Shown: positions 1 to 35,943 of the stretch, piece by piece | How positions within the stretch are numbered: the first letter of the stretch is position 1 | Layout: every line of letters starts with the position of its first letter | DNA from: a virus | Reading direction: 5' to 3' (one strand) | Virus record (IMG/VR): IMGVR_UViG_3300034119_000605 | Span: 1-35,943 of that record | DNA length: 35,943 nt | The notes under the pieces: generated by a model | Database searches by the model: none | The model's input: the letters and a program-made list of their open reading frames with translations, nothing else | What the model was told of the DNA's origin: nothing | Position numbers and translations under genes: made by a program

Positions 1-228
1 TCAATTATTGAGCTTTATGAAATTACTCACACCGAATTATTGCAAATTCAGGAGCTTACTGGAAAGGCAATTAAAAAAGTAGTACCAACTTTTGACGAGG
101 TTTTAGAGATGAGAGAAGATACACCTGCAAGAGCTGAGGTTGAGTACACTGAGGAGCAAGTAAAAATTTTAGAGCACTATTATTATGAAAATCAATTGAG
201 ACAAATGGATTACGATTTAGAATTTTAA
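1..228 (+). CDS. hypothetical protein, 3' part (5' end cut by window edge)
   Basis: This is the C-terminal 75 codons of the 116-residue gene that is complete at 35537-35887. The reading frame is open from base 1. Against the other copy it differs at five bases: two silent changes, one two-base change giving Tyr to Phe, and one giving Met to Ile. The protein is acidic and probably helical, with many Glu and Leu residues and no recognised domain. It lies directly upstream of the ERF gene in the early operon. The split copy suggests a circular genome whose two contig ends come from slightly different variants. Function is unknown. Confidence 0.75.
   Translation, partial: SIIELYEITHTELLQIQELTGKAIKKVVPTFDEVLEMREDTPARAEVEYTEEQVKILEHYYYENQLRQMDYDLEF
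1..228. repeat. left copy of near-identical terminal repeat
   Basis: Bases 1-228 match 35660-35887 with five substitutions (positions 108, 177, 185, 186, 207). Similarity continues through the next leader and the first six codons of the ERF gene, then the copies diverge. This is the signature of a circular or circularly permuted genome, or of a real local duplication. Confidence 0.85.
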
Positions 229-241
229 TTTAACACTTTTA

Positions 242-257
242 AAACCTTATTTTTATG
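242..257 (+). promoter_or_regulatory. leader motif AAACCTTATTNTTATG before ERF gene
   Basis: AAACCTTATTTTTATG ends at the start codon of the ERF gene. It is one of about eleven copies in this genome and fixes the start at 255. No Shine-Dalgarno sequence is present. Confidence 0.7.
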
Positions 258-818
258 AACTACAAACAAACTGAAAACATTGCAGATCTTATTCTGGCAA
301 TGGTTAATTTCAATCTGGAATTCCAAAATACTAAGCTCATTAAGGACGGGAAAAACGAGCACCTGAGGAACAAATATTTGACTTTGGATAATATCCTCAA
401 CACAGTTCGCCCGATCCTTACAAAGCACGGTTTAGTGATTGTGCAGGCACTGGCTGGAGATTACCTCGTCACGACAATTTACCACGTTTCTGGGCAATAT
501 ATCCAGTCGGAAATGCCATTCCACCCAATGTCTGGGAATAAGGGCACAAACGCCTTGCAAGAGCTTGGAGGAGGAATTACTTATGCGAAGCGCTATGCTA
601 TTAGCGCAATGCTGGGAATTTCAGTAGATGCGGACGACGATGGGCAAAGCTCTAAAATCAAGCCTCAGGAGCTTAAAGCTAAAAAGAAGGTCAATACTAT
701 CGACGAGCTTCAAAAGTTGTTAGGATGGCTTATAAATAACCCAGAGAAGCAAGATACTTACTTAGATTTATTCGAGCTCACGAAAGAGCAAAAACAATTT
801 ATCGAAAATAACTTATGA
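255..818 (+). CDS. ERF family single-strand annealing protein
   Basis: ERF proteins are phage recombinases that anneal complementary single strands during recombination and concatemer or circle formation. The diagnostic block is at residues 105-122 (GGGITYAKRYAISAMLGI), followed by the acidic DADDDG at 125-130, which matches the ERF core. The length of 187 residues is usual for the family. The C-terminus (about 135-187) is a charged, lower-conservation tail. The start at 255 is fixed by the leader motif. The stop overlaps the next start by 4 bp (ATGA), so the two genes are translationally coupled. A second, divergent ERF start appears at the right edge (35909). The family call is strong; biochemical activity is inferred from the family. 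Confidence 0.9.
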   Translation: MNYKQTENIADLILAMVNFNLEFQNTKLIKDGKNEHLRNKYLTLDNILNTVRPILTKHGLVIVQALAGDYLVTTIYHVSGQYIQSEMPFHPMSGNKGTNALQELGGGITYAKRYAISAMLGISVDADDDGQSSKIKPQELKAKKKVNTIDELQKLLGWLINNPEKQDTYLDLFELTKEQKQFIENNL

Positions 819-1273
819 AATTCACTATCTTAAAAAATACTGATGCGGTGCACATCACGCTCGAAAAGATCACCAATCCAACGCTTCCGGAAAGGCAGGC
901 TGGAATCGAGTGCATCCGATCGCTTACAATTATGCTTACAGATGAAGCCAGCGAGGCAGTGGGTGTCTATTCGTCTGGAGTGAATGCAGGGCGTCCGAAG
1001 AAAGGCGAGGAGAAAGGGTACAATAAAAGGGAGCTTTGCGCTATGCTTTTGGCTGCTTACTGTAAAAATTGGCGGAGGTCGGCACCTGACTGGCAGGCGA
1101 AGGAATTGCAAGAGCTTAGGAAAATATGCGTCCAGTTATTACCCGAAAGTAGGCGAAAGATTGGGAGTAATATCGGGCGGTTAAAATTAACTAAGCAGCT
1201 AATGGCGGCGGCTATCCTGCAGAGGGTTGTAATTACTCAGGACCTGAAAGATTTTTTTGAAAAAACACTTTAA
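815..1273 (+). CDS. hypothetical protein in recombination operon
   Basis: A 152-residue protein not assigned to a family. It overlaps the ERF stop by 4 bp, so it is probably co-translated with it. The first ~60 residues look like mixed strands and helices; the middle is basic and polar (residues 58-68, RPKKGEEKGYN). The C-terminal half is rich in Lys, Arg and Leu and probably helical. A nucleic-acid-binding partner of ERF is possible from position and charge, but no motif proves it. Confidence 0.75.
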   Translation: MKFTILKNTDAVHITLEKITNPTLPERQAGIECIRSLTIMLTDEASEAVGVYSSGVNAGRPKKGEEKGYNKRELCAMLLAAYCKNWRRSAPDWQAKELQELRKICVQLLPESRRKIGSNIGRLKLTKQLMAAAILQRVVITQDLKDFFEKTL

Positions 1274-1285
1274 ACAATTAACAAA

Positions 1286-1675
1286 ATGAAAAAATTAAGA
1301 AAAGCCAAAATTAAAAATTCTAAACCCTTAGAAATTTTCAATGACAATAATTTAGAATCAATAAGATTTTTTTATAAAGGTAACTCATTCGGTGAGATTG
1401 ATAAGATAGGGTATAATTTAGTAAAAAAATATGCTTTTGAGGTAAAATTTAATCCAGAAGATAATTTTAAAACATTAGATTCTTATTGTGAGATTCTCGA
1501 TAAAAAATTGCTTGACAATTATAGCGAAAGAGATTTACAAGATATATGCTTTCATTGGTGCGTACTTATATATGAATTAGTCGAAAAAGGAATACTGCAA
1601 AACAGCGATATGGATGGCTATTATAAAACTTATATTCAAAAAGGCATCGATTATAAATTCGTAACATTTGAGTAA
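1286..1675 (+). CDS. hypothetical protein, AT-rich accessory gene
   Basis: A 129-residue protein of unknown function, acidic overall, with a basic N-terminus (about residues 1-14, Lys-rich). It starts 12 bases after the preceding stop and is the last gene before the terminator at 1784-1824. Its codon choice is visibly more A/T-rich than the neighbouring genes, which suggests a later acquisition (moron-like). The start at 1286 follows an A-rich stretch without a Shine-Dalgarno site, as usual for Bacteroidetes. Confidence 0.7.
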   Translation: MKKLRKAKIKNSKPLEIFNDNNLESIRFFYKGNSFGEIDKIGYNLVKKYAFEVKFNPEDNFKTLDSYCEILDKKLLDNYSERDLQDICFHWCVLIYELVEKGILQNSDMDGYYKTYIQKGIDYKFVTFE

Positions 1676-1713
1676 AAAGATTTTTAAAAGTTTTTTTATT
1701 CAGATGCTTTTTG

Positions 1714-1824
1714 TATTTTTGTAATAATCTTAATGTCCAAATAGCTGCGAACTATTATTAAGAGAATTACCATAAAATTGCTTTAAGGGCTATTTACGCG
1801 CTGTTTTTAGCCCTTATTTTTTTA
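1714..1824 (+). ncRNA. possible small RNA: -7 box to terminator
   Basis: A TATTTTTG box (1714-1721) of Bacteroidetes -7 type is followed by about 100 non-coding bases ending in a strong terminator. The interior can form a small hairpin, ATAG (1741-1744) with CTAT (1752-1755). No convincing -33 box was seen. It may simply be the 3' UTR of the early operon. Confidence 0.25.
1784..1824 (+). terminator. rho-independent terminator of early operon
   Basis: A perfect 9-bp stem, TAAGGGCTA (1784-1792) with TAGCCCTTA (1808-1816), with a 15-base loop and a following T-tract (1817-1823). It ends the operon containing the ERF gene. Confidence 0.85.
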
Positions 1825-1844
1825 ACTTTTTTTTAAAAAAACGC

Positions 1845-1873
1845 TTTGATTTAGAAAATTATTTCTATATTTG
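1845..1873 (+). promoter_or_regulatory. promoter, Bacteroidetes type, for replication operon
   Basis: TTTG (1845-1848) and TATATTTG (1866-1873) are separated by 17 bases and fit the Bacteroidetes -33 TTTG / -7 TAnnTTTG consensus. Transcription would begin near 1880 and read the structured leader and then the initiator gene. Confidence 0.65.
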
Positions 1874-1879
1874 CGTATG

Positions 1880-2053
1880 CTTTTACAGTTCGGGTGCTCT
1901 TGGTCGCCAAACTTAATTCGACTCGAACTTAAAAAATATAGGATTTATAAAAGGGTAGGAGCTCTTATAAATTCGACAGTCAATAATAAATAAGGTTTAA
2001 CCCGATTTAATCAATGAGAACTCCTACTCTCTGCGATTATTTCGGGTTTTTTT
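1880..2053 (+). ncRNA. structured leader RNA with attenuator-like terminator
   Basis: Four helices are visible. Helix C is 9 bp (AGTTCGGGT 1887-1895 with ACTCGAACT 1921-1929) and encloses a small hairpin (TTGG 1900-1903 with CCAA 1907-1910). Helix A pairs 1952-1965 with 2017-2030 (14 positions, one wobble, one mismatch). Helix B pairs AACCCGA (1999-2005) with TCGGGTT (2042-2048) and runs into a T-tract (2047-2053), so it resembles a terminator. One strand of A lies inside the loop of B and the reverse, so A and B are either a pseudoknot or alternative antiterminator/terminator folds. It matches no riboswitch class I know. Confidence 0.5.
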
Positions 2054-2070
2054 ATTGTAAAAAATTAGCT

Positions 2071-3063
2071 ATGAGCGAAAATTTTAAAGGAGTTTTTATA
2101 CCTGCGGATATATTCCTTATTAAAGATTTATCACTGGCAGAAAAGATTTTAATAGTTACGATTTTAGGGCTTGACAATGGATCGGGCTGCTATGCCTCTA
2201 ATGAATATCTTTCAAAATTTGTGCAAATAACTCCGACATCCTGCTCAGGAATTATATCGAACTTAAAAAAATCTGGACTTCTATTCGAGCCTAAAAAGTT
2301 TGACGGTAGAAAAAGATATTTGTCAGTCAATACAAATTTTCTTTACGATATGCCTACAATAAATATGGATGCAGACTTAAAAAAAGACTTAAGCAGCATA
2401 TCGAATATTGAAAGACAGACTAATGAAAAAGATAATGCAGCATACAAAAAACCCGAAGGCAGCATTAAGGATTTTGTTAGGCAGCCTAATGAAAATCATA
2501 ACCATATTAATATAGATTATAATATAGTTAATAATATAGATTATAATAAAGAGAAAACCGATTTTTCTTTTTCTGAAAATAGTAAACAACTTATTTCCTT
2601 AAATGATAAAAAAGAACTCGAAAAGGTAAGTAGTGCGAATTTCGTAAATGACAAACAAAGCGAGCCATCTGAAAGCGCAAAATATTTTTTCGAGGTTACT
2701 CAGGTTTTGGCATTACTGACAGATCGCAGCGGAGTTAAATTTGTAATTCCAAAGACAAAGTCTGGAATTGAAAAATACGAGCCTTACAAGCTAATAAAAG
2801 AGCGAATATCGGACGGAGCAAAATTAGAGGATATTTTTGCTGTTGTCGAAATGAAAAATCAGGAATGGCAAGGCACTCCAATTTATAAAAACTTTGTCCC
2901 TTCAACACTTTTTCGAAAATCAAATTTTGACAAATACATTCAGCAAGTACAAATTTCAATAAACAATAATTTATCTAATAATCAAAAATCTTATAACAAT
3001 GGAGTTGACGCTAAACAACAGTACTCAGACTTTATTAGCAAAGTACTCGATTTCGAGCTTTAG
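2071..3063 (+). CDS. replication initiator / replisome organiser protein
   Basis: A 330-residue protein. Residues about 15-85 form a winged-helix DNA-binding domain of phage replisome-organiser type (SLAEKILIV, ASNEYLSKF, SGIISNLKKSGLL). Residues about 100-205 are a polar, Asn/Asp/Lys-rich linker. Residues about 206-292 resemble the conserved phage C-terminal domain Phg_2220_C (YKLIKERISDGAKLEDI, KNQEWQGTPIYKNF, PSTLF). Such proteins bind an origin and recruit host helicase. The frame is also open upstream to an ATG at 2014, but that ATG lies inside the leader terminator and family members start like MSENFKGVFIP, so 2071 is preferred. The linker-coding DNA carries direct repeats, as in lambda O. 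The 3' end overlaps the next gene by 65 bp. Confidence 0.8.
   Translation: MSENFKGVFIPADIFLIKDLSLAEKILIVTILGLDNGSGCYASNEYLSKFVQITPTSCSGIISNLKKSGLLFEPKKFDGRKRYLSVNTNFLYDMPTINMDADLKKDLSSISNIERQTNEKDNAAYKKPEGSIKDFVRQPNENHNHINIDYNIVNNIDYNKEKTDFSFSENSKQLISLNDKKELEKVSSANFVNDKQSEPSESAKYFFEVTQVLALLTDRSGVKFVIPKTKSGIEKYEPYKLIKERISDGAKLEDIFAVVEMKNQEWQGTPIYKNFVPSTLFRKSNFDKYIQQVQISINNNLSNNQKSYNNGVDAKQQYSDFISKVLDFEL
2411..2550. other. candidate replication origin inside initiator gene
   Basis: The linker-coding DNA contains two sets of direct repeats. AATATAGATTATAATA occurs exactly at 2509-2524 and 2533-2548 (24-base period). An imperfect 21-mer beginning CAGNCTAATGAAAA occurs at 2416-2436 and 2482-2502. 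The stretch 2500-2550 is almost pure A/T. Iterons plus an A/T-rich unwinding region inside the initiator gene is the arrangement of lambda-like origins. Confidence 0.4.
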
Positions 3064-3853
3064 TGGCTTAGATGTTTCGGAAGGTAGGATTAAAAACGTT
3101 CTTATTGGGTATTACAACCCTATAAGATCAATGCCAAAAGATCAGGTTAAAAATTATCTTTCGATAGCAATTTCAAATGCTGGCAAAGCTTACTCAGGCA
3201 TGAAAGAGGGCGACAAAACAATGCCAGAAATAATCCAGGAATGCGTCCGCTTTACATACGATCAATTTAACTCAATAGGAGTTAATGAGATAATGGACGC
3301 TTTTAAACTGGCAGCCGCTAACAGATTTGAGAATGTAGATATAAAAGCATACGGAGGGGTTTTTACGGTTTCGTTACTGGGCGACGTTCTTTATGCTTAT
3401 TCAAAATATCGAAACAAAATAATTGCCAAATATTTAGAGCTAAAAGATACCGAGCAAAGGGCAGAAAATAAAGAGCGAGAAAAAATCAAAAAGAATAACG
3501 AGGCAAGAGAAAAGATTAAAACCGATATTGAAGCCGCAATTATCTCAATACAGCAAGGTATTTATTTTTGGCAAACGTGGCACGAAGTTCCAGTCCATTA
3601 CGCGGAAATCGCAGTCGGGGCTGGCTGGGTTGAAGTCAGTCCAGAGTTTAAGAAAAAAATCTGGGAGGAAAGCAAAGAGCTCGCTAAAAAAGAACTAATC
3701 AAAACAGCTCAGGACCATAGCAACTTAGTTGAGGCGAGAAAAGCAAAGCAAATTTTAATGCAAAATATCGAAAGTCAAATTATATCTGAGCCAGCAAAAA
3801 GAATTTACGCAAAAAGACTTATTTTTGAGTACATTAAACAGCACGAACTATGA
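2999..3853 (+). CDS. hypothetical replication-region protein
   Basis: A 284-residue protein starting inside the initiator gene in another frame (65-bp overlap). It has no recognised family. Residues about 85-140 are hydrophobic and helical (ECVRFTYDQF, GGVFTVSLLGDVLYAYSKY), and residues about 145-185 are a highly charged Lys/Glu helix, probably coiled coil. The C-terminal third is also helical. By position after an initiator it could be a helicase-loader analogue (as lambda P follows O), but no Walker motif is visible, so this is only positional inference. Confidence 0.75.
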   Translation: MELTLNNSTQTLLAKYSISSFSGLDVSEGRIKNVLIGYYNPIRSMPKDQVKNYLSIAISNAGKAYSGMKEGDKTMPEIIQECVRFTYDQFNSIGVNEIMDAFKLAAANRFENVDIKAYGGVFTVSLLGDVLYAYSKYRNKIIAKYLELKDTEQRAENKEREKIKKNNEAREKIKTDIEAAIISIQQGIYFWQTWHEVPVHYAEIAVGAGWVEVSPEFKKKIWEESKELAKKELIKTAQDHSNLVEARKAKQILMQNIESQIISEPAKRIYAKRLIFEYIKQHEL

Positions 3854-4188
3854 ACAACTACAAAGCGATGAACGCCTACTTACTCGTCACGGCTTTAAAT
3901 CTGACTTTGTTTTCCATTGCGGAGCTCGAGCCTTCAAAGATGAGGCAAGCGCAAAAGATGAGATTTTTGAACCTGCGCAACGCTGCAAAAAACTTTCTGG
4001 AGCAGATGCCGACAAGTAAAGAGGACAAAGAGTTCCTAAACGACCAAAGCTTCGACAGCGTGGGTTTAATCACGGAACTGGTCGCTATGCTTTCTCAGGT
4101 GCATCCAGACCAGCAGGAGTGGATAACAAGCGAGGTCAAAAAGTTAATTTTCCAATCAGTAAACAGACAAAACGGAGCAGTAATATGA
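3850..4188 (+). CDS. hypothetical protein
   Basis: A 112-residue, largely helical protein. The N-terminal 25 residues are hydrophobic (AYLLVTALNLTLFSIAEL) and could be buried helix or a weak membrane segment. The rest is polar (MRQAQKMRFLNLRNAAKNF). Start and stop both overlap the neighbouring genes by 4 bp, so it is tightly coupled in the replication operon. No family was recognised. Confidence 0.75.
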   Translation: MNNYKAMNAYLLVTALNLTLFSIAELEPSKMRQAQKMRFLNLRNAAKNFLEQMPTSKEDKEFLNDQSFDSVGLITELVAMLSQVHPDQQEWITSEVKKLIFQSVNRQNGAVI

Positions 4189-4400
4189 TAGCGAATATTT
4201 ATAACCTTACAGGGCTCACAAACGACCAACTTTATGAGCATAATTTGCACGCTGGCAAGTTTATTAAAGACCTAACGGTCCAGAACCTGCACGATCTTTT
4301 TTTCCTGCTCAGGCTCGAAATAACTGGCGAACCAACGGCAGCAATAACAATAAAATTTTTTACACAAAGAGCAGTCGAGCTCAATATTCAAATTTACTGA
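4185..4400 (+). CDS. hypothetical small protein
   Basis: A 71-residue protein. The frame is open from an ATG at 4119, but the ATG at 4185 overlaps the upstream TGA (ATGA), the junction used repeatedly in this operon, so it is the preferred start. The sequence is mixed helix and strand (NLTGLTNDQLYEHNLHAGKF) with no known domain and no membrane segment. It ends one base before the next ATG. Confidence 0.7.
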   Translation: MIANIYNLTGLTNDQLYEHNLHAGKFIKDLTVQNLHDLFFLLRLEITGEPTAAITIKFFTQRAVELNIQIY

Positions 4401-4401
4401 T

Positions 4402-4863
4402 ATGAAACAAATAATCGGATTTATAATATTAGCAGTCTGTCTTTTCGGCTGCATCCAGACGAAGGAAGCTCCAGAGGTACAGATAAAATTCATTGAGCGG
4501 ATTGTATACCGTGACACCTGCGACAGCGAATTTATCCGCAAAATTGGACAAATAGAGTCCAATAATACAGACAGCGTAATTGAGGCAAATGGTCACGGCT
4601 TCGGGCGCTACCAAATTTATAATGTTTGCGTCAAAGGCTCAGGAATGACAGACCTACTCGGTTATAGTCACGATGACATGTTTAACAAAGAAAAAGCAGA
4701 GCATGTTTTCTGGGCTACAATGGGAATATTTTGTCATACCTTTGCGCAAAAGCACGGACGCTATCCGACATACGAGGAGCTCGCTCGAATGTGGTGCGGA
4801 GGCTCGGAGGGGTATAAATCAAATGCTACATTAAACTACCTAAACAAATTTAAAACACTATGA
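4402..4863 (+). CDS. lysozyme-like (SLT-type) lipoprotein
   Basis: A 153-residue protein with a lipoprotein signal: basic start, hydrophobic helix and lipobox LFGC with Cys17. The mature part resembles lytic transglycosylases: Glu52 in GQIESNNTDSV is the likely catalytic acid, followed by GFGRYQIY (residues 66-73) and the substrate-cleft segment LARMWCGGSEGY (127-138). It should cleave glycan strands of peptidoglycan from the host membrane face. Placement in a replication operon, away from the other lysis genes, is odd. Alternatives to lysis are assistance in DNA entry or superinfection exclusion. The fold call is good; timing and role are inference. Confidence 0.75.
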   Translation: MKQIIGFIILAVCLFGCIQTKEAPEVQIKFIERIVYRDTCDSEFIRKIGQIESNNTDSVIEANGHGFGRYQIYNVCVKGSGMTDLLGYSHDDMFNKEKAEHVFWATMGIFCHTFAQKHGRYPTYEELARMWCGGSEGYKSNATLNYLNKFKTL

Positions 4864-5060
4864 AAGCAATTGTAATTTTGGAAGGCTCAAAGCAGCCTTA
4901 TATCGCAATAGGTCGCCACTTTGGAGGCATAAATCTGGAGGGTGTGCAATACATTTACCATCCAGTCCGTGATGCCTTCATCCGCAAAGATTGGGTTAAA
5001 AAAATGAAGGGCAAAAAGTGGGAGCAATTTTTGGAGGAAGTCAAAGCCAGTGAGCAATGA
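4860..5060 (+). CDS. hypothetical small protein
   Basis: A 66-residue protein. The N-terminal ~45 residues look like a small beta-rich domain (AIVILEGSKQPYIAIG, VQYIYHPVRDAFIRK) and the C-terminus is a basic, then acidic helix (KKMKGKKWEQFLEEVK). It overlaps both neighbours by 4 bp and sits directly before the resolvase gene, which may indicate a DNA-related role. No family was recognised. Confidence 0.7.
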   Translation: MKAIVILEGSKQPYIAIGRHFGGINLEGVQYIYHPVRDAFIRKDWVKKMKGKKWEQFLEEVKASEQ

Positions 5061-5575
5061 TTCTTTACGTCGGGGTTGATCCTGCCTTCAGGGAGAACGG
5101 GTTTTACGTTTGTGTAATAAATGACAATATCGCAGACTTTCAGAAAATGAAAACCTTTATTGACTTTGTCGAATTTATCGATAAGATCGCAGACAATAAC
5201 CTGGAGGCTTTTATTTGTATTGAGAACAGCAATGAAACGAACCATACCTTCATAAGCCCGAAAGTGCGCTCCACTGCTGGCAGGGAAAAAATCAGTCGGG
5301 ACGTGGGCAAAAATCAGGCAGTCTCGCAAATGTCGGTCGATTATGCAAAATATAGGCTCAGTATTGGTGTTTATTCAGTCAGTCCAGCAGATAAGGGGAT
5401 GAAGTGGTCAGACCTTATCACGAAGGCAGAAGCCAGAAATCACGGCTTGGAGCTGCTTAATTACAAAGGTCTGAAATCTGAGCAGGACAAAAGGGACGCT
5501 TTTAAACTGGCATTAAGGGCAAAATTTGAGTTTTTTAAGGCAAAAAGTACGGAAAAAGCACGAAAAAAGACCTAA
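5057..5575 (+). CDS. RuvC-like Holliday junction resolvase
   Basis: A 172-residue RNase H-fold nuclease resembling phage RuvC-like resolvases that cut four-way junctions and branched DNA before packaging. The likely metal ligands are in order: Asp8 in YVGVDPAF, Glu56 in AFICIENSN, and Asp144 and/or Asp147 in EQDKRDAFKLAL. The middle contains the conserved-looking segment GREKISRDVGKNQAVSQM (about 75-92). The C-terminus is basic. It belongs with ERF, SSB and the RadC-like protein. It is the last gene before a new promoter at 5610-5650; no strong terminator separates them. Confidence 0.8.
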   Translation: MILYVGVDPAFRENGFYVCVINDNIADFQKMKTFIDFVEFIDKIADNNLEAFICIENSNETNHTFISPKVRSTAGREKISRDVGKNQAVSQMSVDYAKYRLSIGVYSVSPADKGMKWSDLITKAEARNHGLELLNYKGLKSEQDKRDAFKLALRAKFEFFKAKSTEKARKKT

Positions 5576-5608
5576 ACAGAAAAAAAAATAACATTTTCGA
5601 AAATTATT

Positions 5609-5654
5609 TTTGGTAAAAGAGTAAAAATATAAAAAGTAGTTCTATCTTTGTATC
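5609..5654 (+). promoter_or_regulatory. promoter with conserved element, copy 1
   Basis: GTAGTTCTATCTTTGTATC (5636-5654) contains a -7 box TATCTTTG (5643-5650). The same 19-mer, with C or T at one position, occurs at 23475 and 35144. A TTTG at 5609-5612 lies 30 bases upstream of the -7 box, farther than usual. Confidence 0.7.
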
Positions 5655-5685
5655 AAGTTATTCAGAAAGCAATTAACAATCACAC

Positions 5686-5703
5686 AAAAAACCTTTTATT
5701 ATG
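5686..5703 (+). promoter_or_regulatory. leader motif variant before 5701 gene
   Basis: AAAAAACCTTTTATTATG, a variant of the recurrent leader motif, ends at the start codon at 5701. Confidence 0.55.
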
Positions 5704-5865
5704 ACTACTTTAAAAACTTTTACAGCTTGGACTCGCAAAGCAAACACAAACGACCAATTTTGCACTCAGTACATTAAAGCCAAAAACATAAAGGAAGCAA
5801 AAGCCTTAATTATTGCAGAGGGTAGAGAAATCGAAACAGGTACAAGAATTTATTTATACGCATAA
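5701..5865 (+). CDS. hypothetical 54-aa protein
   Basis: A 54-residue open frame starting MTTLKTFTAWTRKANTND and ending RIYLYA. It is the first gene after promoter copy 1 and is preceded by a leader-motif variant, which supports expression despite its size. It reads as a small alpha/beta protein (KNIKEAKALIIAEGREI). No family was recognised. Confidence 0.7.
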   Translation: MTTLKTFTAWTRKANTNDQFCTQYIKAKNIKEAKALIIAEGREIETGTRIYLYA

Positions 5866-5875
5866 TCACTTTTTA

Positions 5876-5890
5876 AAACCTTATTTTATG
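5876..5890 (+). promoter_or_regulatory. leader motif before 5888 gene
   Basis: AAACCTTATTTTATG (one T shorter than the consensus) ends at the start codon at 5888. It decides against the longer open frame that begins at 5813 inside the previous gene. Confidence 0.7.
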
Positions 5891-6127
5891 AAAACTATCA
5901 ATGATTTGAAAGCAGCTTTATTGGCTGAGTATTGGGACTCAGTAGAGTCTAAAAATTTACAGGAAACTCACATTGAAGTAAGTGCAGATTCTGGAATCAT
6001 CTACGGCAGCATGATTTGCTGCAACGGATTAGGAAGCACCTTTGAATGCGGTGTTTATACAGACATGGATAAAAAAGGTTTTGAACATTTGTTTGAACCT
6101 GGTAAAACATTTTTAATTGAACTTTAA
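5888..6127 (+). CDS. hypothetical protein
   Basis: A 79-residue protein beginning MKTINDLKAALLAEYWDSVE. The upstream frame extension to 5813 is rejected because it overlaps the 54-residue gene and because the leader motif marks 5888. The sequence is acidic with two Cys (MICCNG) and strand-like segments (IIYGSMICCNGLGS). No family was recognised. It lies in the accessory operon before the RadC-like gene. Confidence 0.75.
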   Translation: MKTINDLKAALLAEYWDSVESKNLQETHIEVSADSGIIYGSMICCNGLGSTFECGVYTDMDKKGFEHLFEPGKTFLIEL

Positions 6128-6128
6128 A

Positions 6129-6144
6129 AAACCTTATTTTTATG
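6129..6144 (+). promoter_or_regulatory. leader motif before RadC-like gene
   Basis: AAACCTTATTTTTATG, an exact consensus copy, ends at the start codon at 6142. Confidence 0.7.
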
Positions 6145-6678
6145 AACTTACAAATCTTAATCGGAGCAAAAGCAGCTCAAAAAATCCAAGACTCTGGCAT
6201 AAACATTCTCCAAGCCTGCGACATTGAAATCGAATACATCGCAGGAAAGGCAGCAGCTAAAAAAATAAAAGCAGCAAAGTGTTTAATTAACACCGAGGAC
6301 GAAAAAGCACAAATTCGCAGCGCAAACGATGCTTACCAAATTGTAAAGGATATGCAGTTTTTAGATCACGAGCGCTTTGAGGTACTTGCACTAAATAGAA
6401 ATAATAAAGTAATGGAAAGGATTTTATTAAGTCAGGGAGGAATGTCTTCAACGGTTGTAGATTTAAAAATACTTTTTAAAAGACTTTTGATTTGCGGAGC
6501 GAATGGTTTTATTTGCGTACACAATCACCCTAGCGGAAGCACTCAACCAAGTCAACATGATATTGATCTAACACGTAAAATAAAAGATGGCGCTCATTTA
6601 TTAGATTTAAGACTTTACGATCATATAATAGTTGCAGGAAATACATTTTACAGTTTTATGGATAATGGATATATTTAA
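6142..6678 (+). CDS. RadC-like JAB/MPN-domain protein
   Basis: A 178-residue protein whose C-terminal ~110 residues are the RadC JAB (JAMM) domain. The metal-site signature is His127-Asn-His129-Pro-Ser-Gly, followed by Asp140; Glu80 in RFEVLALN fits the upstream acid of JAMM sites. GMSSTVVDLKILFKRLL (100-116) is typical RadC. The N-terminal ~60 residues are Ala/Lys-rich and helical, not the usual helix-hairpin-helix. RadC-like proteins are common on phages and plasmids with uncertain function; a role in recombination or anti-restriction is often suggested. The context with ERF and resolvase favours DNA processing. Confidence 0.88.
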   Translation: MNLQILIGAKAAQKIQDSGINILQACDIEIEYIAGKAAAKKIKAAKCLINTEDEKAQIRSANDAYQIVKDMQFLDHERFEVLALNRNNKVMERILLSQGGMSSTVVDLKILFKRLLICGANGFICVHNHPSGSTQPSQHDIDLTRKIKDGAHLLDLRLYDHIIVAGNTFYSFMDNGYI

Positions 6679-6688
6679 TCACTTTTTA

Positions 6689-6704
6689 AAACCTTATTTT
6701 TATG
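6689..6704 (+). promoter_or_regulatory. leader motif before Gp157-family gene
   Basis: AAACCTTATTTTTATG, an exact consensus copy, ends at the start codon at 6702 and is preceded by CACTTTTT, as at 5867. Confidence 0.7.
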
Positions 6705-7181
6705 AAAAACCTATTTAACATCGACGCTGAACTTTTTCAAGTTTACAGCCAAATTGAAAACAACGGAGGCGAGATGACTCCAGAACTGGAAGCAGCACTC
6801 GAAATTTCCGAGTCTGAGCGATTAACTAAGGGCGAGGGCTATGTTTATGTCATTAAACAGTTAAAGTCGCAGGCGGAGATGATCAAGGCGGAAGCAAAGC
6901 GCTTGCAAGATCTGGCTAAACGCTATGAAAACTCATCCGACAAATTAGCGGACACGCTCCTCCAGTCTGTTGTTGCTCACGGGCAAATTAAAACGGCTTT
7001 TGTGACAATATCGAGCCGCAAAAGTAAGTCAGTAAGCATCACGGATGAAAGTTTGTTAGCAGCTGAATTTTTGCGTATTAAGACAGAGCCAAACAAGACA
7101 GCTATTAAGGAAGCGCTCGAAAGCGGTCAGGAAGTACAGGGAGCTTTGATAGTTGAAAATTACTCGCTCAATATTCGATAA
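6702..7181 (+). CDS. Gp157-family (siphovirus) protein
   Basis: A 159-residue protein with the pattern of the Siphovirus Gp157 family. The N-terminal helix is NLFNIDAELFQVYSQIE. A helical coiled-coil middle follows (about 45-95; YVIKQLKSQAEMIKAEAKRL), then a beta C-terminal part (VTISSRKSKSVSITDE, residues ~107-122) and a Lys/Thr helix (EPNKTAIKEALESG). Family members are typically early or replication-region proteins and have been linked to phage-resistance phenotypes in Streptococcus; the molecular role is unclear. It is the last gene before the bidirectional terminator. Confidence 0.75.
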   Translation: MKNLFNIDAELFQVYSQIENNGGEMTPELEAALEISESERLTKGEGYVYVIKQLKSQAEMIKAEAKRLQDLAKRYENSSDKLADTLLQSVVAHGQIKTAFVTISSRKSKSVSITDESLLAAEFLRIKTEPNKTAIKEALESGQEVQGALIVENYSLNIR

Positions 7182-7202
7182 AAAATACTGGATAACATAA
7201 AA

Positions 7203-7229
7203 AAAGCCCTGCAATCACTGCGGGGCTTT
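7203..7229. terminator. bidirectional terminator between convergent genes
   Basis: A 10-bp stem, AAAGCCCTGC (7203-7212) with GCGGGGCTTT (7220-7229, one wobble), with a 7-base loop. A T-rich stretch follows on the plus strand, and an A-tract at 7199-7205 serves as the T-tract for the minus strand. It separates the accessory operon from the minus-strand gene. Confidence 0.85.
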
Positions 7230-7260
7230 CACTTTTTAATCACTATAACAAACTTACAGA

Positions 7261-7605
7261 CTATTGACCAGATTTATTTTTTACAACTTTGACAACCTGC
7301 AGCACAACGGACGAAGTAACGACCAGCCAGTTGATGCACTGCTCCACAATTAGCTCTGCTTTGTCATTAGTAAGCTCCAATTTTTGCGCAATGGCTTGTT
7401 TGATTTCCTCGCTATATTGAGGCGAAATGCCAGATTTAAGCTCATCAACTGCAGCGGAGATATTTGTCACGAATTTAGGCAATTTCAAAAGCTCAGGAAC
7501 CAGACCGACAAGCTCAGAAAATTGTACTTTTTTGTCCTCAACGATTTTGCCGATCTCGCTTATTAGTTCGGCCGAAATGATCACGCAGGTTTTTAATGCA
7601 GACAT
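7261..7605 (-). CDS. hypothetical protein, the only minus-strand gene
   Basis: A 114-residue protein transcribed against the rest of the genome. It is helical: an N-terminal segment (KTCVIISAELISEIGKIVED), a middle Leu/Pro region (LVGLVPELLKLPKFV) and a C-terminal Val-rich helix ending in a basic tail (VVKNKSGQ). No transmembrane segment is certain and no DNA-binding motif is seen. It has its own -7 box (7632-7639, minus) divergent from the late promoter. A regulatory or superinfection role is plausible from position alone. Confidence 0.75.
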   Translation of the reverse strand: MSALKTCVIISAELISEIGKIVEDKKVQFSELVGLVPELLKLPKFVTNISAAVDELKSGISPQYSEEIKQAIAQKLELTNDKAELIVEQCINWLVVTSSVVLQVVKVVKNKSGQ

Positions 7606-7631
7606 GGTAAATATTTTTTAGGTTAATAGCA

Positions 7632-7639
7632 CAAAAATA
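7632..7639 (-). promoter_or_regulatory. -7 box of minus-strand gene
   Basis: TATTTTTG on the minus strand (complement of 7632-7639), about 27 bases from the minus-strand start codon at 7605. A -33 element is not clear. Confidence 0.5.
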
Positions 7640-7651
7640 CATTTTTTAATA

Positions 7652-7659
7652 TATATTTG
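7652..7659 (+). promoter_or_regulatory. -7 box of late operon I
   Basis: TATATTTG lies 19 bases before the GTG start at 7679, giving a very short leader. It is only 12 bases from the divergent -7 box, so the two promoters probably exclude each other. No -33 TTG is evident, which suggests an activator or modified polymerase for late transcription. Confidence 0.55.
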
Positions 7660-7678
7660 TCTAAAATTACAAAAGTTT

Positions 7679-8305
7679 GTGAAAAAATTTCAACAGATAC
7701 TTAAAGATAGGGGACACTATTCGGGAGCCATTGACGGAATAGTCGGACCACTTACATTAGGCGGAGCAAAGGCTTTTATTGATGCTGAGATGAATACTCG
7801 AGGCTGGGTTAAGCCAGTTAATGACCTTGTGTGGATTAGAACAGACCAAAGCTTCGATAATAAGTTTGCAGATTACGTTGTCAGATTTAACAATCGGGTT
7901 GCTGACATGATTATGAGCTGCTCAACTACTCCAGGAGATTTTATCATTTTCAATCCTTTGACCGTTGGCGGCATCACTGGCTCAGCGGTTGCCTGCGAAC
8001 AGCAAGTGATCGGGAGCCATAAATTTGTTACTTCGGGCAATTGGAAAAGCCTCTGGTTAAATGCTCCTTACTTTTTTCAGTCTGGAGCTATTGAGATTTA
8101 TAGAGATGCCAACAAAGACAGAAAATTAGACAAGGCGGTTAAGACAAAGGGTTGGTACGGCATCAACTTTCATCGGGGCGGTATCGGTCATTTAGTCGAT
8201 GACTGGTCCGCAGGTTGCTTGGTAGTTCCAGACAAGATCTGGTTCGAGGCAATAAAGATTTTCCGACCTAATCAATTGATAAATTTTACTTTGATTGAGT
8301 TATGA
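7679..8305 (+). CDS. peptidoglycan-binding endolysin-like peptidase
   Basis: A 208-residue protein with a GTG start. Residues 3-35 match a PG_binding_1 repeat (QQILKDRGHYSGAIDGIVGP). The C-terminal half carries NFHRGGIGHLVDDWSAGC (His165, His171, Cys180), resembling the His and WSAGC/SHGC-type active site of L,D-transpeptidase or carboxypeptidase-like cell-wall enzymes. No signal peptide is seen, so it would need a holin or act in the particle. It overlaps the MTase gene by 4 bp and leads the late operon. The lysin call is good; the exact bond cleaved is uncertain. Confidence 0.7.
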   Translation: MKKFQQILKDRGHYSGAIDGIVGPLTLGGAKAFIDAEMNTRGWVKPVNDLVWIRTDQSFDNKFADYVVRFNNRVADMIMSCSTTPGDFIIFNPLTVGGITGSAVACEQQVIGSHKFVTSGNWKSLWLNAPYFFQSGAIEIYRDANKDRKLDKAVKTKGWYGINFHRGGIGHLVDDWSAGCLVVPDKIWFEAIKIFRPNQLINFTLIEL

Positions 8306-9789
8306 TAATAGAGAAAAAGAAACTATCTGAATTGACCCCAGCTCCATACAATCCCAGACAAAGCACGGCAAAGCAGGAAAAGCACCTGAAAGCGAGCCTC
8401 GAAAAGTTCGGAGTTGTTGAGCCGATAATCTTCAATAAGCAAACGGGGTATATTGTAGGCGGTCACTTTAGGGTCAGGGAGTTAAAAAAACTGGGGTATA
8501 AGGAGATTGAGTGCGTAATTGTTGACCTTAGCGAGGAGGACGAAAAGGAGCTTAATATTAGGCTAAATGCCAACACTGGCGAGTGGGACTGGGATATGTT
8601 AGCGAATGAATGGGACGCTGTGGAATTGGAAGAGTGGGGTCTTGAAGTGCTAAATTTTGAAGCTGAGGAGCAAATACTCGAAGCGGAGGAGGACGATTAC
8701 GAGGTGCCAGACGGAGGTATTGAAACGGATATAGTCATTGGGGATTTATTCGAGATTGGCGAACATAGGTTACTTTGTGGGGATAGTACTGACAGCGATG
8801 CGGTTGCTAAGTTGATGAATGGGACGCTTGCAGACGTTGGGCACAATGACCCACCATACGGAATGAAAAAAGAAAAAGACGGAGTGTTAAATGATAATTT
8901 AAACTTTGACGATTTATTGGATTTTAATAGGGAGTGGATTGCTTTGCAGTTTATGCACCTTAAAGAAAATGGTTCGTTTTATTGTTGGGGTATTGATGAG
9001 CCTTTAATGGATATTTATAGCGAGATTTTAAAACCATACATAAAAGAACAAAAGGCAACGTTTAGGAATTTTATTAAATGGCAAAAATCAGAAAACGTTC
9101 AAAACATGTTAGCACCAAGCGGTAGAAGTTATTCTCCTATGGGCGAAAGTTGTTTATTTATTATGTTAGGTAGTCAAGGTTTTAAAAATGATTTATCTAA
9201 TTGGTTTGAAGGATTTGAAAAGTTTAGAAGTTATTACGAAATAGAAACAAAAAAAGCAGGTTTAAATATATCAAAAATATGCGATTTAACAAATTCTTAT
9301 GCAGGGCATTATTTTAGTCGTTCTCAGTATGCTTTTCCAACAAAGGAGCATCACGAAAAAATACAATTGTATTGCAAAGAAAATCAAATTGACGCTTTTA
9401 AAAAAGAATACGAAACAATAAAAAAAGAATACGAAACAATAAAAAAAGAATGGTATAACACAAGGGCTTACTTTGACAATACTCACGATAAAATGGGAGA
9501 TGTTTGGCATTTTGAAAGAACAAACCAAAAAGAAAGACAAGACACGGGAGGACATGCCACGCCAAAACCTATACGTTTATGTGAAAGGGCAATAAAAAGC
9601 AGTTGCCCAGAAAATGGCTTAGTTTTGGATTTCTTTCTCGGCTCAGGCTCGACAATGGTAGCTGCTCACCAACTTAAGCGCAAATGTTACGGTCTCGAGT
9701 TGGAACCCAAATACTGCCAAGTAATTATCGACAGAATGAAAAAGCTCGACCCGACATTAACAATTAAACGAAACGGACAAATAATATAA
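8302..9789 (+). CDS. ParB-domain / DNA methyltransferase fusion
   Basis: A 495-residue protein. Residues 1-~115 are a ParB-like N-terminal domain (LSELTPAPYNPRQ, GYIVGGHFRVRELKKLG). Residues ~145-495 are an amino-methyltransferase: catalytic DPPY at 183-186, then SAM-binding VLDFFLGSGST (441-451). Motif IV before motif I indicates the beta arrangement (N6-adenine or N4-cytosine). No nuclease partner lies nearby, so it is an orphan MTase, probably protecting phage DNA from restriction or marking packaging or replication. Between the motifs (about 190-425) the DNA is more A/T-rich and carries a 21-bp tandem repeat, consistent with an exchanged target-recognition region. Confidence 0.88.
   Translation: MIIEKKKLSELTPAPYNPRQSTAKQEKHLKASLEKFGVVEPIIFNKQTGYIVGGHFRVRELKKLGYKEIECVIVDLSEEDEKELNIRLNANTGEWDWDMLANEWDAVELEEWGLEVLNFEAEEQILEAEEDDYEVPDGGIETDIVIGDLFEIGEHRLLCGDSTDSDAVAKLMNGTLADVGHNDPPYGMKKEKDGVLNDNLNFDDLLDFNREWIALQFMHLKENGSFYCWGIDEPLMDIYSEILKPYIKEQKATFRNFIKWQKSENVQNMLAPSGRSYSPMGESCLFIMLGSQGFKNDLSNWFEGFEKFRSYYEIETKKAGLNISKICDLTNSYAGHYFSRSQYAFPTKEHHEKIQLYCKENQIDAFKKEYETIKKEYETIKKEWYNTRAYFDNTHDKMGDVWHFERTNQKERQDTGGHATPKPIRLCERAIKSSCPENGLVLDFFLGSGSTMVAAHQLKRKCYGLELEPKYCQVIIDRMKKLDPTLTIKRNGQII
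9400..9450 (+). repeat. 21-bp tandem repeat inside MTase gene
   Basis: Two perfect 21-base units (9400-9420, 9421-9441) and the first 9 bases of a third encode the peptide KKEYETI repeated. The unit is a multiple of three, so copy number can change without breaking the frame. It lies in the region expected to recognise target DNA. Confidence 0.9.
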
Positions 9790-9791
9790 AA

Positions 9792-10256
9792 ATGCCAATA
9801 CCCACACCCACACCAACCGAAGACGTCGACAAATTTATTGACAGATGTATGTCGGACGAAAATATGAATACAGACTACCCAGACCAAAAGCAGCGTTATG
9901 CAGTTTGCCTCGTCACATACGAAAAGCAAGCGCAAAAGAAAATTTTAGCTCAGGAGACATACACCGACTATCCGCAGGCTGCGACAACAAACGCAAAGAG
10001 GGCGCTAAAATGGAGGGACGAAACAGGCAACCCGAGAGGATGTGGAACGCCAGTCGGATGGGCTCGAGCTAACCAGTTAGCAAATAGAGAGCCGATAAGC
10101 TTCGACACAATTAAAAGGATGGCAGCGTTTCAAAGGTTCAGAAGGTTTGCAGGGAAGAGTTATGAGGAAGGTTGCGGAACCATAGTTTGGGATGCCTGGG
10201 GCGGAACTGAGGGAGTCGATTGGGCGATTAGGAAAGTTAAACAAATGGAGGGATGA
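9792..10256 (+). CDS. conserved phage protein (packaging/head-region motif)
   Basis: A 154-residue protein starting MPIPTPTPTEDVDKFIDRC. Two blocks recur in phage proteins near packaging and prohead genes: an N-terminal FIDRCMSDENM..YPDQKQRYAVC (about 15-40) and a C-terminal GNPRGCGTPVGWARANQLAN ... DAWGGTEGVDWAIRKVKQ (about 80-152). They are known to me from memory as small stand-alone proteins or as parts of prohead-protease-like proteins; no catalytic site is visible. It starts two bases after the MTase stop and overlaps the next gene by 4 bp. Function is unresolved. Confidence 0.7.
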   Translation: MPIPTPTPTEDVDKFIDRCMSDENMNTDYPDQKQRYAVCLVTYEKQAQKKILAQETYTDYPQAATTNAKRALKWRDETGNPRGCGTPVGWARANQLANREPISFDTIKRMAAFQRFRRFAGKSYEEGCGTIVWDAWGGTEGVDWAIRKVKQMEG

Positions 10257-10441
10257 CACGGAACGATAGGACACGATTACGCAGGGAGTACGAATATTTG
10301 CGAGGCTGCAGCGAGATGCTCAGCTGGTTTGTTTTGAGCAACCCGTCGGATGATCTCATCGAGGATAAGCTCGACAAAATTCAGGGGCGGATGGAAGCGC
10401 TCACGACCATGCTTAAAAAATTAGAAAGCCAAAATCAATAA
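10253..10441 (+). CDS. hypothetical small protein
   Basis: A 62-residue, all-helical charged protein (MTRNDRTRLRREYEYLRGC, KLDKIQGRMEALTTMLKKLE), probably coiled coil in its C-terminal half. It is coupled to the preceding gene by an ATGA overlap and lies just upstream of the terminase genes. No family was recognised. Confidence 0.65.
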   Translation: MTRNDRTRLRREYEYLRGCSEMLSWFVLSNPSDDLIEDKLDKIQGRMEALTTMLKKLESQNQ

Positions 10442-10459
10442 CGAATAAAAATAAAAACA

Positions 10460-10639
10460 ATGGAAAATCAATCTAGTGAATTAAAAAAATTAAGCGAATT
10501 AGTACCCAAAGGAAGTTTAATATATCAACTTTCTAAAGAAGTGGAAGAAGATACAGAAACAGACTATAAAGAATTAACAGAAGAAGAAAAAATTGAAGAA
10601 GAAAAATTTTTAAAGAAATTGAAAAAGCTTTTTATTTAA
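10460..10639 (+). CDS. hypothetical 59-aa acidic protein
   Basis: A 59-residue open frame (MENQSSELKKLSELVPKGSL at the start, LKKLKKLFI at the end) between the 62-residue gene and the terminase small subunit. The middle is very acidic (EEVEEDTETDYKELTEEEK-like composition) and the end basic, suggesting a single charged helix. Codon use is clearly more A/T-rich than the flanking late genes, so it may be an inserted moron. A-rich sequence precedes the ATG. Expression is likely but unproven. Confidence 0.6.
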   Translation: MENQSSELKKLSELVPKGSLIYQLSKEVEEDTETDYKELTEEEKIEEEKFLKKLKKLFI

Positions 10640-10661
10640 AAATAACAGCGAAATATCAGCG

Positions 10662-11021
10662 ATGCCAAAACCCGAAAATATAATTCCGCATAAATACAAA
10701 AAAGGTCAGTCAGGCAACCCGAAAGGACGTCCTCCAATTCGAGATATTAAAGTCGTGCTTCAGGACCTGCTCAGTCAGGAAAAAAACGGCACGCAGTTAA
10801 TTGACGGTCTTATGTCGGTGGTTGTCAATAAGGCGCTTAAAGGGGATTTAAAAGCCGTCGATATGCTTTTGAGCTACACCTTTGGCAAAGCAACACAACG
10901 GACTGAAATAACTGGGTCAGAGGGCGAACCAATACAAATAAAGCACGATTTAAGCAAACTAAATATTGATGAACTTAAGCAGCTCAAAGAAATTACTTCC
11001 AAACTCGAGGGAGGTCAGTAA
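10662..11021 (+). CDS. DUF5681-type protein, probable terminase small subunit
   Basis: A 119-residue protein with the DUF5681 signature KKGQSGNPKGRP at residues 13-24, then helices (VVLQDLLSQEKNG, ALKGDLKAVDMLLSYTFGK) and a C-terminal helix (LKQLKEITSKLEGG). Proteins of this type lie immediately before large terminases in many phages and are taken as small-subunit terminases that recognise the packaging site. The 3' end overlaps the large subunit by 53 bp in another frame. Family recognition is good; the terminase role is from context. Confidence 0.78.
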   Translation: MPKPENIIPHKYKKGQSGNPKGRPPIRDIKVVLQDLLSQEKNGTQLIDGLMSVVVNKALKGDLKAVDMLLSYTFGKATQRTEITGSEGEPIQIKHDLSKLNIDELKQLKEITSKLEGGQ

Positions 11022-12399
11022 ATATTTGGCTCGCTTAGACTTTCGAGAGTTTGTCCAGTATACCAAGTCAGACTATTCATTCAACTGGCATCACGATTTA
11101 TTGATTGAATACATACAGAAATTTGCAGAGGGTAAAATCAAAAAGCTAATGGTTTTTATGCCACCTCAGCACGGAAAAAGTGAATTGACATCAAGGCGAT
11201 TACCTGCCTTTTTACTTGGCACAAATCCAAAATTAAAAGTTATCGGTTGCTCTTATTCGGCATCACTTGCTACGAGCTTTAACAGAGACGTACAAAGGAT
11301 AATTGACTCGGACGAGTACGGAGATATTTTTCCAGATACACAATTGAATGGAAGCAATATTCGAACGGCTGCAATTGGAAGCTATTTAAGGAACTCAGAT
11401 ATATTTGAAATTGTCGGGCACAAAGGTTTTTATAAGTCGGTCGGAGTAGGTGGATCACTAACTGGAACACCTGCGGATATTGGCATAATTGATGACCCTA
11501 TAAAGGACGCTTTAGAGGCGGAAAGCCAAACATATCGTGCGAGGGTCTGGGATTGGTTTACTCAGGTTTTTTTAACTCGCTTGCATAATGACAGCCAAAT
11601 AATAGTAACTCAAACGAGGTGGAATTTAGACGATCTAAGCGGGCGAATTTTAAAGACTTTAAACAATAATAACGAGTGGACAGTATTGTCGCTCCCTGCA
11701 ATAGCTGAGGGCGAATTAAGCGAGCAAGATCCGAGAGAGATTGGCGAGGCGCTATGGGAAGAAAAGCACTCAATAAACAGATTAAACGAGATTAAGTCAG
11801 CAAACCCCAGAGCTTTCCACGCTCTTTACCAGCAAGATCCGAAACCTTTTGAGGGCGGCTTAGTTTATCCACGCTTTAAAACTATTACTCAAACTGAATT
11901 TGATGCTATTAAGGGGCTCGATGCCTATGGTCTGGACTTTGGATATAACGAACCGACTGCAATGGTACACGTCAAGATAGATAAAGTAAATAAAAGGCTC
12001 TATGTAAATGAAGCAATTTATAAAACTGGACTAACGTCTGGACAATTAGCTCAGGAAATGCACTCGCTTAAAATATCGAGGGGTTCGGTTGTAATTGCAG
12101 ACAGCGCACGACCTGAAATAATACAAGATTTGAGGCAGTATTTTAATGTAAAACCGACCGCAAAGGGCTCAAATTCCGTCTATTATGGCATATTAAAAGT
12201 ACTCGAATATGAAATTTATATTGTAAATTCAGCAAAAAATGTTATCTTTGAGATTGGGCAGTATAGATTTAAGGAGGATAAGGACGGAAACCCGACAAAC
12301 GAACCTTTCCAAATACACGACCACGCTCTGGACGCTTTGCGCTATGCTGTAAGATACTTAGTCGACAATCAAACAGGAAACATTTTAGCATACGGATAA
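10969..12399 (+). CDS. terL: terminase large subunit
   Basis: A 476-residue packaging motor and headful nuclease. The ATPase has Walker A MPPQHGKS (64-71), an adenine-motif-like GCSYSASLA (93-101) and Walker B IGIIDDP (171-177). The nuclease domain has the RNase H-type acids Asp323 in YGLDFGYNEP, Asp378 in VVIADSARPE, and Asp451 and Asp455 in HDHALDALRYA. The ATG at 10969 is preferred over a TTG three bases upstream; either overlaps the small-subunit gene by more than 50 bp. A shorter internal start would lose little known sequence. SSB follows 7 bases after the stop. Confidence 0.93.
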   Translation: MNLSSSKKLLPNSREVSKYLARLDFREFVQYTKSDYSFNWHHDLLIEYIQKFAEGKIKKLMVFMPPQHGKSELTSRRLPAFLLGTNPKLKVIGCSYSASLATSFNRDVQRIIDSDEYGDIFPDTQLNGSNIRTAAIGSYLRNSDIFEIVGHKGFYKSVGVGGSLTGTPADIGIIDDPIKDALEAESQTYRARVWDWFTQVFLTRLHNDSQIIVTQTRWNLDDLSGRILKTLNNNNEWTVLSLPAIAEGELSEQDPREIGEALWEEKHSINRLNEIKSANPRAFHALYQQDPKPFEGGLVYPRFKTITQTEFDAIKGLDAYGLDFGYNEPTAMVHVKIDKVNKRLYVNEAIYKTGLTSGQLAQEMHSLKISRGSVVIADSARPEIIQDLRQYFNVKPTAKGSNSVYYGILKVLEYEIYIVNSAKNVIFEIGQYRFKEDKDGNPTNEPFQIHDHALDALRYAVRYLVDNQTGNILAYG

Positions 12400-12406
12400 A
12401 TAAATT

Positions 12407-12739
12407 ATGATCAACAAAGTTACATTAGTAGGGCGCTTAGGCTCAGACACCGAAACAAAAGAAGCCAAAAACGGAAAGCCCTTCACAAAATTAAACATAG
12501 CCACAACATCGGGCTATTATGACAACAATAAAAAGTGGGTAGAACAGACATACTGGCACGCTGTTTTGGCGTGGTGGAAGCTCGAAGCAAAGAAGGGCGA
12601 AACGGTTTATGTCGAGGGCGAAATCAATTATACTGAGGACAAAAAAACAATGATTAAGGCTTATATGGTCAAAGTCTTGACTGGCGCCAAAGCAAACACT
12701 CAAAGCAATAACGAGGCAGAGGATAAGCTGCCATTTTAA
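12407..12739 (+). CDS. ssb: single-stranded DNA-binding protein
   Basis: A 110-residue OB-fold SSB. It opens with INKVTLVGRLGSDTETKEAKN, continues with the typical KLNIATTSGYYDN and WVEQTYWHAVLAWWKLEA, then VYVEGEINYTEDKKTMIKAY, and ends with a short linker and the acidic hydrophobic tip EDKLPF, which in bacterial SSB recruits partner proteins. It should coat ssDNA during replication and annealing. Unusually it sits between terminase and tail genes rather than beside ERF and the initiator. Confidence 0.93.
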   Translation: MINKVTLVGRLGSDTETKEAKNGKPFTKLNIATTSGYYDNNKKWVEQTYWHAVLAWWKLEAKKGETVYVEGEINYTEDKKTMIKAYMVKVLTGAKANTQSNNEAEDKLPF

Positions 12740-12759
12740 TAACTCCAAAATTCAATATT

Positions 12760-13086
12760 ATGACAAATGAAGAACTCCAAATCGGAGCGCAATGGATGGC
12801 GATCTTAAACGCTTACAGCCACGACTTTACAACAAAAGCGCTATTTAATCAAACAGCTAACTACCTGAAACAAAATCATGGTCAAAAGGTAAGGGATACC
12901 AAATTCAAGCGAGAGCTTAAAGCTGTAACCGTACTAAATGAAAATGTAAAGCAAAAGCCAAAAACTATCGGACTAATGGAGGCAGCGAAGAAAAGAGAGG
13001 AACAGCAAGAACCGACAAATTTACTGGCAATTGACGAGACCGACGGAGATTTGTTACCGAAAAAAGGACGCAAAAAAGATGTATAA
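12760..13086 (+). CDS. hypothetical protein before tail chaperone
   Basis: A 108-residue protein. The N-terminal half is helical and aromatic (LQIGAQWMAILNAYSHDF, FNQTANYLKQNH); the C-terminal half is charged and probably disordered, ending KKGRKKDV. It starts 20 bases after SSB and overlaps the chaperone start (ATG at 13079). No family was recognised. Confidence 0.7.
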   Translation: MTNEELQIGAQWMAILNAYSHDFTTKALFNQTANYLKQNHGQKVRDTKFKRELKAVTVLNENVKQKPKTIGLMEAAKKREEQQEPTNLLAIDETDGDLLPKKGRKKDV

Positions 13087-13843
13087 TATAAGTATTTCAA
13101 CTGGCGGCTCATTTACCTTCCCCTCCGAACTTGCGGACATAACTTTAAAGCAGTATATCGACTTTGCTACCTTTGTAGAGCCTACAATGCCAGCCGAATT
13201 CAGACGCATTGAAGAGGCATCCATTGCGAGGAACAGCGCAGAAACTGAGCAGGAAAAAGAAAAGGCTTGGAAAGAATTTGACGAGGCGGTCCACGCTTGC
13301 GATGACGTTGTGATGTACAGAAAAGTTTATCCGTATTTTGCTCGGGTGGTTGCTCACTTTGCGGTCGGCATATCTGAAGAGGTTATACTCGGTGGTGGTA
13401 AGCATGGCGATGGCATGAACGTCGGACAATTGGAATACCTTTACTCGACGATCATTCGAATAATGAACAATTACGATGAGCCAGAGTACACAAATGTAAT
13501 TTTAGTTAATGATGAGCTTTGGTATTTACCTATGAGATACATGGAAAAAAGTACGCTTATAGAGTATGCAGAGGCATCGCAGTTCGAAGCTAATCTCAAA
13601 GACTTGGATAAGGGGAACTTTGGCGCTTTGGCTAAAATTATGTGCGTTTTGGTCCGCAAAGAGGGCGAGATGTACAGCGACAAACTGCTCAAAAGGGAAG
13701 AGATGTTTTTAAATTGGAATCTCGAAAATTGTTTAAAGGTTGCTTTTTTTTTGCTGAAACGAAGCGAAATATCGCAGCAAAATTTTCTAATTTATACGGC
13801 AGCGCAGGATTTGATGAACGCAAAGCAGGCATCGAAAAATTAA
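13079..13843 (+). CDS. tail assembly chaperone G-like protein (0-frame product)
   Basis: A 254-residue protein. The frame is open from 13031, but ATG 13079 overlaps the upstream stop and gives a natural start (MYNISISTGGSFTFPSELAD). The sequence is alpha/beta with a middle aromatic helical part (VVMYRKVYPYFARVVAHF). It ends soon after a run of nine T, where a -1 shift would enter a second long frame. This layout, a shorter product and a longer frameshifted one, is characteristic of tail assembly chaperones (lambda G and G-T). The function is inferred from the frameshift architecture and its place in the tail operon, not from sequence similarity. Confidence 0.6.
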   Translation: MYNISISTGGSFTFPSELADITLKQYIDFATFVEPTMPAEFRRIEEASIARNSAETEQEKEKAWKEFDEAVHACDDVVMYRKVYPYFARVVAHFAVGISEEVILGGGKHGDGMNVGQLEYLYSTIIRIMNNYDEPEYTNVILVNDELWYLPMRYMEKSTLIEYAEASQFEANLKDLDKGNFGALAKIMCVLVRKEGEMYSDKLLKREEMFLNWNLENCLKVAFFLLKRSEISQQNFLIYTAAQDLMNAKQASKN

Positions 13844-14034
13844 ATGCCAGTTTCGGCTGGTACCTGACATTAAAAGCAATTGCAGAGAGTGGAATATTTA
13901 ACCAGCCAACGCTCACGCCATTGCAGTCGGCAGAGCAGGCGGATTTATACGAGGCTTTCACATATTTAGCAGCATGCAAAGCGGAGGCGGACTATCAAAA
14001 AAGATTATCGGAAGTACACAGCAAAAAATCGTAA
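13079..14034 (+). CDS. probable -1 frameshift product (G-T-like)
   Basis: The 0-frame reads GCT TTT TTT TTG CTG at 13742-13756. Slipping back one base on the T9 run continues as TTT GCT GAA ACG into an open frame ending at 14034. The fused protein would have about 318 residues, with about 94 new ones replacing the last ~31 of the short form (FSNLYGSAGFDERKAGIEKL, FGWYLTLKAIAESGIF). The second frame has no well-placed start of its own near the join. Slippage could be ribosomal or transcriptional. Confidence 0.55.
13744..13752 (+). promoter_or_regulatory. slippery T9 run for -1 frameshift
   Basis: Nine T bases followed by G provide the heptamer T TTT TTG in the 0-frame. Two overlapping coding frames, each closed on only one side of this site, converge here. 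Confidence 0.6.
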
Positions 14035-14036
14035 AA

Positions 14037-14210
14037 ATGAGAGTAAATCCAAAAGTTCTATTGAATAGTATTATTTTAATTAGTTGTATCTTTGGAACGC
14101 TGGCGCTAATTATTGCGATTTTAGCTGGTGGGGATATAGTGAAGGCAATCAGCGCAATATTACTCTTTATGCTCGGATGGACGGGCGCAAAATTTCACAA
14201 TTCATTATGA
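14037..14210 (+). CDS. small two-helix membrane protein
   Basis: A 57-residue protein with two hydrophobic segments (residues ~9-31, LLNSIILISCIFGTLALIIA; and ~38-51, ISAILLFMLGWTGA), a basic N-terminus (MRVNPK) and a polar end. The ATG at 14037 comes just after the frameshifted gene's stop and is chosen over an upstream in-frame ATG at 13974. Size and topology fit a holin, but its place among tail genes is not the lysis cassette, so it may instead be a membrane-acting tail-associated protein. Confidence 0.65.
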   Translation: MRVNPKVLLNSIILISCIFGTLALIIAILAGGDIVKAISAILLFMLGWTGAKFHNSL

Positions 14211-15070
14211 ATTTAGTTCAAATATCAAACCTTTTCAACGTTGTTTGCATCGGGATAAACCAACAAACTCCGAATAGAATTGGCTTTTATCATTACGGTT
14301 GGTACTCCGACATCAATGCCAATATTTCCAACAACTGGACGGGTGACAATGCGCTCGGGCGGTTATATCCTGCGGTTCAATTTATGTACCCGACAGCTAC
14401 AATCGAGGTAAAAGAAAAGTCCGTGAAGGGCTCGCTCCGCTGCAGGATGGTTGTGAGCCGTCCGCAATATTATGAAAATGACGGCAGCTATATCAATCAG
14501 TCAATTATTGAGGCTCAGGCGGAAATGGAAGCGCTTGCGATAAATATTATATCAGAGTTTAATAGGATAGCGAGGTTGCCAGTTAACGGAATGAGCGCAG
14601 GGATACAAAACCCGATTACAATCGACTACCTTTCGGACGCTCACAATGAAAATTTAGTATTGGTTGACGTGGCTTTTAACCTTTGGTATGTTTGGGAGTG
14701 CCCGACCGATACGGTAAATGTTGCGGGGCTTCCAGCTCCATTCAATACATTGCCTCCAGCTATTACAGATTTAGAGAAAGAGCAACCAACAACAGGAAAC
14801 CCTCCAGTTAATTTGCATCCTCCTACAATATCTGGAGCAGGACTTGTTAATACAAAAATAGATGTTATTGACGACGGTACATGGTCAGGAGATTTGCCAA
14901 TAACTTTTACTTACCAATGGAAGCAAAACGGCATTGATATTATAGGCGAAACAACTAATCAATATACAACAGTTTTGGCTGACTTAGGAAAATCAATCAC
15001 CTGCGAGGTAACAGCTACTAACATAGTAGGCTCAGCAAGTCAAATAAGTAATTCTATTAAGATATTATGA
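14207..15070 (+). CDS. structural protein with C-terminal Ig-like domain
   Basis: A 287-residue protein starting at the ATGA overlap (14207); an upstream in-frame ATG is rejected because it lies inside the previous gene. Residues 1-~180 are an unrecognised domain typical of neck or tail-completion position (ATIEVKEKSVKGSLRCRMVV). After a Pro/Thr linker (190-205), residues ~205-285 form a bacterial Ig-like domain (PPTISGAGLV, TFTYQWKQNG with Trp238, ITCEVTATN with Cys266). Ig-like domains on phage virions often bind surface polysaccharides. It overlaps the next gene by 4 bp. Confidence 0.72.
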   Translation: MNLVQISNLFNVVCIGINQQTPNRIGFYHYGWYSDINANISNNWTGDNALGRLYPAVQFMYPTATIEVKEKSVKGSLRCRMVVSRPQYYENDGSYINQSIIEAQAEMEALAINIISEFNRIARLPVNGMSAGIQNPITIDYLSDAHNENLVLVDVAFNLWYVWECPTDTVNVAGLPAPFNTLPPAITDLEKEQPTTGNPPVNLHPPTISGAGLVNTKIDVIDDGTWSGDLPITFTYQWKQNGIDIIGETTNQYTTVLADLGKSITCEVTATNIVGSASQISNSIKIL

Positions 15071-15612
15071 CAGAAACTCAAGACATATATCAAAGGCTTG
15101 GAGAGCAGGTCGGAGAGGTCGTAAAAAAAGCGGTCAAGCAGGCTTTTATTATTCAGGGGCGGTCACTTACTGGCGCTCTGGTCAATTCAATTGATTACAG
15201 CGTAAATGCAACGGTCACAAGTGCCTTTATTGAGTTTACTCTGCTCGACTATGGTATGATTTTAAACTATGGAGTGCCAGCCAATCGCATTCCATTTAGT
15301 CCTGGCAGCGGAGCAAAAAGTTCAAAATATATTGACGGCTTAAAGATGTATGCAAAGCTCCGATTTAATGCCAATGATAAGGAGGCGGAGCGGATTGCTT
15401 TTGCCATTGCACATAAGCACAAAAAGTTCGGGATGCCTTTGGATAAAAAAACTGGAGCTGTTGAGGAAGGTATTAAGGAAAGTTCGGACGAGGTTGAGGA
15501 GCTTATATCGGAGGCGCTTACAAAGGTTATAAACGTCATGTTTTTAAGCAGCTTTGCAGAGGTAAAAAAGAAAAATTCAGATTCACTAAAAATTAAATAC
15601 ATTGAGCAATGA
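15067..15612 (+). CDS. putative head-tail/neck component (HK97 gp10-like)
   Basis: A 181-residue protein. GRSLTGALVNSIDYSVN (about 32-48), LLDYGMILNYGVPANRIPF (58-76) and AERIAFAIAHKHKKFGMP (107-124) resemble the sparse signatures of gp10-like neck proteins that adapt the tail to the head. The last 50 residues are helical and acidic, then basic. Its place between a structural protein and tail genes supports this. Similarity is weak by eye. Confidence 0.5.
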   Translation: MTETQDIYQRLGEQVGEVVKKAVKQAFIIQGRSLTGALVNSIDYSVNATVTSAFIEFTLLDYGMILNYGVPANRIPFSPGSGAKSSKYIDGLKMYAKLRFNANDKEAERIAFAIAHKHKKFGMPLDKKTGAVEEGIKESSDEVEELISEALTKVINVMFLSSFAEVKKKNSDSLKIKYIEQ

Positions 15613-15917
15613 CACTCGAACAGGCAACACAATTAAAAGACGATTTGAACGAGCAGCTTTCACTGGCTGGCAATACAAATTTGACATACTCTATTTATGC
15701 ATTTTGGAATAATGCAGCCGAGAAGCTTTACAACGTTATTTTGTACCCTATTGTCTATAAAACAAAATACGAGGCAGCAAACACGAGCGGACAATTTTCT
15801 GTGGTCAGGGTTTCAATTAAAACTCAAAGCTCAGGCGCTCAGTCAGACGAAGCCTTTATCAATAATTTTAATGCCAATGTCGCTAATGATTCAGAGGCAA
15901 ACGACCTTTTAAAATAA
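15609..15917 (+). CDS. hypothetical tail-region protein
   Basis: A 102-residue protein coupled to its upstream neighbour by a 4-bp overlap. It looks like a compact alpha/beta domain (TYSIYAFWNNAAEKLYNVIL, FSVVRVSIKTQSSG). Its length and position just after a gp10-like gene fit a tail-terminator or completion role, but no motif proves it. Confidence 0.65.
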   Translation: MTLEQATQLKDDLNEQLSLAGNTNLTYSIYAFWNNAAEKLYNVILYPIVYKTKYEAANTSGQFSVVRVSIKTQSSGAQSDEAFINNFNANVANDSEANDLLK

Positions 15918-15922
15918 TAGCT

Positions 15923-17209
15923 ATGCCACTTGTAACAGCTCCACTTTTTACGCTTAACTCGCAATATAGACCAAATGTTTTTGTTATGTCGATGACGAAC
16001 TCCGACCCGTTGGTTTTGGCTCAGGCTTCGATAGTTGTCGACGGTGTTGGGGTAACATCAATGCAGAAATCGCCAGCTTATAATATTGGCACGACTTATT
16101 ATTTTATTTTTGACGTAGCAAAGGTATTGCAGACATACAGCGCACCAAAAGGACAGCAAAAAACAACGGTATTTCTAAATACTTTAAATGCGGCCTATGA
16201 GGTTGCAAGTGCTGACATACACACGAGGGTAGGCTTAATAGTTAGCTATTACTTTAATGATCCGACAACGGGTTTATTAACTCAAAGTTTTACTGGCGAT
16301 GTGGTTACGACTGGCTACCCTGCAATAGCAGGAACACGCCAAACAAGGAACTGGAATAACATGAGTATGAATGATTATATTATTGATAATCCAACGGTCG
16401 GAGGCGTTTATGATCGCTATTTTTTAACTAATCAAAGAAGCGTTTATCCAACTGCAACGACAAAAACAAATAACCCGATACCTATTTGCAGTGGTGAAAA
16501 TTTGACAATGTCATACGTCCCGAGCTCAACAACAAATGCGCTTCGGGTTATTGTTTATGATGCCAATCAAAACGTTGTCGGCACGGCTGGCTTTATTCAA
16601 ATAACACCTGGCTCTACACTCACACCGAGAACAATCGGAGCAGGCATCCAACAGCTGCAAGCTACTACAATGACACCGAGCAACCCAATGACGGGAATAC
16701 CGACTGGTCACTATTACTCGATACAAGCTGGAAATTTGACGCTCCCTTCAACTTTTGTATTACACGGAGTTAAATATATGTATAAAGTAATTGATTGCTG
16801 TAACGAGCGGACGGTTCGCCTTCACTGGCTTAATAGATTGGGAGGCTCAGATGCTTACACTTTCACGAGCAAAAAGAAAGTTGAGGAAAGTACAAAGAGC
16901 GAGACAGCGCAAAAGCCGCTAAGCTGGGCAACAAGTGCACCACCTGCGACAAGTTACGACAAAGGAATGTTTAAAATATTTCAAGAGGTGACGAAAGAGT
17001 ACGAAGTGGAAAGCTCTTTTTATAGCGAGGCGGAGGGTGCTTGGATAGCTGAGTTATTAAGTAGTCCAGAGGTTTACATGGAAACGAGCGACGGTCTTAT
17101 AGCGGTGGTTATTCAGGACAGCAAAATCACACTAAGCGAAAACGACGAACTTTTAAACGTGGTTATCCAATTTGTTGAGGCTAATTATATAAGCGTACAA
17201 TCTAACTAA
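15923..17209 (+). CDS. putative tail structural protein
   Basis: A 428-residue beta-rich protein (many Thr, Val, Tyr and Asn) without signal or membrane segments. The region around 285-312 (DCCNERTVRLHWLNRLGGSD) carries a W-N-x-L-G-G-x-D pattern that I associate with tail or baseplate proteins of Bacteroidetes phages. It lies directly upstream of another large beta-rich protein and the tape measure gene. The specific role, such as tail tube, distal tail or adhesin scaffold, is not decided. Confidence 0.6.
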   Translation: MPLVTAPLFTLNSQYRPNVFVMSMTNSDPLVLAQASIVVDGVGVTSMQKSPAYNIGTTYYFIFDVAKVLQTYSAPKGQQKTTVFLNTLNAAYEVASADIHTRVGLIVSYYFNDPTTGLLTQSFTGDVVTTGYPAIAGTRQTRNWNNMSMNDYIIDNPTVGGVYDRYFLTNQRSVYPTATTKTNNPIPICSGENLTMSYVPSSTTNALRVIVYDANQNVVGTAGFIQITPGSTLTPRTIGAGIQQLQATTMTPSNPMTGIPTGHYYSIQAGNLTLPSTFVLHGVKYMYKVIDCCNERTVRLHWLNRLGGSDAYTFTSKKKVEESTKSETAQKPLSWATSAPPATSYDKGMFKIFQEVTKEYEVESSFYSEAEGAWIAELLSSPEVYMETSDGLIAVVIQDSKITLSENDELLNVVIQFVEANYISVQSN

Positions 17210-19366
17210 ATGGCGGAGATTAAAATCATAATTGATGGTCAGGTTGCTGAGTTGCCTCCAAACGGTTTAAACCTACCTTTGACTTATTCGCTTAGAAGTC
17301 GGGAAGGGCTGGCAATTAACTCGGGTAGTCGCTCGGAATATGCTTTCGAGCTGCCAGCCACAAAGCACAATGATAGTATCTTTAATCAATTTTATGATCC
17401 TGCAACATACACAATTTTAGAGCAGGCTTTTTTATCTGCGAGTATCGAAGTTGACGGTCTGCCCTTTTTTATCGGGCGCTGTCAATTACAGTCGGTAACA
17501 TTGAGGCAAGATCAATATTTCTGGCAGGGGCGCTCTTATAAGGTTGCTTTTTACGGAAATAATGCAGACTGGAGCACACGAATAGGTGATTTACTTATAA
17601 AGGATTTACCATTTACTACTCACACTTATTCCTATAATGATAATATCACGGCTTGGAATAATCAATATCCAACGTGGGACTATAAATACATTCTTTTAAA
17701 GCTTAAAGATTATACAACTTTTGGGCAGGTTGATGGCTTGGAAGATAGTCACCCAGCGCTATTTATTGCAGGTATAATTGATAAGATATTCGCTTCGGTT
17801 GGTTATACGGTTGTAAGCGGTTTTTTTATTACGGATTTTTTCAAAAGGCTTATAATGCCAGTGCCTATTTTGAATAGGTATTTGCAGGGGCAATATGGCG
17901 ACGATTATTTGAATGTCTCAGTTAATGAAACTATAAACGACCCTAACGGAAATTATTTTCCAGTCGTTTTTACTAATCAGACACTAACACCACCGAACCC
18001 TCCGAACCCTTACAATGTAGCTGGGTTTTATTCAGGCTTTTATCTGGCTCCAGTCACTGGGTATTTTGTTGTAAGGTTTCGCATTCAAGTATTTTCAACC
18101 GTTGGTACGTGGGGAATGGACGGAGGTATTATAAAGAATGGCAGTTTCGGAGTTTATCTGGGAGCGACCTATTTTAATATTAGCGCTTTATCAACTGGCA
18201 ATTTCGATTTAAGTATTGAGAGTCAGGTTATACAATTAAATGCAGGCGAATATATAGGGCTTGAGCTTGCTGCATCATGTACCGACCCGAGTACTTATTT
18301 TGTTATTACTATGGATGTAATTGGCGAGGCTGAAATAGTGGACGGATTTAATCTGGACTTAAAATACATTATTGACCCTTCTTTAAAAGCTATTGATTTA
18401 ATTCGGGGGATCGCTCACGCTTTTAATTTAGTATTCGAAACAAACGAGGGAAGCAGGACGGTTTACATTGAGCCTGCAGATGACTATATAATAGAGAGTA
18501 GACCAGCGACATTAAACATCGAGGACGGTTTTTACACGGCTCAAAAGGGTTTAGATTATACTCCTTTTGTAGATTTGAGCAAGGGCGGTGAATTGGTAAG
18601 CGACACTAAACAATTGAGCCAGCTCCGACTAAAATGGAAAGATGACAGCAACGACCCAACGGTCGAGGCGCTAAACCTTAATGCAAATTTAGGAATATTA
18701 GAGGCTCGGTATCAGTTTCCGACAAATAGGTTTAAAGTTGGCGAAACGGTTGTCGACAATCCTTTTTTTGCTCCGACTTTGGTATTGGCTGACAATGAAC
18801 CTCAGGCAACGAGCAGCACTCGCACGCCAATGGTCCCGATAATTTGGGCGGTTAATTATCTCGAAACAAGCACGAGCACGGAAATAGTCTCGCAGATTTT
18901 GCCCAGACTTTTGGTAGCTGAAAGCATAGCGACTGGCTATGAAAATGGAACTATAAATGTATACAACGGAGTAATAGTTACTGATTACAAAACTCCGCTT
19001 AATTACATGATTGATTACAATGATACAATAGGCTTTCAGACCTCTCTTAGCTTTGGAGATGTAACAGTAAACGGTCTGGCGGTGGCTGGGTTGCTTAAAA
19101 GATTTTACCTTTCGGAAATGGTCAGGAGAAGCGGAGGAAAATACCTGGAATTGTTTATCCTTTGGGACGTGCTTAAGATTCAAAATTTGACCTTTAGAGA
19201 CAAAATCTTCATAAATAACAATACTTATATCCTGCAAGAGATAAACACCTTTGACGTGGCGAAAAATCAAAGTACAAAGACCTATTTCGTTTTAGATAAT
19301 AAGGAAGTCGGAGCGGATGCCAATATTCAGAGCACAATTTTAGAAGCAAAATTAAATACGGTATAA
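17210..19366 (+). CDS. putative tail/baseplate protein
   Basis: A 718-residue protein starting at the base after the upstream stop. The N-terminus (residues 1-~110: LPLTYSLRSREGLAINSGSR, then RSYKVAFYGNNADW near 130) resembles phage tail-tip proteins of Bacteroidetes. The middle (about 260-360) is a beta domain (FYLAPVTGYFVVRFRIQVF) reminiscent of a C1q/TNF- or carbohydrate-binding-like jelly roll. The rest is beta-rich. Immediately followed by the tape measure gene. Call is by context and composition. Confidence 0.6.
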   Translation: MAEIKIIIDGQVAELPPNGLNLPLTYSLRSREGLAINSGSRSEYAFELPATKHNDSIFNQFYDPATYTILEQAFLSASIEVDGLPFFIGRCQLQSVTLRQDQYFWQGRSYKVAFYGNNADWSTRIGDLLIKDLPFTTHTYSYNDNITAWNNQYPTWDYKYILLKLKDYTTFGQVDGLEDSHPALFIAGIIDKIFASVGYTVVSGFFITDFFKRLIMPVPILNRYLQGQYGDDYLNVSVNETINDPNGNYFPVVFTNQTLTPPNPPNPYNVAGFYSGFYLAPVTGYFVVRFRIQVFSTVGTWGMDGGIIKNGSFGVYLGATYFNISALSTGNFDLSIESQVIQLNAGEYIGLELAASCTDPSTYFVITMDVIGEAEIVDGFNLDLKYIIDPSLKAIDLIRGIAHAFNLVFETNEGSRTVYIEPADDYIIESRPATLNIEDGFYTAQKGLDYTPFVDLSKGGELVSDTKQLSQLRLKWKDDSNDPTVEALNLNANLGILEARYQFPTNRFKVGETVVDNPFFAPTLVLADNEPQATSSTRTPMVPIIWAVNYLETSTSTEIVSQILPRLLVAESIATGYENGTINVYNGVIVTDYKTPLNYMIDYNDTIGFQTSLSFGDVTVNGLAVAGLLKRFYLSEMVRRSGGKYLELFILWDVLKIQNLTFRDKIFINNNTYILQEINTFDVAKNQSTKTYFVLDNKEVGADANIQSTILEAKLNTV

Positions 19367-19367
19367 A

Positions 19368-22300
19368 ATGTCAAACACTATAGTCGGTTTTACCATAAAT
19401 ATAGACGGTATTCAGTCAATAAACCAATTGAATGCCGAAATCAAGCAGACTCAGGCGGCAATGAATGCACTCGACTTGAGCACGGAAGAGGGGAATAAAG
19501 CGTTTCAGGAGCTGAGCCAGACTTTGGGCAAAATGACAGCGACACAAAAAGCGCTCAAAAAGGCTCAGGACGACGTAAATAAATCGTTTTTGCCTGAAAA
19601 AGCGGTCGGAGCTTATGATCAACTGTCGGCAAAGCTCAACAAACTACGAAAAGAGTTTAAAAATGCTGCTCTGGATGGCTCGAAAACAACTGAGGAGCTT
19701 GATGCAATGCAAAAAGAGATTCAACAGCTTGACAAAACGCTCAAAAATGTAGACGGTCAGGTCGGGCAGTTCCAAAGAAACGTCGGTAATTATCCTCGTA
19801 CATTTCAGCGGATTACACGCTCATTGTATCAAGCAATACCAGGCTTTGAGGCTTTTTCTGATCAGCTTAGAAATACGGAAGGCGGTCTCTCAACTTTCGG
19901 AAAGGCTTTAATCGGGGGCTTTGTAGCATTTCAGGCTGGCAACCTTATCAATAAAGCAATTACTAACCTTGAGGAGTTTAACAAAAAGGTAAGTGAAACC
20001 CGTATGACCGTTATGGAATTCTCGGGACTTTATGGGGAGAGTTTGGATAATGTCGCTGCCCAGACTTCAGCATTGGCTAACACTTTCGGCACGGATGCAA
20101 AGACAATCTCGGCAGCCGCAAAATCATTGGCTCAAAGTATGGGTATAAGCTTTGAGGAAGCAGTTGGAAAATTAGAGGGCGCTTTAGTTGAGGGGCGTGG
20201 AAATGCAAATGACTATTTAGAAAAAATTAAAGAGATGCCTGCTGCTTTTGTTGAGGCTGGCTCTTCGGCTTCAGAACTTGCAAAAGATAATCGCAGGTTA
20301 TTAGATACAAATAAAGAGCTGGCAAGCGCACAAATTGAGACAGCAAAAAAATCAAAGGACTTAGTATTGACTTTTAAGGAATTTAAAAACGCTGCCAGTG
20401 GGGCAATTATCAACGTTTTATTAGCTTTGTTTAATGCTTTAAGCCCTATCGGGAAGGCATTTTTTGAACTGGGAAAATCTGTTTATGACTTTATCAGTAC
20501 TCTGATTGGTTTGTTTGTTCCTGCGGGGCAAAGTGTTGACCTATTCCAGTTAATTGGAACTACTATTCAATTCATATTATCGCCAATAACATTTTTGATA
20601 AATCTAATGGCGGGGATTTATAAGGCTATGACGTCAATCGCTCCAGTATTGGCAGCGGTTTCGGTAGCACTGGGAGTATTTACTTTGGCTATGAATGCGG
20701 GGCGAATTGCTGCGGCTTTTGCTGCAGTTGCTCAGGGTGCTTATTCGGCAGCTTTAGCAGTTTATAATGGCGTAATAACAGGGGCAAGGATAGCTCAAGA
20801 ATTATTCAATAAAGCAGTAAGAAGCAATCCGCTCGGACTTGCTTTAACGGGTATCATTGCAGCGGGTACTGCAATCGCAGCTTATACGGTGATAACTGAT
20901 GACAATACCGATGCAGTAGATAAAAATACAGAAGCTCAGAAAAGAGCTGAGGAAGAGATTAAAAGGAAAATGGAGGCGGATGAGAAAGCTGCAGCCGAGA
21001 AAATGGAGCAACAAAAAAAGGAATTTGATGAGCAGGCGAAGAGGGATGAGGAAACGAGAAAGGCTCAACAGCAAGCCGAGGATAATGCTCGTAAATATAC
21101 GGAAGCGGTTAAAAAATTAACTGATGAGCGAAATAAATTTTTAGAGAATGAGGTCCAAGTGCGCAAAAATACTTTGGCTCTTATCGCAGAATTGCAAGCG
21201 AGGTATATTGAGGAAAATATCAAAAACATTAAGGACGACAGACAAAGGCAATTAAAAGAAATTCAGCTTAATGGAGAAAAGCAACTCAAGACCTTAGACG
21301 AACAATTCGCAAAGTTTCAAGATGAAAACAAAAAAAGATTAGCCGAGGGGCAGAAACAACTCGAGGACGCTATAAAATTGGCTCTTAATCCTAAAGAAAT
21401 ACAAAAAATCAGGGACGACAACGCAAAAGCAAATAAAGAGGCAGCGGAAGAGGAGAAATCGGTCGCTGCGGAGGTTGGTAAAATCAAAAAAGAGATTGTC
21501 CAACAAACTGAGACGGATATCTCAAACGCAAAAGCAGGGTTCAGAAAGGACGATTTGCAAAAAGAACTAGAAACAGCGGAAGCCCTTCGAGATTTTAGGG
21601 ACAAAATCCTTCAGGAGGAAATTGACTACATAGAGCAGCAAGGCGAATTAAGAGAGCTTAAAAACCAAGAGACGCTCAACAAGTTATTAGCTCAGGAAAC
21701 GGACGCAAAAAAGAAAGAGCAGCTGATAAAACTGGCAGCGGAGCAGGAGACAATCAACAAGATTGCCAATATTAGAAACCAGATCCAAGCCTTAAATGAT
21801 GCGGAGGCACAACTATTAGACGAAAACGGAAAATTAAAGGTTGGAATTACTCAGGCGGAATATGACGAAATTTTATTAGCACGTCAAAAGTTATTTACTG
21901 ATTTATCGGAGGAGGAGCGAAAGCAGACTGAGGATGTAAAGAAAAATGCAGATGAGCAGGCAAAAATTAAGCAAGACCAATTCGAGCAGGTCCTTGAATA
22001 TTTTAACGAAGGGATTGGTTTAATCGGGGAGGCTTTCGCAGTTGCAAATGAAAGGCAGCAAGCCGCTTTTGATGCCGACATTGAAAGGAGCCAACTAAGG
22101 CAGGAAAGGCTGCAGGAGGAGCTGGACAATAGTTTCGGGCTTCGACGTCGTTACTATGAGCAGCAACTCGCTGCAGAGGTTGCTAATCAGGCGGCAATTG
22201 AAAAAGCAAAAGAGGAAGCAAGGAAACGAGACGCAAAAAGACAAAAGGCAATTGCTATTATCCAGTCTATTATAAATACAGCTTTAGCAGTTACGGCAGC

Positions 22301-22838
22301 ACTAACGGCAGGAGGAAATCCTTTAAAATTAGCAACTGGAGCGCAAATATTTGAGGCGGCTATCATTGGCGCTCTCGGTGCTATTCAGACTGGTATCATT
22401 GCAGCTCAGCCGCTCGCTAAGGGTGGAGTAGTTGGTAAGGGCAACGAGATAGTCCAATTTGCGGACGGTGGCAGAGTTACGAGTAGGGGCAATATAAAAC
22501 CTTTGAGCAATGGAGATAATGTACTGGCAACGCTAAAAACTGGCGAGGTCGTACTAAATCAGGACCAACAAAGACGGATTGGTTACTCAACTTTAAAGGC
22601 GGCACGGATACCAAACTTTGCAATGGGTGGTGTCGTGGGTGCTCCTTCTGCATTCCTGCAAGATAGCCTCAACAGAGCAGGCGAGGAGCAAAACAGATTC
22701 AAAGTTATGCAAGACCTTGTTTTAGAAACTCAGGGGCGAATTGATAGGCTGCAAGTTGTTTACACTGCGAGCACCGACGACGACGTTGAAAAGGGCAGAA
22801 GCGAAAGAAAAGAAATCAGAGCGACAGCATCATTTTAA
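19368..22838 (+). CDS. tape measure protein
   Basis: At 1156 residues this is the largest gene and sets tail length. The N-terminal ~150 residues are coiled coil (SINQLNAEIKQTQAAMNAL, DKTLKNVDGQVGQFQRNVGN). A hydrophobic central region (about 345-480) follows, then a long Lys/Glu/Ala coiled coil (about 520-960). A second Ala-rich hydrophobic segment (QSIINTALAVTAALTAGGNP) comes next, and finally the typical C-terminal Gly-rich part AKGGVVGKG ... FADGGRV ... TGEVVLNQDQ. At roughly 1.5 angstrom per residue the tail would be near 170 nm, which implies a siphovirus. No lytic domain is evident. Confidence 0.92.
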   Translation: MSNTIVGFTINIDGIQSINQLNAEIKQTQAAMNALDLSTEEGNKAFQELSQTLGKMTATQKALKKAQDDVNKSFLPEKAVGAYDQLSAKLNKLRKEFKNAALDGSKTTEELDAMQKEIQQLDKTLKNVDGQVGQFQRNVGNYPRTFQRITRSLYQAIPGFEAFSDQLRNTEGGLSTFGKALIGGFVAFQAGNLINKAITNLEEFNKKVSETRMTVMEFSGLYGESLDNVAAQTSALANTFGTDAKTISAAAKSLAQSMGISFEEAVGKLEGALVEGRGNANDYLEKIKEMPAAFVEAGSSASELAKDNRRLLDTNKELASAQIETAKKSKDLVLTFKEFKNAASGAIINVLLALFNALSPIGKAFFELGKSVYDFISTLIGLFVPAGQSVDLFQLIGTTIQFILSPITFLINLMAGIYKAMTSIAPVLAAVSVALGVFTLAMNAGRIAAAFAAVAQGAYSAALAVYNGVITGARIAQELFNKAVRSNPLGLALTGIIAAGTAIAAYTVITDDNTDAVDKNTEAQKRAEEEIKRKMEADEKAAAEKMEQQKKEFDEQAKRDEETRKAQQQAEDNARKYTEAVKKLTDERNKFLENEVQVRKNTLALIAELQARYIEENIKNIKDDRQRQLKEIQLNGEKQLKTLDEQFAKFQDENKKRLAEGQKQLEDAIKLALNPKEIQKIRDDNAKANKEAAEEEKSVAAEVGKIKKEIVQQTETDISNAKAGFRKDDLQKELETAEALRDFRDKILQEEIDYIEQQGELRELKNQETLNKLLAQETDAKKKEQLIKLAAEQETINKIANIRNQIQALNDAEAQLLDENGKLKVGITQAEYDEILLARQKLFTDLSEEERKQTEDVKKNADEQAKIKQDQFEQVLEYFNEGIGLIGEAFAVANERQQAAFDADIERSQLRQERLQEELDNSFGLRRRYYEQQLAAEVANQAAIEKAKEEARKRDAKRQKAIAIIQSIINTALAVTAALTAGGNPLKLATGAQIFEAAIIGALGAIQTGIIAAQPLAKGGVVGKGNEIVQFADGGRVTSRGNIKPLSNGDNVLATLKTGEVVLNQDQQRRIGYSTLKAARIPNFAMGGVVGAPSAFLQDSLNRAGEEQNRFKVMQDLVLETQGRIDRLQVVYTASTDDDVEKGRSERKEIRATASF

Positions 22839-22849
22839 AAATTATCCTT

Positions 22850-23086
22850 ATGTATATTAGAGAAATTCCAGCGGAGCACATGGCAGAGGTTAAGGAAATA
22901 ATGGAGCGCAATAAATCAGCAATGTTAATTCCGTATTCAGATCTCGAAAGAATGTTTTACTTTTACTATCGGTTTATAAAGGTATTCCAGAGGGGCGAGA
23001 ATGTTGAGAAGCGAATGAAAAAGGATTTAAGCTGCCCAGCCTGCAAAGGAAAGGTTATTATGTATTTTAGAAATTTAGAGCTATGA
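22850..23086 (+). CDS. hypothetical small protein with CPAC motif
   Basis: A 78-residue protein, helical and aromatic in the middle (LERMFYFYYRFIKVFQRG), with CPACKGK near the C-terminus (residues ~63-69). A single Cys pair could bind metal only as a dimer or with a partner. It follows the tape measure gene by 11 bases. No family was recognised. Confidence 0.7.
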   Translation: MYIREIPAEHMAEVKEIMERNKSAMLIPYSDLERMFYFYYRFIKVFQRGENVEKRMKKDLSCPACKGKVIMYFRNLEL

Positions 23087-23409
23087 TCATAAACCTGACG
23101 AGGGATAGGCAGAAAAATTCGAGGCGCTTATTTTGTCATTTGTTGGCTGCAGAACTGCAGGAAAAGCTCGGGGAGATACCAAACCTGCAGGCGATCATTT
23201 TTTATTTGCTTAAGTACAATATTGTAAGACAGTCGGTGATCAATCGCTATGTCGTAATAAAGGTATACCCAGAATATTTGGAGCGGTACGGCAAAAAAGC
23301 AATTGCAGTGACAGAACTCACAAAGGTTTTGCCAGTTGAAGAGACTGCGATTTATCATATTTTGGGCAATCATGCAGCCTATTTTCTGCCAAATAAGTTC
23401 GATTTTTAG
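23083..23409 (+). CDS. hypothetical protein, end of late operon I
   Basis: A 108-residue protein coupled by a 4-bp overlap. It is basic at the N-terminus (LTRDRQKNSRRLF), then mixed helix and strand; residues ~58-105 (RYVVIKVYPEYLERYGKKAI, LPVEETAIYHIL) could be a small winged-helix-like unit, but this is uncertain. It ends with TAG before the second copy of the conserved promoter; no clear terminator follows. Confidence 0.68.
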   Translation: MIINLTRDRQKNSRRLFCHLLAAELQEKLGEIPNLQAIIFYLLKYNIVRQSVINRYVVIKVYPEYLERYGKKAIAVTELTKVLPVEETAIYHILGNHAAYFLPNKFDF

Positions 23410-23446
23410 GGGATAAAAAAAATAATTTACAATTTTCTGAAAGTTT

Positions 23447-23493
23447 TTTGCTAAAATGTTCTTTTATTTAAAAAGTAGTTCTATTTTTGTATC
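23447..23493 (+). promoter_or_regulatory. promoter with conserved element, copy 2
   Basis: GTAGTTCTATTTTTGTATC (23475-23493) contains the -7 box TATTTTTG (23482-23489). TTTG at 23447-23450 lies 31 bases upstream of it, the same odd distance as in the other two copies. Confidence 0.7.
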
Positions 23494-23538
23494 AACATAC
23501 AACGAAAGGGAATTATTAACACACAAAAAATTAAGATC

Positions 23539-23757
23539 ATGAAAGGGCAAACACAAAATCAAAAAGATTTAATTTTAAACAAAACTTATTTTGACTGTAG
23601 ACTTGAGGATTATTTCATTGTCAATGAAGACGCAGAAAATAATGACAATTTTGTATGGATTGAATATCAAATTAAAAAACATAGAAGTAAAAGAGAAGCG
23701 GTATCGTTTATAACTTATCATATAGATGAAAAGCAATATTTATTAAAAATTTATTAA
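23539..23757 (+). CDS. hypothetical small protein, AT-rich
   Basis: A 72-residue protein, first gene after promoter copy 2. Its start is preceded by ACACAAAAAATTAAGATC, nearly the same leader as the 35208 gene. It has alternating acidic and basic segments (NEDAENNDNFVWIEYQIKKH) and may be a single alpha/beta domain. Very A/T-rich codons suggest accessory origin. No family was recognised. Confidence 0.7.
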   Translation: MKGQTQNQKDLILNKTYFDCRLEDYFIVNEDAENNDNFVWIEYQIKKHRSKREAVSFITYHIDEKQYLLKIY

Positions 23758-23769
23758 ACATCAAAGGTT

Positions 23770-23792
23770 TTCGGTCAGCCTACAAAACCGAA
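23770..23792 (+). other. intercistronic hairpin
   Basis: TTCGGT (23770-23775) pairs with ACCGAA (23787-23792) around an 11-base loop that contains CAGCCTAC. The same octamer occurs between the 35208 and 35537 genes (35476-35483). No T-tract follows, so it may be a processing or regulatory site. Confidence 0.35.
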
Positions 23793-23804
23793 CTTTAAAA
23801 CTTT

Positions 23805-23820
23805 AAACCTTATTACTATG
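23805..23820 (+). promoter_or_regulatory. leader motif before 23818 gene
   Basis: AAACCTTATTACTATG ends at the start codon at 23818. Confidence 0.7.
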
Positions 23821-24051
23821 ACAACTTTTCAAGATCTTATTAAAATTGAGCCTAAACTTGAGATAATCTCAGATTATGTTAAAAAACAAAATGAGATTGC
23901 ACAAAAAGAGGAAATACACTGGCATAACATTTGGCATTTAGCTAAATTAAAAATGAGAAGGCTAATAGACAATGACGATATTATGTACGATAATGACAAT
24001 TACAATATTATACACGATTACCTATATTCTTTAGGCTTTAATATGAAATAA
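23818..24051 (+). CDS. hypothetical small protein, AT-rich
   Basis: A 77-residue helical, charged protein (FQDLIKIEPKLEIISDYVKK; EIHWHNIWHLAKLKMRRLID) ending in an Asp/Asn/Tyr-rich stretch. A conserved leader motif precedes the start. The A/T-rich coding resembles the preceding small gene and not the structural genes. No family was recognised. Confidence 0.7.
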   Translation: MTTFQDLIKIEPKLEIISDYVKKQNEIAQKEEIHWHNIWHLAKLKMRRLIDNDDIMYDNDNYNIIHDYLYSLGFNMK

Positions 24052-24063
24052 ACAATAATTTAA

Positions 24064-24079
24064 AAACCTTATTACTATG
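24064..24079 (+). promoter_or_regulatory. leader motif before 24077 gene
   Basis: AAACCTTATTACTATG ends at the start codon at 24077. Confidence 0.7.
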
Positions 24080-24523
24080 TTTGCCTTCGCAGAAATCACA
24101 CACCACTCGCTCGAAACTGGCTACACAAATCAATTACTTTTTGTTAAGGTTGTCGAGCTGACACACGAAAAGAGCCTCAATAAACGTGCTATTATCGAGT
24201 ACACTTACAAAGGCGAAAATTTGCGGCACTTTATACCCAGAGACAGACTGATAGCCCCAGACATTAAACATAGCGAAGTTTTGTTTTATCATTATGCATC
24301 TGGCTTTGAGTATTGCGTCGAAGTTAGAGCAGATTTTTTCAAGCATCCAGACGAATGTTTTGTTAATATGACAACTAAACATTTGATAACTGAGCTTAAA
24401 GTCAACGGTCACAAAATGGTAGACGTTGCAGAGGCTGCCGAGTACATGAATGCAGATAGGGACGAACTCGAAAGAAAAATATTGGCGAAGTTGGTCGAGT
24501 ATGTCGATGAGCTTCCTTTCTAA
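24077..24523 (+). CDS. hypothetical protein
   Basis: A 148-residue protein of mixed strand and helix (LLFVKVVELTHEKSLNKR; EYTYKGENLRHFIPRDRL). The C-terminal helix is acidic and ends DELPF, reminiscent of acidic hydrophobic tips that bind partner proteins, as also seen at the SSB end. Base composition is closer to the core phage genes than to the two genes before it. Unrecognised. Confidence 0.7.
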   Translation: MFAFAEITHHSLETGYTNQLLFVKVVELTHEKSLNKRAIIEYTYKGENLRHFIPRDRLIAPDIKHSEVLFYHYASGFEYCVEVRADFFKHPDECFVNMTTKHLITELKVNGHKMVDVAEAAEYMNADRDELERKILAKLVEYVDELPF

Positions 24524-24543
24524 ACACTTTTTATCATTTTTTA

Positions 24544-24559
24544 AAACCTTATTATTATG
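24544..24559 (+). promoter_or_regulatory. leader motif before SPOR-like gene
   Basis: AAACCTTATTATTATG ends at the start codon at 24557. Confidence 0.7.
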
Positions 24560-24871
24560 AAAACTTTATTTTTTATCCTGGCGCTTTCACTTAGCGCAAT
24601 GGCTCAACAGCAAGACACTTTGTATTGCATCCAGATTATGAGCACAAAGACTCCGCAATATATCAGAGCCGAGCAGCTCGCTATGTGTACGCTCGACAAA
24701 GCAATGGTAGAGCAGGTCGGAGATTACTATCGTATTATGTTTGTTTACGAAACCGAAATGGAAGCGGATTATATGATTGCAACTTGGCAGAGGGCGCACA
24801 AAGACGCTTTTATCTGCAGACGTACCAAAGAGCAGGTTGCCACTTTTTACCCTTTTATAACAAAAGATTGA
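24557..24871 (+). CDS. secreted SPOR-like protein
   Basis: A 104-residue protein with a signal peptide (residues 1-16, cleavage likely after AMA). The mature part, YCIQIMSTKTPQYIRAEQLA, then VEQVGDYYRIMFVYETEMEA, follows the strand-helix-strand pattern of SPOR domains, which bind denuded septal peptidoglycan. A role in lysis or envelope targeting near the other lysis genes is plausible. The stop overlaps a TTG start of the next gene. The SPOR similarity is by eye and moderate. Confidence 0.62.
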   Translation: MKTLFFILALSLSAMAQQQDTLYCIQIMSTKTPQYIRAEQLAMCTLDKAMVEQVGDYYRIMFVYETEMEADYMIATWQRAHKDAFICRRTKEQVATFYPFITKD

Positions 24872-25035
24872 GAGATATAATCACGGTAATAGTTTTGGCG
24901 ATCTTGGTTTGGCAATTATTACGCTGCGAAGTAAGGCAGGAATACAAGGCACCTGAGCAACCTTTCAATGGCTCAGACACTTTAAAAATCTTTTTTGTTA
25001 ACGACTCCATTACGGAAATAAAACCCTTGAAATGA
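24868..25035 (+). CDS. small single-TM protein with TTG start
   Basis: A 55-residue protein (first residues LRDIITVIVLAILVWQLLRC). TTG at 24868 overlaps the upstream TGA (TTGA), mirroring the ATGA junctions elsewhere, and no in-frame ATG is well placed. One N-terminal transmembrane helix (about 3-19) is followed by a periplasmic polar tail. Size, topology and location between a secreted SPOR-like protein and lysis genes fit an inner-membrane spanin-like or lysis accessory protein. This is inference. Confidence 0.55.
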   Translation: MRDIITVIVLAILVWQLLRCEVRQEYKAPEQPFNGSDTLKIFFVNDSITEIKPLK

Positions 25036-25238
25036 AACAGACAGCAGTAGAATGGTTGGTTGCGCAAATCATTAAAGAAAAAGGATTGGTTGATTTAGAT
25101 ATACAAGCAGCCCTCGAAATGGAGAAACAACAAATAATAGAAGCTCACGGCTTAATTGCTAAATTCCAAGAGGATGGCAGTCACAAACTAATTTCGGGCG
25201 AAACATATTACAACGAAACTTACAAGCCCTCTGCTTAG
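25032..25238 (+). CDS. conserved phage hypothetical protein
   Basis: A 68-residue protein beginning MKQTAVEWLVAQIIKEKG with a central AALEMEKQQIIEA helix. This N-terminal pattern is familiar from many small phage proteins of unknown function, particularly in marine and Bacteroidetes phages. It overlaps the upstream gene by 4 bp and is the last gene before the long non-coding stretch. Confidence 0.75.
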   Translation: MKQTAVEWLVAQIIKEKGLVDLDIQAALEMEKQQIIEAHGLIAKFQEDGSHKLISGETYYNETYKPSA

Positions 25239-25407
25239 CGCTGAGCATGGACCGAAGATAATACTAATCAGTATTGCAAATCGTATGTTGCCACTGTTAG
25301 CGTTCAGGGGATAATTCAAAAACGCATTAAAATACTTGGTTTGGTAGTTCCAGAAAGGCAGGCCGCTAAACAAAAACTAACCTGACAGCTGGAAAGACAG
25401 CATTTTT
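25239..25407 (+). other. gene-free stretch with hairpins upstream of tRNA-like element
   Basis: No open frame of note. Visible structure: AATACT (25260-25265) with AGTATT (25270-25275), loop of four; GCGTT (25300-25304) with AACGC (25321-25325); TTAGCG (25297-25302) with CGCTAA (25364-25369); and GCTG (25388-25391) with CAGC (25398-25401) followed by five T. CCTGACAG (25381-25388) is complementary to CTGTCAGG (25512-25519) inside the tRNA-like element. It may be one structured transcript with it. Confidence 0.4.
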
Positions 25408-25523
25408 AGTCCTGTGGCGGAAGTAGACGCACTGAGGTCAAAGAATTTTGTACACAACTGAGGTATTGGAGGATATTGACTGTTGAACCAATACAATTAC
25501 AGGTTCGAATCCTGTCAGGACTA
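25408..25523 (+). ncRNA. tRNA-like element, probably decayed or atypical tRNA
   Basis: The 3' half is canonical: T-stem ACAGG/CCTGT (25499-25503, 25511-25515) with loop TTCGAAT, then CAGGACT and discriminator A (25516-25523). The 5' half supplies a perfect 7-bp acceptor strand AGTCCTG (25408-25414), T8-G9, and a Leu-like D-arm GCG-GAAGTAGA-CGC (25417-25430). The D-loop lacks the usual GG. About 68 bases separate the D and T arms, ~30 too many. CTGAG then GTCAAAG (25432-25443) resembles a Leu(CAA) anticodon arm without its 3' strand. TATTG/CAATA (25474-25478, 25489-25493) encloses CTGTTGA, resembling an Asn(GTT) loop. A direct repeat ACTGAGGT (25431, 25457) lies in the excess. Confidence 0.5.
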
Positions 25524-25548
25524 TTTTTTTAACTTTAAAACAAACACC

Positions 25549-25752
25549 ATGAACGCAAGAAAAGAAATACTTGAAAAAATAGAAGAGTTTGAACATTATA
25601 AAATAGAATGTCAAAAAGAACTATCTTGCTGGAATAAACAAGACGATCCAGAATATTATGAAAGACTTAAAATGCATGAGTCATTTTATGACAGCAAAAT
25701 ATCACTTATGGAATGGGTATTAAATTTATTAAAATCTGAAAGCCAACAATGA
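25549..25752 (+). CDS. hypothetical small protein
   Basis: A 67-residue protein. ATG at 25549 is preferred; the frame extends upstream only through the tRNA-like element. The protein is a helical hairpin with charged heptads (EILEKIEEFEHYKIECQKEL, then YYERLKMHESFYDSKI), probably coiled coil. A/T-rich coding. No family was recognised. It overlaps the next gene by 4 bp. Confidence 0.72.
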   Translation: MNARKEILEKIEEFEHYKIECQKELSCWNKQDDPEYYERLKMHESFYDSKISLMEWVLNLLKSESQQ

Positions 25753-25919
25753 CAGAACTAACCATTGAACAGGCAAACAAAATGCCTTACATTGATTGGG
25801 TAAAACATTTTAGGCCCGACTGGACAGATGAGGAATGTGAGTTCTATTTATGGGAATACACTTGCTTTCCATTTGGTTTTAAAGAAACAATCAAACAGCT
25901 AAACGAGCAGTTTTTATGA
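25749..25919 (+). CDS. hypothetical 56-aa protein
   Basis: A 56-residue protein (MTELTIEQANKMPYIDWVKH at the start) rich in Trp, Phe and acidic residues (RPDWTDEECEFYLWEYTCF). Overlaps at both ends (ATGA) place it firmly in the lysis-region operon. No transmembrane segment or known domain. Confidence 0.7.
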   Translation: MTELTIEQANKMPYIDWVKHFRPDWTDEECEFYLWEYTCFPFGFKETIKQLNEQFL

Positions 25920-26161
25920 AATACATAATCCTATTTATTGCAGCCGTAATAATCGAAATAGCAAGTACATTTTATATTAGTGCTGTTTCAGATAGGCAGC
26001 TTTTGCCGATGGTTTTCTGGGCATTTATAGGACCGTTTTTAGGGCTTCCCTTCCTTGCCTATCAAATCGAAGCAAAGAACAACCGTGACCGCTTAAAACT
26101 TGCGCTATGCTATGGTATAGGCTATGCAACAGGCGCAGCATTGGTAAATATTTTTTTATAA
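25916..26161 (+). CDS. three-helix membrane protein, holin candidate
   Basis: An 81-residue protein with three hydrophobic segments: ~3-22 (YIILFIAAVIIEIASTFYI), ~30-48 (LPMVFWAFIGPFLGLPFLA) and ~63-80 (LCYGIGYATGAALVNIF), with a charged loop (EAKNNRDRLK). It lies 17 bases upstream of the glucosaminidase, the usual position of a holin. Similar small membrane proteins are common in phages without proven function, so holin is an inference from topology and neighbour. Confidence 0.65.
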   Translation: MKYIILFIAAVIIEIASTFYISAVSDRQLLPMVFWAFIGPFLGLPFLAYQIEAKNNRDRLKLALCYGIGYATGAALVNIFL

Positions 26162-26162
26162 C

Positions 26163-26181
26163 TTAAATCCTTATTTTTATG
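26163..26181 (+). promoter_or_regulatory. leader motif variant before glucosaminidase gene
   Basis: TTAAATCCTTATTTTTATG, the leader motif with one inserted T, ends at the start codon at 26179. Confidence 0.55.
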
Positions 26182-26697
26182 AAATTAGCAATTTTAATTT
26201 TGGCAGTAGTGCTATTTACTTCTGCAACCTTCCCAGCGCTAAAAAAGCAGCCAGCTCCAAAACATATCGAGAAATACATCGATAAGTATTTAAGGACTGC
26301 AAAAAAGGAAGCAGAGCTCTTTAATATACCTGTATCCATTACGCTGGCTCAGGGTATAATCGAGAGCAACTGCGGACGATCAAGTTTAGCCAGAAAGCAC
26401 AACAACCACTTTGGGGTTAAATGGCATAAAAACAGAAAGGAAAGGTTTGCAGTTTACAAAGACGATACTCCGAAAGATAGGTTTGTTGTTTATCGCTCAG
26501 CGTGGTGGTCATATCGGGACCACTCTAGATTATTAACATCAAGACATTACAAACACTTGACAAAACTCAAAAGGACTGATTATAAAAGATGGGCACGAGG
26601 TTTAAAAAAGTGCGGATATGCAACTCATCCAAAATATGCCGAAATACTTATTAGTGTTATTGAAAAATACGAGCTTTGGCGCTATGATCTGAAATAA
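26179..26697 (+). CDS. N-acetylglucosaminidase (GH73/FlgJ-like) endolysin
   Basis: A 172-residue secreted muramidase-type hydrolase. An N-terminal signal peptide (about 1-19) is followed by the glucosaminidase domain: AELFNIPVSITLAQGIIESN with catalytic Glu62, GRSSLARKHNNHFGVKWHK (66-84), then FVVYRSAWWSYRDHSRLL and the C-terminal YATHPKYAEILISVIEKYEL. It cleaves the glycan backbone of peptidoglycan. Export by a signal sequence would make its control depend on host secretion. It is the last gene before a strong terminator. Confidence 0.9.
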   Translation: MKLAILILAVVLFTSATFPALKKQPAPKHIEKYIDKYLRTAKKEAELFNIPVSITLAQGIIESNCGRSSLARKHNNHFGVKWHKNRKERFAVYKDDTPKDRFVVYRSAWWSYRDHSRLLTSRHYKHLTKLKRTDYKRWARGLKKCGYATHPKYAEILISVIEKYELWRYDLK

Positions 26698-26746
26698 AGA
26701 TTTATATTTGTGTGTGTGTTATAATTACTTTGGTTTTTTAGTTTAG

Positions 26747-26777
26747 CCGTTACTCTGCAGGGGGTAGCGGTTTTTTT
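26747..26777 (+). terminator. terminator of lysis operon
   Basis: A 9-bp stem from 26747-26755 with 26762-26770 (CCGTTACTC with GGGTAGCGG, including wobbles), a 6-base loop and seven T (26771-26777). Confidence 0.85.
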
Positions 26778-26792
26778 ATTTTATCGTTTTTT

Positions 26793-26818
26793 TTTGAGTA
26801 AATACATCTTTATTTTTG
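26793..26818 (+). promoter_or_regulatory. promoter of late operon II
   Basis: -7 box TATTTTTG (26811-26818), with TTTG (26793-26796) only 14 bases upstream. Transcription would start about 12 bases before the ATG at 26837. It lies directly after a terminator, which makes a promoter here necessary. Confidence 0.55.
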
Positions 26819-26836
26819 TTCAAAATCTATAAAACG

Positions 26837-27811
26837 ATGTTTGAATTAAATATTTTCGGCACGATCGGAAGCAAAGACACCGAGACGAAAGACACGGTAA
26901 AAAAGGCTTTGAATGAAGCTGGCGGTCAGGACGTGCTCATCAATATATCAAGCTCTGGAGGGTCTATTATTGAGGGCATGGCAATCGCTGAAATGATTGC
27001 TCTTTATGCAGGTAAAACTACAACGAGAGGTATCGGGATTGTTGCCAGCGCTGCGACAATTATCTTGATGGCAGGCAAAAAAAAGGAGATGACTAAAAAC
27101 TCTTTTTTTATGATGCACAATAGCTGGGGCGGAGTTGAGGGGAACGTGTTTGAACTTGAAAAGACTATCGAGCTTTTGAGAATGTTTGACGAGCAGATGG
27201 CTGCAATTTATACGGCTCAGCTCGAAAGTAAAGGAAAGCTAATCGGAGGCAGCAAAGAAAAGACTTTGGAGGAAGTTAAAAAAATGATGTCGGCAGAAAC
27301 TTGGCTCACGGCAGACGAGGCGCTCGAAATGGGCTTTATCGATATGATAGTCGAAGAGAAAAAAGACGAAAACTCTATATATGAAGAAGCTTATGCAATG
27401 ATTAGAGCAGAGGCAAAATTTAAAAACATTCCTAATAAAATTAAAAACAGTATGCAAGTTGAAAAAAAGACTTTTCTCCAGCAACTCGCTGCAATGTTTG
27501 GATTTAAGGCTGAAATAACTGAGCAGGAAGTCGAGACGGCTCCCGTTGTTATGGAAAAAGCCGAAGAGCCAGCCATTGACGCAAAAGAGGAAGTAAAGAC
27601 CGACGACAAAGCCGAATTAGAGGCAAAAATCGAGGCTCTGGACAGACAGCTCGAGGAAAAACAACTCAAACTCGAAGCTTTGGAGGCTGAAATTCAAGCG
27701 AAAATTAGCTATAAAAGCGACGTAAAAGCGGAAAAAACTGCGGAAATCGGTTTCACTCAAGAGCAGATTGTGCAGGCTTCAAAATTTATTAACTCACTCA
27801 TCAAAAACTAA
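26837..27811 (+). CDS. ClpP-like prohead protease with C-terminal scaffold-like region
   Basis: A 324-residue protein. Residues 1-~185 are a ClpP/S49-type head-maturation protease: INISSSGGSIIEG (35-47), nucleophile Ser71 in GIGIVASAATI, His94 in FFMMHNSWGG, then MSAETWLTADEALEMGFID. The third catalytic residue is not obvious. Residues ~215-324 are a Glu/Lys/Ala coiled coil (KAELEAKIEALDRQLEEKQL), like capsid scaffolds. An in-frame ATG at 27452 could start a separate scaffold, as in lambda C/Nu3. TTG at 26816 overlaps the -7 box and is rejected. The major capsid gene is two genes downstream. Confidence 0.88.
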   Translation: MFELNIFGTIGSKDTETKDTVKKALNEAGGQDVLINISSSGGSIIEGMAIAEMIALYAGKTTTRGIGIVASAATIILMAGKKKEMTKNSFFMMHNSWGGVEGNVFELEKTIELLRMFDEQMAAIYTAQLESKGKLIGGSKEKTLEEVKKMMSAETWLTADEALEMGFIDMIVEEKKDENSIYEEAYAMIRAEAKFKNIPNKIKNSMQVEKKTFLQQLAAMFGFKAEITEQEVETAPVVMEKAEEPAIDAKEEVKTDDKAELEAKIEALDRQLEEKQLKLEALEAEIQAKISYKSDVKAEKTAEIGFTQEQIVQASKFINSLIKN

Positions 27812-27817
27812 CATAAA

Positions 27818-28597
27818 ATGTCATTCAATAAAGAAAACTTTTTCGTTGAGGGGAACTCAGAAGAGTTCTTTTTCAGCCGTACAAATCCACTCGCAAACGG
27901 TGCGAACGCTGAGATACTAAAAATTGAAAATTGCGGAGGCTCTTGCGATCTACAACTCGATTTTAGCGCTGAGACAACATCTGGTACAACTACTTTCACG
28001 TTTAACTCTCCTACAAGCGGTTACACTACAAAGTATATTAAAGTACAAATTACAGACGGTGCTGGCAATTTTGTTACTGGCGTCGGCACTGGTACAGTTT
28101 CAAGTATTGCAATAAATGTAAGTACATTGACTGGAAGCGATTGGTCAGTAATTATCGAGATTGCAACTGGCGATATTGATATTTTAAATTGCGATTGCGT
28201 AAAAAGATTTAGCTTCCCTTATGATGGCGGAACGCTTGCAATTGATACAGAGGCGCTCTGGGCTCCAAAGTTAAGAATTACAAATGTAGGGGGAACAACT
28301 GCAATTACTACAAAATCACTCGGTTTGACTTTCCCTGCGAATGGTCCGAATATCAATTTCCAAGTTGAGCTCGAAAATATTGGCAATACTGTTTTGGACA
28401 TTGGCGCTATTACTGTAACCTCTCAGGTTTTATCAGCATCAATACCAACTTTTGCGGATATAATTTTCCCCGGTCAAAAACGTACTTTGTCAGCGGTTGC
28501 AAATGGTAACTTGACAGCAGGAGCAAAGACTGGAAGTATTGTGGTAAATAGCAATGGTGGTAATATCACTTTGGCTATTACTTACACAGTAGTATAA
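27818..28597 (+). CDS. virion decoration-like protein with Ig-fold C-domain
   Basis: A 259-residue beta-rich, Thr/Gly/Asn-rich protein between protease and capsid genes, where decoration or head-stabilising proteins usually lie. The N-terminal part includes Cys pairs (ENCGGSCDL, LNCDCVKR). Residues ~178-258 (NFQVELENIGNTVLDIGA, FPGQKRTLSAVANGNLTAG) resemble DUF1573/ASH-type Ig-like domains. This suggests a surface-exposed capsid ornament. Similarity is by pattern only. Confidence 0.65.
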   Translation: MSFNKENFFVEGNSEEFFFSRTNPLANGANAEILKIENCGGSCDLQLDFSAETTSGTTTFTFNSPTSGYTTKYIKVQITDGAGNFVTGVGTGTVSSIAINVSTLTGSDWSVIIEIATGDIDILNCDCVKRFSFPYDGGTLAIDTEALWAPKLRITNVGGTTAITTKSLGLTFPANGPNINFQVELENIGNTVLDIGAITVTSQVLSASIPTFADIIFPGQKRTLSAVANGNLTAGAKTGSIVVNSNGGNITLAITYTVV

Positions 28598-28632
28598 TTT
28601 TTTTCAACTAACAAAATTAAAATTTTAAATAT

Positions 28633-29622
28633 ATGGCAACATTTGAAGCAGGTCAATTCCGTATCGGATTGGTTGGCACTCAGGCTCAGGAAATGCTTTT
28701 TAAACCAGTATTTTTTGACGCTGAAATCGAAGATATTTTCGAGACAATGGTACTCGTAAACAATAAGCAACAAATTGGCTACGTTGGCGTTATGGAGGAT
28801 ATTATGCAGCTGTCTGGCGGTTGCGGTTGGACTCCAAAGGGTGCACTCGGATTGTTTGAAAGATGTATCGAAGTAGACGAAATCAAAGTAAACCTCGAAT
28901 TATGTTATGATGAATTTGTAGGTACTGTTTATAAGCAAAAACTTAAGGCAGGCACTCAGAGCAGCAACTTGGAAGGCACTATCTTTATGCAGATTCTTAT
29001 GACCCGCATGGTACAGGCTCTCCGCAAACAAATGTTGAAAGTGGCTTTCTTTGGCAACAAGGCAAGCGTTGACGATGCTGTAAATATTACTGACGGTATG
29101 TGGTCGGTTTATATTCCACAATTGGTTGCTAATAACTTGGTTCCTTACATCAATAGTAATAGTGGTACTCCGCTCGGTGCTGGCGATGGTATCGACCTAC
29201 TTACTGCAGTTTGGGAAAATAGCACAAACGTGCTTTCTGCAGTTCCTGAGGCTCAAAAAGTATTTTTAGTTTCGGCTAATGTTTACAGACAATACCTGCA
29301 GGATTTGCAAAATAATGGTGTAAGCTCTGCGGCTCACTTGACACTCCTTACCAATGGCGCTCAAAGATTGACGTTTAATGGCATTGAGGTAAAACCAATG
29401 TACGACTGGCAGCAATATGCAGACAGCTACTTAAATGTTCAGGATGCTAACTTTGTGCTTTACACTGAAAGAACAAATTTCGTTTTGGGTACTGACATTG
29501 CTAACCCGATCAATCAGGCAATGGCTTGGCACGATATGGAAGAGGAAAAATTGAAAGTGAAATCACGTTTTTATCTTGGTTTCAACTACAAGCACTCAGA
29601 CCTTATCACGGTTGCATACTAA
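28633..29622 (+). CDS. major capsid protein (HK97-fold)
   Basis: A 329-residue protein in the canonical position after protease and decoration gene. The N-terminus, FEAGQFRIGLVGTQAQEMLF, a helical segment MQILMTRMVQALRKQMLKVAFFG (spine-helix-like, ~115-140) and the C-terminal KVKSRFYLGFNYKHSDLITV match the style of Bacteroidetes-phage capsid proteins. Two regulator-free, highly expressed-looking features support it: A/T-rich leader and favoured codons. No large N-terminal delta domain is apparent, consistent with a separate scaffold source. Confidence 0.83.
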   Translation: MATFEAGQFRIGLVGTQAQEMLFKPVFFDAEIEDIFETMVLVNNKQQIGYVGVMEDIMQLSGGCGWTPKGALGLFERCIEVDEIKVNLELCYDEFVGTVYKQKLKAGTQSSNLEGTIFMQILMTRMVQALRKQMLKVAFFGNKASVDDAVNITDGMWSVYIPQLVANNLVPYINSNSGTPLGAGDGIDLLTAVWENSTNVLSAVPEAQKVFLVSANVYRQYLQDLQNNGVSSAAHLTLLTNGAQRLTFNGIEVKPMYDWQQYADSYLNVQDANFVLYTERTNFVLGTDIANPINQAMAWHDMEEEKLKVKSRFYLGFNYKHSDLITVAY

Positions 29623-29649
29623 TTTTTTAACCTAAATAAAAATATAACT

Positions 29650-30183
29650 ATGAGCTGTTTAACAACAGGTTTAACAATAGATTGCGCAAACGCCTGCGCT
29701 GGTGGTTTGGCAAAGTTTTGGGTTGCTTCGAAAGAGGATGTATCCGCTTTGAATATCACAGCTGGCGAGATTGACACAATCACAATGGTAGGAGCGACTA
29801 AATTCTATGAGTTCGAACCTTACCAGGAAACTGCGAACTTCACCGAGACTGGCGAAAGAGCTAACTGTAATACAGTAATTACTCAAACTTTGGTTGCCGT
29901 ATTTCCGTGCCACGCTTTGGCAACGAGAGAGGCAATTAAAGAACTGCAAGATTGTTGCTGCGGTTTTATCGTAATACACGAGGAAAACAACGGCACTCGC
30001 TGGCTGTGGGGCGCTCCTGATGCTTTGACAACTTTGGGTATTGCTTACCCTGCTCAGCTTACGAACTTTGAAACAGTAACGGGAACGGCAATTAACGACC
30101 AAAACCAGTCAACTATTACTTTGACTTCACGTGGTACGGTTCAAGCTATTCCAGTCGCTTCTAGTGTTACTATTCCAGTCTAA
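29650..30183 (+). CDS. putative major tail (tube) protein
   Basis: A 177-residue protein following the capsid gene. It is beta-rich, with many Thr and nine Cys (including CANACAGG and DCCCGF). The C-terminal NDQNQSTITLTSRGT has the Q-N-x-x-x-x-T-L-T-x pattern of tail-tube-like proteins in Bacteroidetes phages. A strong terminator directly follows, consistent with high, self-contained expression. An alternative is a head-associated structural protein. Confidence 0.55.
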   Translation: MSCLTTGLTIDCANACAGGLAKFWVASKEDVSALNITAGEIDTITMVGATKFYEFEPYQETANFTETGERANCNTVITQTLVAVFPCHALATREAIKELQDCCCGFIVIHEENNGTRWLWGAPDALTTLGIAYPAQLTNFETVTGTAINDQNQSTITLTSRGTVQAIPVASSVTIPV

Positions 30184-30213
30184 TAATTGGATTTTGGGGA
30201 AATTCATACGGAG

Positions 30214-30242
30214 GGGGGGGGTGTTTATCCTCTCCCTTTTTT
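30214..30242 (+). terminator. terminator after capsid/tail-tube genes
   Basis: Eight G (30214-30221, part of a G9 run) pair with CCTCTCCC (30229-30236, two wobbles) around a 7-base loop, followed by six T. The homopolymer length may be uncertain. Confidence 0.75.
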
Positions 30243-30261
30243 AAATTAAAAATCTGTTTTT

Positions 30262-30462
30262 ATGTTTAAAGTAAAAGAAAAATTCATTGATTGTACGGTT
30301 TATAATACGAATTTTAACGTACATTTGTCAAAAGCAACGCAGGAGCAGCTCGAGCACTTATATCATATAGGTTTTAAAGGTGTTGAGTTGGTAGGTAAAA
30401 AGCCAAAAAATAAGGCTGTAGACAACTTTAAAGCAGAAACGACAGATAATAATAATGAGTAG
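30262..30462 (+). CDS. hypothetical small protein before portal
   Basis: A 66-residue protein, N-terminally beta-like (EKFIDCTVYNTNFNVHLS), then a helix (QEQLEHLYHIGFKGVELVG) and a Lys/Asn-rich tail. It overlaps the portal start by 8 bp. Small genes of this kind commonly precede portal or connector genes. No family was recognised. Confidence 0.7.
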   Translation: MFKVKEKFIDCTVYNTNFNVHLSKATQEQLEHLYHIGFKGVELVGKKPKNKAVDNFKAETTDNNNE

Positions 30463-31846
30463 AAGAAAAGCCGTTATATCGGGCGAAAATAAGCCAAAAC
30501 AAGACGTTTACGCTTGGGGCTCTCTTAATTCGGGAGTGCATCCGTTTAAAGTGGACGATATTTTCAGAGAACCGACAAAAGAAATTTTAGATCGGACGGT
30601 CTGGGAATATGTACCCTTTTCGACTTATGATCTTTGCAGGCTCGACCGATTGCAGGCTATTTGTAACAATAGCCCGACAACGGCTGGCATAATTCAGCAA
30701 AAAGTTAACTATTTCGGAGGCGATGGATTTTATACGGTTCCTGCAGCTACAATGTCTATGCTTGCAAGTTTAAAGACAGCAAAAGCAGAGGCTGCAGAAA
30801 TAACGGAAGAGCAGATCCAGTCTTTGAATGATTGGCTTACTTTATTGACTCCAGAAGGTTTAAATGTCGAGGAGTTGACGGCTAAAATTTGCAAAGATTT
30901 TGCAAGCTTTGGCAATGCTTTTATCGAAGTGCAACGTATTAAAGTAGGTCAGACAAAAAAATATTATTTGCGTTGCTTACCGATTAACTGGTGCCGACCT
31001 CGAAAGGCTGCAAAAGACAGTATTTATCCTACTCATATAGGTGTGTCGGACGAATTCGAGGAGGCTTGGGAGATCACTCCGCAAAATGTGACTGACCTGC
31101 CTATCTTTCCAGTATTTGAGAAAATCGGAGGGGTTGAAAAGTCAATAGTTCACTTAAAAAATTATGAGCCTACTTTGGTTTATTGGGGCATCCCTGACTG
31201 GGTAAGCGCTAAAATATGGGCGGAGCTCGAATATAGAATTCCAAAATTTAATCAAAGTAAGTTCGAAAATGGTTTCACTCCTTCGGCTATTATTTCGCTC
31301 TTTGGCTCAGCCAATCAAGAGGAAGCTCAACAAGTAGTTCGAGCTATGAAAGAATGTTTTACTGGCACTGGGAACAACTCTAAAATGTTTATTCAGGCTT
31401 TAAGAGATCCGACTTATAAAAGTGATGTTCAGGTTTTGAATAGCAGTAACGAGGGCGAATTTTTAAACCTTCAAAACATGGCTCAGACAAATATTATTGC
31501 GGCTCATCGCTGGTCGGTGTCGCTCACGGGCTTAAGAACGGCTGGAAGCTTAGGAACAAATCAACAAATCCGCTCAGAGTTCGACATTGTTTATAATACT
31601 GTCATCCGTCCGATGCAAAGGCTATATTTAACAAAGTTCCTTAATCCAGTTATTCAGGATGCGGGCAAATGGTTGGGCTTTGACTGGTCAAATATTGCGC
31701 TCGATATAGCGAAGCCAATGCCAGTGAGTTTTGCTGGCGATATTCCGATCAAAGATATTTTAACGGTGGACGAGATGAGAGCTGAGTTAGGGTTTCAACA
31801 AATAGAACAAGAGCAAATCAATACAGAAAATGCAGACACTAATTAA
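30455..31846 (+). CDS. portal protein
   Basis: A 463-residue portal forming the dodecameric vertex for DNA packaging and tail attachment. Supporting segments are SPTTAGIIQQKVNYFGGDGF (about 74-92), FASFGNAFIEVQRIK, YYLRCLPINWCRPRK, VYWGIPDWVSA and the C-terminal region SLTGLRTAGSLGTNQQIRSE, a typical late portal block. It is shorter than SPP1 gp6 but within the usual range. It lies downstream of protease and capsid genes, the reverse of the common portal-protease-capsid order, and the terminase is 18 kb away. The 3' end overlaps the next gene by 17 bp. Confidence 0.82.
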   Translation: MSRRKAVISGENKPKQDVYAWGSLNSGVHPFKVDDIFREPTKEILDRTVWEYVPFSTYDLCRLDRLQAICNNSPTTAGIIQQKVNYFGGDGFYTVPAATMSMLASLKTAKAEAAEITEEQIQSLNDWLTLLTPEGLNVEELTAKICKDFASFGNAFIEVQRIKVGQTKKYYLRCLPINWCRPRKAAKDSIYPTHIGVSDEFEEAWEITPQNVTDLPIFPVFEKIGGVEKSIVHLKNYEPTLVYWGIPDWVSAKIWAELEYRIPKFNQSKFENGFTPSAIISLFGSANQEEAQQVVRAMKECFTGTGNNSKMFIQALRDPTYKSDVQVLNSSNEGEFLNLQNMAQTNIIAAHRWSVSLTGLRTAGSLGTNQQIRSEFDIVYNTVIRPMQRLYLTKFLNPVIQDAGKWLGFDWSNIALDIAKPMPVSFAGDIPIKDILTVDEMRAELGFQQIEQEQINTENADTN

Positions 31847-32468
31847 GCCAGGCGAGGTAGTTAACACAGGCATTTACCGACCTGCTCCAGTTACGGCTCG
31901 CTTTGATGTTAACCAAATAAGCCCTCACATTAAGGACAGCGAGGAACGCTTTTTGCAGCCACTTCTGGGCGTTGCCTTATACAATGACATGATCGCTCAA
32001 CAAAATGCCTTAGAGAGCAATTATAACCCTGCAGTCGGGGCAATAGTCAATAAGTTTATTGCTCCCGCTCCTGCAGTATATGAAACGCTCTGGACTGGCT
32101 TTTTGCTTCGATATACTGCTTATGCGGTCTATTATGAGGTATTGCCTTATTTGACTATTCAAGTCAGCTCTAAAGGCATTTATCAAAACGATAGCGAGTT
32201 CGCTCAAAATGCTGGGGTGTCAGGGGTCAGGTTCCTGCAAGATAATATGATGCAAAGGATTGATAATTTAAAGCCTTTAATCGAGAATTTCCTTTGTGCT
32301 AATAAGGCGCTTTTGCCTTTGTTTGACGCTAAAAATTGCCCTTGTGAGGACGATTGTGGGCACTGCCATACAAACTGCGGATGTGGCTATTTTAATATGA
32401 CTGGCAAGCACTGCCATACGTGCGAGACGAAAAAAAATACTTCAACTAATATAATTTTTTACCAATGA
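31830..32468 (+). CDS. head-tail connector (DUF6712-like) with Cys/His-rich tail
   Basis: A 212-residue protein. Residues 1-~160 are a helical domain like the connectors found after portals in Bacteroidetes phages (SPHIKDSEERFLQPLLGVAL; TLWTGFLLRYTAYAVYYEVL). Residues 170-198 are an unusual cluster of eight Cys and four His (CPCEDDCGHCHTNCGC, KHCHTCET), probably binding one or two zinc ions. The cluster is not needed for a connector and may be an added contact module. It overlaps the fibre gene by 4 bp. Confidence 0.65.
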   Translation: MQTLIKPGEVVNTGIYRPAPVTARFDVNQISPHIKDSEERFLQPLLGVALYNDMIAQQNALESNYNPAVGAIVNKFIAPAPAVYETLWTGFLLRYTAYAVYYEVLPYLTIQVSSKGIYQNDSEFAQNAGVSGVRFLQDNMMQRIDNLKPLIENFLCANKALLPLFDAKNCPCEDDCGHCHTNCGCGYFNMTGKHCHTCETKKNTSTNIIFYQ

Positions 32469-33673
32469 ACATAGTAAAACAATCGACTGGCAACGTCGTA
32501 TTAACGGATGCCGCTGGCAATATCCAAAAGGTTTTTGTTAATGTCAATGCCTTAGACGTAAAAGGAACGGACGAGGTTATCGTAAAATTTGGCTTCAATC
32601 AATGGCACTCGCTTTTTGCCAGCCAGATTGCTAACACTCAGGTCGAGCCAGCCTCTGCAGTTGCTTTCTCTGGAAATGCTTTTGATTTAGTCGCTTTACT
32701 TTCGACCTCTTTTTTTTTTGAGTTAAGCGGGGGCGGTGGTGACGATTTAGCAACGGTCTTAATTGCTGGCAATACTGCTGGTGCTAATGATATAAACCTA
32801 AACAATAACGACCTTTTAAATACTGATTTAATTGCTTTTAATTTAGCAAGTAATACAAATCCTTCAGCTGCTCAAGTTACTTATAATAGTGCTTATGGTA
32901 CTTTTTTAGCTGGTCTTGGCGGTGGATCTGTAAAGCTTCAAATTGGAACTCAAGAATTTGCAAAAGTTGTAAATAAGACCGTTCCAAATGTTGATTTATT
33001 AGCCTCAAATTATCAGGTTTGTGTTGTGGCTGGTGCTACTGGTCAAAGACTTTCTGTAAAGCTTGCAAGAGCAGATAATGATATTAACTCGGCAGGAACG
33101 CTCGGTATAGTTGCTGAGAATATAAATAAAAATCAAGAGGGTTTTATTCAGACCACTGGCACAATTGAAAACCTAAACACTTCGGGTTCATTGCAGGGCG
33201 AAACGTGGGCGGATGGTGATTCTTTATATCTGAGTGGTACTACTTTCGGAGCAATAACAAACGTAAAACCGAGCGCTCCAATTCACGAGGTTCGTGTCGG
33301 ATATGTAGAATATGCTCACATATCAAAGGGTAAAATTTACGTTAAAATCGATAACGGTTATGAACTTGATGAGTTGCATAATGTGGCAATAACAAGTGCT
33401 GCAAATGGCAATTTCTTAGAGTATAACGGCTCACTTTGGGTTAATCGTGGCATTGTTTATACTGTTGAGCTTATAGATGCATTAACGGTGGATTTTTACG
33501 CTCCATACGACCTAAAAATAAACACAACTACAAATATCAAAAACGCTCCGACTATTACTATTCAAGACGATGGCGCAGCTTATACTTTGACAAATACTAT
33601 TCTAATAGGTAGCAAAATTACGGTAACGGCTTCGGTTGCAGGGGTTACAAATCTTAACATAACAAAAGCATAA
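32465..33673 (+). CDS. putative tail fibre / receptor-binding protein
   Basis: A 402-residue Asn/Thr/Val-rich beta protein. The N-terminal ~80 residues (TGNVVLTDAAGNIQKVFVNV, VEPASAVAFSGNAFDLVALL) look like a conserved attachment domain. A Gly-rich hinge (SGGGGDD, ~91-97) follows, then repeated fibre-like strands and a section like phage fibre DUFs (GTIENLNTSGSLQGETWADG). A T10 tract at 32710-32719 encodes the Phe triplet before the hinge; a slip either way meets a stop immediately. It is followed by a lectin-like protein. Confidence 0.65.
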   Translation: MNIVKQSTGNVVLTDAAGNIQKVFVNVNALDVKGTDEVIVKFGFNQWHSLFASQIANTQVEPASAVAFSGNAFDLVALLSTSFFFELSGGGGDDLATVLIAGNTAGANDINLNNNDLLNTDLIAFNLASNTNPSAAQVTYNSAYGTFLAGLGGGSVKLQIGTQEFAKVVNKTVPNVDLLASNYQVCVVAGATGQRLSVKLARADNDINSAGTLGIVAENINKNQEGFIQTTGTIENLNTSGSLQGETWADGDSLYLSGTTFGAITNVKPSAPIHEVRVGYVEYAHISKGKIYVKIDNGYELDELHNVAITSAANGNFLEYNGSLWVNRGIVYTVELIDALTVDFYAPYDLKINTTTNIKNAPTITIQDDGAAYTLTNTILIGSKITVTASVAGVTNLNITKA

Positions 33674-33676
33674 ATT

Positions 33677-34261
33677 ATGATAGGGAACTATATAAAAGCG
33701 GTTGCAACTGCTGTAAGTAGAAGCACGGCACAGCTAATGAAAACAGGGCAAACAACAAGTTATCGCACAGGTGACGATGGCGATTTGGAAGCAGGTCGAA
33801 ATGTAAGTTTTACTACCTTAGCTGAAAATAATCCTTTCGGTAATACAAACAGATTTACCGATGAATTAGGTGGTCAAACATACACAAAAAATATTGTAAT
33901 TGATTGGAGTACTTATAATGGTAGTACGGTTTTCGGATTTAGAAGGATAGAAGTAAGTGGAGCATTTAATACAGGTATAGACGCCTGTTTAGCACTAAGC
34001 ATTCCACCATTTACAACAGGTTGGAGAATGGCAAATATAAAAGAAATTGCAAATCTTGCAAATTATGGATTGTCACAGGTATTTAGTTATAGTCCATTTA
34101 ATTTTCCGGCAAATATAAACACATCAACTACATATATCGGAAATACAGCAAACAGATTTATAATGCTTAGTTCAGGAGATATCCAAAACACAGCAAAATC
34201 AGGTTCAGGTAATAATATCGCATGTAGAAATTTTACAGTAACAGGAACAACACTATCTTAA
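33677..34261 (+). CDS. DUF1566-like tail-tip protein, receptor-binding candidate
   Basis: A 194-residue protein. The N-terminal part (KTGQTTSYRTGDDGDLEAGR; NPFGNTNRFTDELGGQTY) and the core (IVIDWSTYNGSTVFGF; GWRMANIKEIANLANYG; YIGNTANRFIMLSSGDI) match the Lcl/DUF1566 type, related to C-type-lectin-like folds used for host recognition. No signal peptide. Codon use is more A/T-rich than in the upstream fibre gene, consistent with an exchanged host-range module. No reverse transcriptase or template repeat was found, so no diversity-generating retroelement is indicated. Confidence 0.7.
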   Translation: MIGNYIKAVATAVSRSTAQLMKTGQTTSYRTGDDGDLEAGRNVSFTTLAENNPFGNTNRFTDELGGQTYTKNIVIDWSTYNGSTVFGFRRIEVSGAFNTGIDACLALSIPPFTTGWRMANIKEIANLANYGLSQVFSYSPFNFPANINTSTTYIGNTANRFIMLSSGDIQNTAKSGSGNNIACRNFTVTGTTLS

Positions 34262-34278
34262 CATAAAAAAATAACAAA

Positions 34279-34512
34279 ATGACATACAAGTTTCCACAAT
34301 TTCAAGTCGAAATTACAGACCCTGCAATAAGCATAAATCTAAACACTATTTCAGATAAGGCAATTGATAAGCTTTTAGCAGTTGATGTATTGCTTACAAC
34401 TGCCTCCGCTCAGTTCGGTGTACGTGCTGAAGATATGCCTTATATCGACACTTGGGACGATGCCGATGTTCCCGATATGGTAAATAATTGGTTAGCTCAA
34501 TTTGCTGTTTAA
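34279..34512 (+). CDS. hypothetical small protein
   Basis: A 77-residue protein, hydrophobic and acidic (ITDPAISINLNTISDKAIDK; AEDMPYIDTWDDADVPDMVN). Its place after the fibre and tip genes suggests a fibre-assembly or tail-associated protein. No family was recognised. Confidence 0.68.
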   Translation: MTYKFPQFQVEITDPAISINLNTISDKAIDKLLAVDVLLTTASAQFGVRAEDMPYIDTWDDADVPDMVNNWLAQFAV

Positions 34513-34516
34513 TGCA

Positions 34517-35047
34517 ATGTGCAAACAAAAGGTCGGTTTATTAGCTGAGGACGAGAAAGAAGCTCTGGAGGGCGAGAAATACGCCCCAAAAAAGTATTTT
34601 ACTCCTTTGGAGGATGCCGACGGAAATTTTGTACTACCTATAAAGCAAATTAACAATTTAAAAAATCCCGACTTTTGGTGGGTTGTTTACCTGCCTTTAA
34701 TTGATTACAAACCTAAACAAATGGACAAAAGCATTATTCCAGATATTATGGCTCTCTCTGGGCTTTTTCTCTTCACTGGGGCTGAGATAAGCATCGAAAA
34801 CACTATCTTCGAAATTATATCGAAATTTGGCGTCGTGGCGGTGCTTTGGTACTGGCTGCAAAACATGAAGGGGCAGATAAAAGAGCAGATGCAACACTTC
34901 AGCGGTGAAACGGAACTATTGAGGAAGGAGCACAAAGAAACGCTCACGGAATTTCAGGACGTCCACAACAAGCACAATGAGCTAATGAAGCAACAGCTCG
35001 AGGCAAAGGACCAAATGATCAAAGACCTACAAAGTAAAATTAAGTGA
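34517..35047 (+). CDS. protein with holin-like (BhlA/UviB-type) C-terminus
   Basis: A 176-residue protein from ATG 34517, four bases after the previous stop; a TTG at 34502 would overlap that gene. Residues ~1-75 are a soluble domain (APKKYFTPLEDADGNFVL; NPDFWWVVYLPLIDY). One transmembrane segment (about 103-117, ISKFGVVAVLWYWLQNM) is followed by a long charged coiled coil to the end (MKGQIKEQMQHF, ELMKQQLEAKDQMIKDL). A single TM plus coiled coil is the layout of BhlA/UviB holin-like proteins; the N-terminal domain is an unusual addition. Last gene of late operon II. Confidence 0.6.
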   Translation: MCKQKVGLLAEDEKEALEGEKYAPKKYFTPLEDADGNFVLPIKQINNLKNPDFWWVVYLPLIDYKPKQMDKSIIPDIMALSGLFLFTGAEISIENTIFEIISKFGVVAVLWYWLQNMKGQIKEQMQHFSGETELLRKEHKETLTEFQDVHNKHNELMKQQLEAKDQMIKDLQSKIK

Positions 35048-35116
35048 GTAAAAGGACGCTTTTATCGCACTTTTGAGCTTTAGACAAAAAAAATATTCAC
35101 ATCTTGAAAAAAAATA

Positions 35117-35162
35117 TTGTCAAAAGCTTTTTTATTAAAAAAAGTAGTTCTATTTTTGTATC
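35117..35162 (+). promoter_or_regulatory. promoter with conserved element, copy 3 (early operon)
   Basis: GTAGTTCTATTTTTGTATC (35144-35162) contains the -7 box TATTTTTG (35151-35158). TTG at 35117-35119 is again 31 bases upstream of it. It drives the early operon that continues across the contig ends. Confidence 0.7.
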
Positions 35163-35207
35163 AAGTTACAAACAAAGGAATTTATCACACTTCAAAAAAT
35201 TAAGATT

Positions 35208-35474
35208 ATGGAAAATCTATTTCAAGTCGGACAAACAGTAATTTTTAAATCGCCTATCAATGCGGCTATTACTACAAAGGTTATTGATTTCAAATACTCT
35301 GAGCTCTCAAAAACCTATTTGTACAAATTAGAATGCCGCAAAGGTGTATTTTGCTCTGAAGCTTGCTTATTAAAAGCACCTTCAATATTAAAGAATGAGG
35401 ACAGATATTCGCTCGAGAAAATCGACCGTATTATCGACGAGGAAAATCAAATGTTTTACGATAGAGGCTATTAA
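35208..35474 (+). CDS. hypothetical protein, first early gene
   Basis: An 88-residue protein preceded by CAAAAAATTAAGATTATG, the same leader style as the 23539 gene. The first ~55 residues look like an SH3-type small beta barrel (VGQTVIFKSPINAAITTKVI; KTYLYKLECRKGVFCSEACL) and the remainder is an acidic helix (IDRIIDEENQMFYDRGY). Function unknown. Confidence 0.72.
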   Translation: MENLFQVGQTVIFKSPINAAITTKVIDFKYSELSKTYLYKLECRKGVFCSEACLLKAPSILKNEDRYSLEKIDRIIDEENQMFYDRGY

Positions 35475-35523
35475 CCAGCCTACGGGGTGCAGCATCCGAT
35501 CAACTGCGAATTTTTTACACTTT

Positions 35524-35539
35524 AAACCTTATTATTATG
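35524..35539 (+). promoter_or_regulatory. leader motif before 35537 gene
   Basis: AAACCTTATTATTATG ends at the start codon at 35537. Confidence 0.7.
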
Positions 35540-35887
35540 AAAACTTTAAAAATTTATCACAGACTTATTTGGGGATGCGCTTATACTCACAACGAGGTCG
35601 CAACTGCAATTCTTAACCTATTTATTGCATTGGCAGAAAATGATGAACAAAGCATTAGGTCAATTATTGAGCTTTATGAAATTACTCACACCGAATTATT
35701 GCAAATTCAGGAGCTTACTGGAAAGGCAATTAAAAAAGTAGTACCAACTTTTGACGAGGTTTTAGAAATGAGAGAAGATACACCTGCAAGAGCTGAGGTT
35801 GAGTACACTGAGGAGCAAGTAAAAATTTTAGAGCATTATTATTTCGAAAATCAATTGAGACAAATTGATTACGATTTAGAATTTTAA
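35537..35887 (+). CDS. hypothetical 116-aa protein (complete copy)
   Basis: A 116-residue helical protein (RLIWGCAYTHNEVATAILNL; IRSIIELYEITHTELLQIQE; PARAEVEYTEEQVKILEHYY). From residue 42 onward it repeats the fragment at the left end with two amino-acid differences. Leader motifs flank both ends. It lies between the first early gene and ERF. No domain was recognised. Confidence 0.78.
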   Translation: MKTLKIYHRLIWGCAYTHNEVATAILNLFIALAENDEQSIRSIIELYEITHTELLQIQELTGKAIKKVVPTFDEVLEMREDTPARAEVEYTEEQVKILEHYYFENQLRQIDYDLEF

Positions 35888-35895
35888 TCACTTTT

Positions 35896-35911
35896 AAACC
35901 TTATTTTTATG
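35896..35911 (+). promoter_or_regulatory. leader motif before ERF allele at right edge
   Basis: AAACCTTATTTTTATG ends at the start codon at 35909, identical to the copy at 242-257. Confidence 0.7.
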
Positions 35912-35943
35912 AACTACAAACAAACTGATAACCTTAGCGAGCT
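35909..35943 (+). CDS. ERF family protein, 5' fragment (variant allele)
   Basis: The first eleven codons (MNYKQTDNLSE) and part of a twelfth, of a gene clearly homologous to the ERF gene at 255 (MNYKQTENIAD). The substitutions are conservative (Glu/Asp, Ile/Leu, Ala/Ser, Asp/Glu), so both are functional-looking alleles or paralogues. It is cut by the window end. Confidence 0.7.
   Translation, partial: MNYKQTDNLSE

Follow-up and report, generated by a model that had tools for sequence, protein, structure and literature searches.

A kissing-loop RNA leader that probably controls replication in phages of likely Bacteroidetes hosts

Introduction

That RNA can control replication initiators is well established for plasmids; in tailed phages such control is, to our knowledge, rare. 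In ColE1 (RNAI/RNAII) and in the IncI and IncB plasmids, loops of about 7 nt pair fully, changes in these loops set the specificity, and the target governs replication. The pairing there brings an antisense RNA together with a primer RNA or concerns translation activation, unlike the terminator loop that is involved in the phage leader described here.

The repC attenuator of pT181 governs a replication initiator by means of a leader hairpin and an intrinsic terminator; loop-loop kissing is the first step of the regulation, and orthogonal variants rest on altered kissing specificity (PMC4878617). The phage leader probably resembles it in these respects. In pT181, however, a separate antisense RNA does the kissing, and terminator and antiterminator compete (PMC4878617), whereas in the phage leader the partner is a hairpin of the same transcript, HP1, which kisses the loop of the terminator itself, and the search for a conserved antiterminator was negative. 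Among phages, the CI RNA of P4, with its seqA-seqC immunity, and IsrK of Gifsy-1 are likewise short RNAs from the leader of a replication or early operon, in which RNA-RNA pairing goes along with premature termination or read-through of the downstream genes (PMC4825925). The P4 RNA as described there is processed and acts on two complementary sites, and 8-nt kissing loops that engage a terminator loop are not among the features described.

Results

A two-hairpin leader upstream of a phage replication initiator gene

The window analysed here is a virus record of 35,943 nt (35.9 kb), whose genes include an ERF-like annealing protein, a replication initiator, a ParB/methyltransferase, a terminase and a portal. 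One ORF (8302-9789) carries in a single frame an N-terminal ParB-like match and a C-terminal match to a DNA methyltransferase family. Since the promoter boxes are of the Bacteroidetes type and Bacteroidetes phages are found among the protein relatives, the host is likely a Bacteroidetes bacterium. The intergenic region 1676-2070, flanked by an upstream 129-aa ORF and the downstream replication initiator gene, contains a promoter-driven leader (1878-2053) that ends in a predicted intrinsic terminator 18 nt upstream of the initiator gene (Table 1). An in-frame ATG at 2014, inside HP2, would add 19 residues to the initiator (MRTPTLCDYFGFFYCKKLA); because leaders of the type found in the relative L002 have no such in-frame ATG, the start is likely at 2071. 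Upon aligning the initiators of the window and the relative L001 with those of L002 and L005 (alignment A1), we observe swapped N-terminal DNA-binding halves and shared middle or C-terminal parts, as in modular initiators.

Table 1. Features of the leader region in the window, and HP0-like elements in two related records
Feature	Coordinates	Strand	Details
Promoter	1845-1873	+	TTTG 1845-1848, 17-nt spacer, -7 box TATATTTG 1866-1873
HP0, 5' hairpin with small inner hairpin	1887-1929	+	9-bp helix 1887-1895/1921-1929, one G-U
HP1, first hairpin of the kissing unit	1941-1974	+	8-nt loop 1954-1961; pairing part 1955-1961 (GUAGGAG)
Single-stranded linker	1975-1998	+	GACAGUC..AAUAAGGUUU; largely identical in close relatives, similar length in all
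HP2, terminator hairpin and U-tract	1999-2053	+	Stems 1999-2005/2042-2048, 2008-2012/2035-2039, apical 2016-2019/2028-2031; 8-nt apical loop 2020-2027, pairing part 2021-2027 (CUCCUAC); U-tract 2047-2053
Kissing (loop-loop) helix	1955-1961 with 2021-2027	+	7 bp, covarying
Replication initiation protein gene	2071-3063	+	phrog_428 and others, E 4e-15
HP0-like elements	L028 4335-4404, 3965-4033; L032 3872-3940, 3734-3802	-	Directly after TAnnTTTG promoters, before terminators

The sigmaA -7 box of Flavobacterium psychrophilum has been mapped as TAnnTTTG, at -12 to -5 (PMC9723704), and the -7 box of the window matches it, which places the predicted transcription start at about 1878. Folding of the RNA 1875-2053 gives -44.4 kcal/mol, against -31.6 +/- 3.4 kcal/mol for shuffled sequences (z = -3.77; better than 200 of 200 shuffles). 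The downstream end has the shape of an intrinsic terminator, with HP2 followed by T2047-2053, and this shape is repeated in the homologues listed. The G-U pairs, together with a promoter and U-tract oriented on the plus strand, indicate that the element acts as RNA and not as DNA; for the same reasons, hairpins acting at the DNA level at an origin are disfavoured.

Upstream of the kissing unit, HP0 corresponds to the 9-bp closed helix of the preliminary description, which is present in the window; L001, L002 and other close leaders lack the helix, and HP0 is therefore a module separate from the kissing unit. HP0-like sequences (UUCGGGUGCUC..GUCG..ACUCGAA) open other promoter-terminator transcripts, two on the minus strand of L028 and two on that of L032, where they occur in tandem pairs, with one L028 copy lying upstream of a 76-aa ORF. 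They are possibly another RNA family of these phages, though with weak structural support: of three sequences folded, two did not outperform their shuffles. A possible lead for HP0 is the put RNA of HK022, likewise a structured element near the start of a phage transcript, which acts on termination, in this case by suppressing it (PMC9378689); the likeness is one of description only. Directly upstream of the kissing unit, the stretch 1714-1822 contains a second promoter (TATTTTTG at 1714) and ends in a terminator (T-run to about 1821), an arrangement of tandem leaders. We did not count this stretch as a second kissing unit, its loop match being only 6 bp, bulged and found by eye.

Homologous leaders share the design and differ in loop alleles

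Scans with the initiator, the annealing protein, the terminase and RNA patterns yielded a set of 18 leaders, namely that of the window and 17 from other viral records. The initiator relatives L001 and L002 have the kissing unit directly upstream of their initiators, without HP0, and relatives with unrelated flanks show an identical leader design. All 18 leaders share the same architecture, consisting of the 5' hairpin HP1, a single-stranded linker and the terminator hairpin HP2. The apical loops of both hairpins are mostly 8 nt long (7-11 nt in the second copy of L023, L046 and L017), and loop-loop complementarity of 7-8 nt is found in 18 of 18; in the window and L001 a nested fold closes part of the HP1 loop (4 nt listed), yet the 7-nt complementarity is present. 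A U-tract follows HP2, with an ATG usually no more than about 30 nt further on. The TAnnTTTG box lies just upstream of HP1 in 11 of the 18, within a search range that stopped short of the window's own box, and L043-type leaders have a promoter box 1 nt below consensus.

A covariance model, R1, built without the kissing pairs, recovered five leaders that were not in its building alignment (L045, L038, L041, L036 and L035; E 1e-14 to 4e-6), each with two hairpins, 8-nt loops and a 7-nt loop complementarity. This recovery was not wholly blind, as the model holds loop sequence preferences, while the stems of L036 and L035 otherwise differ; L035 also brings a new loop allele, GUCGUGG/UCACGAC. Across 22 whole records, R1 found one copy per phage where any was found and two in one record, in a scan that was not exhaustive and missed L017 and L035. 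In total, there are at least seven loop alleles (GUAGGAG, GUAGCAG, GUGGACG, GUAGAGA, GUAGUGG, GUCGUGG and GUAGUGAG).

Upon comparison with described RNAs, Rfam 15 gave no match at the gathering threshold in the window and seven loci, and at relaxed thresholds only sub-threshold matches, the best reaching 23 bits against a gathering score of 125. The leader had no match in BLASTN searches against plasmids and phages, exact-pattern scans of viral contigs gave mostly chance matches in genes outside the true family, and the one genome-contig scan matched only a distant Clostridium terminase. No description of a kissing-loop leader was found in the literature searched, which covered few subscription papers. 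The cultivated relatives checked (Fpv5, TCUEAP2, Ceridwen, phiBB and Staphylococcus phage 77) are without the kissing leader; in Fpv5 the initiator directly follows the upstream gene, and in TCUEAP2 the genes overlap. Since these relatives carry the initiator without the leader, the leader is not essential to such initiators.

A generic descriptor of two kissing hairpins had a high background, with 35 real and 16 shuffled matches in 887 kb, and its single matches were therefore not counted as members. One of them, in Bacteroides phage B40-8 (L085, about 28410-28500), consists of complementary loops, CCGCCAA/UUGGCGG, and a T-run upstream of a Rha regulator gene; this hairpin pair may be a distant analogue or a chance match.

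Covariation supports a loop-loop helix between two closed hairpins

Next, we examined base-pair conservation. In the eight close leaders (alignment A6), 97.2% of 288 cells pair. All 7 pairs of the kissing helix are at 100%, and three of them show two-sided changes; the inner stem of HP1 and the apical stem of HP2 each contribute another three two-sided pairs, while the HP2 lower stem is invariant and hence uninformative on covariation. In twelve leaders (alignment A5), the kissing helix is paired in 84 of 84 cells and shows 17 two-sided changes, against a shuffle mean of 4.2 (0 of 500 shuffles), the alignment rows being related, so that such counts are not independent events. Its covariation score is 0.563 vs. 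0.151, the best slid register pairs 77%, and at position 5 of the helix A-U, C-G, G-C and U-A all occur. When all column pairs were scanned with no structure given, the kissing helix emerged as the longest helix conserved at 90% or more, and the only other runs of at least four pairs at that level were the apical stem and part of the middle stem of HP2. With two complementary hairpin loops, compensatory changes and conserved closing stems, the kissing structure is, on this comparative evidence, almost certainly real.

The preliminary description had placed in this leader a promoter, the 9-bp helix, a 14-position helix (1952-1965 with 2017-2030) and a terminator helix, all of which are present in the window, and had read them as an interlocked arrangement ahead of the initiator. 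The compensatory changes among homologous leaders, which that description had itself proposed to look for, strongly bear out such an interlocked loop-loop leader, with a different geometry from the one proposed. The long helix does form 13 pairs, and its central 7 bp are conserved, whereas it contains one C-A mismatch (1962/2020) and its outer positions are not conserved. The extension beyond the kiss, which comprises three pairs at one end and four positions at the opposite end, is paired in 26.8% of cells with no two-sided change, and we therefore rejected the 14-position helix as a conserved unit. Because the extension is unconserved and would open the covarying HP1 inner and HP2 apical stems, the conserved object is a kissing complex of two closed loops. 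An H-type pseudoknot does not describe it, both partners being hairpin loops with covarying closing stems, nor does a mutually exclusive geometry, given that the conserved kiss is 7 bp between preformed 8-nt loops and is compatible with the terminator; the covariation of the stems closing both loops indicates that terminator and kiss coexist.

These results bear on a conventional attenuator with a mutually exclusive antiterminator, in which the long helix between HP1 and the HP2 loop would form first and block HP2 until its 3' arm is made. Nested folding of truncations of the window leader gives the long-range helix for ends at 2028-2044 and flips to HP2 at 2048, and similar folding intermediates appear in L002, L027 and L017. 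Set against this, L046, L036 and the second copy of L023 have no such intermediate, L043 and L035 have only 3 pairs of it, the extra pairs are unconserved, and the stems that would need to open are those that covary. An antiterminator of the conserved pT181 kind was thus not found, the extension neither covarying nor being predicted in all members, and we consider this explanation quite improbable. As for a separate antisense partner, the minus strand of about 1920-2400 has no TAnnTTTG able to feed an antisense RNA across HP2, although a promoter without the consensus box is possible; the one minus-strand match, at 1915, lies inside HP0.

Most leaders directly precede initiator-type genes

When examining the downstream genes, we find that a replication-initiation-type gene comes directly after 15 of the 18 leaders (window, L001, L002, L022, which is the L005 record, L027, the second copy of L023, L043, L044, L045, L038, L041, L046, L036, L035 and L017). 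The proteins of the window, L002, L043, L044, L046, L023 and L017 were scanned and all match replication-initiation families, the rest being assigned by similarity. The first copy of L023, L025 and L100 instead precede small ORFs of the same early region, two of which were scanned and gave no match. The N-terminal domain of the initiator varies among phages with the same leader type, and the loop alleles can differ where the initiators are nearly identical (L038, L041), which indicates that loop identity does not track the initiator. Autoregulation by the initiator through its N-terminal domain is accordingly unlikely, as leaders of one type are followed by unrelated N-terminal domains and even by other ORFs.

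The preliminary description had offered a stand-alone regulatory RNA as its alternative, and the unit could indeed be a small RNA of the phage that works, for instance, as a decoy, by dimerising or on host targets, and whose terminator merely happens to lie before the next gene. In favour of this, promoter and terminator are both its own, the ORFs after three of the leaders are small and unrelated, further promoter-hairpin-terminator units occur on the opposite strand in L032, and termination would in any case yield a small RNA. However, an ATG follows closely after the T-run in the leaders inspected, with no space for another promoter, and 15 of 18 leaders stand before initiator-type genes of different types, which weakens the proposal to an unlikely one. 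Since a further promoter would not fit between terminator and ATG, transcription from the promoter described here has to pass HP2 to give initiator mRNA, and the position of the 15 leaders makes control of initiator expression the natural reading. The leader RNA element thus probably controls phage replication, as judged from its sequence and position.

Discussion

The reading that we favour, with a probability of roughly 55%, is that of a kissing-loop, cis-acting transcription attenuator of the phage replication operon, which would set initiator expression and release an RNA of about 110-175 nt. RNA polymerase would start near 1878, and HP1 would fold first and display its 7-nt loop sequence, which would capture the apical loop of HP2 (7 bp) as it emerges. 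The kiss would nucleate or stabilise the weak apical part of HP2, and the full HP2 with its U-tract would halt most polymerases near 2053, so that less initiator is made from 2071; where the kiss is blocked or HP2 is outrun, transcription would enter the initiator gene. We infer that the RNA is made, that its termination is incomplete or under regulation, and that the kiss favours termination instead of opposing it. The last point follows the predicted energies, since the HP2 apical hairpins are weak alone, at about -1.6 to -3.4 kcal/mol, compared with -7.7 to -10.5 kcal/mol for cognate loop duplexes, which suggests that the kiss helps HP2 to form. As the kiss is compatible with HP2, an effect on termination that is upward, downward or nil would fit the sequence, and a kiss of opposite sign may delay HP2 formation.

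The same loops might instead exert copy or immunity control in trans, with the HP1 loop of a terminated RNA, or of an RNA from a resident relative, kissing nascent HP2 loops and repressing the initiator, a reading that we hold to be possible and rather doubtful. Repression would then be proportional to phage copy number and, with the same degree of doubt, loop alleles would set specificity as in plasmid incompatibility or with the P4 CI RNA. Leaders that are nearly identical, and whose initiators are too, do carry different alleles (L038 GUAGGAG, L041/L045 GUAGCAG), L023 has two units with different loops, and most non-cognate loop pairs lie above -5 kcal/mol, in contrast to the cognate energies given above. 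There is also a precedent, in that the P4 CI RNA stops transcription of the P4 replication genes by pairing (PMC4825925). Nonetheless, the loops are already complementary within one molecule, so that pairing in cis should outcompete pairing in trans, neutral compensatory change would also make the loops diverse, and related alleles cross-pair (GUAGUGG with UCACUAC, -7.3 kcal/mol).

In this leader, a covarying kissing complex joins the loop of an intrinsic terminator to a partner loop in the same transcript, which is a simple arrangement. Such a leader is apparently undescribed, having no match in Rfam or in the literature searched for Bacteroidetes-type phages. With seven alleles that are largely orthogonal, the naturally occurring loops could be put to use directly as RNA regulators. 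Tentatively, the leader may represent the first of a family of phage RNAs whose self-complementary loop pair serves as an allele-specific identity tag, with terminated leader RNAs acting in trans on the corresponding replication leaders of similar phages; if that reading, which we think unlikely, were true, these phages would possess copy-number control and superinfection exclusion by RNA only, with alleles that diversify like plasmid incompatibility groups.

What the first reader, a model, noticed from the sequence alone, without database searches (positions are those of the whole stretch)
25408..25523. Atypical tRNA-like element in a gene-free stretch
Perfect acceptor pairing, canonical T-arm and a Leu-like D-arm are kept, but the D-loop lacks GG, the anticodon arm is broken and ~30 extra bases with a direct repeat are inserted. 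Two partial anticodon loops (Leu CAA-like and Asn GTT-like) appear. It may be a decaying tRNA, a tRNA with insertion or intron, a decoy for host anticodon nucleases, or an attachment or processing element. It ends in a T-run like a terminator.
Basis: partly seen in the sequence, partly recalled or inferred. Interest (0 to 1): 0.66.

Follow-up and report, generated by a model that had tools for sequence, protein, structure and literature searches.

The report
Phage tRNA-framed RNAs with swappable middles
A phage sequence that looks like a broken tRNA belongs to a large, unannotated family of phage RNAs that keep the outer shape of a tRNA but replace its decoding arm with exchangeable structured inserts, so it is probably not a failing tRNA but another kind of RNA tool.

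Summary
The element at 25408-25523 is real: perfect 7-bp acceptor, Leu-type D-arm without GG, canonical T-arm, no decoding anticodon arm. ARAGORN and Rfam do not call it; a frame detector finds it once in the window and never at that strictness in 40 shuffles. It does not look like a decaying tRNA: three relatives keep its 68-nt middle letter for letter, while the genes beside it are 69-78% identical. The same frame recurs in many unrelated phages, usually with an 8-nt T-loop, TATCRAAT: at least 120 viral stretches against 26 for the three other bases together. 100 non-redundant members have 81 acceptor sequences, T48 in 99, and mostly unrelated middles. D-loop and T-loop change together. Cultured coliphages and cyanophages carry it, mostly unannotated. 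Most members lack CCA, even beside tRNAs that encode it. Best reading: phage non-coding RNAs on a tRNA chassis, matured like tRNA, with an exchangeable structured payload acting in trans. Expression, maturation and payload function are inferred. Nearest precedents: T4 RNAC/RNAD (function unknown), YrlA Y RNAs, tmRNA.

The parts
25408..25414 (+). acceptor stem, 5' strand (AGTCCTG)
   Evidence: 7/7 Watson-Crick with 25516-25522; kept in L002, L003, L004, L259
25415..25430 (+). T8, G9 and Leu-type D-arm GCG-GAAGTAGA-CGC; D-loop lacks GG
   Evidence: the same 16-mer in 52 stretches of viral contigs, 18 of 54 matches (window included) with a perfect 7-bp acceptor partner within 160 nt
25431..25498 (+). 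payload (68 nt) in place of anticodon and variable arms; last base is T48
   Evidence: identical in L002, L003 and L004
25431..25463 (+). direct repeat ACTGAGG at 25431-25437 and 25457-25463, part of the payload
25463..25494 (+). payload hairpin GTATTGG(18)CCAATAC
   Evidence: 7 pairs in the predicted fold
25499..25515 (+). T-arm ACAGG-TTCGAAT-CCTGT (7-nt loop; relatives have the 8-nt TATCRAAT)
25516..25523 (+). acceptor stem, 3' strand, and discriminator A; no encoded CCA
25525..25531 (+). T-run after the 3' end
   Evidence: not scored as a + strand terminator
25225..25328 (+). RNA1, a second conserved structured RNA just upstream (its 5' strand overlaps the stop of ORF 25032-25238)
   Evidence: its 24-mer lies in 36 stretches of viral contigs; 11 of 24 consensus pairs show changes on both sides in 28 sequences
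25384..25401 (+). small hairpin GACAGCTGGAAAGACAGC
   Evidence: also in L002, L003, L004, L291, L314, L318 and, as GCCTG..CAGGC, in the Sphingobacterium prophage L179

Best explanation
It is one member of a large family of phage-encoded, non-decoding RNAs built on a tRNA chassis. SHOWN BY SEQUENCE: a constant frame (7-bp acceptor, T8, D-arm with A14-A15, T48, T-arm) encloses a payload that replaces the anticodon and variable arms; some members also hold an insert in the D-loop. At one genomic place the frame stays and the payload is exchanged, while a given payload is kept letter for letter between phages. The elbow exists in two matched states: D-loop with GG and a 7-nt TTCRANY T-loop, or D-loop without GG and an 8-nt TATCRAAT T-loop. 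INFERRED: the RNA is cut out of a phage transcript by host RNase P and RNase Z or 3' exonucleases, as a pre-tRNA would be, and persists because it folds like tRNA; the payload, held where the anticodon arm would be, does the work in trans by binding a protein or RNA that this study did not identify. Translation is not its job: there is no decoding loop and mostly no CCA.
For: Real family: T-arms of type TATCRAAT have a 7-bp acceptor partner in 91 of 132 cases against 4, 5 and 7 of 132 with shuffled acceptors. 100 non-redundant members, 81 acceptors of mixed pair types; T48 in 99 of 100 against 82 of 203 in tRNAs of the same loci, as an A15-U48 pair needs. Elbow: noGG with 8-nt loop 49, GG with 7-nt 23, GG/8 3, noGG/7 5, Fisher 2.9e-12; payload B occurs in both states, L259 (noGG/TATC) and L310 (GG/TTC). 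Compensatory changes: 5 acceptor pairs, one D-stem pair and a payload-hairpin pair between L130 and three relatives. Constant frame with payloads A, B and C. Payload kept: A identical in four contigs, neighbouring genes 69-78%. Not translation: CCA in 7 of 100 against 68 of 203 tRNAs; absent beside tRNAs that encode it in L208 (9/9), L121 (9/10) and L167 (5/5). Transcribed with genes: overlapped by an ORF in 23 of 100 against 79% of random places; flanking ORFs on the same strand 151, opposite 24.
Against: No transcript, processing site or binding partner was seen. The 8-nt-loop set was collected with T-stem queries, so its T-stem is biased. The window itself is an exception to the elbow rule (no GG, 7-nt loop), as are L003B and three others. 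Only 2 elements carrying neither query motif lack GG, so the unbiased part of the elbow test is weak (p 0.15). Payloads are not antisense to their own locus (9.88 against 9.79 for shuffles) nor to Sphingobacterium rRNA (9.04 against 9.08), so the trans target is unknown. High payload identity could also come from recent exchange; one distant gene segment of L004 is 90.6% identical to the window.
Confidence: 0.55

Rival explanations
1. tRNA decoy: the frame, not the payload, is the active part. It occupies a host tRNA-binding enzyme, for example a tRNA-cutting defence nuclease, and the altered elbow and missing anticodon make it uncleavable or unproductive.
For: The frame is what all members share. 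[quoted passage not shown]
Against: A pure decoy does not need a payload, yet payload A is identical in four contigs and a payload hairpin shows compensatory change. No defence or RNA-repair gene recurs beside the elements: the only family near 8 or more loci was one of 10 loci (single-stranded DNA-binding protein by my own reading).
Confidence: 0.2
2. Cis-acting punctuation: a tRNA-like structure that makes RNase P and RNase Z cut the late polycistronic mRNA between genes, ending in a T-run.
For: It lies between co-directional genes and is followed by a T-run here; 21 of 100 members have TTTT within 10 nt.
Against: 21 of 203 tRNAs in the same loci also have such a run; 79 of 100 members have none; the terminator scan does not score it on the + strand. 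A cutting site needs no conserved payload. Some members lie inside tRNA arrays (L208).
Confidence: 0.13
3. A functional tRNA whose anticodon arm is interrupted by an intron or insert that is spliced out.
For: Near-canonical forms exist at the same locus in relatives: L316 has a class-II-like shape with an 8-nt loop, and the L005 element scores 40 bits as tRNA despite its insert.
Against: Removing the middle leaves no anticodon stem; the shortest members have 20-nt middles with 3-bp stems (L031) or a 4-bp stem with a triloop (L105); members lack CCA beside tRNAs that encode it; no intron family in Rfam for seven loci with long middles.
Confidence: 0.06
4. Decaying tRNA gene or chance resemblance.
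For: ARAGORN and Rfam reject it; the window's elbow is a mixed state.
Against: Perfect arms, identical payloads between diverged phages, compensatory changes, and hundreds of other cases; 0 strict hits in 40 shuffles.
Confidence: 0.04

Closest known systems
Bacteriophage T4 stable RNAs RNAC and RNAD (species 1 and 2)
   Same: Small phage RNAs beside phage tRNAs, annotated as small stable RNAs; RNAC ends in a T-arm CCGGG-TTCGAAT-CCCGG followed by 7 nt; function stated as unknown in 2010 and 2022 (PMC3014915, PMC9697503, passages).
   Different: No TATCRAAT loop, no GGCGGAA D-arm and no clean acceptor at the annotated 5' end in the T4 sequences.
Bacterial Y RNAs with a tRNA-like domain (YrlA)
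   Same: Non-coding RNA that mimics tRNA, with an added functional part (PMC7790460, passages; details of the fold recalled).
   Different: Tied to Ro/Rsr and RNA repair operons; no Rfam match in the window region up to E = 10 other than tRNA and FopS.
tmRNA (tRNA-like domain plus insert)
   Same: Acceptor and T-arm of a tRNA with an insert in place of the anticodon arm (recalled).
   Different: Whole frame here 65 to about 240 nt, with a paired D-arm and no tmRNA call by ARAGORN or Rfam in the window.
Phage tRNA-Leu
   Same: D-arm GGCGGAA..TAGACGC, class II neighbourhood, L-shape contacts T8, A14, A15-T48.
   Different: No anticodon arm, mostly no CCA, 8-nt T-loop with a GG-less D-loop in most members.
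Engineered tRNA scaffolds for RNA production (recalled, no call)
   Same: A payload mounted where the anticodon arm was.
   Different: Those are man-made; this would be the natural counterpart.

Membership tests
translating tRNA | 7-bp acceptor and T-arm | tested here: met
translating tRNA | anticodon stem of 5 bp with a 7-nt loop | tested here: not met
   the same holds for the short members L031 and L105
translating tRNA | G18-G19 in the D-loop | tested here: not met
   GAAGTAGA; 54 of 80 Leu-D elements lack GG
translating tRNA | called by ARAGORN or at Rfam's cut-off | tested here: not met
   (19.2 bits, cut-off 29)
tmRNA | tag reading frame and match to a tmRNA model | tested here: not met
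   no call by ARAGORN or Rfam in the window; the tag frame itself was not searched by hand
T4 RNAC/RNAD | stable phage RNA beside tRNAs | tested here: inconclusive
   no expression data; the window has no tRNA, other members lie in tRNA arrays
T4 RNAC/RNAD | shared D-arm and T-loop signature | tested here: not met
   T4 sequences carry neither
YrlA Y RNA | Rfam-detectable Y RNA | tested here: not met
   no such match to E = 10; whether Rfam holds a YrlA model was not checked
YrlA Y RNA | binds Ro60/Rsr | not testable with these tools
   needs protein binding data
tRNA-framed phage RNA (family defined here) | acceptor 7/7, T8, D-arm with AA, T48, T-arm, no anticodon arm | tested here: met
tRNA-framed phage RNA (family defined here) | matched elbow: GG with 7-nt loop, or no GG with 8-nt loop | tested here: not met
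   the window is a mixed case (no GG, 7-nt loop); L002, L003A and L004 meet it

The most novel reading that the evidence does not exclude
Phages carry a categorically new class of trans-acting RNA: a constant tRNA chassis with interchangeable payload cassettes at the anticodon position and sometimes in the D-loop, used like a magazine of effector or guide RNAs against host functions, with its own version of the tRNA elbow. T4 RNAC and RNAD, unexplained for decades, and the gene-free 'RNA islands' of Bacteroidota prophages would be parts of the same biology.
Probability: 0.3. Interest if true: 0.9.

Novelty: new variant of a known kind. Interest (0 to 1): 0.72.

Why it matters
It makes an old question testable: what tRNA-like phage RNAs such as T4 RNAC and RNAD do. 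The family is common, is missed by tRNA finders and by Rfam, occurs in phages of ordinary E. coli laboratory strains, and has a searchable signature (TATCRAAT T-loop, GG-less D-loop, T48, 7-bp acceptor). It also offers a natural example of RNA cargo mounted on a tRNA frame, and a matched change of D-loop and T-loop that bears on how the tRNA elbow is built. Annotated 'gene-free' stretches of phage genomes may hold many such RNAs.

Tried and rejected
Antisense role against the phage itself: 129 payloads, longest exact complement in their own locus 9.88 against 9.79 for shuffles; 4 exceed all 20 shuffles. Antisense to rRNA: 130 payloads against Sphingobacterium 16S and 23S regions, 9.04 against 9.08; 1 exceeds. 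Conserved partner gene: 1358 ORFs around 119 elements, only one protein cluster near 8 or more loci (10 loci). Known RNA families: nothing at cut-off in the window; in ten relatives only tRNA and wcaG; in seven loci with long payloads one sub-threshold hit. Nested T-arms in payloads: 3 of 140 against 0.17 expected, too few to be the general rule. Payload families: of 137 distinct cores only six pairs are similar, and one of them is a pair of true tRNA-Leu. Flavobacterium phage 1/32, a distant relative by terminase (47%), has no detectable frame. Coliphage copies (L208, L324-L327) are too alike to test covariation.

Literature: ten searches of the held library listed no paper on this family; read: passages only of PMC9004378, PMC9697503, PMC3014915 and PMC7790460; PMC4201824 is not held. 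Subscription journals are mostly absent, so absence from print is not shown.

Limits of the counts: the 8-nt-loop set was collected by T-stem motifs; a few of the 100 are likely false (for example L089), and L257 (322 nt) is probably two adjacent frames. The 40 'non-canonical 7-nt' hits include false ones (L130:1163 and L259:270, seen) and are not used. Of the 23 GG/7-nt elements, seven are ordinary tRNA-Leu by their anticodon arm (my reading of the printed rows). One search stopped with an error after printing; its folds are used only as illustrations. I read 6 of 35 bacterial-genome matches as framed (L173, L174, L179, L193, L199, L205).

Full report
What is there. The window is a viral record of 35,943 bases with terminase, portal, tape-measure and endolysin genes. 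Between ORF 25032-25238 and the ATG at 25549 lies a gene-free stretch. At 25408-25523 it holds a 116-nt tRNA-like element: acceptor AGTCCTG/CAGGACT, T8, D-arm GCG-GAAGTAGA-CGC, a 68-nt middle, T-arm ACAGG-TTCGAAT-CCTGT, discriminator A and a T-run. ARAGORN and Rfam do not call it. A detector for acceptor + T8 + T-arm finds this site only, and shuffled windows give none at its strictness.

Relatives. A 20-mer of the D-arm region finds four viral loci. L002, L003 and L004 are relatives of this phage: the payload is letter-for-letter the same in all four, and the only differences within the element are in the T-loop, which has 8 nt (TATCRAAT) in the relatives and 7 in the window. The genes beside the element are 69-78% identical (L002 75% and 73%; L003 78%, 76% and 69%; L004 77%), while the element aligns at about 95% with its flanks; one distant segment of L004 is also 90.6% identical. 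L003 carries a second copy with the same frame and another payload (B); L259 carries payload B and a third payload, C. So at one locus the frame is constant and the payload is exchanged.

The wider family. The 16-mer TGGCGGAAGTAGACGC lies in 52 viral stretches; 18 of 54 matches (53 plus the window) have a perfect 7-bp acceptor partner within 160 nt. With ACAGG stems, 21 of 30 TATC matches and 0 of 3 TTTC matches are framed. Over all loci then held, 91 of 132 TATCRAAT T-arms have a 7-bp acceptor partner followed by T8, against 4 to 7 with shuffled acceptors. In 257 billion bases of bacterial genomes the same T-arm gives only 35 rows, of which I read 6 as framed, one of them in a Sphingobacterium prophage (L179, beside what reads as a tape-measure gene). 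Cultured phages carry it: Synechococcus phages S-SKS1 and S-SRM01 have a 65-nt form, with no RNA feature at that place, and 106 phage records match the second 33-nt query, most of them Escherichia phages with the exact 22-nt match. In phAPEC8 it sits unannotated between tRNA-Asn and tRNA-Thr.

Anatomy. Of 100 non-redundant elements with the 8-nt loop (65 to 322 nt, median 124), 99 have T at position 48, against 82 of 203 tRNAs in the same loci; with A14-A15 in the D-loop this is what an A15-U48 pair would need. Acceptors are of 81 kinds with all Watson-Crick types at each pair, pair 7 being mostly G-C. In one payload family five acceptor pairs, a D-stem pair and a payload-hairpin pair change on both sides together. 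D-loop and T-loop go together: no GG with 8 nt 49, GG with 7 nt 23, GG with 8 nt 3, no GG with 7 nt 5 (Fisher 2.9e-12). Among elements found without either query motif the test is weak (23, 1, 1, 1; p 0.15), since few of them lack GG. Payload B occurs with GG and TTC in L310 and without GG and with TATC in L259. The window itself is a mixed case. Some members also have long inserts in the D-loop (L113, L123, L163 and others), and L072 has a whole tRNA of 43.7 bits inside its payload.

What it is not. CCA is encoded in 7 of 100 elements against 68 of 203 tRNAs, and elements lack it beside tRNAs that have it (L208, L121, L167). The middle never restores a decoding arm in the cases I read; the shortest have a 3-bp stem or a triloop. 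Payloads are not antisense to their own locus or to rRNA. No gene family travels with them.

Where it sits. Elements avoid genes (23 of 100 overlapped by an ORF of 80 aa or more, against 79% of random places) and share the strand of their neighbours (151 against 24). In this phage lineage a second structured RNA (RNA1, 25225-25328) precedes it; RNA1 lies in 36 viral stretches, 11 of its 24 consensus pairs show double changes, and 16 of 37 RNA1 sites have a detectable frame between 1.5 kb upstream and 2.5 kb downstream. In L179 a 1.3-kb gene-free stretch holds two frames and 11 long closing stems, against a mean of 3.8 in 15 shuffles, one of which reached 11.

Mechanism. Shown: a conserved tRNA-like frame, exchangeable and individually conserved payloads, a co-varying elbow, intergenic and co-directional placement. 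Inferred: transcription, excision by RNase P and RNase Z or exonucleases, stability, and action of the payload in trans. I commit to the chassis-plus-payload reading (0.55) over a decoy (0.2), a cis processing site (0.13), a spliced tRNA (0.06) and decay (0.04).

Known systems. T4 RNAC and RNAD are the nearest kind: small stable RNAs beside phage tRNAs, function unknown, but without this family's signature. YrlA shows that a tRNA-like non-coding RNA can be linked to nuclease biology. I file the element under neither.

Noticed in passing
window 25225-25328: RNA1: a new structured RNA with compensatory changes, in 36 viral stretches, absent from Rfam at its cut-offs.
   Followed up: partly
L179 4010-5335: Gene-free 'RNA island' of a Sphingobacterium prophage with many small RNAs closed by long stems; parts of it match other genomes of the family in different combinations.
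   Followed up: partly
window 25384-25401; L179 4134 and 5215: Hairpin GACAGC(C)TGGAAAGACAGGC shared by this phage lineage and the Sphingobacterium prophage, with a compensated stem.
   Followed up: no
L003 240-360: Two T-arm-like hairpins followed by a Leu-like D-arm, as if a tRNA were circularly permuted.
   Followed up: no
L072 2766-2838; L020: A whole tRNA (43.7 bits in L072) nested in the payload of a tRNA-like frame; L020 looks alike by eye.
   Followed up: partly
L005 3600-5230: Array of odd tRNA-like RNAs in a 72.9-kb phage contig, including a T-arm hairpin inside an anticodon arm (3899-4004, 40 bits as tRNA).
   Followed up: partly
L005 13540-13602 (- strand): Sub-threshold type II hammerhead ribozyme match (33.5 bits, cut-off 37).
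   Followed up: no
L208 3427-3498: Another unannotated tRNA-like element in the phAPEC8 tRNA array, with a CACAA-TTTA-TTGTG hairpin for an anticodon arm.
   Followed up: no
L316, 42..134 after the RNA1 motif: Near-canonical tRNA-Leu-like gene with an 8-nt anticodon loop at the same locus in a relative, possibly close to the ancestral state.
   Followed up: no
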